Part shown: positions 1-64,000 of the stretch, piece after piece
Layout of the letters: every line of letters begins with the position of its first letter
Position numbering within the stretch: position 1 is the first letter of the stretch
Source: Planctomycetota bacterium
GTDB taxonomy: Bacteria; Planctomycetota; PLA2
Length of the DNA stretch: 64,000 nt
Assembly: GCA_021776785.1 (NCBI GenBank)
Contig: JAJFFF010000043.1
Coordinates: 68,196 to 132,195 of the forward strand
Direction of reading: 5' to 3'
Notes under the pieces: model-generated
Told to the model about the DNA's origin: nothing
Database searches by the model: none
The model's input: only the letters and a program-made list of their open reading frames with translations
Position numbers and translations under genes: made by a program

Positions 1-1107
1 ATCGAAGCCAAGGCCGTCTTACTCGACCGGCGCCGCGCACAAGAACGTGGCGACTACGAGACCGAGCACGCGATCTGCATGCGTTTGCTCGATGGGTCCA
101 AGCGGTACGGCCTGGCGTGGACCGATGCCGTCGAAGCGCAGCGAGCCGAGCTGCAAGCGCGCCGCGACAAAGCGAGAAGGCTCGCGGAAGAGGCCATTGT
201 TTCGCGTGACGCCGGCATTCCGGTTGACCAGTTCGACCCGGACTTTGAGTCGAGTCAGGCCGAGCTGAAGATCACATTCCAAAATTGGTACCCCGACGAA
301 AAGAGCGTGCCGCCCCAGAATGCCGATCGGACTGTCTGGTTGGAGGAGCAACGGCACAAGTATTGGACTCGTGTGTTTGCGGAGAGCGGGCTCGAGCCGG
401 GCGCGTTTGCGCACGCCTACGAACGTGCGTGTCATCAGCTCCGGCTGTTTTCTAAGAACTTGATCAAGCGGCCGGGACAGCGCGGCGCTACGCTGGCGCG
501 CGCGCGCTTCGACCAGCAGTATTTAGTGACCGGCCAAGCGCCGGTCGTTTCGTTGCGGCACCCGTTCCGTGTGGACACTGACTTCTACGTCGAGTGCACC
601 GTCGTCTGGAACGAAGAGAAAATCGTCGCGGGGCGTCCGAACATAAAGGGCGAGTGGGAGCGCGAGTTCGTGCCCCCGACCTTTTTCGCGCTCGGCAACG
701 GCCGCGTGTTCGGCGGCATGTTTCGAGAGTCTGACAAGGCGTCGGGGGTCCGGCTGTACGAAGGCGCGCACCCGTACCAAGATCTCGAAAAGGCATTCGC
801 GAAACATGCCGCCTGGGGCAAAAAAATCCGGCGGCGGAATGCACTCCGCGAGGCTGCGCCGCTTCCGGGGCGGCTCGCGTTCGAGAAAGGCCGCGCGTTG
901 CGCTTCCGCTTCGAAGTGAAGGGCGACGTTGTGAGTCTTTACGGAGCGCCGGTCGAGAGCTGGAAGAGCGACGGCGTGAAACCGATCGTGCAGCGCAAGT
1001 TGCGCCCGCAGGACCGCGCCGCGCTCCTAAGCAATCAGTTCGTCTTTACGTCGCTGGTCCGCTTCACGTTGCTCGACGTCAAGATGGGTGGCCGGCTGCC
1101 GAAGTAG
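1..1107 (+). CDS. hypothetical protein, 5'-truncated by window start
   Basis: Frame is open from base 1 through the listed ORF (79..1107) to the TAG stop; no recognised domain. Confidence 0.6.
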   Translation: MEAKAVLLDRRRAQERGDYETEHAICMRLLDGSKRYGLAWTDAVEAQRAELQARRDKARRLAEEAIVSRDAGIPVDQFDPDFESSQAELKITFQNWYPDEKSVPPQNADRTVWLEEQRHKYWTRVFAESGLEPGAFAHAYERACHQLRLFSKNLIKRPGQRGATLARARFDQQYLVTGQAPVVSLRHPFRVDTDFYVECTVVWNEEKIVAGRPNIKGEWEREFVPPTFFALGNGRVFGGMFRESDKASGVRLYEGAHPYQDLEKAFAKHAAWGKKIRRRNALREAAPLPGRLAFEKGRALRFRFEVKGDVVSLYGAPVESWKSDGVKPIVQRKLRPQDRAALLSNQFVFTSLVRFTLLDVKMGGRLPK

Positions 1108-1555
1108 GCTCCCACCAGTATTCGACGTCAGGTACCGACTCCGGCGGCGGACTGACGCTGAACTTTACGGCGCGGAAGCCGAACTTTTCGTAGAACGCGC
1201 GCGCTGGATGATTTTCTTGGTGTGTGTACAGCCGCAAGCGTTGCGGCGAGAGCACTTGGGCGTGCGCGAGCAAAGCACGCCCCGCGCCTTGGCGTTGAAG
1301 CGTGGGCCGCACATACAACCGGTCGATGAAGTCGCCCTCCATCGCCAAGAACCCGAGGAGCTCGCCGTCGCGGTGGGCCACGTAGAGATCGCACGCCTTC
1401 GCGATGTTGTTGCGAAAGTACCGCGCGCGATCGGCGAGAGGTCGCCCGGCTTCAATCGGAATGAAGTGGTACGTCACACGCGAGGTCTCATGCCATAGTT
1501 TGATGATGGCGTCGAGCTCGTCGTCTCTTGCCGCGCGAACCGTAATCGCGCTCAC
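1079..1555 (-). CDS. GNAT family N-acetyltransferase
   Basis: GNAT-like pattern ...LYVRPTLQRQGAGRALLAHA...NHPARAFYEKFGFRAV. Confidence 0.88.
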   Translation of the reverse strand: MSAITVRAARDDELDAIIKLWHETSRVTYHFIPIEAGRPLADRARYFRNNIAKACDLYVAHRDGELLGFLAMEGDFIDRLYVRPTLQRQGAGRALLAHAQVLSPQRLRLYTHQENHPARAFYEKFGFRAVKFSVSPPPESVPDVEYWWEPTSAAGHPS

Positions 1556-4425
1556 GACGTGAACTCCGCGATCGCTTCGCGAAACGCGCGCGCGGCGATA
1601 TCGCGGTGGTATTGATACTCCTCGTCGAAACTCGCTTCGGCTGTCATCAAAGGACCTGCGCGATAGCCGAGACGGCGCGCGAGTGCACGTCGCGCGTCCG
1701 GATCTTCCGGCAGTTTTTCCGCTGACAGGTCCTGACCCAAACGCAGTTTGCTCTCCATCGTGAGGAGAAAACGATACGAAAATTGCAGGTCGGCCACACG
1801 CTGCGGGTCGATGGCGCCTAGCTCCTGCAGCAGCGTGAGGCGGTGCGCGACGTGGCCGTCGCGAAAGCGCGGTTCGTCTTTCCCAAGCGACAACGCATAC
1901 ATCTGCGTCACAAATTCGATGTCCACGAGTCCGCCCGCCTGCGCCCGCTTGATCGACGTGGGGCCCCCTTTCGCGGCGATCTTGGCGCGCATCTCCTCCA
2001 TCTCGCGCGCGTGCTCGGGCGTGAAGCCAGGCTCAAAGATCGCCCTGGCAATTCTCTCCTCGACCTCTTCGGACAGCGTCGGCGAACCGGCCACGGCGCG
2101 AGCCCGCGAGTACGCCATGCGTTCCCACGTCTGCCCCATGCCAAGGCGGAAGTAGTTTTCAAACTCGGCGGGTGTCGTGACAAGCGGGCCGCCCTTGCCG
2201 CCGGGACGCAGCCGCAAGTCGATGTCGTACAACAAGCCGTATTCGTTGGGTGTGTCGAGAAGTTTGGTGAATCGGCGCGCGACGCGCGTGTCTTTTTCCT
2301 TCGCGCGCACGTCGCGAGCGAAGTACACGAGGTCGAGATCGGAGCCGTACGTAAGTTCGCCGGTCCCCAGCTTGCCAAGCGCCAAAATCACGAGCTCGGT
2401 GTCGGGGTTGCGCGCTCGTTCGTAGGCGAGGCGCACAATGACCTGGGCCAGACGCGTCAAGTCCTCACCGGTTTCGACGATGTCTTGCTTGCCGCGTACG
2501 TCGCGCAGTCCGATGCGCAGCATCTCAAGGTTTCTGTAGTCCGAGAGAATGCGGGCCGGATCGACGGCGCTCGGAATCATGTCCGTGGGAATGTCCTCGA
2601 AGCTGGCGAGGCCGTCTTGGTCATCTTCGGTGGCGAGAGCGTCCACGAGTTGGTCGAGCGTGCCCGGCGCCCGTTCGAGGATACGGCACAAGAAGCGGCT
2701 GTGCCCCGCCAGGTCGATGAGCATCTTGAGCAGACGCGGGTCGGCATCGATGGCCTGGTAGAGCGTGGCGCGCGCGCCGACGCGTGACGTGATCCGCTCG
2801 AATCGCCGCAGGGCCGCGTCGGGGTCCGGCGTGCGCGCGAGTGCGTCCAAGAGTGCGGGAAACACGCTCGCGAGAAACTGGCGCGTGCGGGGCGAACCCG
2901 CAAGCCACTTCGACTGCTCTTTGGTCAGCTCCTCGATCAAGAACGTGGCCCGATTGATGTCGCGTAACCCGTGTTCCTCGTACACGCGGGCCAGCGCCGC
3001 CAGGTCGGTCGTCTCGCTGAGCAAGAGGTTCGTCTCGTTGGCCTGCGCGACGCTGCGTTCGGTGAAAATTTTTCGAAATAGTCGATTGAAGATGCCGCGC
3101 ACCGCATCCGCGCGTTCGCGGTAGGCCGACATGAATTCGTCGGACGTTTCAAACCGGCAGCGCCGCGCGAGCGCGGTCAACTCCTTGGGGTCATCGGGCA
3201 TGCGGTGCGACTGAGCGTGCCGGACGAGCATGATGCGATGCTCGACGACGCGAAGGAATCGATACGCGTCGTCCAAGATGTCGCGCTCCTCGGGAAGGAT
3301 CGCTTTTGTTCCTTCGAGGAGCCGCAGCGCCGTGAGCGAGTTGTGGTGGCGCACTTCCGGCACACGCGAGCCGTGCAGCAACTGGAGAAACTGAATCACG
3401 TACTCGACGTCGCGAATGCCGCCGTAGCCCTGTTTGACCTCGGTGTGCTCCTCGCCACGCGTTTCCGTAATCGACTCCATGCGTTGCTTCAGCCGTTTGA
3501 TCGCCGAAATTTCTTCGTACGAGAGTCCGCGGCCGTAGGCCCAGTCCTTCACCGCCTGGACAAAGGACTCGCCCAAGCGGCGATCGCCGGCGATGACGCG
3601 CGCCTTGAGATGCGCTTGCCGTTCCCACGTCTCGCCCATCTGTTGGTAGTACTTGATGCTGGAGGCAAGCGTGCGCGCGAGCGATCCGACCGCGCCCTCC
3701 GGCCGCAACCGCAGATCGACGCGATAAAGCCGACCGCGTTCGGTTACCGCGTTCGCCTCGCGCGTCACGCGCTCCGTCAAGCGGTGAAAAAACTCACGGT
3801 TGGAAATCGAACGCCGGTTCTCGCCACCGTCGGTGTCGCCATCGTTGTCGTAGAGAAAGATCAGGTCGATGTCGCTGGAGTAGTTAAGTTCAGCGCCACC
3901 GAGCTTGCCCATCGCGATGACGGCAATGGCGCTGGGTTCAGATCCGTGCCACGGGCGTCCGTACTTCTGGGACAACTTCGCGTGCACTTCCGCCAAAAGG
4001 CGCTGCATCAAGATATCGGCCAAGTCCGAGATACGCCGCGTCACGACCGTGATGTCGGACTGCGCAACGACGTCTTGCCACGCGATCCGCAAGGTCTCTT
4101 CGACGCGCACTTGGCGCAGGTGGTCGATGCGCGCGGCCATGGACGGCAGCCGCGCGAGGTCCTCGTCGAGCGTCGACTCAAACAGCTGTCGTTGGTACAC
4201 GCCGTCGTCGCGCGGGATGTCGCGTGCGAGCGCGGGACGCGCGATGACGGTGTCGACCCCGGCGGGCGACGCGTCGATGAGACACAACCAGCCGGCGAGA
4301 TGCGGCTCAATGTCGGCGCCCGCTTCGAGCAACCGTTGCGTGGCGATACGCACAGCCGCCGGGTCCGCGGCGCGTTCGAGCACCGCAACGGCGTCGGCGC
4401 GGCGCAGCAGTTCGTCTGCGTTCAC
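1552..4425 (-). CDS. glnE: bifunctional [glutamine synthetase] adenylyltransferase/deadenylyltransferase
   Basis: Two nucleotidyltransferase modules (GKLGGAELNYSSDIDLIF; GKLGTGELTYGSDLDLVY); likely GTG start at 4425 overlapping the upstream gene. Confidence 0.95.
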   Translation of the reverse strand: MNADELLRRADAVAVLERAADPAAVRIATQRLLEAGADIEPHLAGWLCLIDASPAGVDTVIARPALARDIPRDDGVYQRQLFESTLDEDLARLPSMAARIDHLRQVRVEETLRIAWQDVVAQSDITVVTRRISDLADILMQRLLAEVHAKLSQKYGRPWHGSEPSAIAVIAMGKLGGAELNYSSDIDLIFLYDNDGDTDGGENRRSISNREFFHRLTERVTREANAVTERGRLYRVDLRLRPEGAVGSLARTLASSIKYYQQMGETWERQAHLKARVIAGDRRLGESFVQAVKDWAYGRGLSYEEISAIKRLKQRMESITETRGEEHTEVKQGYGGIRDVEYVIQFLQLLHGSRVPEVRHHNSLTALRLLEGTKAILPEERDILDDAYRFLRVVEHRIMLVRHAQSHRMPDDPKELTALARRCRFETSDEFMSAYRERADAVRGIFNRLFRKIFTERSVAQANETNLLLSETTDLAALARVYEEHGLRDINRATFLIEELTKEQSKWLAGSPRTRQFLASVFPALLDALARTPDPDAALRRFERITSRVGARATLYQAIDADPRLLKMLIDLAGHSRFLCRILERAPGTLDQLVDALATEDDQDGLASFEDIPTDMIPSAVDPARILSDYRNLEMLRIGLRDVRGKQDIVETGEDLTRLAQVIVRLAYERARNPDTELVILALGKLGTGELTYGSDLDLVYFARDVRAKEKDTRVARRFTKLLDTPNEYGLLYDIDLRLRPGGKGGPLVTTPAEFENYFRLGMGQTWERMAYSRARAVAGSPTLSEEVEERIARAIFEPGFTPEHAREMEEMRAKIAAKGGPTSIKRAQAGGLVDIEFVTQMYALSLGKDEPRFRDGHVAHRLTLLQELGAIDPQRVADLQFSYRFLLTMESKLRLGQDLSAEKLPEDPDARRALARRLGYRAGPLMTAEASFDEEYQYHRDIAARAFREAIAEFTS

Positions 4426-5402
4426 GCGGACTCCCCAACACAGCGCAGCGCGGCGGCTTCGACAGGGTTCACGGCAAGCTCCGTCATACAAATCGGCGCG
4501 GGGCAGACGCGCAACGTGCAGGGACTGCACCGCACGCCGTTGCGCACGGTAACCACATGGGCGCCGCGCGGCGCGTGCACGGCGGGGTCCTTGGGCCCAA
4601 ACAACACAACGGTCGGAACGCCCGTCGCGGCCGCCAAGTGCGCCGGACCCGTGTCGCCGGCCACAACCAGGCGCGCGCCTGCCAGCACTTCGACGAGCGC
4701 GGTGAGGTCGGGCGGCGACACGATGCGCGCGGGCTGAGACATGGCGGCAACGACCTCTTCGACCTGCGTCTGCTCGCCCGGTCCGGCAGTGAGCCAGATG
4801 GGGGCGCTTAGCCGTGTCGCCAGCCGATCAGCTAGTTCCGCGAATCGCTTCGATGGCCACCGTTTGAACGCACCGAACGCGCTGGTCCCGCTGTGCAAAA
4901 CGACCGCGCCGTGATGGGGCGCGTCGGCCGCCAGTTGCGCCAGCGTGTGTGGCCCATCGTCAAACACGTGGTTCACGAGCGCTAAGTATGCATCCAGGCG
5001 GTGCGGCGTATCCGGCGGCGCAACGCGTTCGCGCACCAATAAGTGGTTGCCCTCGCGCGACAACGCGCCCCCCAGCCCCACTTTTCGCTTCGCGCCGCAA
5101 AGTGCCGTCAGCACGCCCGACTTCATGTTTCCTTGAAGATCGAGCGCCACGTCGTAGCGCTCACGGCGCACCGATCGCAAAAAGATCGGGAGCCGCCACC
5201 AATTCCACGGAAACCGGAGCCCCTTTCGTGCGTATATGTGAATGGAGTCCAGTTCGACCAGGCCACGGAGAAGGGGTGCAAACCGATCCTCAACCAGCCA
5301 GCCGATTTGGGCCGAGGGGAAGCGCGCGCGCAGCGTCGTCAAAACGTGGAGGCTTAAGGCCACGTCGCCAAGCGCGGAGAGGCGGACGATCAGAATGCGC
5401 AA
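4422..5402 (-). CDS. glycosyltransferase family 9 (heptosyltransferase-like)
   Basis: MRILIVRLSALGDVALSLHVLTTLRARFP N-terminus and AGDTGPAHLAAATGVPTVVLFGPKDPAVHAPRG motif. Confidence 0.93.
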   Translation of the reverse strand: MRILIVRLSALGDVALSLHVLTTLRARFPSAQIGWLVEDRFAPLLRGLVELDSIHIYARKGLRFPWNWWRLPIFLRSVRRERYDVALDLQGNMKSGVLTALCGAKRKVGLGGALSREGNHLLVRERVAPPDTPHRLDAYLALVNHVFDDGPHTLAQLAADAPHHGAVVLHSGTSAFGAFKRWPSKRFAELADRLATRLSAPIWLTAGPGEQTQVEEVVAAMSQPARIVSPPDLTALVEVLAGARLVVAGDTGPAHLAAATGVPTVVLFGPKDPAVHAPRGAHVVTVRNGVRCSPCTLRVCPAPICMTELAVNPVEAAALRCVGESA

Positions 5403-5437
5403 TGCAAGCTCAATGAGGACATTACGATAGGCACGCC

Positions 5438-6625
5438 ATGAACGGAATCCGACTTCTGATCGCCACGCTGGTCCTCGCGCCCCTTGTTTTAGGAAAAGGG
5501 TCCGAGGCCACCCCCGGGAAAGGCGCGCCCCCGAAGGTCAAGCAAGCCCTAAACAAGGCGTTTAAGGGCAAGATCGTCAAGATCAAGAAGAAGCGCGTCA
5601 CGATCTATTACGACTTCGAGGATCCCGATCAGCTCTTGGATTTTGAGGATGCGCGGCCGCCGCGGCTCCTCGACGCGACGCAAAACAAGGCGTTCATCCA
5701 AGGCGGCCGGCTCGTGCTCGAAGGCTCCACGTCGATTCGCCACAAGCTGGAAGGCACAGAGGAGCTCCGCGCGAAGTTTTATGTGCGGGTCGGGCAGCAA
5801 CACAACGTGGGAACGGTGTTCACGGAATCCGTGCTCAGCGACTTCTATATCGTCCTAAACCTTTTTGACCAAAGATTTTACAAGAACGGCAACATGCTCC
5901 TCGCCGGTTGCGGCCTGCACGAGGACGAGGGCGCGCAGGACCTGTCTTCGGGCAAGGTCAACTGGCGCGATATCTTCTCGAGCAACCTCAAAAAGAAGGT
6001 CAAAGTCGGCCAGCCGGTCGAGGTCGAAGTCGCCAAACACGGGCACAAGGAATACGCCCGCGTGGCCGATGTCGAAGGCAAGGGGTCTTCCAAGGGCAAA
6101 ACCAAGCCCATGAAGGCCTACAAGTTCGGCTTGTGGGTGCATGGCTCGCGCGCGACGTTTGATGATCTGACGATCACGTTCCAGCTCACGGACGAGTTCT
6201 TGGACTTTCACGACCTCAAGGCCGCGATCGCCGATGACTGGGAAGATGTCGCGACCTCAGGCCCGTTGGCAGGGGTCAAGGGCGTACCGCCCCGGATTCG
6301 CACCCACATCGAGCAGTACGCCGAAGGGGGCGGAGAGGCCAAAAACATCGTGCCGGTGCTGATGCGAACGGGCCTGTCCAAGAAATGCCGCAAGATCGCC
6401 GCCGACATCTTGGCTCAGCGGGCCGATCCCAAGGCGATCCCGCTTGTGATCGATGCGCTCTACTCCAAGGACAAGGAGGCGCGCAGACTCGCGATCTTTG
6501 TCGTTAAGTCCATTGTGGGTAAAGACTTCGGGTATCGGCCCACCGGCAGCGACAAAAAGCGCTCCGAGGCCATGCAAAAGCTCAACGCCCATCTAAAACA
6601 GTATCGCAGCCGGTATTACGGGTAA
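5438..6625 (+). CDS. exported protein with beta-sandwich-like N-terminal part and C-terminal HEAT-like repeats
   Basis: Signal peptide; C-terminal ADILAQRADPKAIPLVIDALYSKDKEARRLAIFVV is HEAT-like. Confidence 0.6.
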   Translation: MNGIRLLIATLVLAPLVLGKGSEATPGKGAPPKVKQALNKAFKGKIVKIKKKRVTIYYDFEDPDQLLDFEDARPPRLLDATQNKAFIQGGRLVLEGSTSIRHKLEGTEELRAKFYVRVGQQHNVGTVFTESVLSDFYIVLNLFDQRFYKNGNMLLAGCGLHEDEGAQDLSSGKVNWRDIFSSNLKKKVKVGQPVEVEVAKHGHKEYARVADVEGKGSSKGKTKPMKAYKFGLWVHGSRATFDDLTITFQLTDEFLDFHDLKAAIADDWEDVATSGPLAGVKGVPPRIRTHIEQYAEGGGEAKNIVPVLMRTGLSKKCRKIAADILAQRADPKAIPLVIDALYSKDKEARRLAIFVVKSIVGKDFGYRPTGSDKKRSEAMQKLNAHLKQYRSRYYG

Positions 6626-6765
6626 CCGACTTGGAACCACAATCCCTCGGCAGGGAGACGTACAATATAAGGTTCGGAAACTGACCCCAAATCGGTGCGA
6701 AACCTGGCGGGGCAAGCGGGGTTTGCACCTTGTACACCGGAACGCTTGAAGTTTTGAAGAGGTAG

Positions 6766-7131
6766 TTGATGAAACTCACAAAGTTCAAAGTCGTGGCCTT
6801 TATGGCCGTGGGCTTATTCCTGATGATCTTGCCCGCAGAGGTCGACGCACGCGGCGGACGCGGCGGCGGTCGTGGCGGCGGTCGCGGTGGTCCCGGCGGC
6901 GGTGGACGTGGCGGAGGCCGCGGTGGTCGCGGTGGACGAGGCGGACGCGGCGGTCGTAACAACGAGCGCAAAGAAGAGCAGGAGCGCCAGCGTCGTGAGG
7001 AGCGTCAAGCACGCGTTGCGACCGCACGCATCGCTTACGCCAAGCGCGAGCGCCAAAAGATGTGGGACGACGAAGCTGCGGACCGTGTGCGCGCGACCAT
7101 CCGTCGTGTGCTCAGCGGCGCGACAGAATAA
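6766..7131 (+). CDS. exported RGG/GGR-repeat small protein
   Basis: Hydrophobic signal sequence followed by RGGRGGGRGGGRGGPGGGGRGGGRGG... and a charged C-terminal region. Confidence 0.75.
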   Translation: MMKLTKFKVVAFMAVGLFLMILPAEVDARGGRGGGRGGGRGGPGGGGRGGGRGGRGGRGGRGGRNNERKEEQERQRREERQARVATARIAYAKRERQKMWDDEAADRVRATIRRVLSGATE

Positions 7132-7142
7132 CGGGAGCGGAG

Positions 7143-8864
7143 ATGCCCAAGCAGATTCTCGCGTTCGCAACGTTTGCGTGCGTGGCCCTCGCGTTTACCA
7201 CGGCGAACGTTTACGCCGACACGGTGCCGGCGAATGCACGCGCCATCTTCGACAAGGCGGAAGTCTTGCGCGAAGAGGGCAACCTGGAGAAGGCCGCGGA
7301 AGCCTACGTTCAGGCCATTGAGGCGCATCCGTCTTATGACGGCGCGCATGCGGGGTACCTCGCCTGTTTGCGTGGCATCGGTGACCTGTTTCCCGCGCGA
7401 AAGCTGTACGCAAAACTCGCGTCCAAGCACCCCAACGTGATGGAGGTGCAGGTGTTCGCGGCGGCGTGCCAAGAACCCAAGGATGCGCTTCCGGCACTCG
7501 GCAAGATCTGCGACGACTTCCCCGGCCTCTATCGCGCGTGGGTGGAATGGGGCCGGCTGCAACTCTCGATGGGCGAAACGAAAGCGGCGGAAGCGTCGTT
7601 TAAGGCCGCCATCAAGGTGAGCAGCGATAACCCGCTCGCGCACACGTTGCTCGGCGATGTGTCGTTTAGCAAGAAGAAGTATTCGGGCGCATACAAGGCT
7701 TACAACGCCGCGCGCGAGCTTGATAAGTCCTATATCCCGGCGCAGCTGCGCTGGGCGCATTGCCGCCACCGGATGAATAAGACCGAGGAGGGGCTCAAGG
7801 TTCTCAACCGCTTAGTGGCGGAAGATAACTTGCCGCGCCTCGTGGCCGGTTGGTGGATGATTGCGGTGATTCAGTTGGAGTCCGGTAAGACGGACGAGGC
7901 GATGAAGGCCATCGACACCGTCTTGACGATCGACAAGGGTGATCTCGCGGCGTCCCTGATTAAGGGCACGCTCCTCCTCAAGATGGAGAAGCCCACCGAG
8001 GCGACAAAAGTGTTTGCCGAGGCCGTGAAGGCCAACGAGAACTCGGCGGAAGCGCTGTTTTGTTTGGGTTGGGCGTACGAGAAATCCTCGGACGCGCCGG
8101 AGATCCAAGAAGCCGCGCGCAAAGAGCGCCTGCAAAAGGCCGCCGAGGCTTACGAAAAATGCACGTCGGTGGATCCGGGTGTCCGTCCGCGCGACTCGTT
8201 GGGTTTTGTCTATCTGCTCGGTGATCTCTTTGAAGATGCCGTGCGCCAGTTTGAGCGTGCGACCGACTTGGACAAGAAGTTCGCGCCTGCGGCGAACAAC
8301 CTTGGTCTTGCCGATGATCTCGCCGACAACCGCGCCGCCGCCAAACAGCGTTACGAGATCGTTCTAAAAAAGATCGACCGTTACAACGTTCGCGCGCTCG
8401 TGATGTTGGCGTTGGACCTCTGGCTCGACGGCAACGCGACCAAAGCGCTAAAAAGCCTTGAGAAGGCCGTCAAGATCGATCCCAAAGACGATCTGGCTTT
8501 CACGTTCATCGGCGATATTCACTACGACAACAAGAAGGTCAACAGCGCGATTAAGGCCTATCAAAAGGCCGTCGCACTCAACGATGCGAACTTCTTTGCT
8601 TGGTACCACATGGGGATCGCGTACGACGAAGACAAGCGCAAGTACGAAGAGGCCGAGAAGTGCTACGAGAAAGCGTTTAACGCCGAACCGAGCCCGCCTC
8701 TCGATCTCTTGTTGCGCCTGGGCAGCATCAACGACATCGATGTCTTAGACCGCCCCGAAAAGGCGCTGCAGTACTACCAGGCCTACATCGACGCCGGCGG
8801 CACCGAGGAGTGGATCCCGGAACGTATTGAGGATCTAAAGGAGCTAGCGAAAGGCGGAGGCTAG
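7143..8864 (+). CDS. exported tetratricopeptide repeat protein
   Basis: Signal peptide from internal ATG at 7143 and multiple TPR-like units (e.g. AFTFIGDIHYDNKKVNSAIKAYQKAVALN). Confidence 0.9.
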   Translation: MPKQILAFATFACVALAFTTANVYADTVPANARAIFDKAEVLREEGNLEKAAEAYVQAIEAHPSYDGAHAGYLACLRGIGDLFPARKLYAKLASKHPNVMEVQVFAAACQEPKDALPALGKICDDFPGLYRAWVEWGRLQLSMGETKAAEASFKAAIKVSSDNPLAHTLLGDVSFSKKKYSGAYKAYNAARELDKSYIPAQLRWAHCRHRMNKTEEGLKVLNRLVAEDNLPRLVAGWWMIAVIQLESGKTDEAMKAIDTVLTIDKGDLAASLIKGTLLLKMEKPTEATKVFAEAVKANENSAEALFCLGWAYEKSSDAPEIQEAARKERLQKAAEAYEKCTSVDPGVRPRDSLGFVYLLGDLFEDAVRQFERATDLDKKFAPAANNLGLADDLADNRAAAKQRYEIVLKKIDRYNVRALVMLALDLWLDGNATKALKSLEKAVKIDPKDDLAFTFIGDIHYDNKKVNSAIKAYQKAVALNDANFFAWYHMGIAYDEDKRKYEEAEKCYEKAFNAEPSPPLDLLLRLGSINDIDVLDRPEKALQYYQAYIDAGGTEEWIPERIEDLKELAKGGG

Positions 8865-8880
8865 AGCCTCGTGTTTACCT

Positions 8881-9018
8881 GCTCAACATCTGACGATGTT
8901 GAGGCCCTTACGCTCGAGCGGTTTGGCACCAATTCGGATGCTTTTTGTCGCCTCTGGCGGCGTTGGGCCTGTGTCTACGGCCCGTGTCTTTCTGCTCAAC
9001 ATCTGACGATGTTGAGGC
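8881..9018. repeat. 113-bp-period structured repeat (left block, + orientation)
   Basis: GCTCAACATCTGACGATGTTGAGGC at 8881 and again at 8994 (period 113), with GTTTGGCACCAATTCGGATG and CGCCTCTGGCGGCG between. Confidence 0.9.
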
Positions 9019-9107
9019 TTGGTTTGGTATCGACTCGGATGCGCTTTTTTGACTCGCGCGCTGCTTTTGTCGAGCTTGGCGTCGGGTCGGTTTCTGTTGG
9101 CCGGGTT

Positions 9108-9860
9108 TTAGGGCTGCGGCGTGTCTTTGTTTTGGTTGTGGCTAAAACGCATTTGGAGCAGCTCGACGCCAAGTGCGAATCCCATCGGTAGGTAGATGTA
9201 TGCCTTGGGAATGTGCTGCCCGAGTCCCTCGACGACGAGTGTGACGCCGATCGTGACGAGGAACGATAAGGCCAAGATCTTCAGCGACACTTGGCGTTGG
9301 ACGAAGTCCGCAATGGGTCCCGCGAACGCGAGTACGACGCCGAACGAAACCAACACCGCTGTGTAAATGACGAAGAGGTTGTCGGTCAGTCCGACCGCGG
9401 TGATCACGGAATCGACGGAGAACACGATGTCGAGCAGGATGATTTGGGAAACGATCGATGACGCGACCGCGTACGTTTCGTTGCCGCCCAAACGCCCGGC
9501 GGGTCGGCTCTCCACGACATGATGAATCTCTTTTACCGCCTTGTAGAGAAGAAAGCCTCCGCCCAGCAGCAAGATCAGCTGTTTCCAGCTCAGCCCCCAC
9601 AAGACCGGTTCGCTCAACTGGACGACATACGATGCGCCAAGCAGGAGAAGACAACGCGCCAGGAACGCAATCCCAAGGCCGAGCAAACGAGCTCGCCGGC
9701 GTTCCTCAGGCGGTAGTCGATCCGTGAGGATTGAGATCAACAAGATGTTGTCGATCCCGAGAACTACCTCGAGCCCGACAAGAAGCGCAAAAGTCGCTAA
9801 GAGATTGAAGTCCACGTCGATTCCCAGCGGCGCACAAACGCCGAACGGTGAGTAGGACAC
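9108..9860 (-). CDS. TerC family integral membrane protein
   Basis: LVGLEVVLGIDNILLISILTDRLPPEERRRAR and LLDIVFSVDSVITAVGLTD motifs with several TM segments. Confidence 0.93.
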   Translation of the reverse strand: MSYSPFGVCAPLGIDVDFNLLATFALLVGLEVVLGIDNILLISILTDRLPPEERRRARLLGLGIAFLARCLLLLGASYVVQLSEPVLWGLSWKQLILLLGGGFLLYKAVKEIHHVVESRPAGRLGGNETYAVASSIVSQIILLDIVFSVDSVITAVGLTDNLFVIYTAVLVSFGVVLAFAGPIADFVQRQVSLKILALSFLVTIGVTLVVEGLGQHIPKAYIYLPMGFALGVELLQMRFSHNQNKDTPQP

Positions 9861-10004
9861 AAACCCGCCCCGCGCTCAACAGTCTGAACCTCGAAACTTC
9901 GGGCGTATCCAAGTTTCGAAAAGCGGCGAAGGTCAACAAAACGCCCAGGATCATCCAAGGTCAAGCGAAAGAAAACGCGCCAACGCCGCCCAAAAATCAA
10001 CAGG

Positions 10005-10450
10005 CCCACGCCGCCAGAGGCAACAAAGAGCATCCGAGGGCGGCGCCAAACCAAACGAACGTCAAAGCCTCAACATCGTGAGACGTTGAGCAGAAAGACA
10101 CGGGCCATAAACACAGGCCCACGCCGCCAGAGGCGTCAGCAAGCATCCGAATTGATGCCAAACCAAACGAACATCAAAGCATCAACGTCGTCAGACGTGG
10201 AGCAGAAGCCATAAACACAGGGCCCACGCCGCCAGAGGCGACAAAGAGCATCCGAATTGGTGCCAAACCAAACAAACGTCAAAGCCTCAACGTCGTCAGA
10301 CGTGGAGCAGAAAGACACTGGCCATATACACAGCGCCCACGCCGCCAGAGGCGTCAGCAAGCATCCGAATTGGTGCCAAACCAAACGAACGTCAAAGCTT
10401 CAACATCGTCAGATGTTGAGCCAATAAACACCGTCGAGCAGAAAGACACC
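10005..10450. repeat. Four tandem copies of the 113-bp structured repeat (right block, - orientation)
   Basis: CCCACGCCGCCAGAGGC starts at 10005, 10118, 10223 and 10336 (periods 113, 105, 113); reverse complement of the left block. Confidence 0.92.
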
Positions 10451-10463
10451 GACAAGCACGCCC

Positions 10464-10877
10464 CTAGGGCATGATGACTTTGGCAACGCGCTCGCCCGTT
10501 TCCGAGACAAGCAGCACTTCCACGTCGCGTGCGCCGACCGGAAGTATGCCCTCGATTTCGAGTTCGGTGCTTACCCCGTCCGCGTCAGTGAACTCGCCGT
10601 GCGTAGCTTTCTCGCACGCGCTGAGTTGGCGGATCGTCTGGCGTTTGCCGTTTAGGTGATACGCCAACGTTGCGTGACTCACCGCGCCCGCGCAGCGAAG
10701 ACGCACGCGCACTCGTTGACCGGTTTCGAGTTTGGTAACCGACACTTCCGGCTCGCCCTGGACCACCGCGAGTGTGGGTTGGTCGGGCGGAGTCGCTTGC
10801 GGTTCGACTTGCCGCGAGCGCAGCGCGAAGGCGAGCAATGCGCCCGCGATCACAAGGGTAATGACGTATCGATACAT
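10464..10877 (-). CDS. hypothetical membrane-anchored protein
   Basis: N-terminal TM segment; intact ORF with good coding composition. Confidence 0.6.
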   Translation of the reverse strand: MYRYVITLVIAGALLAFALRSRQVEPQATPPDQPTLAVVQGEPEVSVTKLETGQRVRVRLRCAGAVSHATLAYHLNGKRQTIRQLSACEKATHGEFTDADGVSTELEIEGILPVGARDVEVLLVSETGERVAKVIMP

Positions 10878-11124
10878 CCGGTCAAACTGGGCCCGTAAAG
10901 CGGGCTATCCACTAACTATACGCTTGGACCGGGCTGAGATGTGGTTCAAGTGGTCGAATCTGCCGCGGACTCGATCGCGCGGTCGTTACGGTTTGACCCG
11001 TAAGGACTTAGGGGCAGCGGCCTTGTCTCATCGTTGGCTCCGGTTGCGCGCCATTCGTCGGGATCGCCGGCAGGCGCGAAACGCGCGGCTTGCGCCCTTG
11101 GTCGACGGCTTCGGCAGCCGACGG

Positions 11125-13080
11125 CTAAGCGGTGTCGCCGAACTGGAGCTGGTAGAGCCGGCGGTAGACCGACTTTTGGCCCATGAGTTCTTCGTGGGAT
11201 CCAATCTCGACGATCTTGCCCTCGGCCATCACGCAGATCTTGTCGGCGTGCTGAATCGTCGAGAGGCGGTGCGCGATGACCAACGTCGTGCGCCCCTCCA
11301 TCAAGTTGGTGAGCGCCTCCTGAACCGCGTGCTCGCTCTCGGTGTCGAGGCTGCTGGTCGCCTCGTCGAGGATCAAGATCTTGGGATCGCGGAGGAGTGC
11401 GCGCGCAATCGTCACGCGCTGGCATTGCCCGCCGCTGAAGTTCGCGCCGCGTTCGCCGACGATCGTGTCGTAGCCGCGCGGCAGCGTCTCGATGAATTCG
11501 TGGATGTAGGCGGCGCGGGCGGCGTCCTCGACCTGCTCGTGCGTAGCGTTCGCTCGACCGTACGCGATGTTCTCCCGCACGCTGGTGTTAAAGAGGAACG
11601 GCTCCTGCGTCACGATCGCAATGTTTTGCAGCAACGACTCGCGCTTGAACTCACGGATATCGGTGCCGTCGATCGTGATCATGCCCGCGTCGGGATCGTA
11701 AAAGCGCGGGACGAGGTTTACGAGCGTGGACTTACCCGCGCCCGAGTGACCGACGAGCGCGACGACTTGGCCGGACTTCACATCTAAGTTGATGTGATCC
11801 AGCACGCGGTCTTCGGAGTCGCGTCCGTTGTAGGCAAAGCTCACGTCCCAGAAACGGACGTCGCCCGTGACGCCATTCATCGCGACGGCGCCGGGCTTGT
11901 CGCGGCCGGACGACCGAAGGTCCATGAACTCGAACACGCGACCGGCACCCGCCAGGTGATCCACGATGTCGGTGTACGCGCGCGTGATCACCTTGCTGGG
12001 GCGATACATCTGCGCCATGAAAATGACGAACATCAACATGATGTCGGGCGGCATCGACCCGCCGCTACCGATGACGACGGCAGCGACAAACGTCACCAAA
12101 ACCATGGTTAGGTTGGTGATCAGCTCCATTTTGGCCCGCGTCCACGCCTTCGTGACGTCGGTCGCCATGGCGTCGCGCGCGAACTCTTGGTTGCGGGTCG
12201 TGTACTGGGCAACCTTGGCTTTTTCCAAGCCAAAGGCCTTCACGACGCGGATGCCCGAAAACATCTGCACCATCGATTCGGTGACGCGCCCGATCGTGCG
12301 CTGCCGGACGCGCGCGCGACGGTGCACCTTCTTCGCCTGACGCCGCACCGACATCATGATGCCGGTCAAGAAAAACACCATGACGAACACAAACCACCAG
12401 CGGATCTGCATCAGAATCCACATCGGGCCAATCAGCAGCAGCGGTTGTTGCACGATGGGGCCGGTCATCGTCTGCAGGCAGACGGTCGCCGAGGTCACAT
12501 CGTTGCTCATGCGCGTGATGAGTTCGCCGCGCTTTTGCTCGTTGTAGAACGCGAGCGGCTGATCGAGCAGATTCGTGAGCAATTTGACACGAAGGGATAC
12601 GAGGATCCGGACCACGAGCAAGGACCGGAAATACATCTGCCCGAAATTCGAGATCGCGGCAAACAGCGAGATGATTAAAAACAGCAGCGTGACTGTGGCG
12701 AGCGTCGCGACTTGCGCGCGATGCGTGGCGTTGCCCTGGATGTTGAACGTCGCGATAAACCAGGAGTCCATCGAGTCCAAAAAGGCGTCGACCTTTTTGA
12801 GCATCGGGTTGCGCGACTCGCCGCTTTGGGTGAGCGTCCGCACCACGGCGTCACCGCCGAGTTTCTCTTTGACCTCGTCGCTCGCCTCCTCGACAAAGAT
12901 CCGGAGCATCGGATAGGCGAGCGCTACGCGCCCGGTCATCGTGGCGGCGTAGATCGTGGAGCACACCACCATCGCCAGCACAACCGGCGCGTGCGGAAGG
13001 AACGTGACGAGCAGACGACGGATGACATATCCGCTCTTCGTCAAAGGGTTCTCTTGTTGCTCCGGCATAAGTGGGGGCAT
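11125..13080 (-). CDS. ABC transporter, fused permease/ATP-binding protein (MsbA-like)
   Basis: Six-TM ABC exporter domain; Walker A GHSGAGKST, signature FSGGQCQR, Walker B ILILDEATSSLD. Confidence 0.95.
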   Translation of the reverse strand: MPPLMPEQQENPLTKSGYVIRRLLVTFLPHAPVVLAMVVCSTIYAATMTGRVALAYPMLRIFVEEASDEVKEKLGGDAVVRTLTQSGESRNPMLKKVDAFLDSMDSWFIATFNIQGNATHRAQVATLATVTLLFLIISLFAAISNFGQMYFRSLLVVRILVSLRVKLLTNLLDQPLAFYNEQKRGELITRMSNDVTSATVCLQTMTGPIVQQPLLLIGPMWILMQIRWWFVFVMVFFLTGIMMSVRRQAKKVHRRARVRQRTIGRVTESMVQMFSGIRVVKAFGLEKAKVAQYTTRNQEFARDAMATDVTKAWTRAKMELITNLTMVLVTFVAAVVIGSGGSMPPDIMLMFVIFMAQMYRPSKVITRAYTDIVDHLAGAGRVFEFMDLRSSGRDKPGAVAMNGVTGDVRFWDVSFAYNGRDSEDRVLDHINLDVKSGQVVALVGHSGAGKSTLVNLVPRFYDPDAGMITIDGTDIREFKRESLLQNIAIVTQEPFLFNTSVRENIAYGRANATHEQVEDAARAAYIHEFIETLPRGYDTIVGERGANFSGGQCQRVTIARALLRDPKILILDEATSSLDTESEHAVQEALTNLMEGRTTLVIAHRLSTIQHADKICVMAEGKIVEIGSHEELMGQKSVYRRLYQLQFGDTA

Positions 13081-13172
13081 GGGCCGGCGGCGATTCTACT
13101 CAGGCAAACGTCCCGACGCACCGTCCCCGTCCAGCCCTCCTATAGATCGGTCGCTGGATCTCGTCCAGACCG

Positions 13173-13192
13173 TCCCCATTCGGGGACGGCTC
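13173..13192. repeat. Short perfect hairpin CCGTCCCC-ATTC-GGGGACGG
   Basis: 8-bp self-complementary stem in the divergent promoter region between the ABC transporter and the EF-G-like gene. Confidence 0.6.
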
Positions 13193-13372
13193 GTTTGGCC
13201 AGGGCAGCCGGTTCCATAGGATCGCCCTTGACCCTCCGCGGGCGGCCCAGTATCGTCAATTTTTCCCTAATTTATCGGAATTTGCGGCGTTTGGCGGCCC
13301 GGCCGAATGCGCGCCAGGGCGTCGGAAACCAGCCGCGTCCCGGGCGGGCCGGCGGGCTGTGAGGAGGAGCTC

Positions 13373-15361
13373 ATGGCTGTAGCGGACACCAGAAACCTAA
13401 CCCTTGTCGGTCACGGCGGGGCGGGGAAGACGACGCTCACTGAGGCGATCCTCTTCAAGGCCGGCATGGTCAACCGCCAGGGCACGATCACCGCCAAGAA
13501 TACGGTCAGCGACTTTGGCGAGGATGAACAAGAGCGTGGGCACTCGATCGACCCCGTGACGTTGTTTGCGGACTGGAAGGGCAAGCGTGTCCAGATCGTG
13601 GACGCTCCGGGCTACCCGGATTTCTTGGCGCACGCGCTCCGCGGCCTCGACGCCGCGGACTGCGCGCTCTTAGTCGTCAACGCGTACGACGGTGTCGCGC
13701 TCAACACGCGGCGTCTCTGGGCGGCGACTCAAAACCGCGGGATCCCGACGCTTGTGATCATCAACCGTTGCGAGGCCGACAACATCGACGTCGACAAGGT
13801 GCGCGCCGATGTGGCCGACATGTGCGGTCCGCGGGCGCAGTGGCTGACGGTTCCCGACGCGTGGGGTTCGTCCATGACATGCGTCAACACGATCTTTGAA
13901 GATGCTGGTCTTAAAGAAAAGTTCGTGGAAGCGGCCGTCGAAGCGGACGAGGGACTCATGGAGAAGTACCTCGAAGCCGGCGAACTGAGCGACGACGAAT
14001 TACGCAGGGCGATCCCGATCGCCCTGCGCGAAAACACGCTGGTTCCGATCTTCTCTGTGTCCGCCGAAAAGTGTCTCGGCATCGCGAAGCTCCTCGACTT
14101 CGTCACCGACTATTGCCCGACGCCGATGGACCGCAAGATTCACGACGCCGACGGAAACGAAGTCGCCTTAGCTCCCGACGCGCCGCCGCTTGCACTGTGC
14201 TTCAAAGTGACGTTTGACCGCCAGGCGGGACGCGTGGCGTTTTTGCGCATGCTCTCGGGGTCGATGCGTTCGGGCGACCAAATGGTTTTGGCCCGCACCG
14301 GCGAATCGGTGAAAGTCGGCCATACCTCGCAATATCAGGGCAGCCAGAAGGTCGATATCCCCGAAGCCAAGATGGGTGACTTCTTCTCGCTCGTCAAAGT
14401 CGATTCGATCGAGATCGGCGACGTTTTGCACTCCTCGGACAATCCGACGACGTTTCGGCCGCGGCAGCTCCCCAACCCGATGGTCGGGTTGGCGATTTTG
14501 GCGAAGACGCGGGGCGACGAAACGAAACTGGCGCGCGAATTGGAGCGGATCAAGGGGTCCGATCCGGGCCTTGTGGTTGAGCGCGACGCGTCCACCCACG
14601 AACTCGTGGTGCGCGGACTCTCGACGCTGCATGTCGACATCGCATTGCGTCGTATGGCGGCGGCCGGCGTCGAAGTCGACACGTCGATCCCGAAGGTTCC
14701 GTACTTAGAATCGATCTCGACCAAGGCCGAGGGGCACTACCGTCACAAGAAACAATCGGGCGGTTCAGGACAGTTCGGCGAGGTCTACTTGCGGATCGAG
14801 CCGTTGGAGCGCGGCGCCGAAGATCCGCTGGAGTTCGTCAACAAGACGGTGGGCGCTTCGATTCCAAGGCAGTTCATGCCGGCCGTCGAAAAGGGCGTGC
14901 GACAGCAGATGGCGGATGGCGTCATCGCCGGGTTCCCGGTGATCGATGTGCGGGTGGAGGTGTATGACGGCAAGCACCACGATGTGGACAGCAAAGAAAT
15001 CGCGTTCATCATCGCCGGCCGAAAAGCGTTCGCGCTCGCATTCGAAGCGGCGAAGCCGGTCTTGCTCGAGCCCGTCGCCAATATCGAGATCGAGATCCCG
15101 AGTGAGTTCATGGGCGACATCACAAGCGACCTCAACACACGTCGCGCCCGCATCCAGGGGATGGAAGTCTTAGGTGAGATGCAGCTCATCAAGGCGCAGG
15201 CGCCGTTGAGCGAGATGCAGACGTATTCCACTCAACTCCGCAGCATCACCGGCGGACGCGGCGCGTTCTCGATGGAGTTTAGCCACTACGACGCGGTGCC
15301 GGGCGGTGAGACCCAAAAGATCATCGCGCGGGCCAAGGCGGAAGCGGCCAGCGGCGACTGA
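13373..15361 (+). CDS. elongation factor G-like translational GTPase (EF-G2-type)
   Basis: P-loop GHGGAGKTTLTE, RGHSI, VDAPGYPDF, and EF-G domain IV/V sequence; ATG at 13373 after GAGGAGG. Confidence 0.9.
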   Translation: MAVADTRNLTLVGHGGAGKTTLTEAILFKAGMVNRQGTITAKNTVSDFGEDEQERGHSIDPVTLFADWKGKRVQIVDAPGYPDFLAHALRGLDAADCALLVVNAYDGVALNTRRLWAATQNRGIPTLVIINRCEADNIDVDKVRADVADMCGPRAQWLTVPDAWGSSMTCVNTIFEDAGLKEKFVEAAVEADEGLMEKYLEAGELSDDELRRAIPIALRENTLVPIFSVSAEKCLGIAKLLDFVTDYCPTPMDRKIHDADGNEVALAPDAPPLALCFKVTFDRQAGRVAFLRMLSGSMRSGDQMVLARTGESVKVGHTSQYQGSQKVDIPEAKMGDFFSLVKVDSIEIGDVLHSSDNPTTFRPRQLPNPMVGLAILAKTRGDETKLARELERIKGSDPGLVVERDASTHELVVRGLSTLHVDIALRRMAAAGVEVDTSIPKVPYLESISTKAEGHYRHKKQSGGSGQFGEVYLRIEPLERGAEDPLEFVNKTVGASIPRQFMPAVEKGVRQQMADGVIAGFPVIDVRVEVYDGKHHDVDSKEIAFIIAGRKAFALAFEAAKPVLLEPVANIEIEIPSEFMGDITSDLNTRRARIQGMEVLGEMQLIKAQAPLSEMQTYSTQLRSITGGRGAFSMEFSHYDAVPGGETQKIIARAKAEAASGD

Positions 15362-15421
15362 GTCATTTAAGTCACTTCATAAATGACGTAACCTGTTTGC
15401 TGAAAATAGGTTACGTCATTT
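15362..15421. terminator. Bidirectional terminator-like hairpins between convergent genes
   Basis: 14-bp perfect stem AAATGACGTAACCT (15381-15394)/AGGTTACGTCATTT (15408-15421), overlapping an alternative 8-bp stem GTCATTTA/TAAATGAC (15362-15387). Confidence 0.65.
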
Positions 15422-16271
15422 GCGTGCGGCGTGGCGCTTCCGCGCCGGAGGGCTGCGGCACCGCTGGGGCCTTCACGGCCACCTGCGGACGCTGCGCTGT
15501 CACCCAGAACACGTCGCTGAGCGGCACGTGGTCCATAAACCGGTTGCGCACCGTTTCGAAGCCGCACTTCGCGAGGAGACGAGCGGCGGTGTCCGGCGTG
15601 AAGTAGTAGAGGTGTTGCGGGAAAAAGTATCCCGACCAAGCGGCGCCGAGCACGCGCCGGTTCCACGAGCCGTAGTGGGGCACCTTGATAAACAGATGGC
15701 CACCCGGTCTTAGGACCTCGCGGACGCGTTTCAGCGCGCGGGTCGGGAACGGCTCGTGTTCGAGGTAGCTCATCAGCAAGACAGCGTCGTATCCATCCTT
15801 GTCCAACGGCACGTCGTGAATATGGCCCCGCTGAACGGTGGTGCGCCCCAGCCGGTGCGCTTCGCGGACCGCCCACGGCGAGATGTCCACGCCGTCGGCC
15901 GCAAACCCGAGGTCGCGCATCGCCTCGACCATAAAGCCGTCGCCGCAACCGACATCGAGAAACCGTCCGCCCGTGACAAACTGCGAGATCCGGCCGGCGA
16001 CCACGGTCTCGCGCGTCTTGCGCCGCAAGATCCCTTTGCCCCGCATGCCGCGCAAAACGCGGCGCAGGCTGCCCTCTTCGGCCCGCCTTGCCCCAGTCTG
16101 GAGGGGAGCGTGGGCGAACCAATCGTAGTTTTCGGCGATCGCCTCAGGCGTCGGCCGGGGATTGAGGTAGACGAGCGCGCAGCGATCACACTGCACCAGA
16201 TGCCAGGTCTGGTGGGTCATAACGGGTGTCGCCTCGCGGGCCCCGCAAAGATCACACGGCACGTGTTCCAT
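15411..16271 (-). CDS. class I SAM-dependent methyltransferase with N-terminal zinc-ribbon-like motif
   Basis: CDLCGAREATP...CDRCALVYLNPRPTPEAI N-terminus, FLDVGCGDGFMVEAM motif; start ATG at 16271. Confidence 0.9.
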   Translation of the reverse strand: MEHVPCDLCGAREATPVMTHQTWHLVQCDRCALVYLNPRPTPEAIAENYDWFAHAPLQTGARRAEEGSLRRVLRGMRGKGILRRKTRETVVAGRISQFVTGGRFLDVGCGDGFMVEAMRDLGFAADGVDISPWAVREAHRLGRTTVQRGHIHDVPLDKDGYDAVLLMSYLEHEPFPTRALKRVREVLRPGGHLFIKVPHYGSWNRRVLGAAWSGYFFPQHLYYFTPDTAARLLAKCGFETVRNRFMDHVPLSDVFWVTAQRPQVAVKAPAVPQPSGAEAPRRTQMT

Positions 16272-16490
16272 ACGCCCCACCAATCTAACTGCTCTCACCC
16301 CTATCGCATCGGGAACGACGCGGCCTGGCGCTGCGAATTTGCCGCGCCGGAGACGACTTTGGGGGTTGCGCCTTAGGGGGGCCTGAGAGAGCCGCCAAGC
16401 GCCTCCAAAAGAGTCTCGAAACCGACCGGTCCACGCCCTCCATTCCTTGAGAGGGTCGGTTTGGACACGTATCCTCCCGGCGTTCACGGG

Positions 16491-16733
16491 GTGCTCGTTA
16501 TTTCCAAAAAGGCAGAACGGACGGAACGCCAGTACCTGCGCCACGCCGGGCTGGGAGTCCAACTCGGGGTTGCCATCGCGCTCTTCACCTTGCTCGGTGT
16601 GTGGGTTGACAAGAAGTTTCCCTCGACCGAACCCTTGTGGACGATCGTCGGCTTCTTGCTGGGCGCAACCGGCGGGATGACGAGCTTGATTTACGGCGTG
16701 CTGCGAAAGACCAAAACGAAACAAACGGACTGA
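16491..16733 (+). CDS. AtpZ/AtpI-like small membrane protein of the ATP synthase operon
   Basis: Two TM segments, first gene of the atp operon; GTG start at 16491 more plausible than the ORF start. Confidence 0.7.
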   Translation: MLVISKKAERTERQYLRHAGLGVQLGVAIALFTLLGVWVDKKFPSTEPLWTIVGFLLGATGGMTSLIYGVLRKTKTKQTD

Positions 16734-17119
16734 TGAAGAACATGATGACAACGGGGCTTTGGGCCGTCGGCGGGTTCGTCCTGCTGATCGCCGTCGCGTC
16801 GTCTCAGCTTTTGAAGTTCGACGGTCCGGGTTGGGCGGGCGTCGGAATCGGCGCGCTGGTCGGGCTGATTAACTTGGCGCTCGGCGGCTGGTTGCTCAAG
16901 CGCAACATCAAAGCTGGCGGCAATCCGATGACCGGCGTCGCCGGCGGATTTCTCGCACGCCTCTTTGTGTTGGCCGCACTCACGATTGTGTTTCAGCGCA
17001 CTGCGGCCGTCGATGCGACTGCGTTCGCGCTCGTGTTCATGATGTTCTTCTTCCTCTTCGTCGCGCTTGAGATCTACATGGTCGGCCGCGTAACGAACGA
17101 ACGGAGGGTCACGACCTGA
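16733..17119 (+). CDS. ATP synthase subunit I-like membrane protein
   Basis: Multiple TM segments, located directly upstream of atpB; ATG at 16733. Confidence 0.65.
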   Translation: MKNMMTTGLWAVGGFVLLIAVASSQLLKFDGPGWAGVGIGALVGLINLALGGWLLKRNIKAGGNPMTGVAGGFLARLFVLAALTIVFQRTAAVDATAFALVFMMFFFLFVALEIYMVGRVTNERRVTT

Positions 17120-17898
17120 TGCTTCTGGCTGGATCGGATGTCGTCTCGCACCTCATGGACTACGAGTTCATGGGGCCGTACCTAACGGCGCACCATGTCT
17201 TGATGATCATGGTCACCGTGATCATGGTGTGGGGCTTTGGCGCGATCGCGCGCATGTCGCGTCGCGGCGCCGCGCCGGACAAAAAGGGATGGACGTCGAT
17301 CACCGAAGTCGGACTCGTATGGGTGCGCGACGAAATCGTTTACGCATGGCTCGGTGCAAAGCAGGGGCGCAAGTACCTGTTCTTTTTTTGGACGCTGTTC
17401 TTTTGGATACTTTTGTCCAACCTGCTGGGCTTGTTTCCGTTTCCGGTCAATCCGTGGGCTCGCGGCCACACCGGCAATATCAACGTGACGGCAGCGCTGG
17501 CGGCAACTGCGTTCGGCGCGATCGTTTTGGCGGGCTGCAAGAAGCACGGCGTGAAGGGCTTCATCTTGCATTTCATCCCGCCCGGCGTGCCCGGATTTTT
17601 GGCGCCGCTTGTTTGGCTCATCGAAGTCATCGGGCTGTTCGTCAAACCGTTCGCGTTGATGATTCGTCTGTTCGCGAACATGACCGCGGGCCACGCCATC
17701 TTGGCGGTGCTGTTTAGCTTCATGTGGGGCACCGCCCACTACTCAAGTGTCATATCGGGAGGGCTCGCGACCGGAGCGTCCTTCCTGTTCATCTTGTTCA
17801 TCATGCTTTTTGAAACCCTGGTCGCGTTGATCCAGGCGTTCATTTTCACAGTACTGACGGCGATCTTCATGAGTCAGGTCGTCGCGGATGATCACTAA
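17119..17898 (+). CDS. atpB: F0F1 ATP synthase subunit A
   Basis: FVKPFALMIRLFANMTAGHAIL conserved helix with essential Arg. Confidence 0.97.
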   Translation: MLLAGSDVVSHLMDYEFMGPYLTAHHVLMIMVTVIMVWGFGAIARMSRRGAAPDKKGWTSITEVGLVWVRDEIVYAWLGAKQGRKYLFFFWTLFFWILLSNLLGLFPFPVNPWARGHTGNINVTAALAATAFGAIVLAGCKKHGVKGFILHFIPPGVPGFLAPLVWLIEVIGLFVKPFALMIRLFANMTAGHAILAVLFSFMWGTAHYSSVISGGLATGASFLFILFIMLFETLVALIQAFIFTVLTAIFMSQVVADDH

Positions 17899-17923
17899 CT
17901 CTTAAGAATTGGAGACGTAGGAA

Positions 17924-18235
17924 ATGTTGCAGCTTATCGCTGAAGCGACTGGAGTTCCCGTCGCGTGGGGCTTCTTCGGCGCAGCCGTCGGTGCCGGCAT
18001 CGCGGCGCTCGCGGCGGGTATCGGTATCGGCAAGATTGCCGCTAGCGCGACCGAGTCGATCGCTCGTCAACCGGAGTGCGCGGGCGATGTCCGTGGCGTC
18101 ACGATCATTACCGCGGCGTTTATTGAAGGTGTTTGCCTCTTCGCCGTCGTGGTTTGCTTGCTCGTCAACGGTTCGCTTGGCGCTGAAAACGTCCAACAGC
18201 TCGAGATCGACGCGGCCGCCGCTGAGAACAAGTAG
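17924..18235 (+). CDS. atpE: F0F1 ATP synthase subunit C
   Basis: Two TM hairpin with SIARQPE loop and AAFIEGVCLFAVVV ion-binding helix. Confidence 0.97.
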   Translation: MLQLIAEATGVPVAWGFFGAAVGAGIAALAAGIGIGKIAASATESIARQPECAGDVRGVTIITAAFIEGVCLFAVVVCLLVNGSLGAENVQQLEIDAAAAENK

Positions 18236-18245
18236 GTAAGGTCGC

Positions 18246-18773
18246 ATGCTTACCGCAGTGATTCTCGCTGCCGGCAAGGGCGGTCTTACCGACGTTCAGC
18301 CTGCGACGTTTGTCTGGGCCCTCGTTACGTTCTTTGTCGCGTTTATCGCGCTGAAGAAAGCGGCGTGGCCGATGCTCCTCGAAAAAATGGAGGAGCGTGA
18401 GGTCACGATTCGTGAGGGCTTGGAGAAGGCCGCTGCGGCTGAAAAAAGAGCGACCGAGTTGGTGGAGAGGCAGGAATCAATCCTGCAAGAGGCTCGCGAC
18501 GAGGCGCAAAAGCTCCTCGCCGACAGCCGTGCCGCCGCAGAAAACATCAAGAGTGAAACGCTCGCCGCCGCGCAGTCGGAGATTGCGGTGGAAAAAGAAC
18601 GCGCCAAAAAGGAGATCCACTTGGAACGTGCCAAAGCAGTCGAAGAGCTGCGCCGTACTTCCGTGGATCTAACTTTGCAGGCCGCGGGCAAGTTGATCGA
18701 GCGTGATCTAAACGACGACGACCACCGGCGGCTCGCTGCCGAGGTCATCTCCCAGGTGGAAACCATCGCGTGA
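18246..18773 (+). CDS. atpF: F0F1 ATP synthase subunit B
   Basis: N-terminal TM plus long Ala/Glu/Lys-rich helix; operon position. Confidence 0.93.
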   Translation: MLTAVILAAGKGGLTDVQPATFVWALVTFFVAFIALKKAAWPMLLEKMEEREVTIREGLEKAAAAEKRATELVERQESILQEARDEAQKLLADSRAAAENIKSETLAAAQSEIAVEKERAKKEIHLERAKAVEELRRTSVDLTLQAAGKLIERDLNDDDHRRLAAEVISQVETIA

Positions 18774-19318
18774 GTAGTTCGCAGTCTGTCGCACGCGTCT
18801 ACGCCGAAGCGTTGTTGGACTTAGTTGCCGACAACGACACGCAGCTTTCTCGTCTCGTGGATGATCTCCACGGCGTCGATGAGCTGTTCGCCAAAGACGC
18901 TACGTTTCGAGAATTCTTCGGGTCGCCGCGACTCGATCCCGTGCATAAAAAGCGCGTGCTCGATATGGCTCTCAAAGACAAACTCGATCGGCCGGCGCTC
19001 GGTCTGCTGCATGTCTTAATCGACAAGCAGCGCGAGATGCTTTTGGACAACATCGTCCAGGAGTTCGACCGGTTCCGCGACGTGCGGGAAGGTCGTCTGC
19101 ACGCTTATGTGACGACGGCGCGCGAGTTAGGTGACGACCAACGCGGACAACTGGTGGCCAAGCTGGAAGCCGCCACCGGTAAAAAGATTCAGCTTCACGA
19201 GAAAGTGGAACCGCGCGTATTGGGCGGCATTCGCGTGAAGGTGGGCGACAACGTGATCGACGGGACCGTGCGCCGGCGTCTACACGACCTGCGCGGCGCG
19301 CTCGTCTCGAAGGGATAA
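18770..19318 (+). CDS. atpH: F0F1 ATP synthase subunit delta
   Basis: ARVYAEALLDLV N-terminus, PRVLGGIRVKVGDNVIDGTVRRRL C-terminus. Confidence 0.95.
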   Translation: MSSSQSVARVYAEALLDLVADNDTQLSRLVDDLHGVDELFAKDATFREFFGSPRLDPVHKKRVLDMALKDKLDRPALGLLHVLIDKQREMLLDNIVQEFDRFRDVREGRLHAYVTTARELGDDQRGQLVAKLEAATGKKIQLHEKVEPRVLGGIRVKVGDNVIDGTVRRRLHDLRGALVSKG

Positions 19319-19321
19319 GGC

Positions 19322-20860
<1,539 letters not shown>

Positions 20861-20869
20861 GCGTAACTG

Positions 20870-23148
<2,279 letters not shown>

Positions 23149-23565
23149 GTGTCGTTAGACGTCACAGTGGTCAGTCCGGCGCGTCCGGTCTTTGAAGGGT
23201 CAGCGAACAAGCTGGTCATTCAAGCCATGCGTGGCCAAATGGGCGTGCTCCCCAAGCACGCCGACATTGTGGCCGCACTCGGCGTCGGACCGCTGCGCAT
23301 CACCCAAGCCGACGGCTCGCAACTCGAGTTCGCGGTCTGGGGTGGGTTCCTAAAAATCGGCGGCAGCCGTGTGACGGTCCTGGTGGACCAAGCGGTCGCC
23401 AAAGACGAGATTGTGGAGAGCGAAGCGCAAAAGGACTTAACCGAAGTCAAAGCGCAACTGCGTCATCCGAAGTCCGACGAGGAGTTCCAAGAGCTGCTCG
23501 GCAAGCGCAAGTGGGCCGAAGTTCGACTCGGCTTGGTTGGAGCGAGAGCCACCGTCAGCCACTAA
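23149..23565 (+). CDS. atpC: F0F1 ATP synthase subunit epsilon
   Basis: VVSPARPVFEGSANKLVIQAMRGQMGVLPKHADIVAALGVGPLRI. Confidence 0.95.
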   Translation: MSLDVTVVSPARPVFEGSANKLVIQAMRGQMGVLPKHADIVAALGVGPLRITQADGSQLEFAVWGGFLKIGGSRVTVLVDQAVAKDEIVESEAQKDLTEVKAQLRHPKSDEEFQELLGKRKWAEVRLGLVGARATVSH

Positions 23566-23583
23566 AACACATGATTCGATCAG

Positions 23584-23619
23584 ACGGGCGGTCCGGCGCG
23601 AGCGGGGCCGCCCGTTTTT
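23584..23619 (+). terminator. Rho-independent terminator of the atp operon
   Basis: ACGGGCGG...CCGCCCGT followed by TTTTT. Confidence 0.75.
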
Positions 23620-23622
23620 CGT

Positions 23623-24564
23623 TCACTTGTCGGTGAGCGGCGCGGCGGGGGATGCCGTGGACGGGGCGCGCTTCGCGGAGTTGTTTTGGGCGCGCCATTT
23701 CGCGAGTTGTTGCAGCCGTCGCACAAACCAGTCGCGTTCGGTCGTGAGTTGGTTGCGCGCGCAGAAGTCACGGAGGCCGACGAGACGCTTCTTGGTATCC
23801 CAGCGTCGGTTCCAACGCAGCTTGCGATGGCACGGCGGACAAAGATGCAGCGGTTGCGAATCGGACTCCTGTAGTGAATTCGATCCGTTCATCGTGCACT
23901 GGTAGCGCACGCAGTGGTGGAGACCGAAGACGTGTCCGATCTCGTGAACCACGAGTTGGCACGCGCGGCGCAAGAGTTTGCGCCTTGTCGCGAGTGTGGA
24001 CGGCCCGCCGTAAAACGTCGGTTGAAAACGCGCGAACGACCAAACGCCGATGCGCCGACGCAGGTCCGCCATCCCGAACACGAAGTTCCATGACTGATCG
24101 GGGTACAAGTCGGCCATCGTGACCGCTTGCACGCTGACCGCATCGTCGGGGCGGTTGTCGGGTAAGAGATGACGCAGGAAGTAATTCGTGTCGTACTGCT
24201 TGCCGGTAGTTCGGTCGCGATGCCAGTCTTTCGGCAGCGATTGAGACTTCAGTGTCCGCGTGTCCAGTTGGAACCAGATTCCCGCGAACTCGATGGAGAG
24301 AGCGCGGGTCTTTTTTTGCACGACGTCGAACGGTCCCACGGGCAAGAACGCAAGCACTTCGCGGGGGCGAGCACGAACCGGGCGCGCCGCGCGATACATA
24401 TCGAGCGTCTGGCCGTCCTCGCGCATCCGCGCGAGCCAGTCGTGCGCCCCGGGCTTCCGCTTTTTCTCAAACAGCGGGGGCGTCTTGTCGTCGTCGGCAC
24501 GCACGGACGCAACGCTGACCACGACGACAGCGAGTCCCACACCGATCCAACACACGCGGCGCAT
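23623..24564 (-). CDS. archaemetzincin-family zinc metalloprotease with predicted signal peptide
   Basis: HEIGHVFGLHHCVRYQCTMNGSNSLQESDSQPLHLCPPCHRKL matches HExxHxxGxxHC...CxM...CxxC archaemetzincin signature. Confidence 0.9.
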   Translation of the reverse strand: MRRVCWIGVGLAVVVVSVASVRADDDKTPPLFEKKRKPGAHDWLARMREDGQTLDMYRAARPVRARPREVLAFLPVGPFDVVQKKTRALSIEFAGIWFQLDTRTLKSQSLPKDWHRDRTTGKQYDTNYFLRHLLPDNRPDDAVSVQAVTMADLYPDQSWNFVFGMADLRRRIGVWSFARFQPTFYGGPSTLATRRKLLRRACQLVVHEIGHVFGLHHCVRYQCTMNGSNSLQESDSQPLHLCPPCHRKLRWNRRWDTKKRLVGLRDFCARNQLTTERDWFVRRLQQLAKWRAQNNSAKRAPSTASPAAPLTDK

Positions 24565-24611
24565 ACAGAAAGGAACGGGGCGCGAACGCGACGGTTCGAA
24601 TTTGACGCGCG

Positions 24612-25130
24612 CTAAGCGCCCGCAGCGTCAGGGTTGTGGCCGGGGATGTTGCCGGCGCCGAGTTCTTGGTCGAGCAGCATCAACCCCGCGCCGACTTCGC
24701 CGGCGAGGCGCAGGCGGCCGAGCAGCGAACGCGCCATGTTCTCTTCTTCGACCTGCTCGTTGATGAACCACTCGAGCATGATGCGCGCGGCTTGGTCGTT
24801 GGCTTTGTCCGCGACGGCGTAGAGTTGGCGGATCGACTCGCTGACGGTTTGCTCGGACTTCAACACGGCGTCCAACGCCTCGCGCGGGGAGTCGTAGGTA
24901 GCGGCCGGCTGCGCGAGCGCCGGAAGGACGGGCGATTGGTCGCGGTCTTGTAAGTGCTCGATGAACCGATACGCGTGTTGCATCTCTTCGGCGGCCTGGG
25001 TCTTGGCGAACGATGCAAAGCCAGGGAGGTCCGCTTCTTCGAACCAAAGCGCCATCGCGCTGTATTTGTACCAGGCGTCGAGTTCCAACTTGAGGTGTGC
25101 GTTAATCGCGTCGCGAACTTCCGGTTTCAT
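24612..25130 (-). CDS. ferritin-like iron storage protein
   Basis: ELDAWYKYSAMALWFEEADLPGFASFAKTQAAEEMQHAYRFIEHL and EWFINEQVEEENMARSLL. Confidence 0.93.
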   Translation of the reverse strand: MKPEVRDAINAHLKLELDAWYKYSAMALWFEEADLPGFASFAKTQAAEEMQHAYRFIEHLQDRDQSPVLPALAQPAATYDSPREALDAVLKSEQTVSESIRQLYAVADKANDQAARIMLEWFINEQVEEENMARSLLGRLRLAGEVGAGLMLLDQELGAGNIPGHNPDAAGA

Positions 25131-25200
25131 CCAGGCATTGTATCGCGGTCGCACCACGGTCGGCAGAGATCGAGGGCCGCACTCGCGGTACGATGCGGGG

Positions 25201-26391
25201 ATGAGCGATGTCGTCGCCGCCCAGTTCTTGGACAAAGCGCTGGATCACCTCCGCCGCCATGTCGCTCTAAACTCGTTTACGAGAAATCGCGCGGGCGTCG
25301 TGGCCGTGGGGGACCTGACCGCGGAGTTGTTTGCCCCGCTGGGGTTTCGCGCGACGCGCGTCCCGTCGATCACGCCGGAGTGCGGCGATCACCTCACCCT
25401 CACCCGCAGGGCGGGGCCTGACGCGCCGCACCTCGTGATGGTTTCGCATCTCGACACCGTGTTTCCGCCCGACATGGAGTTCTCGTGGCGAGAGGACGAT
25501 GGGGATTGGGTCGTCGGGCCGGGCGTCTGCGACATCAAGGGCGGGACCGTGCTGATGTGGATGGTGCTGTCCACGTTGCAGGCGAGCGATGCGGCGCGCT
25601 TGGAGAATACGTCGTGGACGTTGCTCTTGAACGCGACCGAAGAGGGCGGGTGCGATGACTTTCCCGACCTTGCTCGCGCCGCGTGCGCGCGTCCGAACAC
25701 GCGCGCTTGTTTGGTGTACGAAGCGGGGATGGAGGCGGGCGCCGCGACGACGTTGGTCACCCAACGCAAGGGGTGTGGTCGTTTCCGCCTGACGGCGCGC
25801 GGTCATCCGGCGCATTCGGGGAATGCACACGAACAGGGGGCGAGCGCAATCCGCGAACTCGCGCGCGCGGTCGAGAAGGTTGAGCAACTCACGGACTACG
25901 ACGCGGGCCAGACGCTATCCGTTGGGCTGATCCGGGGCGGCTCTGCCGTGAACTCGATTTCCGAAACGGCCAGCGCCGACATCGACGTGCGTTCGTGGAC
26001 GGTCGAAGCCGAGCAGGAGGCCGAGCGGAAGCTACAAGCGATCGCGAATGAAGCGACCGTTGCGAGCGCCGACGGCAAGAACTTCTGTCGCATGGAGCTC
26101 CGTCGATTGCCGGGCTACCCGCCGTGGGCAAAAAACGATGCGAGCGACAACCTCGGCGCGCTCGCCGCACGGTGCGCAAGAGATCTCGGACAAGCCATCG
26201 CGCCGGGAGCAAGACGAGGCGGCAGCGATGGCTGCCACACGTGGGACCTCGTACCGACGCTCGACGGACTAGGTCCGATCGGACGCGCGACGCACACGCT
26301 GCAGGAAGCCGTGAAGACTTCTTCGTTTGTCCCGCGAACGATGTTGTCGGTGCGATTGATTGAGGCCTTGTTGACCGGAGAGTGTCCGTGA
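25201..26391 (+). CDS. M20 family metallopeptidase (carboxypeptidase G2-like)
   Basis: VMVSHLDTVFPPD, VGPGVCDIKGGTVLMWMVL, NATEEGG motifs; start at ATG 25201. Confidence 0.9.
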   Translation: MSDVVAAQFLDKALDHLRRHVALNSFTRNRAGVVAVGDLTAELFAPLGFRATRVPSITPECGDHLTLTRRAGPDAPHLVMVSHLDTVFPPDMEFSWREDDGDWVVGPGVCDIKGGTVLMWMVLSTLQASDAARLENTSWTLLLNATEEGGCDDFPDLARAACARPNTRACLVYEAGMEAGAATTLVTQRKGCGRFRLTARGHPAHSGNAHEQGASAIRELARAVEKVEQLTDYDAGQTLSVGLIRGGSAVNSISETASADIDVRSWTVEAEQEAERKLQAIANEATVASADGKNFCRMELRRLPGYPPWAKNDASDNLGALAARCARDLGQAIAPGARRGGSDGCHTWDLVPTLDGLGPIGRATHTLQEAVKTSSFVPRTMLSVRLIEALLTGECP

Positions 26392-27686
26392 AACGCTGGC
26401 GCCGTTGGGGCGTCGCCACCGCGATTTTGTGCGTGCTCGCGTTGTCGCTTTGGTTGCGCGAGCGCTCGCATACCCGCACGCCACGTTTGACGAAGCCGCC
26501 GGCGCAAGCTCATCGGCCGATCCGGCCGCCGCGTCAACATGCGGACCCGGACCCAGACCCGGAGCCGCGACCCGCGCCCAAGCCTGCGCCACTCGACCCG
26601 AGCTCTCCGTTTTTCGGCGAGCAGGAGGTGCGCGGTACGGTGTTGTCCCATGACGGCAAGCCCGTGCCCGATGCCGCCGTGCGGTGTATTCCCCTCGGCT
26701 ACCTGGCGCATCTTCCGTCAGAGCGCGATCATCTAAGCGCGCGGACCGACGAACAGGGAGAGTTCGTATTTCGCCGTCTGCCGACCGTTGGCGAGTACCA
26801 ATTGGCCGCGCTCAGCAAGGCACGGTCGCAGTTCGGACGGCTGACGGTGTCCGATCCCGCAGCTCCTATCGTCGTTCGCTGTGATGCTATCGTTTACGAG
26901 CGTCTTGAGTTTCGGTACGACCGAGCAAGATTTCCGGCGGGACCGGTCGCGCAGTCGTGGGGGATCCTACGTGGGATGTCGCTTACTTCCCAGATGGACG
27001 CGGGTGACCTCTTCGCGCTGGGGCGACGCGAAGGTATCGAGTTTCGGTCGCTTCCGTTTGCCTACGCGCGGCGCACATCCGATCATCCGATTGCCATGAG
27101 TATCAGATTCGTTGGGTATGACGCCGTCTCCCTCAACATCGGTGCGCGGCCGCTCTCTGACTGGCCGAAATCGCGCGTGATCGAGCTGAAGCCTGCGCCG
27201 ACGGAGCCGGGCACGACCACGTATGTTGTTCGGTTTTCGAACGTGCCGTCGGCCCATCGGGACTGGCTGCTGGTTTCGGTTGCGCCTGTCGGGCAGGTGG
27301 GCCAATATCTAGTCGACTACCGACGGACGTTTGTGGGGCGGCGCGATGCGGCGTGGGAGGTCAGGTTCCTAGCGAATCCAGATCGCAGATTCGCCTGTGT
27401 GTCGATTGATCACGGGACGTACACCGAGCTCGTTCCGCAGCTACCCACGCTGGGAACTGCAGAGATATCGGTCCCGCAAGTGGAAGGGAGTGTCAACTGG
27501 ATGATGTACTCCAACGGTGTGTTGCGCCCACGACCGTACTATCCGGGCGTCTACCGCGTCGGGCCGCTTCCGATCGGGGTGCACCAGGTATTCCGACATG
27601 TTCGCAATGCCAAAGGCCTGCTGATTCTGAACGAGTCCCGTCATATAGAGATTCGAGAAGAGCATCGAAAGATCGCGTGGGATTGA
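26382..27686 (+). CDS. membrane-anchored/exported protein with carboxypeptidase-regulatory-like segment
   Basis: N-terminal TM; VRGTVLSHDGKPVPDAAVRC...TDEQGEFVFRRLPTVGEYQL. Confidence 0.65.
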   Translation: MSVKRWRRWGVATAILCVLALSLWLRERSHTRTPRLTKPPAQAHRPIRPPRQHADPDPDPEPRPAPKPAPLDPSSPFFGEQEVRGTVLSHDGKPVPDAAVRCIPLGYLAHLPSERDHLSARTDEQGEFVFRRLPTVGEYQLAALSKARSQFGRLTVSDPAAPIVVRCDAIVYERLEFRYDRARFPAGPVAQSWGILRGMSLTSQMDAGDLFALGRREGIEFRSLPFAYARRTSDHPIAMSIRFVGYDAVSLNIGARPLSDWPKSRVIELKPAPTEPGTTTYVVRFSNVPSAHRDWLLVSVAPVGQVGQYLVDYRRTFVGRRDAAWEVRFLANPDRRFACVSIDHGTYTELVPQLPTLGTAEISVPQVEGSVNWMMYSNGVLRPRPYYPGVYRVGPLPIGVHQVFRHVRNAKGLLILNESRHIEIREEHRKIAWD

Positions 27687-28384
27687 TGGGTGACTCCATG
27701 CGATTCGCCGACTTCGAACGCATTGTGTTCTTCACGGGTGCTGGGCTGTCGGTCGAGAGCGGCATTCCGACGTATCGGGGGAAGGGCGGGTTGTGGCACG
27801 AGTACAACTACGAGGACTTTGCGTGCCAGCGGGCGTTTGATCGGGCGCCGGACCGGGTGTGGGACTTTCACGACAAACGTCGCGCGGCGATCGGTGCCTG
27901 CGCGCCGAATGAGGGCCACAAGATCATTGCGGATGTGCAACGTGAAAACTCGCGCACAAAGATCATCACCCAAAACATCGACGGCCTGCATCAACGCGCA
28001 GGCGCGACCGACGTAGTCGAGCTGCACGGAAGCATCTGGCGGATCCGTTGCGACGCCTGTTTTCGGACCGAGTTAAGCAACGAAACGCCGCTCGGCGAAC
28101 GTCGCTGCTCGTGCGGACGCTATTGGCGGCCCGACATCGTGTGGTTCGAGGACGCGTTGCACGATAAAACCGTGCGCGCGGCCGAACAAGCGTTGGTCGA
28201 ATGCGATCTATTCGTGAGCATCGGCACGTCGGCTGTCGTGTACCCCGCAGCGGCGATGCCGCAAATCGCGCAGCGCGCGGGGGCAACGCTGATCGAGATC
28301 AATCCGGAAGAGACGCAGGCGTCGCATCTGTACGAGCATCCGTTGCGCGGTCCGGCTTCGGCGATGCTGCGCACGCTGATTTAG
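27686..28384 (+). CDS. Sir2-family NAD-dependent protein deacylase
   Basis: FFTGAGLSVESGIPTYRGKGGLW, TQNIDGLHQRAG, ELHGS, CDAC...CSCG zinc site. Confidence 0.95.
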   Translation: MGDSMRFADFERIVFFTGAGLSVESGIPTYRGKGGLWHEYNYEDFACQRAFDRAPDRVWDFHDKRRAAIGACAPNEGHKIIADVQRENSRTKIITQNIDGLHQRAGATDVVELHGSIWRIRCDACFRTELSNETPLGERRCSCGRYWRPDIVWFEDALHDKTVRAAEQALVECDLFVSIGTSAVVYPAAAMPQIAQRAGATLIEINPEETQASHLYEHPLRGPASAMLRTLI

Positions 28385-28402
28385 CGCGCCGAGATCGTCG
28401 CG

Positions 28403-29908
28403 GTGCTGGACAATGTCTCCGTGCGCACGTTTCTTTGGTTGTTTGGACTGGCGGTGATCGCGGTGCTCACGTGGGCGCTTTGGCCGGATTGGGTCGAGCG
28501 TCGGGCCGGCGAGCGGCGCGATGGCGTTTCACAAGAGAACGGCGGCGGCGAACCGGTGGGTCGCGAGACCACCGAAGACAACGACACGCCTTCCCCCGGC
28601 GGCGAGCCCGTTCCGTCTTCTGAAACCAAAGAAAACGCAGGCGCGGGTGCGTCCAAGATCCGGATCGTTGTTGTGTTTGAAGATGGCGCGCCGGCCGAGG
28701 GCGCACAGGTCCGACTCACCCCGGGCCAAAACATCAAGAGGCCCCTCGTGCACGAGGGGGAGCGACGCACGAATCGCGCGGGAATGGTCGAGATCGAACC
28801 TCCGGCGCAACGCTCCTGGGTGCTCGTTCGACGCGGGCCGTCCGCCGCGATGCCGATCGCGGTTCAGCATCCCGGCGAGTACCTCGCGGTGTTGTCCGAA
28901 TCCTGCGTTCTTGCGGGGCGCGTGCTTTTGCCCGGCGGAGCACCGGCGGCGGGTGCAACGATCAGCCTGAATGGTTTCGACGGTTGGGAGTATCGATGGC
29001 TGGCCGTGACCGCGGACGCGGATGGGAGGTTCGAGTCGCCGCCCGTGCCTCGTCGATGGTTCGACACGCTGTATGTGTGGGTGCAACACCCGCCAGCTCC
29101 GCGCATGCTGTTCACGTTTCGAGAGGGGCAGGCCACGCGCGAACCCGTCTTCCTGCAACTCTCGTCGCAGCCCGTGACCGGCGTCGTTGTCGATGCGAGC
29201 GGCGCGGCGGTTCCGCGTCAAAGGGTCGATCACGCCGACGGCTTCGTCACGACCGACGCGCGCGGCGCGTTCCGCATCGAGTTTGCGCGGCGGGCGGGAC
29301 AGGTCCTGCGCGTGGGCTCCACACTTCGCACCGTGGGTCAAGACGATGACAAGATCGAACTCGTCGTGCAGGCCGGTAAGACGCTGCGCGGCCAGCTGCT
29401 CTCGCATTCCGGGCAGCCGCTGCCTCACGTGGAGATCTCATGCTTTGTGGCGGGGAGCAAAACGATGCTCCAACATGAAGCAACGGGGGCGGACGGCGCA
29501 TTCTTGCTCGCCGACGTGCCGAACGGTCCACTCGAGCTTTGGTTCGAACTGCAAGAGAGCGCGGATGTGCCGACGATTCCGTACATCGTCGAAGTCGTGG
29601 CTGGCGAGCCGAAGACCATCCGGCTGCCGCAACCCATTGATGTCACGCTGCGGCTGCGGCGTCAGGATGGCCGCGCGCCGCAAGAGATTCACAGCGGTCA
29701 GATTCGGATCGCACGAAGCGAGAGAGTGATCCAACGAAACGTACACGGAACGCCAAGCGAGTTCACGTTGCGCGTGTGGGAGCCGGGACGCTATCGGTTT
29801 CTGCTCACGTCGCCCCGGCACCTTCCGGCCCGCGCGGAACAAAACGTGACGCGGAGCGGCCCCAACGTCTTAGACGTGCCACTGACGCGGCGACCGCACC
29901 TTCGTTAA
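28403..29908 (+). CDS. exported carboxypeptidase-regulatory-like domain protein
   Basis: N-terminal TM; repeated AGRVLLPGGAPAAGATISL...DADGRF / LRGQLLSHSGQPLPHVEISC...GADGAFLLADVPNG. Confidence 0.65.
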   Translation: MLDNVSVRTFLWLFGLAVIAVLTWALWPDWVERRAGERRDGVSQENGGGEPVGRETTEDNDTPSPGGEPVPSSETKENAGAGASKIRIVVVFEDGAPAEGAQVRLTPGQNIKRPLVHEGERRTNRAGMVEIEPPAQRSWVLVRRGPSAAMPIAVQHPGEYLAVLSESCVLAGRVLLPGGAPAAGATISLNGFDGWEYRWLAVTADADGRFESPPVPRRWFDTLYVWVQHPPAPRMLFTFREGQATREPVFLQLSSQPVTGVVVDASGAAVPRQRVDHADGFVTTDARGAFRIEFARRAGQVLRVGSTLRTVGQDDDKIELVVQAGKTLRGQLLSHSGQPLPHVEISCFVAGSKTMLQHEATGADGAFLLADVPNGPLELWFELQESADVPTIPYIVEVVAGEPKTIRLPQPIDVTLRLRRQDGRAPQEIHSGQIRIARSERVIQRNVHGTPSEFTLRVWEPGRYRFLLTSPRHLPARAEQNVTRSGPNVLDVPLTRRPHLR

Positions 29909-29963
29909 GGACTATTCCCGCGCGCCACCGGCCGCTGGAGCGGCGTCGAGCCGCACGCTAGCG

Positions 29964-32474
29964 CTACTTCGTTGGCTTGATGATCGGTTTCCCAGCGGAG
30001 CCGAGCAGTCCGCTGAACTGCGCTGCCGCTGAGCTGACGCCGCGCGTTTTGCTCTTAAACGAGTCCCTCAAGAGCGCGTACGCGTGTTTGTGCAACGCGG
30101 CGCGCCGATCGATCGCGAAGTTCGGTGGGTACGACGTAACCGCCTGTAGCGCAAGTGCGCCCGTCGCTGTCGCGAACACCGTTCCGGCGCCCGTGCTCCA
30201 GATCCCAACGCTCGGCCAGGTCCCGTCCGCCATTTGGCCGCGTTGGAGTGCCGTCGAAAGCTCTTTGCGCCAACTCACCGCCCGCAATCCTCCGTCGCTC
30301 GCCGCGACGAGCGCGCCGAAGTGCCACGAGCAGTGATCTACCGCCAACTCGCGCGGCGCCCAGCGAGGAGTTGACTCTAGGGCCATCTTGACCACGATTG
30401 CTGGACGATCGTTGGTGAGTAGAACCCGCGCCCAAAGGCCACCCGCCGTGCAGCAGGCCGTTTTTTGCGCGGTTGTATCGATGATTTCACCCGTGGCTTT
30501 GTTCTTCAACACGCCAACGCCGGACTGCGTCTTTCCTTTCATCAAGAGGCGCGAATCCTGACCGCCGGGATAGCTGTATCCGATGCGACCGAAGTTCGGC
30601 TCCGACATCTTCGTCACCCACTTGATCGCCGCTTGGGTCGAGGCGCTGTCCACCTCGAAGCCCGCCATGTGTCCCGACGCCAGTGCGTACGCCATCCACG
30701 TCGTTACGAACGTGTCGTTTGTGCCGGGGCGCGGCGTGTAGCGCCAAGCGCTCAATGGGTTTCGGGCCATAGCAATGTACGCGAGCGCCTCCTTGACGAC
30801 GCGCCGTGAGACCGAGTTCGGATCGATCCCATAGGCCTCCGCCAGCGCCGTAGTCGCTATGCCATGTTGGATCATCAAGATGTTTCGGTGCTTCCAGCCA
30901 ATCGCGCCGCTTTCGTTTTGCTCGCTTGCAAGATAGGACAGCGCCCTGCGCGCGTGCGGACCGACCTTGCCTTCCCCGAGCAAGGCGAGACAAGCGAGGC
31001 CGGTCACGCCGACGTCCGACTCGGCAAATCCCCCGAATCGAGACGCATCCCAACGTCCGTCGGGCTCCTGGTTTGTGCGTAGCCACTCCAGCGCCCTCGC
31101 AATGGTCATCGCGTTCGGGTTTTTTTGCGTCGCCCGTGATCGAAAATCGAAGCGCGGCGCCTGAGACAAGATCATGCCGACCGATGTGACCGCCTCGGGG
31201 CTTCCCTCGTACCCGAGTTTGACTAACGTTTTGAGCGTCGGCAGCGCGTGGACGCCCATCTGGCCCAACCGAACGACGGCGTCTCGATCTCCCTGTTTCA
31301 CCAGTTGTTCGCAGAGTTCAACGGGCGGGGGCGTCCCGCGCCGATCCCAGAGCGCGAACTGAGCTTCCATCGATACGGCAGAAACGGGGTCCTTGCGCGC
31401 ACGCAAAAACACCTCGTCGGAAACGTCGAGCCAGTGGGCCGCAGCGACCGCAGCGGCACGCACGCGGTAGTTCGTGCTACGACAAGCGGACTGGGCCGCG
31501 CGCACGATGGGTTCGGATTGCGGGAGGTAGGGTGCGATACGGCAGGTCGCGATCGCGAGCTTCGCATTCTTGGAGCTGATCGCCTCCGCGAAAGTGGTGA
31601 GTCCGTTTCGTGGAAGTTCCCGGTAAAAATAAAGAGGTACGTTTAGAAGTTCCGCCGCAGGTTTACGCCGAAACGACAAGAACCACGGCGTAAGACTCTC
31701 CTGGTCGAGGAGAGGCAACACGCGCGACAGAAGCGGCTGCGGCACATCGTGGCGTAGCGTTTCAAAGTCGTACCTTGCGAAGCGTGCGAGCGCGAGAACC
31801 GCGAACTTTGTATTCGTGGTGGCGCGGACAAGCGCCGGCACCACAACTTTCGCTTTCGCCCCGAGTTCTGCAAGCGACCATGCCGCCCGTTCACGCAGCA
31901 TCTCGGATCCATCGGCGAGATAGGGAAGGATCAGTTCGACGTGAGTCGGATCTTTCGTCTGTCCAAATCCAGCGAGCGCGGCATGCTTCCGACGCGGAGA
32001 CGACGTCGCGAGGTTTCGATGTAGGGCTGCGATTCCCGGAGGGCCGAGTCTTGCGACAGCGGATCCCGCGCCCTCGCGAACATCGTCGTACTTGCTCCCG
32101 AACAGCCCATCCAGAACTCGAATGTTTTTGGCCGTTGCCTTGTGGAGCAGGTCCGTGACGCACCAACGAACCACTTGGTTCTTGTCGCGTAGAGCCTTCG
32201 CCAGGGAAGGAATGTGCCTTTCAAGGTTCGCGTGCCTTGATCCCAACTCACGGATGATGCGAAATGCCCGGACTCTCGCCAGTTCGGACTTGAGGCGAAG
32301 CGCGGCCGACAGGATGACTCCAAACCGCTTCGGGTCGCTGCCAAGCAACGTCTTCTTGGCCTCTTGTCTCTTTCCCTCATTGGCCGAGGCGAGCTGCCAA
32401 ACCATGTCTGCAAACCATCTCTCGTTGGCCTGCGCGGTCAACGCTAAACAGAGAACCACCATCCACGTTCGCAT
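29964..32474 (-). CDS. exported HEAT-repeat plus prenyltransferase/squalene-cyclase-like (alpha/alpha barrel) protein
   Basis: Signal peptide, HEAT-like repeats then ALEWLRTNQEPDGRWDASRFGG...VTGLACLALLGEG repeats. Confidence 0.8.
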   Translation of the reverse strand: MRTWMVVLCLALTAQANERWFADMVWQLASANEGKRQEAKKTLLGSDPKRFGVILSAALRLKSELARVRAFRIIRELGSRHANLERHIPSLAKALRDKNQVVRWCVTDLLHKATAKNIRVLDGLFGSKYDDVREGAGSAVARLGPPGIAALHRNLATSSPRRKHAALAGFGQTKDPTHVELILPYLADGSEMLRERAAWSLAELGAKAKVVVPALVRATTNTKFAVLALARFARYDFETLRHDVPQPLLSRVLPLLDQESLTPWFLSFRRKPAAELLNVPLYFYRELPRNGLTTFAEAISSKNAKLAIATCRIAPYLPQSEPIVRAAQSACRSTNYRVRAAAVAAAHWLDVSDEVFLRARKDPVSAVSMEAQFALWDRRGTPPPVELCEQLVKQGDRDAVVRLGQMGVHALPTLKTLVKLGYEGSPEAVTSVGMILSQAPRFDFRSRATQKNPNAMTIARALEWLRTNQEPDGRWDASRFGGFAESDVGVTGLACLALLGEGKVGPHARRALSYLASEQNESGAIGWKHRNILMIQHGIATTALAEAYGIDPNSVSRRVVKEALAYIAMARNPLSAWRYTPRPGTNDTFVTTWMAYALASGHMAGFEVDSASTQAAIKWVTKMSEPNFGRIGYSYPGGQDSRLLMKGKTQSGVGVLKNKATGEIIDTTAQKTACCTAGGLWARVLLTNDRPAIVVKMALESTPRWAPRELAVDHCSWHFGALVAASDGGLRAVSWRKELSTALQRGQMADGTWPSVGIWSTGAGTVFATATGALALQAVTSYPPNFAIDRRAALHKHAYALLRDSFKSKTRGVSSAAAQFSGLLGSAGKPIIKPTK

Positions 32475-32532
32475 CCCTGATGATCATAGTCGAAAGCGGC
32501 AAATGACGTTCGTGTAGACGTCGTTCCGTGCG

Positions 32533-33123
32533 TCATCGAACCAGCTGCCGTACGCGACGCCTCACATACGGAATCACGTCCGACTCAAACCAAGGGTTGG
32601 TCTTTAGCCATCGGTTGTTGCGTGGGCTTGGATGGGGGAGCGGAAGGCACGCGGGGCGATAGTCTTTCCACGCGCGCACGATGTTGGTCAGTGATTCGCT
32701 ACGGGGCGGCGCAAGGTGCCACTTCATCGCGTATTGGCCGATGACCAGCGTGAGTTTCACGGCCGGCATTCGATTGAGTAACGCGTCGCGCCACGCTTCC
32801 GCGCACTCCGGACGTGGTGGAAGGTCGCCCGACTCTCCGGTGCCCGGATAGCAAAAGCCCATCGGCAAGATAGCGATCTTTGCTTCGTCGTAAAACGTCG
32901 GCTTGTCCACGCCCATCCAAGCGCGCAGTCGTTCGCCGCTCGGATCATCGAACGGGACGCCCGACTCGTGCACGCGCCGCCCCGGAGCTTGGCCCGCAAT
33001 CAAGACGCGCGCGTCTTGGTGCGCCTGAAGGACGGGTCGCACGCCGTCCTTCAGGCAGGCTTCGCAGATGCGGCAGGCGCGAACATCTCGCAATAAGTTC
33101 GCGAGACTCTGCTCTCTCGCCAT
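32533..33123 (-). CDS. uracil-DNA glycosylase family protein
   Basis: CRICEACLKDG..., GQAPGRRVHESGVPFDDPSGERLRAWMG, LPLPHPSPRNNRW. Confidence 0.9.
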   Translation of the reverse strand: MAREQSLANLLRDVRACRICEACLKDGVRPVLQAHQDARVLIAGQAPGRRVHESGVPFDDPSGERLRAWMGVDKPTFYDEAKIAILPMGFCYPGTGESGDLPPRPECAEAWRDALLNRMPAVKLTLVIGQYAMKWHLAPPRSESLTNIVRAWKDYRPACLPLPHPSPRNNRWLKTNPWFESDVIPYVRRRVRQLVR

Positions 33124-33635
33124 TACACGTCTTCGATTTCGACGATGTCGGGGCGTAGCGTTCCGATGATCGCGAGGAGTTCTTTTTTCTCCCGCGCGGG
33201 AACCTTGAATTCGTCGAGAGTCGAAACAAGGTGGCCGACGACGATGTTGAACTCGGACGCTTTGATGCCGAGCCCGCCGTGTGTCGTCTTCGCCGAGCGG
33301 CTGATGATCTTGCAGGGGCCCCCGGTCACGGCGCAGACCAGGTTCTTGTTCTTTTGGCGAAAGCCCTCGCGCGAGTCGTCGCTCATGCCGAAGAAACGCT
33401 TCCCTACGACCGGGTCGTCGAACAACTTCTGCGCAAAGACATCGACGACCGCCGACACCGCGTCGTAGCCGCCGAGCCGTTCGTAAAGCGTGGCTTGGGA
33501 CATGGCCCGCTTGGCCGGGGCGCTCGCTTCCGGTGCTTCTTTCGACGCGGGCGTGGCCGCGCACCCAAACGGGAGCAGCAGCACAAGCGCCGTGGCAATC
33601 GACGTCCAGAGGCCGTGTGTGGAGGGATCAAACAT
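33123..33635 (-). CDS. group 1 truncated hemoglobin with lipoprotein-like signal
   Basis: TLYERLGGYDAVSAVVDVFAQKLFDDPVVGKRFF...NLVCAVTGGP; N-terminal LLLPFGCAATP lipobox. Confidence 0.9.
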   Translation of the reverse strand: MFDPSTHGLWTSIATALVLLLPFGCAATPASKEAPEASAPAKRAMSQATLYERLGGYDAVSAVVDVFAQKLFDDPVVGKRFFGMSDDSREGFRQKNKNLVCAVTGGPCKIISRSAKTTHGGLGIKASEFNIVVGHLVSTLDEFKVPAREKKELLAIIGTLRPDIVEIEDV

Positions 33636-33774
33636 GGGTCACCTTTCTTTGGATCTAAAACCGTGCGCCATGGAGCGCGCTGTTCTCAATCGCAAGACCC
33701 GTGCCTTAAGGCCTCGAACTCCTCACGTTTCGCATTAGTCATTCCCGTACAATGAGTTCCGGCGCTTTGGATGG

Positions 33775-35229
33775 ATGTGGGGGCCGCGGCGGCGCATGAC
33801 CCTCCCACGACTATTGGTGGCGCCCCGCGAATATTGGTGGAGCCAGGACATGACGAACCCCATCGACCGGCTGTTTGAACCGGACACGACGCCGCCGGAA
33901 GAGCTCGCGCACAACCTGCTCGAGACGTTTCCGTCCCCGGTTGTTGTCTTCGATGCCGAGACCTGGCGCCCGATCGGATTCAACGATCACGCCGCCGCGA
34001 TGATGGGGTACACGCGAGATGAATTCGCGTCGGTTTCGATCTCCGATCTGGAAGCCGTGCCCGCGCCGGACGAGACGAAAAAACATGTCGAGGCGATTCA
34101 GCGTGTCGGCGGCGAGACGTTTGTGCGCGAGCACAAGTGCAAGGACGGGTCGCTCATTCGCGTTCTCATCAGCGTGCGGTGGATCCGGTGGTTCGGGCGC
34201 GCCGCGATGATGACGACGTGGCACGACACGGCGAAGCTTCCCGAAGGAAAGAGTGCGCCGGGCACGCCGAGCAGTGCGGCGGGCGAGTCCCCGCGCGAGA
34301 CATACGTTTGGGCTGATCCACGTTCGGGTCGCCTTTTGTCACTCGTTGATCGAGTCGCCGTCACCGACACGACCGTGCTCGTTACGGGCGAGACCGGAAC
34401 GGGCAAAGAGAGGATCGCGCGGCGGGTCCATCATGTGAGCCCACGTGCCGGCGGACCGTTCGTCGCGGTCAATTGCGCAGCACTTCCGGCGGACCTGATC
34501 GAGGCCGAGTTGTTCGGGCACGTGAAGGGCGCGTTTTCGGGTGCGACCGCGGCCCGCAAAGGGAGTTTTGAGCAAGCCGACAAAGGTACGCTGTTTCTCG
34601 ACGAGATCGGTGAACTCCCGTTGCCGATGCAGGCCAAACTTCTGCGCGCGCTCGACGAGCCATGGATTCAACCACTGGGCGCATCGAGCCCGCGCCGCGT
34701 CGATGTGCGCGTTGTCGCGGCCACAAACCGCAACTTGGCCGAAGCCGCGTCGCAGGCGCGATTTCGCTCCGACCTTTATCACCGCCTCAACGCGTTTCCG
34801 GTGCACATTGCACCGCTGCGCGAACGAAGACAAGACATCGGCGTACTCGTAACGCATGTCCTGCGCCGACTCGAGCAGGAGTTGGCGCGGCCGGTCGGCA
34901 CGATGGGCGACGACGACTTGAGCTCCCTGGAGCGTTACTCCTGGCCAGGCAACGTGCGCGAACTACAAAACGTGTTGCGACGCGCCGCGATCCTCTCCTC
35001 ACCAAACGAATTCAAACTGCCTGACGACTGGTGCACGACGTATTTCGACGAGGCGTTCGATCCGAAGAGCGAGAGCTTAGACAGCCGCATGAAAGCACAC
35101 ATCGAGACGATTCTCGAAGCGTGCAACTGGAGCATCGAAGGAAGCGGCGGAGCAGCAGAACGCCTCGGGATGGCGCCGAGCACGTTGCGCTACCGGCTCA
35201 ACAAGCTGGGTATCGAGCGGCCGAAGTGA
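33775..35229 (+). CDS. PAS-domain sigma-54-dependent transcriptional activator with Fis-type HTH
   Basis: GETGTGKERIARRVHH, ELFGHVKGAFSGA, GTLFLDEIGELPL, C-terminal AAERLGMAPSTLRYRLNKLGIERPK. Confidence 0.93.
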   Translation: MWGPRRRMTLPRLLVAPREYWWSQDMTNPIDRLFEPDTTPPEELAHNLLETFPSPVVVFDAETWRPIGFNDHAAAMMGYTRDEFASVSISDLEAVPAPDETKKHVEAIQRVGGETFVREHKCKDGSLIRVLISVRWIRWFGRAAMMTTWHDTAKLPEGKSAPGTPSSAAGESPRETYVWADPRSGRLLSLVDRVAVTDTTVLVTGETGTGKERIARRVHHVSPRAGGPFVAVNCAALPADLIEAELFGHVKGAFSGATAARKGSFEQADKGTLFLDEIGELPLPMQAKLLRALDEPWIQPLGASSPRRVDVRVVAATNRNLAEAASQARFRSDLYHRLNAFPVHIAPLRERRQDIGVLVTHVLRRLEQELARPVGTMGDDDLSSLERYSWPGNVRELQNVLRRAAILSSPNEFKLPDDWCTTYFDEAFDPKSESLDSRMKAHIETILEACNWSIEGSGGAAERLGMAPSTLRYRLNKLGIERPK

Positions 35230-35254
35230 GGCGCGAGATGGGCGGGGAGGCAAC

Positions 35255-36043
35255 TTGACACGACGAATCGTTGAAAACTCAACAGACGCGTGGTCTCCGC
35301 AAGAGATCGCCCATCGCGTCGAGGACGTGGGTGTATCGAAGGCGCGGGCTCACGGGCTCACCGTGTTCGTGCTCGCCGTCCTCGCAGGCGCGTTTATTGC
35401 GATGGGCGCCATCTTTTTTACCGCAGTCATGGCGGAAGGCGCGTCGCGACTGGTCGGTGGTCTTGCCTTTTGTCTCGGGCTCGTTTTGGTGGTTGTGGCC
35501 GGGGCCGAGTTGTTTACCGGCAACAACCTGATTGCGATGGCGTGGGCATCCAAGCGAATCCGTACGCGAGAACTCCTGCGCAATTGGGGGATCGTCTACC
35601 TGGGCAACATCGTGGGCGCGCTGGGAACAGTCGCCTTGGTTGCGCTCTCCGGCATCGACACCGTCGTCGGCGAGAAAGCACTTGCGATCGGCGAAGCGAA
35701 AGCGGAGTTGGGAATTGTCTCGGCGTTGGTGCGCGGCATCTTGTGCAACGCGATGGTCTGCTTGGCGGTTTGGCTTGCCATGGGGGGGCGGAGCGTGACC
35801 GATAAGATTCTCGCGGTCCTCTTCCCGATCACGGCGTTTGTCGTGCTTGGCTTCGAACACTCGATCGCGAACTGGTTTTTTCTTCCGTACGCGATCGTCT
35901 TGGATGGCGGATTCACAAGCGATCTTTGGACCGGTGCTCTTCACAACCTAACCGTCGTGACTCTCGGCAACGTGATCGGCGGCTCGCTACTTGTTGCAGG
36001 GATCTACTGGTTGGCCTACTTGCGACAAAGCGATCAGGCTTGA
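35255..36043 (+). CDS. formate/nitrite transporter (FNT) family channel
   Basis: AELFTGNNLIAMAWASKR, GNIVGALGTVALVAL, GILCNAMVCLAVWLAMGGRSVTDKILAVLFPI, GFEHSIANWFF. Confidence 0.93.
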   Translation: MTRRIVENSTDAWSPQEIAHRVEDVGVSKARAHGLTVFVLAVLAGAFIAMGAIFFTAVMAEGASRLVGGLAFCLGLVLVVVAGAELFTGNNLIAMAWASKRIRTRELLRNWGIVYLGNIVGALGTVALVALSGIDTVVGEKALAIGEAKAELGIVSALVRGILCNAMVCLAVWLAMGGRSVTDKILAVLFPITAFVVLGFEHSIANWFFLPYAIVLDGGFTSDLWTGALHNLTVVTLGNVIGGSLLVAGIYWLAYLRQSDQA

Positions 36044-36080
36044 GCGTGTACCGTCGGTTGGCAAGGCTGCGCGCTTGAGC

Positions 36081-36117
36081 AAAAAAAAGCGCGCGGCGCG
36101 CTACGAGCGCGCCGCGC
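36081..36117 (-). terminator. Rho-independent terminator (minus strand)
   Basis: 12-bp perfect stem GCGCGGCGCGCT-ACG-AGCGCGCCGCGC with a run of 8 A on + (U on -) at its minus-strand 3' side. Confidence 0.85.
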
Positions 36118-36210
36118 AGCGGACTGCAGCCGTCCTGCAGTCTAGCGTGGTTCTTCTCTTATCGGCATGCGGAACGCTCTTCCGCAACCGATGTTCGCTT
36201 CTTGTTTAGC

Positions 36211-36768
36211 CTAGTTCGTGATCGCGCGTCGATGTTGCAGCGCCAACCAAAGCGCCAGCATCGCTACGCTCAACGCGAGGACGCGTGACACGTCCACCGC
36301 GTTCTCCATGTAATAATTTTGGGCGCAAACGCACAAGGCGAAAATGGCGACGGACTCGCTCGCAAACAGCGGAAACCGCGCGGCAAGCCACCCGGCGCCC
36401 AAGATTCCGAGGCCCGCCGGAATCAAAATCGCGGCACTGAGCGCAAAATACGAACTCGGCGGCGGTTTCCAGCCGGCGTAAAACAGCGCACCCACAAAGC
36501 ACGAGAGCCCGAGCGCGCCGAGCGCCGCCTGGGTGAGATACAGCCACGCCGACGTTTTCGGTCGCGGTTTGCGGGCGCTCGCTTTCGGGTCTGCGGACTT
36601 GGGAGCCGCGCGCGACTTGCGCGCGGGGGCCGCCCGGGCGGGCGACTTTTTCTTGGGGCGTGCGGGCACGGTCAACGACGTGCCGCACTCGGGGCACGAC
36701 ACCGTCATCCCCGCAAGGTTCGCGTTGAGCTGGAGCTCCGCATCACAAGACTGACAACGAACTCGCAT
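36211..36768 (-). CDS. zinc-ribbon membrane protein of unknown function
   Basis: CQSCDAELQLNANLAGMTVSCPECGTSLTVP zinc ribbon; basic linker; several TM segments. Confidence 0.7.
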   Translation of the reverse strand: MRVRCQSCDAELQLNANLAGMTVSCPECGTSLTVPARPKKKSPARAAPARKSRAAPKSADPKASARKPRPKTSAWLYLTQAALGALGLSCFVGALFYAGWKPPPSSYFALSAAILIPAGLGILGAGWLAARFPLFASESVAIFALCVCAQNYYMENAVDVSRVLALSVAMLALWLALQHRRAITN

Positions 36769-36795
36769 TCCGTTCTCTAAGAGACGGGAAGGAGC

Positions 36796-36894
36796 CTATT
36801 TGCCGCGCTTCGCTTTGAGGCGCCGCTTCACACGGAGGCGCCGCCGATTATTGGTGGGTTTGGACGTACCGGAAACCTTGCGTCGCTTTGCCAT
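36796..36894 (-). CDS. very small highly basic protein (32 aa), ribosomal/nucleic-acid-binding-like
   Basis: MAKRRKVSGTSKPTNNRRRLRVKRRLKAKRGK; located immediately upstream of the zinc-ribbon gene on the same strand. Confidence 0.45.
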   Translation of the reverse strand: MAKRRKVSGTSKPTNNRRRLRVKRRLKAKRGK

Positions 36895-36982
36895 ACGAAT
36901 AAGGATCGGCTTTTGTTTGGTCGCCGTCAAGCCTCTGCGACTTGCGGCGCCCCAGAGATCGCGAAATCGGTACACTGCGCCC

Positions 36983-37933
36983 GTGCAATATCGTCGCTTG
37001 GGTCGCAGCGGTTGCCGTGTGAGCGCCGTTTCGTTGGGTACTTGGCTCACGTTCGGTGGCAGTCTGCACGATCGGCAGGCGCAGCAAATCGTGCGGCGCG
37101 CGTTCGATCTGGGCATCAATTTTTTCGACACGGCAGACGCGTACGAGATGGGCGCGGCCGAGGAGCAGTTGGCGGCGGCGCTCGAAGGCGTGCCGCGCAA
37201 GGACTACGTTTTAGCGTCCAAAGTGTTCTTTCCGACCGGTGATGGCCCCAACGATCGCGGGCTATCCCGCAAACACATCTTCGAAACGGTCGAGGCGTCG
37301 CTGCGCCGGCTCAAGACCGACTACATCGAGCTATTCCAGTGCCACCGGTTTGATCCGGAGACGCCCGTCGACGAAACCGTGCGCGCGTTCGACGATCTGA
37401 TCCGGCAGGGCAAGATTCACTACTGGGGCGTGAGCGCGTGGGAGGCGGGGCAGATCGACACCGCCGTTCAGATTGCGCGCGGCCTCAACGCCGCGCCGCC
37501 GATTACAAACCAACCCGCGTACAGCCTGCTGAACCGTTCGATCGAAGGCGAGATCTTGCCGGCGTGCATCCAGCACGGGCTTGGGATCTTGCCGTTCTCG
37601 CCGCTCGCGCAGGGCGTGTTGACCGGCAAGTATGTCGGCGGCCAAAATCCGCATTCGTCCCGGGCCGCCGATACCCGGCGCAATCGATTCATGGGGCCGT
37701 ATTTCACCGACGACGCCAAGGTGCGCGTCGAGAAGTTCGTCGCCTTGGCCGCAGAGCGCGATCTCAAGCCGGCCGAGCTGGCCATCGCGTGGCTGTTGCA
37801 TCGCCACGGCGTGTCGAGCGTGATCGTGGGCGCGAGCAACGCGGGACAGATCGAGCAAAACGCGCGGGCCGCCGAGCTCTCGCTGCCCGACGAATTCGTT
37901 CATCAGCTCAGCGAGTTGTTTCCGCGGGGCTAA
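36983..37933 (+). CDS. aldo/keto reductase
   Basis: YRRLGRSGCRVSAVSLGTWLTFG, GINFFDTADAYEMGAAEEQLAAAL, GVSAWEAGQ; GTG start at 36983. Confidence 0.93.
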   Translation: MQYRRLGRSGCRVSAVSLGTWLTFGGSLHDRQAQQIVRRAFDLGINFFDTADAYEMGAAEEQLAAALEGVPRKDYVLASKVFFPTGDGPNDRGLSRKHIFETVEASLRRLKTDYIELFQCHRFDPETPVDETVRAFDDLIRQGKIHYWGVSAWEAGQIDTAVQIARGLNAAPPITNQPAYSLLNRSIEGEILPACIQHGLGILPFSPLAQGVLTGKYVGGQNPHSSRAADTRRNRFMGPYFTDDAKVRVEKFVALAAERDLKPAELAIAWLLHRHGVSSVIVGASNAGQIEQNARAAELSLPDEFVHQLSELFPRG

Positions 37934-37934
37934 G

Positions 37935-38468
37935 TTACGCGGACGCGCTGTCGCCGCGCAAACGCGCAGCGAGCTGATCGCGCCGCAGGTCTCGCGTCGG
38001 GCCCCACGCGGCGCGCGGCGGCTCGGCGGTGACCAGCGTTACCGCGCCGTCTTCCAAAAAGCCCGCCATGCCCCGCAGCAACGCGCGCGCTTTCAGCATG
38101 CCCTTGGACAAGACGACGACCGCGCGCCCGCCGCCGTCGAGCACGTCGATCAGCTCCTGGCCCTGCGCGCCGCGGACTTTGGTGAACGTGCGCACCTCAT
38201 CGTCGTGAAGCAACGCGACCCGACCGGCCACCTGCAGGAGGACCGGCCCGTCCTCGCGCAAGCGCGGGGGGTACTCGTCACTGGCAATCGGAATCAGGCG
38301 CACGCCGAGCTCTTCCAACGCCGCGGCGTCCTCGGCCTCGCGCTCCAAGACGTCTTGCGCGAACGATTCCGGGTCGGGGCCGTCGCCCAGCGCAATGCGC
38401 ATCGCGTCGGCCGACGACAGGGCGCTGCGATGCGCCAAGGCTAACCAAGCGGCGGCGTCGTCTCGCAT
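37935..38468 (-). CDS. short DprA-like protein
   Basis: LIPIASDEYPPRLREDGPVLLQVAGRVALL resembles DprA 'YPxxLrxxxxxPxxLyvxG'; much shorter than DprA. Confidence 0.45.
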   Translation of the reverse strand: MRDDAAAWLALAHRSALSSADAMRIALGDGPDPESFAQDVLEREAEDAAALEELGVRLIPIASDEYPPRLREDGPVLLQVAGRVALLHDDEVRTFTKVRGAQGQELIDVLDGGGRAVVVLSKGMLKARALLRGMAGFLEDGAVTLVTAEPPRAAWGPTRDLRRDQLAARLRGDSASA

Positions 38469-39439
38469 CAGAAGTAGCGCTTTAGGTCCATGCCCTTGTA
38501 CAGCCCGGCGACCTGCTCGCCGTAGCCGTTGAACATAAGCGTCTTGCGGCGTTCCATCTGCGACGGGATCATCCACTCGTTCGCTTGCGACCAACGCGGA
38601 TGCGCCACTTCGGGATTGACGTTGGCATAAAAGCCGTACTCGTTGCCGGCGGCCACATTCCAAAACGTTGCGGGTTGTTTTTCAACGAAGCTGATTTTCA
38701 CGATCGACTTGCACGACTTAAACCCGTACTTCCACGGCACGATCAGGCGAATGGGCGCGCCGTTTTGTTTCGGCATCGTGCGTCCGTAGATGCCGGTCGC
38801 GAGCAAGGGCAACTCGTTGGTCGCCTCGTCGATGCGCAACCCTTCGTAGTACGGGAACGACGCGCGGAAATCCACGCCCGGCATCTCCTTGGGCCGGAAC
38901 AGCGTTTCGAATCGCATGTACTTCGCGGACGCGGGCGGCTCGGCCCACTCGACGAACTTCTTGAGCGGGATACCGATCCACGGCACCGCCATCGCCCACG
39001 TTTCCACGCAGCGGAAGCGGTAGAGGCGTTCCTCCTGCGGGAGCGCCTTGAGCAACTTGGCGAGGTCGTGCTTGCCCTTTTTTTTGCAGCCTGCGAGTTC
39101 GACGGTCCACGGTTCGGTCGTGAGCTTTTGCGCGAGCGGCCACACCGCGGTCTTGTTGATCGTGAACTCGTAGTAGTTGTTAAAGCTTGCAGCGATGACG
39201 TCTTTGGTCAGCGGCCGGTCGAGCTTGTACTTCCCGTTGCGTACGACTTTCGTCGGGTACTTCACCGTCTTGTCGAGCGGGCCCTTGCCGGCCGGAAAAT
39301 CCTGCGCGCACCCAATCGACGGGAAGATCAGCGCGCCCGCGGCCGCGGCCAAGAACGCGCGGCGTCTCAAGTAGATCGATTCCGGCGTGGCCTCGGCTTC
39401 CGGCAGGAACCAAGGGGGGCGAATGTGAATGTTGGGCAT
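38468..39439 (-). CDS. msrP: protein-methionine-sulfoxide reductase catalytic subunit MsrP (YedY-type molybdoenzyme)
   Basis: RRRAFLAAAAGALIFP Tat-like signal, NNYYEFTINK, YRFRCVETWAMAVPWIGIPLKKF, PIRLIVPWKYGFKSCKSIVKI. Confidence 0.95.
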   Translation of the reverse strand: MPNIHIRPPWFLPEAEATPESIYLRRRAFLAAAAGALIFPSIGCAQDFPAGKGPLDKTVKYPTKVVRNGKYKLDRPLTKDVIAASFNNYYEFTINKTAVWPLAQKLTTEPWTVELAGCKKKGKHDLAKLLKALPQEERLYRFRCVETWAMAVPWIGIPLKKFVEWAEPPASAKYMRFETLFRPKEMPGVDFRASFPYYEGLRIDEATNELPLLATGIYGRTMPKQNGAPIRLIVPWKYGFKSCKSIVKISFVEKQPATFWNVAAGNEYGFYANVNPEVAHPRWSQANEWMIPSQMERRKTLMFNGYGEQVAGLYKGMDLKRYF

Positions 39440-39574
39440 GGCGTCATCTCGCAGCGTTATCTCGTAGGGCGTTTGCTTAGGTGTACGGAGCGGAACCCTG
39501 TTTGGATGCGTGCGGCCTTGTCTTGGTCGCGCACATTCCGCGGAGCGAATCCCGTTTCCGGACTCGACCCCAGG

Positions 39575-41419
39575 TTAGCCCGGTTCTGTGAGTTTGACGT
39601 AGCGAGCCCGCGCGGTGGCGGCCTTTTCCGTCTCTTTGTCCCAATCGTAGATGCTGGCGAGGACGCGCCAGAGTTCTGCGTGGTCGTTGCGAAGCTCGGT
39701 GCATTGCTCCAAAACGGCCCGCACCTGGGCCCGAATCTTGGGTTTTTGCCCGATGTAGTCGAACGGTTTGCGAATCCACTTGGTCGCCAGGGCAAGCGCT
39801 GCGGCGCGACGGAGGACCGTAGATTTTTCGGTGAGTAACGGAAGCAGGGCCTCGGGATGGCGGAGCGCGACGCCGGGAATCGCGGCGCGCCGCACCATGG
39901 TTTGCGGATCGCGAAGCTGCGGTCGTAGGTCGTGCTCGTAGCGCTCCAGCAAAAACGCCGCGCCCGCTCGATAGACCGGGTTTCTGTGTTTGAGAAGCTC
40001 AACGAGGCGTGGCTGCGCGTCGGGTCGTTTCGCGCGCGCCGCTGCGATCGTTTGGGCCAGCGCCACGCGGTGGTTGTTTTTTTCCGCGTTGGGATACCAG
40101 CGTTGGAACGGTTCTTCTTCAAACCCGGGGTCTTCCAGCAGGTGACACGTGGCGCACGCGTTGGGCAGGCCGAAGTCCTGCGAGTTCTTCACCGACGGAA
40201 TCGAGATCGTGTGGTCGAACACTTTTCCGTGGCCGCCTTCGATGACAAGCTGCGGCATGTGGCAGCTGATGCAACGACTGCCGGTGCTCGCGGCCGGATG
40301 GTGCGTGTGCGCTTCGATGTCTTGGCCGATGGTTTCGTGGCACTGCGTGCATGTTGCGTCGTCCGACAACGGCTTCCACACGTCGCCGGGGAGTCCGCTG
40401 CCGTGCGGGTCGTGGCATTTTGTGCACGACATCGGACCGCAGCGACTTTGCATCGATGGAATCAAAGAGTGGATGAGTTCTTTCGCGCGTCCATCGGGAT
40501 ACGTATGCGTCGTGTCTTCTAAGCCCGCGACATCGACGAAGTCGAACAGGTTTTTTCCGGGGCGGAAGCCGGGATCGACCATCAACGCTTCGGCATGACA
40601 GAACCCGCAGTTTTGGTTGGACTGTTCGACGGACAGCTTCGCCGGGTTGACGATCGCGTTGTCCTTGGCGCCGCCGCGATGCCAGATTCTGACGTGTTCG
40701 GCGGCCGGGCCGTGGCATGACTCGCACGACACCGCGCGCTCGGTCCACTTCGTTTGGTACGACGCTTCGTCGGGGTCGTAGTTGATGTGGTAGTCGGTGA
40801 TGTGGCAGCGCCCGCAGCGGCTGTTGAAGTTTCTGTGGGGGCCGTACCACGAGTAGTAGCTGTCCGGCGGAACCTCGAAGTCGGGCGGTGTGCCAAAGAT
40901 GAAGTCCGTGTAGTCAAACCAGCGCTTGTCCGGAACTTCGAGGAACACAGGCAAGACCTGAATGCGCCCGCGCGAAAAGTTCGTCGTAAACATCTGCACG
41001 CGCCGCACGCCGATGATCATGTCGACATCAAACGTGGCGTCGTCGCCGCCCGGACCTTCGCCGGTCATCTTGGCGCCAGGGCCGAGAACGTGTTCGATGT
41101 CGCGCGCGACGAACCGGTCACCGTCAAACGGCTTGGCGACCGCGTCTTTGGAAAACGTCTGGAGCGTCTGCGCGTGCGCGGTTTTTGACCAGCGCTCGTA
41201 GATCGCCGGATGGCATTCCTGGCAGCGCGCACTGCCCGCCCAATCACCCTTAGGCAGCGGCACTTTCGGCGCGGCGGGCGCCGGCGGTCGCTTGCCCGGG
41301 TTGGCTTTTTTCGCCGGCGTCGTCGAATCGTTGCCATCGCCCGCACCGTCGAAATCCCAGACCAAGATGCCGGCAAACACGATCAGGGCGAGAAGAAGCA
41401 GACCGTGTCCCGCGCGCAT
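39575..41419 (-). CDS. octaheme c-type cytochrome with C-terminal HEAT-like repeats
   Basis: Eight CxxCH motifs (CQECH, CGRCH, CESCH, CGFCH, CTKCH, CTQCH, CISCH, CATCH). Confidence 0.9.
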   Translation of the reverse strand: MRAGHGLLLLALIVFAGILVWDFDGAGDGNDSTTPAKKANPGKRPPAPAAPKVPLPKGDWAGSARCQECHPAIYERWSKTAHAQTLQTFSKDAVAKPFDGDRFVARDIEHVLGPGAKMTGEGPGGDDATFDVDMIIGVRRVQMFTTNFSRGRIQVLPVFLEVPDKRWFDYTDFIFGTPPDFEVPPDSYYSWYGPHRNFNSRCGRCHITDYHINYDPDEASYQTKWTERAVSCESCHGPAAEHVRIWHRGGAKDNAIVNPAKLSVEQSNQNCGFCHAEALMVDPGFRPGKNLFDFVDVAGLEDTTHTYPDGRAKELIHSLIPSMQSRCGPMSCTKCHDPHGSGLPGDVWKPLSDDATCTQCHETIGQDIEAHTHHPAASTGSRCISCHMPQLVIEGGHGKVFDHTISIPSVKNSQDFGLPNACATCHLLEDPGFEEEPFQRWYPNAEKNNHRVALAQTIAAARAKRPDAQPRLVELLKHRNPVYRAGAAFLLERYEHDLRPQLRDPQTMVRRAAIPGVALRHPEALLPLLTEKSTVLRRAAALALATKWIRKPFDYIGQKPKIRAQVRAVLEQCTELRNDHAELWRVLASIYDWDKETEKAATARARYVKLTEPG

Positions 41420-41521
41420 CTGTGTAGTGTAAGAAAAGATGCGCGAAACTCAGCTTGCGTTGTGCCTTCGCGGCTTTGTATAGATACGCACGCCCACCAA
41501 ACCGACTCGAAAACGAAACGA

Positions 41522-41917
41522 ATGAAGTACCTTGCCGGAATCCTCACCGCGCTTGTCGCGACGGCGTGGGGTTTTTTGGTGCTCGTCGCGTTCTTGTTTG
41601 CGTCGGATGTGTTTCTGCGTCGGCCGTGGCGGCTCGCGGTCTGGGTGAGTGGCTACGTATTGCTAGCGCTGGTCACGAAGCGCCGTCCCGCGTATCGCGC
41701 GCTTGGTTGGTATGGCGCGGGGCTGATCGGCATACTGCTGTGCGTTGCGGGCGCCAATTTCATATGGCCGCTGCGCAACGAGAGCGCGGGCGGCTTCTTG
41801 GGCGGCCGCGGCGTCGTGAACTACATCTTGGCGCCGTGGCTCCACGTCGCGCTGTTCTTGGCCGCGGCACGCCTGTTCCCGGCCCCGCCCGCAACGCGCC
41901 CCGAAGACGCGTTTTAA
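41522..41917 (+). CDS. small integral membrane protein
   Basis: Four predicted hydrophobic segments; ATG at 41522. Confidence 0.55.
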   Translation: MKYLAGILTALVATAWGFLVLVAFLFASDVFLRRPWRLAVWVSGYVLLALVTKRRPAYRALGWYGAGLIGILLCVAGANFIWPLRNESAGGFLGGRGVVNYILAPWLHVALFLAAARLFPAPPATRPEDAF

Positions 41918-42010
41918 TCGTCCTAACCCGCGTCCGCGCGTTCTTTCATGGACTGCCAGGCCCAGGTTTCGCAACCGCTTGCCCGGACCTCGTTGCCGGG
42001 ACCCGCGTGC

Positions 42011-42335
42011 CGCGAACCGGGACCCGAACCGGGACCAGGTTACCCTGTCGAGCGTCGTAAGTGATTGTAAAATAATCGGTTATGGAAATCATGTGCGGGA
42101 TTTTTCGCGCAAAATCGGTTCGCGGTCCGCCGCCTAGAACTCTGCGCGAAACGCCCCTAACGGCCCCAATTCCCCGATCTCCGCCGTTTTGCCCCATAAA
42201 CGACAGGTGCCTGTCGTGTCTCTCCAGCCTCTAAATGCGCGAAAAATCCCGCACGCGATCGACGTAAGTCAATAATTTAAAGCGCGTTACGAACGCCGAA
42301 GGCGGAACCTGGTCCCGTTTCCGGGTCCCGTTCCC
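42011..42335. repeat. Nested inverted-repeat intergenic element
   Basis: Outer imperfect IR (GGGACCCGAACCGGGACCAGGTTACC vs GGAACCTGGTCCCGTTTCCGGGTCCC), inner perfect 19-bp IR GTGCGGGATTTTTCGCGCA (42093-42111)/TGCGCGAAAAATCCCGCAC (42236-42254), central ACGACAGG-TG-CCTGTCGT. Confidence 0.75.
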
Positions 42336-42504
42336 GGGGCCCGTTCCCGGTCCTGGGAGACGGAACGGGGTCCTGTTCCGCTGGGTCTCGTTTCCGCCGG
42401 ACGCGTGCTGTTCCGCGGAACTCTACGTCGCGCTGTTTTTGATGGCGGTGCTCCCGTTGCCAGCATCGCCCGCTTCGTGGCTCGAAGACGCGTTCTCGTC
42501 GGGC

Positions 42505-43641
42505 TTATCCCGCCTTTTTCGGCTTGGCGCGCATTTGCTTCATGTGCCACATGATCAGTTGGCCGACGGCGGTGTCGCACAACGTTGCCGCGGGTTGGCC
42601 GCCCTGATTGCAGATCACTAAGTAAGCCGCGTCGATTTCCGGGGCTAACCAAATGACGGCGAACCACATCGTGTTTGATCCCGTGTGTGTCAGTACCGTG
42701 CCGCGACCCCAAGGCCTTTTGGTGGCCATCCAGCCCATCGCGTAGTTTGCAGGATTGTTGGCGTACGGCGTGTGCAACTTCTTAAACGTGTCGGGCTTTA
42801 GGAGCTTTGATTTTCCGCGTGCGCCGCGCAGATGGAGTTGTGCGAACTTTCCCCAGTCCGCGATCGTGCAGTGCACGCGCCCCGCCGGGCCGATGGCGGT
42901 GGGATTGTCCGCCTGCAATCCCGGCGGCACCGGTTTGCCTTCGGCCGTGTGTCCCCACGGCTGATCGAGCTCGTCTGTTTTTGTGCTGGCCGGTGCGCCG
43001 AAGCCCGCGCTGTCCATCCCGAGCGGCGTAAATAAATGCGCGCCCATGAGCACGCGCCACGACTTCTTGGTCTTGGTCTCGGCAAGGTAGCCCGCGACGG
43101 AAAACCCGGCGTTTGAGTACAGGTACTTCTCGCCGGGCGGGACGGTCGGTGGGTGTTTCACGACCGACCAAAACAGAAGTTCGCGCGCCTTCGTCGGTGT
43201 TCCCTGAAACGCCCAGAGTTTGGCCCAAAGGCCGTCTTGGTCGAGTTGGCTCGGCATACCGCTGTGGTTGGAGAGCAGTTGCTCCAGCGTGACGCCGCGA
43301 TACGCCTTGTGAATCGGATTTTTTGTGCGGGGGAACGACTCGTTGAGCGTCTGCGCCCAACGAAGTTTGCCGCGCTCCACGAGCATCGCGCACAGCGTCG
43401 CCGTCATCGCTTTCGTGCACGAACCGATGTGAAACTTGTCCCCAGTCGTGACGGCGATCTTGCTGCCGCGCTTGCGCATGCCCGCCGCGCCCACCGCGAT
43501 CAGCTGGTCGCTCGACACGACCGCCGCAACGATTCCCGGCGCGGCGCCGGACTCGAGCGCCTTGCGCAACTGGGGCGAGACATCGGTAGGTGCGGTGTGG
43601 GAGACACCGACGAGAAAGCCCAGGCACAGCAAGAAACGCAT
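42505..43641 (-). CDS. serine hydrolase (class C beta-lactamase-like family)
   Basis: SCTKAMTATL (SxxK) and YSNAGFSVAG (YxN); signal peptide. Confidence 0.92.
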   Translation of the reverse strand: MRFLLCLGFLVGVSHTAPTDVSPQLRKALESGAAPGIVAAVVSSDQLIAVGAAGMRKRGSKIAVTTGDKFHIGSCTKAMTATLCAMLVERGKLRWAQTLNESFPRTKNPIHKAYRGVTLEQLLSNHSGMPSQLDQDGLWAKLWAFQGTPTKARELLFWSVVKHPPTVPPGEKYLYSNAGFSVAGYLAETKTKKSWRVLMGAHLFTPLGMDSAGFGAPASTKTDELDQPWGHTAEGKPVPPGLQADNPTAIGPAGRVHCTIADWGKFAQLHLRGARGKSKLLKPDTFKKLHTPYANNPANYAMGWMATKRPWGRGTVLTHTGSNTMWFAVIWLAPEIDAAYLVICNQGGQPAATLCDTAVGQLIMWHMKQMRAKPKKAG

Positions 43642-43664
43642 GGCTGGATTTTACGGGACGTGTG

Positions 43665-44666
43665 TCAATCTCCGGGGTCGAAGAGCGTGCCCAACATCAA
43701 AATAAGTTTCGTTTCTCGATCGCGGACGGCGAAGAAGAAGGGTCGGTCCGCCTTGTGGGGCGCAGCGCGGTCGCCGCGCGATTCAACGGCCTTCACCTGC
43801 ATCCAAGCGGCGTGACGAACATCGACGTGTTTTTGCGGTGCGTACGTCGAGCGCGTCGCGAACTTAAACGCGGGGAATCGAATCCCTGTTGTTGGTTCAT
43901 CCTCGTGGAGCGCGGACCAGTCGCCGGGCGAGACGGACGTAAGGCCTGGGCCGATCAGAAGCTCGTAGCGGTCCGGTGTGTAGCGCACGCCGTACAGTCG
44001 CGTGGCACCTGCTCGGTAGACGCGGACGCCTTCGCGTCGCGTTTGGTAGGTCACTTTGCGCGTTCCGGCAGGAGCGTGAAACAGTCCGTCCTGCGATTGC
44101 CAGTCCCCGGCGAGGGGGGCGGACCACGTCGCTACGCCGACGCCGACGTTGGGTCCGAGCGGCGGCTTGGTGCCGATCACCATGTGCATCCGCGTCCGTG
44201 TTTCCAGCTTGCCCCAGCGGTTGATAAACGCGCGGTCGCCCGCGTCGTCTCCGGCAATCGCGCTCGCGCGCGCGCGAAACGTCAGTTCGACGTCGCGCCG
44301 TCGCCGCTTGTCCGGATCGCGCGCCCAAAGGCTGTAGCCCAACCGCAACGCGGCGTCCCCGTGGTCCAATCGATCCCAATCCAGCCACGCGGCGTCGCGC
44401 AAAACGGCGCCCGAGATTTCGGTCCAGTCCCGCGCGGCGTTGAGATCCGCAATCGCTGCCGCACGCGCGACGGCCAGCGGCGCGATCAGCTTGTTGCGCA
44501 GCGGAAATCGATCGAGAAGTTCTTGATGGACCGAAAGCCCGAAACGATTGAAATCGGCAACGCTCGCCCGCAACGGCTCAGGCAGCGACGGACCCGGATG
44601 CAGCTGATCCGACTTCCCACAGCCGATGAGGGCCGCGCCGCACAATAGAATCACGAACCGTGTCAT
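43665..44666 (-). CDS. serpin-like lipoprotein with shortened reactive-centre loop
   Basis: DFNRFGLSVHQELL...NKLIAPLAVARAAAI; HAAWMQVKAVESRGDRAAPHKADRPFFFAVRDRETKLILMLGTLFDP; lipobox LIGC. Confidence 0.75.
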   Translation of the reverse strand: MTRFVILLCGAALIGCGKSDQLHPGPSLPEPLRASVADFNRFGLSVHQELLDRFPLRNKLIAPLAVARAAAIADLNAARDWTEISGAVLRDAAWLDWDRLDHGDAALRLGYSLWARDPDKRRRRDVELTFRARASAIAGDDAGDRAFINRWGKLETRTRMHMVIGTKPPLGPNVGVGVATWSAPLAGDWQSQDGLFHAPAGTRKVTYQTRREGVRVYRAGATRLYGVRYTPDRYELLIGPGLTSVSPGDWSALHEDEPTTGIRFPAFKFATRSTYAPQKHVDVRHAAWMQVKAVESRGDRAAPHKADRPFFFAVRDRETKLILMLGTLFDPGD

Positions 44667-44848
44667 CGCTGGTCGTGACGAGCGTCCGTTTGCGCAACGG
44701 CCGACGGTTCGTTGTTGGCAACATCGACGTCCGCCTGTGTACGCGTCATTGCGCGACTCCAGGCGCCGGCTCGGTCGTTGCCATCAGTTCCATCGATGTG
44801 CGGATGCATGCACGCGCCCAACATCGAAACGCAAAGCGCAGAACGCAT
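44663..44848 (-). CDS. possible small exported protein
   Basis: 61-aa ORF with short hydrophobic N-terminus (LGAC) whose stop overlaps the start of the serpin-like gene. Confidence 0.3.
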   Translation of the reverse strand: MRSALCVSMLGACMHPHIDGTDGNDRAGAWSRAMTRTQADVDVANNEPSAVAQTDARHDQR

Positions 44849-44853
44849 GGCTG

Positions 44854-45120
44854 TTACTCCATGAACCGTGCCGCGGCCACTTTCCAGCGCGGGCCTTGGG
44901 TCGGCTTCAAACGGCGGCTCCCGCTCTTGCGAAAGCGAAAGCTCGATTGCGTGATGTCGGTCAGGAGGCCGTTGAGAGACGCGCGGCAGTGCGCTAAGTT
45001 GCGCATCACCTGCCCGTCTTCTTGGTCTTCCATAAGCGCGCGATCGACCAAGTTGATACGGTCGCGGAGCTCCAACACCTGGCGTTGGAGTCGGTCGCGA
45101 GTTGCTTTGCTTCGTGCCAT
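44854..45120 (-). CDS. hypothetical coiled-coil protein
   Basis: ORF with charged helical N-terminal half. Confidence 0.45.
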   Translation of the reverse strand: MARSKATRDRLQRQVLELRDRINLVDRALMEDQEDGQVMRNLAHCRASLNGLLTDITQSSFRFRKSGSRRLKPTQGPRWKVAAARFME

Positions 45121-45225
45121 CGACGGGGTTCTCCTCGTGGCCGAAGGTACCAGAATTTCATTCTCGGGCGCGCGTGCGCAGCGATTGGCGCGATGTTGCT
45201 CAAATGGAACAGAAACGAGTCGCGC

Positions 45226-47127
45226 CTAAAGATCGACGTCGGCTTCGTCGGCGTGGTCCATGATGAAGCGAAAGCGGGGCGCCGCGTCTTTGCCCATCAA
45301 ATCGGAAAAGACGCGGTCGGTGGTCAGCATCTCACGGATTTCGACACGGAGGAGACGGCGCGTCTTCGGGTTGAGCGTGGTTTCCCAAAGTACCTTGGGC
45401 ATCATTTCGCCCAGGCCCTTAAAGCGCGTGATCTCCGGCTTCGCGCGCCCTTTGTGTTTGCCGAGAATGCGCTCCTTGTCCGCTTCGTCCGCGGCCCAGT
45501 GCGTTTCTTTGCCGATGTCGATGCGGTACAGCGGCGGCTGCGCGATGTACACGCGTCCCGCCAAGATCAGTGGCCGCATGTGCCGGAAAAAAAACGTGAG
45601 CAAGAGCGTCGTGATGTGATGGCCGTCCGAGTCGGCGTCGGCGAGCAACACGACGCGGCCGTACCGCAGCTTGGCCGGATCGCACTGCTTGGCCAACCCA
45701 CACCCCAGTGCCACCGTGAGGTCGTTGAGCTCCTTGTTAGCGAGCAACTTTGACGGCGCGACGCATTCGGTGTTGAGGATCTTGCCGCGCAACGGAAGAA
45801 TCGCTTGCGTCTTGCGATTCCGCCCCTGTTTGGCGGTGCCGCCCGCCGAGTCACCCTCGACGATAAAGATCTCGCTCTCTTCGGTGTTGGGATCGGTGCA
45901 GTCGCTGAGCTTGCCGGGGAGCGTGAGGCGCCCCTTGGTCGCACTCTTACGCACGACCTGCACCGCGGCGGCCCGCGACGCTTCGCGCGCCCGCGCCGCC
46001 ATCACGATGCGGGCGACAATCCCTTCCGCGAGCGAGCGGTTGGAGTTGAGCCAGTGTTCAAGCGCCGGGCGCACGGTGTTATCGAGCGCGGACTGCATGT
46101 CCTGGTTGTTTAAGCGGTCCTTGGTCTGCCCCTGAAACTGCGGCTCGGCGATGAATACGGACAGCACGCCGACCATGCCCTCGCGCAGATCGTCGGTCGT
46201 GAGCTTGAGCCCCTTCGGTGCGAGTCCGTGCGTCTCGATGTAGTTGCGCAGCGCTTTGCCGAGCCCGGCGCGCATCCCGTTCTCGTGCGTCCCGCCCGAA
46301 GCGGTGGGGATGCCGTTGACGTAGCTCAGCAGCCGCTCGTCGGTGGACTCGGTCCACTGCAGCGCGACCTCGATGCGTGCGTCCCCGCCTTTGTCAACGT
46401 GAAACGGAGGGTCGTTGACTACCGTGGTTCGGCGTTCGGCAACCAATTGCGCGAGGTAGTCCACGATGCCGTTCTTGTGATGGAACTCCTCTTTGGTTTT
46501 GCTCGCGAGATCCTCGAACGTGACCTTGAGCCCGCGATGCAAAAAGCTCGCGACTTCGCAGCGCGCGCGAATGATCGACGCATCGAAACGCACGCGCGGA
46601 AAAATCTGCTGGTCCGGCTCGAAAAAGATTGTCGTGCCGGTGCCGCGCGCGGGACCGAGTGACTTGAGTTTCGTCGTCGCCTTGCCGCGCGAAAAGCGCA
46701 TCTCGTAGCGTTTGCCGTCGCGCTTCACCGTGGCGACCAACGACTTCGAGAGCGCGTTCACGACACTGGATCCGACGCCGTGCAAGCCGCCCGCGGTTTT
46801 GTACGCGCCCGCGTCAAACTTGCCGCCCGCGTGCAGCGTCGTCATGATCACTTCCAGCGCGGGCTTTTTGGTTTTGGCGTGTTTATCGACGGGGATGCCG
46901 CGGCCGTTGTCGGTCACCGTGACGCTCGCGCCGTCCTTGTGCAGCGTGACCGAAACCTCGGTCGCGAACCCGTTCATCGCTTCGTCGATGGCGTTGTCGA
47001 AAATCTCCCACACGAGGTGGTGGAGTCCCGCCGGACCCACGCCGCCGATGTACATGCCGGGACGCTTGCGCACGGGCGCGAGGCCTTCGAGGACGGTGAT
47101 GTCTTTGGCTGTGTAGTCTTTGGCCAT
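45226..47127 (-). CDS. type IIA DNA topoisomerase subunit B (GyrB/ParE)
   Basis: LEGLAPVRKRPGMYIG, TDNGRGIPVD, GGLHGVGSSVVNALS, IVEGDSAGGTAKQGRNRKTQAILPLRGKILN; ATG at 47127. Confidence 0.96.
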   Translation of the reverse strand: MAKDYTAKDITVLEGLAPVRKRPGMYIGGVGPAGLHHLVWEIFDNAIDEAMNGFATEVSVTLHKDGASVTVTDNGRGIPVDKHAKTKKPALEVIMTTLHAGGKFDAGAYKTAGGLHGVGSSVVNALSKSLVATVKRDGKRYEMRFSRGKATTKLKSLGPARGTGTTIFFEPDQQIFPRVRFDASIIRARCEVASFLHRGLKVTFEDLASKTKEEFHHKNGIVDYLAQLVAERRTTVVNDPPFHVDKGGDARIEVALQWTESTDERLLSYVNGIPTASGGTHENGMRAGLGKALRNYIETHGLAPKGLKLTTDDLREGMVGVLSVFIAEPQFQGQTKDRLNNQDMQSALDNTVRPALEHWLNSNRSLAEGIVARIVMAARAREASRAAAVQVVRKSATKGRLTLPGKLSDCTDPNTEESEIFIVEGDSAGGTAKQGRNRKTQAILPLRGKILNTECVAPSKLLANKELNDLTVALGCGLAKQCDPAKLRYGRVVLLADADSDGHHITTLLLTFFFRHMRPLILAGRVYIAQPPLYRIDIGKETHWAADEADKERILGKHKGRAKPEITRFKGLGEMMPKVLWETTLNPKTRRLLRVEIREMLTTDRVFSDLMGKDAAPRFRFIMDHADEADVDL

Positions 47128-49496
47128 CAGAGTTCCGGCATCTCCACGGGCCGCGCGACGATGCGCTTCCAGTATCCGTTCTTTTGCACTTCGCGCCCGC
47201 GGCCGCCGCGGTTGGTCGTTTCGTACTTCGCCGTGCTGATCGTTTTTTGGGCGTCGCGGTTGGTTTCGACGATCATCAGATCGCGATCCCCGCGCGATGC
47301 CATGAAGCCGAGCAGTTCGTCGTCTGGGCTCAACTTGATCAACAACACGCCCTTGCCGGGGCCCGACAAGAAATTCACGGTCTCGGCCGGGCAAATCATC
47401 GCGCGCGCTTTTGCCGACGCCGCCAACACGGTCTCGGAACCGTTGATCGCGACCACGTCGACGACGGTGGCGCCTTTCGACGGCCGCGCGAACCGGCGTC
47501 CGTTGCGCGTGCTCGGATCGAGAAAACTCGCCAGCGAAAAGCGCATCGAGTAACCGTTCGTCGTCGCCGCCAACGCATGGATGGTAGGCACCTCGCCCTC
47601 CTCCGCGCTGATCTGGCCGATGCGTCGCTTGTCCAAGCTGTACGCGGCGACGATGCGCTCGCCGTCTTTGAGCGCGAACCGTTTCTGAATCGGTTCGCCG
47701 TACCCGGTGGTTGCGGGAACGTCCGCGATGCGCGCCGAGTACGCGGTACCGAAGTTGGAGAAGAACACGATCGTGTCCTTGGTCGAACCAGGTTCCGCCG
47801 CGAGCACGGCGTCGCCCTCGCGCAGTTTGACCTTCGCCAAGTCGCGCACGCGTTGCTGGCGCTTGATCCACCCGTCGCGCGTCACGATCACGACCGCGTC
47901 CTCGGCGACAATGAAATCGTCGGCGGAAAACTCCGGCTCGTCCGCGACGGCTTCGACGATTGTGCGGCGCGCGCATGCCGGATCGGCGGCGAACTGTTTC
48001 TTGAGCGCCTTGAGCTCGCCTTCAATGAGTGACCAAAGGCTCTCCTCGTCCCCGAGCAGCTTCTGGATGGCGCGGGCGCGCTTGCGCTTGTCGGCTAACT
48101 CTTCGCGGATGACGTTGATTTCAAGTCGCGCCAAACGATAGAGCTTGAGCTCCAAGATCGCATCGGTCTGTTCGGCGTCGAGGGCGAACTCCTTCATGAT
48201 CTTTTTGGCCGCGTCGGCCTTGCCATCGGACGCGCGAATGATCTTGAGAATTCTGTCGAGTGCGTCGAAGACCTTGACGAATCCGTCGAGCACGTGCATG
48301 CGTCGCTGCAGCCCGGCCAACTCGTTTTCGAGCCGGTTGGTCACCACCTCCATGCGGAACTGCAGGAAGTGGTGGAGGATGGTCTTGAGGTCGCACCGCT
48401 CCGGACGCCCGACTTCGACGTTGTCGGTCGGCAGGAGGCACGTCAGGTTGACGTGGAAGTTCACCTGGAGCGGCGTGTGGCGATAGAGGTACGCGAGCAC
48501 TTTGGCGGCGTCGGCGTCGCGCTTTAAGACGAGTTCGATGCGGACGTCGTCGGTGGACAAATCGCGTACGTCGATCAGCGGCGGCAGTTTGCGGCCGACG
48601 ATGATGTCCGCGATTTTTTCGACGAGCACGGACTTGTTCACGGCATACGGGATGCTCGTGACAATCAACGTCTGCTGACCGCGCTTCGGTTTCGTCTTTT
48701 CAATCGTCGCACGCACTTTGACCGAGCCCGAACCGGTCGTGTAAATTTCGACCAACTCCTCAGAAGCGTTGAGGATCTGTCCACCCGTCGGAAAGTCGGG
48801 CCCCAAGATGTCGTTGCACAGCGTCGTGATGCGCGTCTCGCGTTTTTTGAGCAAGCGCAAGAGCGCGGTGCACACTTCCACGGGGTTGTGCGGCGGAATG
48901 TTGGTCGCCATCCCCACGGCGATGCCCGTCGAGCCGTTAATCAAAAGATTCGGGATCTGGCTCGGCAAAACGATCGGTTCGCTCTTGGTCCCGTCGTAGT
49001 TGGGCCGGAAATCAACGGTGTTCTGACCGATTTCGGCGAGCATCAAGTCGGCCGCAGGCGCGAGCCGGCATTCGGTGTAGCGCATGGCGGCCGCCGCGTC
49101 GCCGTCGAGCGAGCCAAAGTTGCCCGAGCCGTCGACCAAAGGCACGCGCAACGAAAACGGCTGCGCCATCCGCACGAGCGCGTCGTAGATCGCCGAGTCG
49201 CCGTGGGGGTGGTAGCCGCCCATGACGTCGCCGACGACCTTCGCGCACTTTCTGTGCTTGGCGTTGGAGCGGATGCCCGCCTGCCCCATCGTGTAGAGGA
49301 TCCGCCTATGCACGGGCTTTAGGCCGTCGCGTACGTCCGGCAGGGCGCGGCTCGTGATGACGCTGAGGGCGTAGTTGAGATACCGCTCCTGCGCGGCCTC
49401 ATGCAACGCAACGGCGTCGTCGGAGCTGTCGACGTCAAACAGGGTGGGATCGCTGCGCTTGGCCAAGCACCGCATCCTACCCAGTGCGGGCCGCAC
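47127..49496 (-). CDS. type IIA DNA topoisomerase subunit A (GyrA/ParC)
   Basis: SVITSRALPDVRDGLKPVHRRILY, VVGDVMGGYHPHGDSAIYDALVRMAQPFSLR. Confidence 0.96.
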   Translation of the reverse strand: MRPALGRMRCLAKRSDPTLFDVDSSDDAVALHEAAQERYLNYALSVITSRALPDVRDGLKPVHRRILYTMGQAGIRSNAKHRKCAKVVGDVMGGYHPHGDSAIYDALVRMAQPFSLRVPLVDGSGNFGSLDGDAAAAMRYTECRLAPAADLMLAEIGQNTVDFRPNYDGTKSEPIVLPSQIPNLLINGSTGIAVGMATNIPPHNPVEVCTALLRLLKKRETRITTLCNDILGPDFPTGGQILNASEELVEIYTTGSGSVKVRATIEKTKPKRGQQTLIVTSIPYAVNKSVLVEKIADIIVGRKLPPLIDVRDLSTDDVRIELVLKRDADAAKVLAYLYRHTPLQVNFHVNLTCLLPTDNVEVGRPERCDLKTILHHFLQFRMEVVTNRLENELAGLQRRMHVLDGFVKVFDALDRILKIIRASDGKADAAKKIMKEFALDAEQTDAILELKLYRLARLEINVIREELADKRKRARAIQKLLGDEESLWSLIEGELKALKKQFAADPACARRTIVEAVADEPEFSADDFIVAEDAVVIVTRDGWIKRQQRVRDLAKVKLREGDAVLAAEPGSTKDTIVFFSNFGTAYSARIADVPATTGYGEPIQKRFALKDGERIVAAYSLDKRRIGQISAEEGEVPTIHALAATTNGYSMRFSLASFLDPSTRNGRRFARPSKGATVVDVVAINGSETVLAASAKARAMICPAETVNFLSGPGKGVLLIKLSPDDELLGFMASRGDRDLMIVETNRDAQKTISTAKYETTNRGGRGREVQKNGYWKRIVARPVEMPEL

Positions 49497-49553
49497 GATT
49501 CGCGCTGGTCCGCTTGGGGGCGACTACGCGCGCGCGCCCTTTGGGCGATCAGG

Positions 49554-51140
49554 CTACGGCTTGGCTACCCAGGCGAGCACCGAGCGGCCCAGCTCGCCGG
49601 GGCGCGCTCCCAGAGCGATCCGGGGGTTGAGCTTCTCCTGGGCGCCCATGTACTGGTGTGCGATGTAGTCCATGAGCGCCTTGCGTCGGCGGCCGCCGTC
49701 GGCGTTGAAGAGGTAGTGGCACGTGGACGCGCCTTGATACGCAAAAGCCTGGGCGAGGTAGATCTGGGTGCGCCGCTTTTTTTGGCGCTCTTCATCGATG
49801 TTGTCGATTTGGATCAAGTCGTCGGATGACATGAGAAAGAACGTATCCCAGGCAAACAGTCGCTCCTTGCGGGCCGTGATCTTGAGGTATTCGGCTGAGC
49901 GGGTCGAAAAGTCGATGCGATTGCGGACGAGGTCGAACTTGGCGCCGGCGAAGAACGTGAAGAGCCCCGCGACGAGGCCGTAGCCGGAGGCGGGTTCGCC
50001 CGCCATGAGCTGCGCACTTGTGTACCGCGGACAGTGCGACCACATCCACGCCCGGGTCACTTCGTGGATCGTGATGTAGTGCAGGTGTGCGGTGTCCTTC
50101 GCCGTGGGGTCTTTCTTGGCGAACATCCGCGTGACGTCCTCTTTGAGGTCGAAGCGCCCGTTTCGCCATTGGTAATACGGCGCACGCGACGCCGAGTAGT
50201 CGTAGCCGGTGCGGTTGACGAAATTCTTGCGGTTTTGGAAGAGGTGAATCGTCAACGGTTGACGCGCGCGCTTGAAGGGTTTCTTGGTGGCAAACAGCGT
50301 TTGGAGCTTGGCGACCGTCATCTGCATGCGCCGGGCGATACCGGCGACCCGCTTGAGGTCGCGCAGCGGCGTGATGATGCGCACGCCCGGAGCTTCGATG
50401 GCGTACAGGTCGGGTCGCCAGTAATGGCGGGCGCGCTCGAGGACGGTGAGGTCGTTTTTCGTAAACGTCCAACCGTGCTGCTCGAGCTCGATGTGCCACG
50501 GGAGCCAGGACTCCGGCGGAAACGCAAAGTCCGCCGGAACGTGCATGCGCACCATCGCGAGTCCCACTTTGTGGTTGGGGTCATCTTTGAGCAACGCGCG
50601 CAACAGCATCAGTTGCGCGGGCTTGTCCTGTTTGGCGCGCGCGACCAAGAGGTCCGCCAACGCGCCGCGTAACCCATCCGCCGCCTTCTCCGCAGCGTCG
50701 CGTTTCTTGAGTTTGATCTTGGGCGGGCGCCGCTTTTTTTCGAGCGACTCGACTTTTTTGCGCAGGCTCCGCATCGTCTTTTCGTCGAGCCCCTCTCGGG
50801 CAACCCACGTGTAGAGGCGGCGCGCGAGTTTGGCATCGCGCGCACTCAGTGCATCTTTTGTCAATCGAACAAGTCGTTTGCGCCGGTCCGCGAACACGAG
50901 CTTGCGGTAGCCTTCGACGCGCTCGGCCGGCCCCGCGGACCAAAGGTGGCTTCCGTCGTCTTTCTCCAAAAGAAGCAGCGCTGACTGCGGTCGGACCGAT
51001 TCAGCCAGCGTCACCGAATTCGTCGTCTTGTCCCAGACGATCGCGCCGCGCCACACCTCGCCCGTGCGAAATATGGCAACATCCGCTTGCGCCCAAGACG
51101 CAAGGCAGAGCACTACGATGCATGTTTTCAAGCCCCTCAT
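49554..51140 (-). CDS. exported DUF1570-like protein with degenerate HExxH (HEVTR)
   Basis: Signal peptide; HYITIHEVTRAWMWSHC at the position of the metallopeptidase motif. Confidence 0.55.
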   Translation of the reverse strand: MRGLKTCIVVLCLASWAQADVAIFRTGEVWRGAIVWDKTTNSVTLAESVRPQSALLLLEKDDGSHLWSAGPAERVEGYRKLVFADRRKRLVRLTKDALSARDAKLARRLYTWVAREGLDEKTMRSLRKKVESLEKKRRPPKIKLKKRDAAEKAADGLRGALADLLVARAKQDKPAQLMLLRALLKDDPNHKVGLAMVRMHVPADFAFPPESWLPWHIELEQHGWTFTKNDLTVLERARHYWRPDLYAIEAPGVRIITPLRDLKRVAGIARRMQMTVAKLQTLFATKKPFKRARQPLTIHLFQNRKNFVNRTGYDYSASRAPYYQWRNGRFDLKEDVTRMFAKKDPTAKDTAHLHYITIHEVTRAWMWSHCPRYTSAQLMAGEPASGYGLVAGLFTFFAGAKFDLVRNRIDFSTRSAEYLKITARKERLFAWDTFFLMSSDDLIQIDNIDEERQKKRRTQIYLAQAFAYQGASTCHYLFNADGGRRRKALMDYIAHQYMGAQEKLNPRIALGARPGELGRSVLAWVAKP

Positions 51141-51223
51141 GCTCCCCCAATGTATATCATGCAAGGCGCTCCAGGATGGGACGCAAGGCGCGTAAGGGGC
51201 GCCCTGCGTGGGAGGCAGCAACG

Positions 51224-52957
51224 ATGAAACCGCGACGACGCCATGTAGGCCGTGACCGACGACCGCAACGGGGAGCTTCGACTCGCCGCGGCACACCCGC
51301 GCGCCGCTCGTCTCGCCCTGCGCGCGCGTCCGGAACGCCGCAGCCGGTCGTCATCGCCGTCATCGGCGGCGTCGGCTTGCTCGTTGTCATCGGGCTGTTC
51401 ATGATGACCGGGAAGAAAAAAGGGCCCGCGACGGCGCCGGTCGTCCACCAGCCCAAACCCGCCAAGGTCGACCCGCAGGAAGCCCAGGTCACCGCCGCGA
51501 TTGCTTGGTACGAAGACAACTTCTTTAACGACTACGGCAAGTCCGCACGGCTCTCGGGCGAACGCATCGAGGCGCTCATCGCCGAGGGAGAAAAACGCAA
51601 CTACGGCGCACTCCGCGCGTTCGGTTGGAAGGCCAAAAAAGACCGCGTCTACAAGCTGTTGTTGCGATCCGACCCGTTGCACCCCGCCGCGAACCGACAC
51701 TTCGGCAACGTGCCGCTGTCGACCTATCCCGACTTTTTCAAAGTGCTGTACCGGATGGGCAACCACGTCGCACTACCGGAAGACTTCGCGAAGTTTCGCG
51801 ACGAGATGGAAGCGAAGGTGCAAACCAAGCCGGTGCGCCGCGCGCCCGTGATGACGCTTGTGGAGTACCGCAAGGCCGAGCAACTGCTCCATCGGTTCGT
51901 GGCGTGGGACAAGCGCCTTCAAGATGACCCGCGGGCGCTTGCGATCTTGAATGCCCGCAAGCGTGTCAGCACCGATCCGCTGCTCGGACGCTACGAACCC
52001 ATCCACATCGAGGTACCGCCGTTCGTCGTGTTCTACGCGGCGCCGAAATCAAAAGGCGGAACGTCGGCCCGCGATATCAAGCGCTACCGGGAAAAGCTCG
52101 AGTCGTTTCGTTCGCTCATCGTCTCGTACGTAGAGTTTTTTAGGAGTCGCTGGATCCAGCCGCTCAAGCTCAAAGAGTTCGACAAGGATCAGCTGTTTTT
52201 TGTTTGGATCTTCGGTGATCGCGACAGTTGGTTGGAGTACGGGCGGAACGCGGGCATCCCGCCCCCGCCCGGCATGGTCGGGTACTTCAGCCCGCTCGAC
52301 CAGTGGGTCTTTTTGTACGAAGACTCCAAGGAGCGGCTGACGGTGGAGTCGTCGTTAGCGCATGAGCTCACACATCAACTCCATCACCACTTTTCCAGCG
52401 ACACCGGCAAGTTTGTCAACCACTTCAAACGCATCAAAGCCGTGTGGTTTTCTGAAGGTTGGGCGGAGTACGCCGGCTGGACGAAGAAAGTGGGGAGCGA
52501 GTATCGGTTCGGGCAAACTTCCGCGGAACGCGTGCGGAGCCTACGCACACTCAAGAAATACGGCCTGCCTCTGTTTCCTGTAAGGGACCTGGTCAAGCGC
52601 GAGAACTACCGCGAGTGGTTGAGTTTCGCGATCATGGAGTGGCTGCCTAAGCAGCGGTTGAAAGCGGATGTTGACCCGCAGGTGTTGGCGAGCGTGTTCC
52701 TTGAGATTCTCTACGCGCAGTCATGGTTGCTCGTGAGCTTTATGTACGAGTTCGAGCAAGGCAAGTATTCCAAAAACGCGATGGCGTTCACGAAAGCGGC
52801 GCTGCGCGGCTTTAAGGATCATCGCGGGGTGCGCGGCTACGCGCAGGCGCACGAGGTGTTTGCCAAGATGTTCGAATTGAAGACCGACGCCGCCTGGGCG
52901 AAGTTCCAAAAAGAGTACGAACAGTACATGCGCGACAAGTTCTACGAAGTCCGCTGA
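51224..52957 (+). CDS. membrane-anchored DUF1570-like zinc metallopeptidase (gluzincin-like)
   Basis: N-terminal TM; SSLAHELTHQLHHHF (HExxH) and WFSEGWAEYAGW; SD GGAGG before ATG 51224. Confidence 0.75.
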   Translation: MKPRRRHVGRDRRPQRGASTRRGTPARRSSRPARASGTPQPVVIAVIGGVGLLVVIGLFMMTGKKKGPATAPVVHQPKPAKVDPQEAQVTAAIAWYEDNFFNDYGKSARLSGERIEALIAEGEKRNYGALRAFGWKAKKDRVYKLLLRSDPLHPAANRHFGNVPLSTYPDFFKVLYRMGNHVALPEDFAKFRDEMEAKVQTKPVRRAPVMTLVEYRKAEQLLHRFVAWDKRLQDDPRALAILNARKRVSTDPLLGRYEPIHIEVPPFVVFYAAPKSKGGTSARDIKRYREKLESFRSLIVSYVEFFRSRWIQPLKLKEFDKDQLFFVWIFGDRDSWLEYGRNAGIPPPPGMVGYFSPLDQWVFLYEDSKERLTVESSLAHELTHQLHHHFSSDTGKFVNHFKRIKAVWFSEGWAEYAGWTKKVGSEYRFGQTSAERVRSLRTLKKYGLPLFPVRDLVKRENYREWLSFAIMEWLPKQRLKADVDPQVLASVFLEILYAQSWLLVSFMYEFEQGKYSKNAMAFTKAALRGFKDHRGVRGYAQAHEVFAKMFELKTDAAWAKFQKEYEQYMRDKFYEVR

Positions 52958-52993
52958 CAAACTTCGTCGATCCGGGTTCGTATTCTGGGGTCC

Positions 52994-54016
52994 GTGCGCG
53001 CTTGGCCTCTGCTTCTCGTTCTCGTAGTCACGTGCTCGACGCGTCGCAAGGACGTGTTCCCGGCGGAGGCGCCGGATGCGCCGCAGGATGCATCGCGAGA
53101 TGCGTCGCGGGATGCGTCGCGGGGGAGCGCGGTTCGCGCGGGCGCCGAACTCAAACGCACCGGCGACGAGATCATCGTGTGCGGGCGGCTGTTTCACACC
53201 GGCGCGCGCGTGGTGACGTGGATGGATGCATCCGGATTCGACGCGTATCGTCCGCATCGTTGGCGCGACCCGTCGCAGACCGCGGCGCGTGATCGAGAAG
53301 GGGCGAATCGATACGGCACGCGGCGGCGCGGACTGCCGGTCGAGATCGCGGAGCCGGTGCACCGGCGCGGCTGGAAGCTTAAGGAACTCCAGAAGGTGGT
53401 GAGCCAGGTCGTGGTGCACTACGACGCGGCCGGAACCGCGGCGCAGTGTTTTAAGGTGCTTCACGATGTGCGCGGACTATCGGCGCACTTCCTGCTCGAT
53501 GTGGACGGAACGATTTACCAGACGCTCGATCTCAAGGAGCGTGCGTGGCATGCTGGGACGGCCAACGATCGCAGCGTCGGGATCGAGATCGCGCAGATCG
53601 GCGCGTACCGTGATTTGGAGACGCTCGGTCGTTGGTACGCGATTCGGCAGGGGCGCGCGGCGTTGACGCTACCCAAGTGGGTGTCGCGCGGCGCGTTGCC
53701 CGACCACCTGTATCGGCCCGCGCGTCAACAGCCCGTGCGCGGGCGCGTGCACGGCGTGGAGTATGTGCAATACGACTACACCGACGCGCAGTACGAGGCG
53801 TTGGCGCGATTGCTCGCGACGTTGGCGCGCGTCTTCCCCAACGCGCCGCTGGACGCTCCGCGCACGGCCGACGGGGCGGTGGCGACTCGCGTGATCGACG
53901 ACCCGCTCGGCTTCGCGGGCGTCTTGGGCCATTACCATCTGACCACGGGCAAGGTGGATCCGGGTCCGGCGCTCGATTGGCCACGCCTGCTCCAGCGCGC
54001 CAAGGCCATTCGCTAG
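52994..54016 (+). CDS. N-acetylmuramoyl-L-alanine amidase (Amidase_2/PGRP-type), lipoprotein
   Basis: VVVHYDAAGTAAQCFKVLHDVRGLSAHFLLDVDGTIYQTLDLKERAWHAGTANDRSVGIEIA; lipobox VTCS. Confidence 0.9.
   Translation: MRAWPLLLVLVVTCSTRRKDVFPAEAPDAPQDASRDASRDASRGSAVRAGAELKRTGDEIIVCGRLFHTGARVVTWMDASGFDAYRPHRWRDPSQTAARDREGANRYGTRRRGLPVEIAEPVHRRGWKLKELQKVVSQVVVHYDAAGTAAQCFKVLHDVRGLSAHFLLDVDGTIYQTLDLKERAWHAGTANDRSVGIEIAQIGAYRDLETLGRWYAIRQGRAALTLPKWVSRGALPDHLYRPARQQPVRGRVHGVEYVQYDYTDAQYEALARLLATLARVFPNAPLDAPRTADGAVATRVIDDPLGFAGVLGHYHLTTGKVDPGPALDWPRLLQRAKAIR
53075..53122 (+). repeat. In-frame 12-bp tandem repeat (4 units) in the amidase N-terminal linker
   Basis: GATGCGCCGCAG GATGCATCGCGA GATGCGTCGCGG GATGCGTCGCGG, encoding DAPQ DASR DASR DASR. 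Confidence 0.9.
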
Positions 54017-54205
54017 CCGCGACCGGCGCGACTCGGTTCGCCGTCGGTTGCGGCAGGCGTGCGATGGCTTGGTCCCGGACGGGGCCGCGCGTTTTGCCAA
54101 TCGGCGCCGGTCACGGTGCGGAAAAAAAGTTGCTCAGGTCCTAGGGTGAAGTGCCGATTATGGATGCGTCTCCCCGCTAACGGGGCGACTTTTTGGGCAA
54201 GCGCG

Positions 54206-54694
54206 ATGAGGCACTATCTGCTGGGCTGGGGCCAGCCATGCGTGGATCGCAAAGTGGCGAGTGGGAATCTCGCCATAGACCACCTGGCGACAAACCAGTT
54301 CTTCCGAGCCGGCATTCAAGCCGGAGACACCATCTGGGTGGTGTGCTGCTCTGCGACTTCTCAGCTTGACCTCGTCGGGCGGATGGTCGTCGGCTCGGTG
54401 ATGGGCCCCGAGGGCGCGGCGCGTCGGTTGGACGCGTCTTGTGTCGCGACCCATGAGATCTTCGCGCTGCCTGAACCGGGATTCATCGACAGCGTTGAGC
54501 CGATCGATATCACGAGCCTTGCGTGGGAGCTGCTTTTTGACGGCAAGTGCAAAAAGCTTCCGAAAAAGTTCACGAGCCGGCACCTGACTACGGTGCGCCG
54601 GCTTACACATCCCGGCGGCGATCTCTTGTGGGAAGTGTGGGACATGTCCCGCCGCCAAAAGAAGACGCCCCATACCGCCCGCCGCATGGCGTAG
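54206..54694 (+). CDS. hypothetical protein (possibly PUA/EVE-like)
   Basis: MRHYLLGWGQPCVDRKVASG...AGDTIWVVCCSATSQLDLVGRMVVGSV; fold assignment tentative. Confidence 0.5.
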   Translation: MRHYLLGWGQPCVDRKVASGNLAIDHLATNQFFRAGIQAGDTIWVVCCSATSQLDLVGRMVVGSVMGPEGAARRLDASCVATHEIFALPEPGFIDSVEPIDITSLAWELLFDGKCKKLPKKFTSRHLTTVRRLTHPGGDLLWEVWDMSRRQKKTPHTARRMA

Positions 54695-54746
54695 GCAGAC
54701 GACGCCAGCACCAAGCGCCAGCAAGCGCCAAGGCCGCTTTCGGCCC

Positions 54747-54782
54747 GTCAGCGGGGACGTCAGCGGGGACGTCAGCGGAGAC
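54747..54782. repeat. 12-bp tandem repeat (3 units) upstream of tRNA-Tyr
   Basis: GTCAGCGGGGAC GTCAGCGGGGAC GTCAGCGGAGAC; a fourth near-identical copy GTCAGCAGGGAC at 55108-55119. Confidence 0.85.
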
Positions 54783-54886
54783 GATCCGGGATTGACCCGC
54801 GCGCTTTTCCGAGTATCCTCCACGGCTCGCTGAGCCAAGGCAAAGCGAAACAAAAAGACGGCGCGCACAAGCGCGCATCCACAAGG

Positions 54887-54974
54887 TGCCAGGGTGGCGG
54901 AGTGGTCAAACGCACCAGACTGTAAATCTGGCGGAGTAATCCTACGGGAGTTCGAGTCTCTCTCCTGGCAACCA
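54887..54974 (+). tRNA. tRNA-Tyr (anticodon GTA), CCA encoded
   Basis: Acceptor TGCCAGG/CCTGGCA, anticodon arm CCAGA-CTGTAAA-TCTGG, long class II variable arm, T-arm GGGAGTTCGAGTCTCTC, then A-CCA. Confidence 0.93.
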
Positions 54975-54978
54975 AGCA

Positions 54979-55015
54979 AAACCCGCGCGAGAGGCGACTT
55001 TCGCGCGGGTTTCTT
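54979..55015 (+). terminator. Rho-independent terminator of tRNA-Tyr
   Basis: AAACCCGCGCGA/TCGCGCGGGTTT 12-bp stem followed by TTTCTTTG. Confidence 0.75.
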
Positions 55016-55286
55016 TGTGTCGCGAGCGCCGCGTGTCCCGCGCGCACTTCTGGGTTCATTGCAAAGACATGCAAGGAAGTGCAACAAGAGGACGCCTGTA
55101 GAGGGACGTCAGCAGGGACACAGAATTGGGACGCGCGCACGGTGTTGCGCGTTCCGCGTGCGCGTCCACGGGCGCGACAACGTTGGCCGGTCTCCGCGTG
55201 CGTCGGCACATGGGGATGAGCGCGATTGACGGGCACGTCCGGCCACACGGCGGGCGTGTGCGCCGTGCTCGTTGGGCGTGGGGTTG

Positions 55287-56468
55287 TTACCCGTGCTGAC
55301 GGTGGGCGCGCGTGGCGCACGCCTCGGACACGCCGCTGGGTCCCAGCAACTCAACGGCGCCGCGCAGGTCGTGCAATTCGAGCCGTGTGTACACGTTCGC
55401 GGTCAAGACCGGCGTCGAGTGACGCATGAGCCGCTGTGCCTCTTGGAGGCGTACACCGGCGCGGGCCAACGCGGTTCCAAATGTGACGCGCAGCGCATGG
55501 AAGTCGAGGTACTGACCGTCGCTGTCTTGATACCGCAAGAAGTCGCGGTTGTTCTTGCGCCGCGTGCGCTCCTCGCCATCCGCCTCCTCAACCCAAGCGT
55601 CGTGGGCGGTCGCGAGGTCGCTCCGGAGCGTGTCCACGCCGGGCACGGCGGCGAAGACGGGCGCAGTGCGTTCTACGTCCCCGCGCGTTGCCAGCACGGT
55701 CGACAGGGCAGCCGCGGCGTCAAGCGCGAGCGGTAAGACTGCCTCGCGACGATTCTTGGCGACACTCGCCCGCACCCGGAAGGTCGGAGCCTCGTTGTCG
55801 AGGACGAGATCGTTCCAAGTCATCTTGGCGAGTTCGCCGCGGCGAAGACCCGTGCGGAGTGCCACAAGGTAGACGAGTGCGCGCGCCGCTGGCGCGGCCG
55901 CGAGAAGTCTCGACTCTTCGTCAGGCGACAGCGCGCGTCGTTGGCGCGCAGGCTCGGCCGTGCTCGACGTGGCAATGCGATCCGCGGGGTTGTGCCCCCA
56001 ACGCCCTTCGCGGATCAGCCACGTAAAAAACGTCCGTACCGCGCTCCGATAGAGGTTCCTCGTTCGGGGGCTTGCCTCACCGTCCTTGAGGCGGTTCAAC
56101 GCACGCCGGAGATATTGAGGCGTGCAGGCACCGAGGTCCTTGAGGTCACCGAGGATCGTCGTGAGTTGCGCCGCGGTTTCGCGTACGTAGCGTACGCACC
56201 GTCCCCGGCGCTCAAGGTCGTGGCGGTACTCCTCGATGAGGCCCGCGATCCGAGTCACACGTGTACGCCGATGCGTTTCGACACCGGCTGCGCGGAGCTC
56301 CTCGTCACGTACAAGCTCGCGCGCTTTCAACTCGGCGGCCCGCTTGTCGCGCAAACCTGTCGTCTGGTCGAAAAGGACACCGTTCACCGAGAATTGGATC
56401 CGCCAAGTCTTGGCGCAGAAGGGGAGGCCGGTCTTCCGATCCTTGTACATTTTTCGGTAGATCCTCAC
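55287..56468 (-). CDS. tyrosine recombinase/phage integrase
   Basis: TGLRRGELAKMTWNDL, FHALRVTFGTALARAG, RLMRHSTPVLTANVYTRL catalytic R/HxxR/H/Y boxes. Confidence 0.95.
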   Translation of the reverse strand: MRIYRKMYKDRKTGLPFCAKTWRIQFSVNGVLFDQTTGLRDKRAAELKARELVRDEELRAAGVETHRRTRVTRIAGLIEEYRHDLERRGRCVRYVRETAAQLTTILGDLKDLGACTPQYLRRALNRLKDGEASPRTRNLYRSAVRTFFTWLIREGRWGHNPADRIATSSTAEPARQRRALSPDEESRLLAAAPAARALVYLVALRTGLRRGELAKMTWNDLVLDNEAPTFRVRASVAKNRREAVLPLALDAAAALSTVLATRGDVERTAPVFAAVPGVDTLRSDLATAHDAWVEEADGEERTRRKNNRDFLRYQDSDGQYLDFHALRVTFGTALARAGVRLQEAQRLMRHSTPVLTANVYTRLELHDLRGAVELLGPSGVSEACATRAHRQHG

Positions 56469-56682
56469 CGGCTGGCCTCCCGTCGGTGCGTAGGGCCGTA
56501 GTTTCTTGCGATGGACATGTCCACACTGACGCTCGAAGCGCCGGGGCAGTCCAGTCCTTTTCGTTTGCGTCCGGGCCGGGTTGCCCTTGACGTTTGGGGA
56601 GAGCGATGCCTGCGCACCGCACGCTCATCGCCGTTGGCGACGTTGGATGCGAGGCGGCGGGTTCTTCCGTGGCTTTCCAAAC

Positions 56683-56865
56683 TCACGGCGTCCCCCGGCG
56701 CTCTTCGATGAACTTCTGAAGATCGTCAGGGTGGATGCGAACGGCCCGCGCGCCGACGCGGATTACAGGCAGGGCGCGTTGGGCGATGAGCGTTCGGACG
56801 CTACGCTCGGAGAGCGCCAACACTCCGGCGACCCGTGCCACGGTGAGGAGGTCGGGGGCTACCAC
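56683..56865 (-). CDS. AlpA/excisionase-family helix-turn-helix protein
   Basis: LLTVARVAGVLALSERSVRTLIAQRALPVIRVGARAVRIHPDDLQKFIEE. Confidence 0.85.
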   Translation of the reverse strand: MVAPDLLTVARVAGVLALSERSVRTLIAQRALPVIRVGARAVRIHPDDLQKFIEERRGTP

Positions 56866-57113
56866 CGAAGGGCCTCGTCATTCGACTGGGGCGCATAGTC
56901 CAGAAGCAGTTGGTCATCCACCGGCTGCTCGTCGATTGGAGTCCGCAGCCATGCGCAAATCGCATCGCGGTTCTCCTCGATATGCCGCCGGACCTCGTCC
57001 GAGAGCAGTGACTTGTCGCCATTGAATTCGATCCGGTTTCCGTCGAGTGCGCGGAGATGTGCGCCGCGACCGGGAGCCTTTGCGAGGTTGGCGATGAATT
57101 CGGCGACTCTCAC
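56859..57113 (-). CDS. TubC N-terminal docking-domain-like small protein
   Basis: GTG start at 57113 overlaps primase stop (GTGA) with AGGAGGT SD; IEFNGDKSLLSDEVRRHIEENRDAICAWLR resembles TubC-like domain. Confidence 0.55.
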   Translation of the reverse strand: MRVAEFIANLAKAPGRGAHLRALDGNRIEFNGDKSLLSDEVRRHIEENRDAICAWLRTPIDEQPVDDQLLLDYAPQSNDEALRW

Positions 57114-59710
57114 AGCACCTCCTGGTGAGGAGTGTCGTCGTCGGTCGACTTCGATTTGCTGTCCAAAGAATCCAAAGAACGACCGGGAGCCGAGTTCTTT
57201 GGATTTTGTGTACACACTTTCGGGTTGAGTGCCCACTTTGATCGTTCGCTGGGGTGGCGCCCGCTGCTCCCTTTTCGCTCGACGGTGATGGAGCGGATGT
57301 AGCCGCGTTGTCTCAGTTCATCTAGCCCCTCGTCCATGTGCTTTGTCTCGTCTCCAAAGGAGCGGCGTCTGGACTCATACAGGTCGGCCCGAAGGAACGT
57401 GGCCGGATAGTCGTGCCTTGAGAGCCAATCGAGAATGACACGGGCGTGCTTCACTGCACTCGAACCGGAAAACAGGCCCATCGCGTGGAGGTAGTGCGGC
57501 GCAGCGTAGCGCGAAATGTCGATCGCCGCCGCCATCACTTCTGGTCCAATGGGCTGCTTCCACGGCTCGCTTTGGCCGACGAGGCGCGTGAAGTGCAAGA
57601 GCGCCGCGGTACGGACGGCGCGGCCCACCGCCTTGTTGGCCCAGTCCACGATTTCGACGAGGTCGCCACCTTCGCGAAGAGCCTTCTCGACTTCATCCTG
57701 GTAGGCCGCCCGCAACTCTAGAGATTCAGAGGAGAGCGAAACTCGGTGCCGAATGTACTCCTTCTGATCGTTTCGCGGACAGGGCAGTTCAGCGAGCGAG
57801 TAGATCAAGTCGTGATACTGCTGGCGCAGTTTCTGCGGAACCGGATCAAGGCCGGAGTGGCGCCACCCCACGAGGGACCGTGGAGCAATCACGTAGCAGC
57901 GTGCGAGCAATCCCCGGCCGCGCATTACTTTGCTCGAACGGAGTGTTTCCAGAAAGACCGGTTGCACACAAGCCGCAAGCGTTAGGCATGGTCTCTTGAT
58001 AGAGTCGGGTCCGCGGGAACCGCGATTGACCCGAATCTCTTCGCCCCCGTACGCCTTGAGCAAATTCTCGATCTTGGCATCCCCACCTTGGTTCGAGTAA
58101 CGAACGGCGTTGGAGATAATCGTCCCTTCATCGGAGAACGCCGCCATCGATCCGCCGCGCTCGTCGAGTAGTGTCGCAACGTTTTCCGCCGTCACGTTGT
58201 CGCAAAGGACTGTCGGGTCAACGGGCACTTTCGCCCATAGTGCCGCAAGCTCGTATTCGAGCTCCTCGAGTTCACGCATCGCTTTGGCGGCTTTTTCGAC
58301 GTTGTCGCCAGCCGCCCTGGTCTGAGTCTTCTTGATTCGCTCAAGACAGACCTCCACGTTGCGCAGCGCAATACGGCGCGGAACCGAGAGCTCTTTGATC
58401 TGTTGCTGCTCCCAGAGGCGTAGTGGGTGCGATGCATGCTCGAAGATCGGTGATTTGCGCTCGCCGGTAGCCGCGACGATCAACACGTAAAGATTGGCTT
58501 GCTCTGTGTAGCTGTCGCAAACAAAGACCTCGACTTTGGATCCGATCGCAGCCGAGATGGCAGCTAAGACCATCATCGCGGGAAGGTCGACCGGCACCTG
58601 CACAGACCTTGTTTCGGCCTCGACGTATTCACGAAGCCCCGCTACCTCAAGCGCGTGGAGCGGAAACTCGGGTCGATCGGCTCTGGCGATCCAGAGCACG
58701 TCCGCCCAGTCTTCCTCGGAATTCGCGTACAAAGAATCCACAAAACCCATCGGAGCGTGCGGGGCCCGGTTGACGAGTCGCTTGAATTGATCCGCGTCAT
58801 GGTCGCTGACGTATGCACGTAGATCAGCGTCCGCGGACCCCGCTAGCCAAGTGGCCGGCCATTCGAGGACGCGCACATCCGTTGAGACGTCCGAGAGTGC
58901 GGACACGGCTCCGGCAGCTCCCTCTCTTCCAGCGCTGTCGCCGTCATACGCGATGACCACCCGTCGATCGCGAAAGACTGAAGCGAATTCTGGGGGGAAC
59001 GTCTCGCCGCAGGCGAAGGAAGTACTCAATAGCTCGGGGGCCACCGTCGTCGCAACCAACAGGTCGGAGTCTCCTGCACACAAGAGGCACGTGGTCTTCG
59101 AGGTCGCGGAAGCAAGTAACGCCCCACCCAAGAGCCCGTTCTTTCCGATCGTCCACTTGTGGGTGTCGTGACTTTCGTGCGGTTCGGACCTGCTCGACCT
59201 GCAGGACAGGCCAACGAGCTGCCCGTTCGGATCGAATGCAGGTAGCACGACTCGATTGGGCCCGTACGTGTCTTTGGGGAAGGCACCGCCAGAGAGTCGC
59301 GTTAGAGCCGCATGGCTTGCGCCGATCTCGTCAAGGAGTTCGGTCAGCCACGAATCGCGACGAAGCGCGTGAGCCTGCGCGTCCCTCAGCAGTCGTGCAA
59401 ACCAAGTCGTCTTGGAATTGCGCGCTGGCTCCGAACTCAACCAACGTCTTAGCCAGTCCGCGGCCTCGGCTAGATCGGCCGGTGGCTGGGTGAGCACGAT
59501 GAGGTTCAGCAGTCCCCCTTTGCGTTTGCAGCCAAAGCAATGGAACAAGCCTCGATCCGGGTCGATGGATAGAGACGGTGTGCTGTCGTCGTGAAACGGA
59601 CACATCAGATTCCGCTTCGCGGAGATTTCACCGGCTCGGACACCGAGACAGTGCGCGATAATGTCCGCGACTCTCCCGGCGCCAACGACTTCTTCAACGA
59701 TGTCGCGCAT
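57110..59710 (-). CDS. phage/plasmid primase-helicase: CHC2 zinc finger, Toprim, DUF3987
   Basis: CPFHDDSTPSLSIDPDRGLFHCFGC; VIAYDGDSAGREG; ATGERKSP P-loop variant; DUF3987-like C-terminal half. Confidence 0.92.
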   Translation of the reverse strand: MRDIVEEVVGAGRVADIIAHCLGVRAGEISAKRNLMCPFHDDSTPSLSIDPDRGLFHCFGCKRKGGLLNLIVLTQPPADLAEAADWLRRWLSSEPARNSKTTWFARLLRDAQAHALRRDSWLTELLDEIGASHAALTRLSGGAFPKDTYGPNRVVLPAFDPNGQLVGLSCRSSRSEPHESHDTHKWTIGKNGLLGGALLASATSKTTCLLCAGDSDLLVATTVAPELLSTSFACGETFPPEFASVFRDRRVVIAYDGDSAGREGAAGAVSALSDVSTDVRVLEWPATWLAGSADADLRAYVSDHDADQFKRLVNRAPHAPMGFVDSLYANSEEDWADVLWIARADRPEFPLHALEVAGLREYVEAETRSVQVPVDLPAMMVLAAISAAIGSKVEVFVCDSYTEQANLYVLIVAATGERKSPIFEHASHPLRLWEQQQIKELSVPRRIALRNVEVCLERIKKTQTRAAGDNVEKAAKAMRELEELEYELAALWAKVPVDPTVLCDNVTAENVATLLDERGGSMAAFSDEGTIISNAVRYSNQGGDAKIENLLKAYGGEEIRVNRGSRGPDSIKRPCLTLAACVQPVFLETLRSSKVMRGRGLLARCYVIAPRSLVGWRHSGLDPVPQKLRQQYHDLIYSLAELPCPRNDQKEYIRHRVSLSSESLELRAAYQDEVEKALREGGDLVEIVDWANKAVGRAVRTAALLHFTRLVGQSEPWKQPIGPEVMAAAIDISRYAAPHYLHAMGLFSGSSAVKHARVILDWLSRHDYPATFLRADLYESRRRSFGDETKHMDEGLDELRQRGYIRSITVERKGSSGRHPSERSKWALNPKVCTQNPKNSAPGRSLDSLDSKSKSTDDDTPHQEVL

Positions 59711-59888
59711 GGCGGCCCTCGTTGTCTGCCGTCAGGGCCTGCTCAAGATCGGAGCGCCGAAAACGCCATTGCCCTCCCGGAGTCCTGAATGCACGGACAT
59801 GCCCGGCACGGGCCCACTGCGAGAGGGTTCGTGGCTCCACGCGAAGGAGTCGCGCCGCCTCGAGCAGAGTGAAGAGTAGATCGCTCAT
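59694..59888 (-). CDS. MerR-like helix-turn-helix DNA-binding protein
   Basis: LLEAARLLRVEPRTLSQWARAGHVRAFRTPGGQWRFRRSDLEQAL. Confidence 0.85.
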   Translation of the reverse strand: MSDLLFTLLEAARLLRVEPRTLSQWARAGHVRAFRTPGGQWRFRRSDLEQALTADNEGRHARHR

Positions 59889-59979
59889 GCCCGCCTCTAC
59901 GGGCGAGCAAGCCCCGATCCCACCAGGACTCCCATACGTTCCGCGTTTGGGCGGGCTCTTTCTTCGTTTGTCTTCGGTT

Positions 59980-60720
59980 CTACTTCGGTGCTGGCAAATC
60001 CCGGTCTGGATCGACGCCCCGTGCCCGGGCGACCCATCGAACGGCATCGATACGTAGCCGACCGTTCTGGCTCTTGGCACACCGGTTGTTTGTGTCTCGA
60101 AGCAGCGCGAGTGGGTCGCCAGCAGGCGCTCGCATGATCGCTTTGCGGAGTGTGTCCCCAGACGCGACGATTTCTGCAGGCCCTGACTTGTAGTTGATGA
60201 TCTCCGCGGCGCGCTTGTGGGATATCAGCTGGCCTGCCCACTTGTCCGGCCGCGGACCGGCGTCTGCGGGCGGAGTACTCGCCGTCGGTAGGTCCATGTC
60301 ATCTCGAAGAGTCCGAAGTTCAGCGACAGCGGTTTTGAGGGCTGCTACGCATGCTCCCGAATCGAGATTTTGAAGTCCTATCGTCAGGTGGATCCGCTGT
60401 GCGCAAAGCTTCCCGCCTCGTTGTCCAATCGGAGACCGGTCGTCGGGCTTCAGAATTGCCCATGTGTCGAGCGGCAATCCGAATCGATCAGTCACAAACG
60501 GAAGAACTTTCACCAAGTTATCGAGCTTCGTGTGGAGGTCTTCTATGGGCTTTGCGATGGCCGGGCTGCTGGGGCTAATAGTGGGGCGAATCGGCCCGAG
60601 CCCGAAACCTCTTCGATCATGGACTCGGCTCATCACATCGAGAGCGACCTGAGCGCTCCTAAGAGTGCTGGCGATCGATATTGCGACGGCTTCTTGATCT
60701 ATGGGCTCCCTGGGTTTCAT
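59980..60720 (-). CDS. hypothetical protein of the mobile element
   Basis: ORF from ATG at 60720, no recognised domain. Confidence 0.5.
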   Translation of the reverse strand: MKPREPIDQEAVAISIASTLRSAQVALDVMSRVHDRRGFGLGPIRPTISPSSPAIAKPIEDLHTKLDNLVKVLPFVTDRFGLPLDTWAILKPDDRSPIGQRGGKLCAQRIHLTIGLQNLDSGACVAALKTAVAELRTLRDDMDLPTASTPPADAGPRPDKWAGQLISHKRAAEIINYKSGPAEIVASGDTLRKAIMRAPAGDPLALLRDTNNRCAKSQNGRLRIDAVRWVARARGVDPDRDLPAPK

Positions 60721-60805
60721 GTCTGTCCCAGGATAACGCAGCGGAGCCCACACAGGTTCTAGGTCTGTGCCGTGCGGCAGTCTATGGAGCGGAAAAGGAG
60801 AAGAT

Positions 60806-61246
60806 ATGGCCGCAAAAAAGAAGAAGACCACAGCTCGCAGACGCGCGCCGAAACAACCGGACTACCCGTTCTTAACTTTGAGCGAGTACGGCGCGCTAAG
60901 TCCGCAGGAGAAGATCAAGTACATCGAGGTTCTGAAGTCAGAGCCGTCGAAGCCGAATCCAAACCTGGCGCATCTGTTCAAAGAGTCGCCGAAGTTGATC
61001 GAGCGAGGAATAGAAATCTACCGCGAGCGGTTCGGCGTTCGTAGCGGGCTAACCCCCGTTTCGATGTGGGCGCACATTGGGCTCCTGGTGGTCGGAACCG
61101 CTGCTATGGTCACTCTGGGAGCGTGGGGTGTGCTCGAAGGAGCCGCAATCGTCGGCGTGCTCGGCCCGCTCTACACGTACGTGCTCGTAAACCTCCGATA
61201 CTTGACTGGCTGGAAGATGGTCGGCGACTCCGGCAGTGAGACATGA
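60806..61246 (+). CDS. small membrane protein with basic N-terminus (cassette gene 1)
   Basis: SD GGAG before ATG 60806; MAAKKKKTTARRRAP N-terminus; two hydrophobic segments near C-terminus. Confidence 0.75.
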   Translation: MAAKKKKTTARRRAPKQPDYPFLTLSEYGALSPQEKIKYIEVLKSEPSKPNPNLAHLFKESPKLIERGIEIYRERFGVRSGLTPVSMWAHIGLLVVGTAAMVTLGAWGVLEGAAIVGVLGPLYTYVLVNLRYLTGWKMVGDSGSET

Positions 61247-62073
61247 ACGACGCCAAACTCGAAAAGGTTCGCGCGTGGCTAGAGAAGTCCGGATACCCCC
61301 TCGAGCTAGAGATTGCCCGCCAAGTGGAGGCTATCGAACTCGCTTGGACGCAGTCTTGGCACTACCTCGACGAAGACACGCAGAAGTATCGCGAGACTGA
61401 CGTCATCGCCTGGAAAGAAATTCTCCTCCGGACGGATCGGGATCCGGTTCTGGTCCGCCTTTCACTCTGCATCGAGTGCAAGAGAAGCGACGCCTCGTGG
61501 GTGGCGTTTACGTCGAAGCGAACAAGCCCCGGAGATTTGTTTGAAGTGTTCGCGACCCCGGCGTCGGAGTATGGCACCAAAGTCCTCAAGCGTATCGCGC
61601 CGTTTCTACTTGAGTCGCCCGCGTTTCAACGAGACGACCCGGTAGCGTATTCCGTGACGACAGCACACTTGGGCAAAAAGGGCCAGCCACGAAACGAACG
61701 CGACTCGGCATACGGAGCCATCCGTGGAGTCTCCGATGGATCAATCGCGCGCGCGCGAGCCGCTGACGGGGCCGGGATGACTGTCGCCGAAATCGTAGTC
61801 CCACTCATTGTGTTTGACGGAGACCTGCTCGCGGCAACACTCCAAGACTCGGGAGAGATTTCACTCGATCCCGTTGACGAGATCCTGGTGGTCCAAAGAA
61901 GGCCCACCGAACAGCGTCCATTCACGATCGTTCGGATCGTTACCGCCGCGAGAGTCACGAACTACCTAGAGCGGTTCCTCAAATCAACGACAGTGTTAGA
62001 CATCCATAAGGATGCTATTCGGTTGGCAATCGAGAACCACCGAAAGAACAGCGGCCCTGTGGTCGTTCTTTGA
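61243..62073 (+). CDS. PD-(D/E)xK restriction-endonuclease-like protein (cassette gene 2)
   Basis: ATGA overlap with gene 1; LEKSGYPLELEIARQV...YRETDVIAWKEI...LSLCIECKRSDASWVAF fits E...D...ExK nuclease core. Confidence 0.7.
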   Translation: MNDAKLEKVRAWLEKSGYPLELEIARQVEAIELAWTQSWHYLDEDTQKYRETDVIAWKEILLRTDRDPVLVRLSLCIECKRSDASWVAFTSKRTSPGDLFEVFATPASEYGTKVLKRIAPFLLESPAFQRDDPVAYSVTTAHLGKKGQPRNERDSAYGAIRGVSDGSIARARAADGAGMTVAEIVVPLIVFDGDLLAATLQDSGEISLDPVDEILVVQRRPTEQRPFTIVRIVTAARVTNYLERFLKSTTVLDIHKDAIRLAIENHRKNSGPVVVL

Positions 62074-62074
62074 C

Positions 62075-63640
62075 CTAGGTCCAGTCCATATGCCGCGGCA
62101 CCATGTCCTCAAACGGATCTCCATCCGGGAGTAGCCCACGAAGCATCTCCTGCTCGTGACTGGGTCGCGAAGCGGACGCGCCACGTAAGGATCGCCACCC
62201 GCTGCCTCGGATTTGAGCGTAAGCGCCCGCTAACGCATCGAGCAGGTCGTCGTGCGCCGCTGCGGGAAACGACAACGCCTCCGCGCGAAGCTCGGGGAAT
62301 TGATCGCCGCAAATTCGTAGGAGCGAGGGCTTCGTTGAGAGCGCAGGCTCCAACGCTTGGACGATGCGCAGTTCCTTATTCGTCGTGGGCTTGATGGGCT
62401 TGACCGAGATTGATGCGTGGCGCTTGCGTAGTTCGCGCTGCGTGACTTCAACGAGGGCCTCGTCACGAACCGCCTCTTGCCATACTACGCGGACTTCGGC
62501 TTCGATAGCTTTGCGTGCAATGAACGCAGCCTGTTCGGAGGGTGCTCCGCGCATGCGCTGAGCGAGAAAGACCTCCCAGCATCGCTCCGACGTGAGGTAG
62601 CCGATGGCGACCACCGCACACCAGTCCGTCTGACCGGTACGGGCGCGAGTTGAATCGCCAGCGGGATCTGCAAACAGCACCCGTTGGGAGTACGCAGAAA
62701 CACCTTGCGGAACGGGTGCATCAAAGTGCCATGTTTCAAACGGGCACTCTTCGCCGGACACGGGACGGTTCGCAAGACCACGTGCCGCAGCGGTCGGGCC
62801 CATCTGGTTGGCGCGTTCACGTAGTACGTCTTGGGGGAACGGACACGGCAACGTGCCGCTGTCGATGCACTCGCCACATGCCCACTTTTCCCACGCCAAG
62901 ACGTCGTACGGTTCCTCCGCGCGAACAATGAGCCATCGCCAACCGCTCGTCTTCTCTTCGCGCAACACCGCGGAAGCATCGGCGCAGTGATACGCCGTTT
63001 GCAACCAGCACGTACGACGCTTTCCGTCGCCCTTGAGTTGCTGACGAGACATCCAAGTCGTGCGCAACGCTTCGAGCACGCGCATGCGATTCGTGGGTTC
63101 GAGAATCGCCGTCTTCAGCGTTACGATGTCGTCGAGCAGCAAGAAGTTCGTGCGCACACCCGTGCCCGTCAAGATGCCGTGACCGCTGACGGTGGGGTTG
63201 TTCGTCATGCCTGTCCGGGCGACAGTGAACCGATCCGCGGTGTCGCGCTTCATCTGCACGCGAACACCTGGGAACACTCGTTGATACGCGGGCAAGTCAA
63301 GAATGCCGCGGACGAGCGCGACGAGTTCGCTGGAACGATCGGCGGAGTACGAGACGATCGACACGAGCAGGTTGGCGTCACGTCCAATCTCAAACGCCGC
63401 GCGGTAGCAAGCGAGCGTCGTTTTGCCGCTGCCCATCGGCAGCATGAGCCCGCACGGTGTACTGGACTCGAAGCACTCTTCAGCAAACGACCAGACAAAG
63501 CGATCGAGTTCGCGTCGCTTGAACGCGGAGCCTTGTTCGTCCAAACCGACGTAGACCAGGAACGCGCCAAAGTCTCTGCGTGCGGCATCGGCGGCCATCG
63601 CGTGTGCCTTGAGCAGCAGGTTGCTAGTCACGGCCGTCAC
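62075..63640 (-). CDS. phage terminase large subunit
   Basis: LMPMGSGKTTLACYRAAFE Walker A, NFLLLDDI Walker B, VLFADPAGDST and AHDDLLDALAGAYAQI nuclease motifs; GTG start near 63631/63640. Confidence 0.87.
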   Translation of the reverse strand: MTAVTSNLLLKAHAMAADAARRDFGAFLVYVGLDEQGSAFKRRELDRFVWSFAEECFESSTPCGLMLPMGSGKTTLACYRAAFEIGRDANLLVSIVSYSADRSSELVALVRGILDLPAYQRVFPGVRVQMKRDTADRFTVARTGMTNNPTVSGHGILTGTGVRTNFLLLDDIVTLKTAILEPTNRMRVLEALRTTWMSRQQLKGDGKRRTCWLQTAYHCADASAVLREEKTSGWRWLIVRAEEPYDVLAWEKWACGECIDSGTLPCPFPQDVLRERANQMGPTAAARGLANRPVSGEECPFETWHFDAPVPQGVSAYSQRVLFADPAGDSTRARTGQTDWCAVVAIGYLTSERCWEVFLAQRMRGAPSEQAAFIARKAIEAEVRVVWQEAVRDEALVEVTQRELRKRHASISVKPIKPTTNKELRIVQALEPALSTKPSLLRICGDQFPELRAEALSFPAAAHDDLLDALAGAYAQIRGSGWRSLRGASASRPSHEQEMLRGLLPDGDPFEDMVPRHMDWT

Positions 63641-64000
63641 CAACTGCCAGCGGCATGCCGTCCAAAGCCTCCCGAATGATCGACGCACGTTCGGCGGGGT
63701 CCATCGCTGGCAATGCGATCCGGACAAGTCTCACGATCTCGTCGCGGCCCTGCGGTGAGTCGGGAGCGGGTAGCTCTAGATGCGCGTGGATGTGTTCGTG
63801 GCGCTCCGGGCTTAACTTCCCGAGTAGCTTGGCCATCAAACCGCATGCGCGCGCTCTTGCGCCTGGGTTGCTGCGGTCTTGGATGAGTTCACGCAAAGCG
63901 CGCAGCGTCATCTGCCATAAACCTTCATCGTCAACTGAGTGGAGGTCGCGCAGTTCGTTGATCGCGGCTTGGATGTTCTTCCGGCGCTTCCAACGCGAAG
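63624..64000 (-). CDS. probable terminase small subunit-like protein, truncated by window end
   Basis: Frame remains open upstream of the listed ATG to base 64000 (..RWKRRKNIQAAINELRDLHSVDDEGLWQMTLRAL..); position immediately upstream of TerL. Confidence 0.5.
   Translation of the reverse strand, partial: SRWKRRKNIQAAINELRDLHSVDDEGLWQMTLRALRELIQDRSNPGARARACGLMAKLLGKLSPERHEHIHAHLELPAPDSPQGRDEIVRLVRIALPAMDPAERASIIREALDGMPLAVGDGRD

Follow-up and report, generated by a model that had tools for sequence, protein, structure and literature searches.

A predicted PD-(D/E)XK-like nuclease from an unnamed mobile family as candidate anti-phage cargo in a tRNA-Tyr-linked element of a Planctomycetota bacterium

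A stretch of 64,000 nucleotides (the window) from a Planctomycetota bacterium (assembly GCA_021776785.1, contig JAJFFF010000043.1) was analysed, in which an element linked to a tRNA-Tyr gene was found. The tRNA-Tyr (54887-54974, plus strand), the probable attachment site, is directly followed by a strong GC-rich inverted repeat and a T-rich stretch (54977-55014), which are probably the terminator of the tRNA. The genes of the element then appear on the minus strand, comprising a tyrosine integrase (55287-56468), a small HTH_17 protein that may be excisionase-like (56683-56865), a primase-helicase with a CHC2 zinc finger and DUF3987 (57110-59710), an HTH_17/MerR-like protein (59694-60080), the open reading frame ORF283 (59980-60831, with its true start probably downstream of 60831), the terminase large subunit TerL (phrog_38; 62075-63727) and a TerS-like open reading frame still open at the window end (63624-63998). 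The latter had no match in the family libraries and was assigned from its position and from its 71% identity to the frame adjoining TerL in a sister element (locus L059).

Between the replication module and the terminase lie two genes on the plus strand, opposite to all of the element genes listed above, and both this siting and the two reading frames, which the original prediction had proposed as a defence or exclusion cassette, were confirmed from the ORF map. Gene 1 (60806-61246), divergent from ORF283 and starting with an ATG at 60806, encodes a protein of 146 aa with a basic N-terminus and two predicted membrane segments according to a Kyte-Doolittle scan (about residues 85-103 and 109-127; 61058-61186). 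It is preceded by its own Shine-Dalgarno sequence (AAGGAG, 60796-60801), and its stop overlaps the start of gene 2 by ATGA (61243-61246). Gene 2 (61243-62073) encodes a protein of 276 aa and is convergent with TerL, its stop at 62073 being one base short of the end of the terL frame (62075). Moreover, gene 1 is probably real, as judged from the Shine-Dalgarno sequence, the ATGA coupling and a codon-position GC with the pattern of a coding frame, rather than from any relative as proof.

The element is an integrated phage or a phage satellite. It shares with phage satellites an integrase at a tRNA, a primase/helicase, terminase genes and a cargo slot, and the contig of the sister element carries no recognised structural gene; however, the contig of the window runs only 23 bases further, ending after the TerS-like frame with the far side of the element outside the sequence, and a complete prophage is also compatible. 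The Pfam models of portal and capsid had no match in the whole genome, a finding of little weight, given that the assembly is 93% complete and that some phages fall outside these families. Furthermore, a second attachment site was searched for elsewhere in the genome and was not found.

The sister element, found in a genome of the same family, presents an integrase, a DUF3987 primase, an HTH-like frame, another frame, TerL and a TerS-like frame, with TerL as well 71% identical to its counterpart in the window. Neither gene 1 nor gene 2 is present there; instead, a different frame of 363 aa lies between the replication genes and TerL, and the DNA similarity between both elements breaks off near the 3′ end of terL. 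Since a different gene occupies this place, the space between replication and terminase genes is a variable cargo slot, as judged from this one sister element, in line with the cargo position first proposed. P2 phages and P4 satellites are described as having hotspots of variable cargo between conserved genes (PMC9122126, PMC9519451); the likeness lies in cargo that is small, varies and is flanked by conserved genes of the element, and in a gene 2 relative found near a portal gene (L036). In contrast to those hotspots, the window element is not P2-like, its slot runs from the replication genes to TerL, and the defence role of its cargo is a prediction.

As for the 363-aa slot gene itself (L059:11750-12841, minus strand), it had no Pfam or PHROG match and contains an INRHGIVHG motif (RHGIVH) resembling the catalytic motifs of HEPN ribonucleases, being possibly another cargo effector. 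Beyond the integrase of the same element, an Mrr_cat restriction endonuclease (2994-3839, plus strand) and a Schlafen AlbA_2 gene (4450-5835, plus strand) were observed, which are possible further defence cargo.

To establish the affiliation of gene 2, several libraries were searched, and none of Pfam, NCBIfam, PHROGs and PADLOC gave a significant family match; in particular, neither of the two genes nor any of nine relatives of gene 2 matched a PADLOC-DB 2.0.0 family at E≤1. Among PDB sequences no relative appeared, with a single match at chance level, and close-relative scans of viral contigs, phages and GTDB contigs with gene 2 alone found nothing. The relatives were recovered by whole-genome, profile and plasmid searches. 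A profile of 16 relatives from which gene 2 had been left out recovered it at E=3.5e−25, the best shuffled or reversed decoy reaching about 0.04. Two subfamilies were joined by hhalign (probability 98.9, E=1.9e−17), and the same link was obtained from reciprocal profile searches with shuffled decoys. Thus, by sequence comparison, gene 2 belongs to a real, unnamed protein family, of which 17 members were recovered across several phyla, in phages, on plasmids and on chromosomes, plus one in an E. coli mobilizable island. The family is new to the four libraries searched, while defence nucleases carried in hotspots of mobile elements are already a known kind. A literature search by accessions and locus tags, with defence lists reaching to 2023, returned no paper naming the relatives.

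The alignment of the 17 members showed D43, R50, D53, C79 and K80 to be invariant, E21 to be altered in one member and D192, in the C-terminal domain, to be kept in most of them. E78 is present in the window protein and replaced by Ser in the subfamily of Priestia, Enterobacter and phages. The E...D...ExK arrangement that had suggested a nuclease is therefore in place (E21, D53 and E78-C-K80). An earlier AlphaFold model made with 3 sequences had a pLDDT of 59, and the fold search on it was uninformative. The final model, built from ten sequences with the relatives from whole-genome searches and plasmid records left out, reached a pLDDT of 72 and a pTM of 0.75, and predicted an alpha-beta-beta-beta core (residues 19-91; 61297-61515) formed by a helix at 19-30 (E21) and strands at 34-43 (D43), 48-62 (D53), 69-80 (E78 and K80) and 86-91, which is the order of PD-(D/E)XK enzymes, and D53 and E78xK80 occupy the corresponding positions. 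A low-confidence stretch (residues 93-130) lies between the core and a beta-rich C-terminal domain (residues 180-247; 61780-61983), possibly a specificity or sensor domain.

In the Foldseek search against the PDB, the best match had a non-significant E of 0.05, and R2 retrotransposon endonucleases, AF1548 and MspJI were at the top of the list; UL24, exonuclease and restriction proteins recurred in the viral list, also with no significant match. A PD-(D/E)XK fold is thus probable for gene 2, as the invariant residues, the predicted topology and weak fold matches led by such nucleases point in the direction of the original prediction. In its model, gene 2 follows the helix and strand order of the alpha-beta-beta-beta-alpha-beta core of this superfamily, though with no significant fold match. 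It shares with the superfamily a conserved acid followed by (D/E)xK on adjacent strands, D53 and K80 being kept in all 17 members, and differs from it in having no significant Pfam match, in the invariant R50 and C79, and in the Ser at position 78 of one subfamily. Likewise, it resembles the type IV restriction enzymes of the MspJI and Mrr kinds in presenting a predicted restriction-like core with no methylase adjacent, but has no sequence homology to them.

The family was sporadic in the same phylum, being found in 8 of 399 genomes (that of the window included), and further relatives appeared in Tritonobacter and Moraxellaceae MAGs, on IMG/VR phage contigs and on plasmids of four genera (Priestia, Arthrobacter, Enterobacter and Leptospira, the last one truncated). 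Several copies were lower in GC than their surroundings. A total of 14 out of 5,426 complete E. coli genomes had a relative, and a mobilizable element was present in all four neighbourhoods examined; in these examples the element sits at a tRNA-Asn and encodes a MobQ relaxase, the relative comes second after the integrase, and a gene of 530 aa, CoiA-like by eye, lies about 40 bases upstream of the relative. The island with integrase, 530-aa gene and nuclease relative (L062:10357-13089, plus strand) constitutes a candidate pair. In the Leptospira weilii plasmids, the truncated relative (L016:6004-6486) stands beside MazEF, HNH and RelE genes, and a further stretch of homology follows beyond its annotated end, which could reflect a frameshift.

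In phages, the copies adjoined genes for the portal, integrase, terminase or tail, and most of them ran antisense to the late genes. One relative was near a portal (L036; phrog_68, E=1e−150) with a HicB-like frame, seen by eye, in between; two were antisense to tail genes (L035 and L037, the latter near a RES/HEPN protein), and others were near TerL (L032), about 30 bases after an integrase (L033) or directly after TerL (L031/L011). The contig of the last one (G096:C49, 23,493 bases), assigned to a bacterial genome, matches a viral contig of IMG/VR in length and carries an identical nuclease gene, and is apparently a phage that was binned with its host. On chromosomes, the neighbours of relatives included an ABC-3C set matching PDC-M68AB, an NYN gene with a PDC-M34B gene, an OLD/GajA-like gene and a RiboL-PSP HEPN gene. 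Relatives of gene 2 are thus typically cargo, with phage genes or predicted defence genes alongside, while their link to predicted defence genes, seen in the loci listed here, is no more than suggestive. In one locus (L006:8558-10066, plus strand), a gene of 502 aa with no Pfam or PADLOC match lies downstream of genes for NYN and HEPN_Swt1 proteins; it shares 4 bases with the end of the nuclease relative and is a possible operon partner.

Regarding gene 1, no relatives were found in 300 genomes of the phylum, viral contigs, plasmids or phages, and no comparable membrane gene was found upstream of the gene 2 relatives. A frame with two transmembrane segments near one relative (L012) was considered as a conserved membrane partner and rejected, as 88 bp separate it from that relative and it lacks the codon-position GC expected of coding sequence. 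The two-gene system of the original prediction found no support in this co-occurrence search: with gene 1 an orphan and no similar partner beside the gene 2 relatives, a conserved two-gene unit is unsupported and the recurring entity is gene 2. Among everything searched, sequence similarity leaves the membrane-protein partner unique to the window locus, and gene 1 is probably an accessory acquired locally and translated together with gene 2, whose product it may tether to the membrane.

On the whole, we consider it fairly likely that the product of gene 2 is a PD-(D/E)XK-like nuclease which the element carries as variable-slot cargo, most likely with an anti-phage role. Of the defence candidate first proposed, the lack of a match to known-defence models stands, and the role is plausible from the contexts of the relatives, while the anti-phage function is still something that we infer. 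The nuclease would cleave the DNA of competing phages, protecting the host and hence the resident element. No methylase was detected by Pfam among the scanned frames of the visible part of the element, up to the contig end, in contrast to type II restriction-modification, where a cognate methyltransferase would accompany the nuclease. Therefore, gene 2 most likely discriminates by DNA modification or structure, or acts when triggered. As a first option, its C-terminal domain would recognise a feature of foreign DNA (e.g. modified DNA); as a second one, the nuclease would be triggered on infection and kill the cell. No trigger or self-protection mechanism was visible in the data. A functional selection in E. 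coli found anti-phage systems with restriction-fold-like components (PMC9519451), which gene 2 resembles in being a mobile-element gene with restriction-fold similarity and, as is usual among them, no methylase, and from which it differs in that neither gene 2 nor nine relatives match PADLOC-DB 2.0.0.

Element housekeeping, an addiction pair, homing and exclusion by gene 1 fit the data less well than an anti-phage nuclease. The nuclease could serve the element itself, in packaging, replication, recombination or the hijacking of a helper phage, which we regard as unlikely. In some phages, packaging is aided by nucleases encoded beside the terminase, and gene 2 adjoins TerL both in the window and in L011; however, it lies on the strand opposite to the other genes of the element, the sister element with a TerL so similar has no gene 2, and many relatives are on plasmids or chromosomes lacking phage genes.

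Somewhat more doubtful is a toxin-antitoxin pair that stabilises the element, with gene 2 as toxin and gene 1 as antidote or membrane anchor: the tight overlap of both genes and the toxin-antitoxin genes near some relatives would agree with it, but the relatives have no conserved small partner and gene 1 is an orphan. It is about equally doubtful that the pair works as a membrane-bound unit, gene 1 anchoring gene 2 at the inner membrane to sense or meet incoming phage DNA, with other members using other partners to this end, such as the 530-aa gene of E. coli that looks CoiA-like.

A free-standing homing or selfish endonuclease spreading itself between mobile elements appears still less probable, since neither a shared insertion site nor a conserved gene split by the copies was found and the neighbours vary by locus, despite a family that is sporadic, mostly without a conserved partner and often poorer in GC than the flanking DNA. 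Finally, it is very improbable that gene 1 excludes superinfecting phages at the membrane and that gene 2 is incidental, as the two hydrophobic segments in a temperate element are opposed by a gene 1 with no relative of any kind and a gene 2 that alone recurs in phages and islands, and no evidence of such a role was found.

The anti-phage reading of gene 2 can be tested with standard coliphages, since the family has an E. coli member (WP_023155921.1). Gene 2 and its relatives make up a family of predicted nucleases, outside the searched libraries, that moves among phages, plasmids and mobilizable islands across phyla, and the locus draws attention to the interval from replication to terminase genes as a site for cargo in phage or satellite elements from a group that has been little studied.
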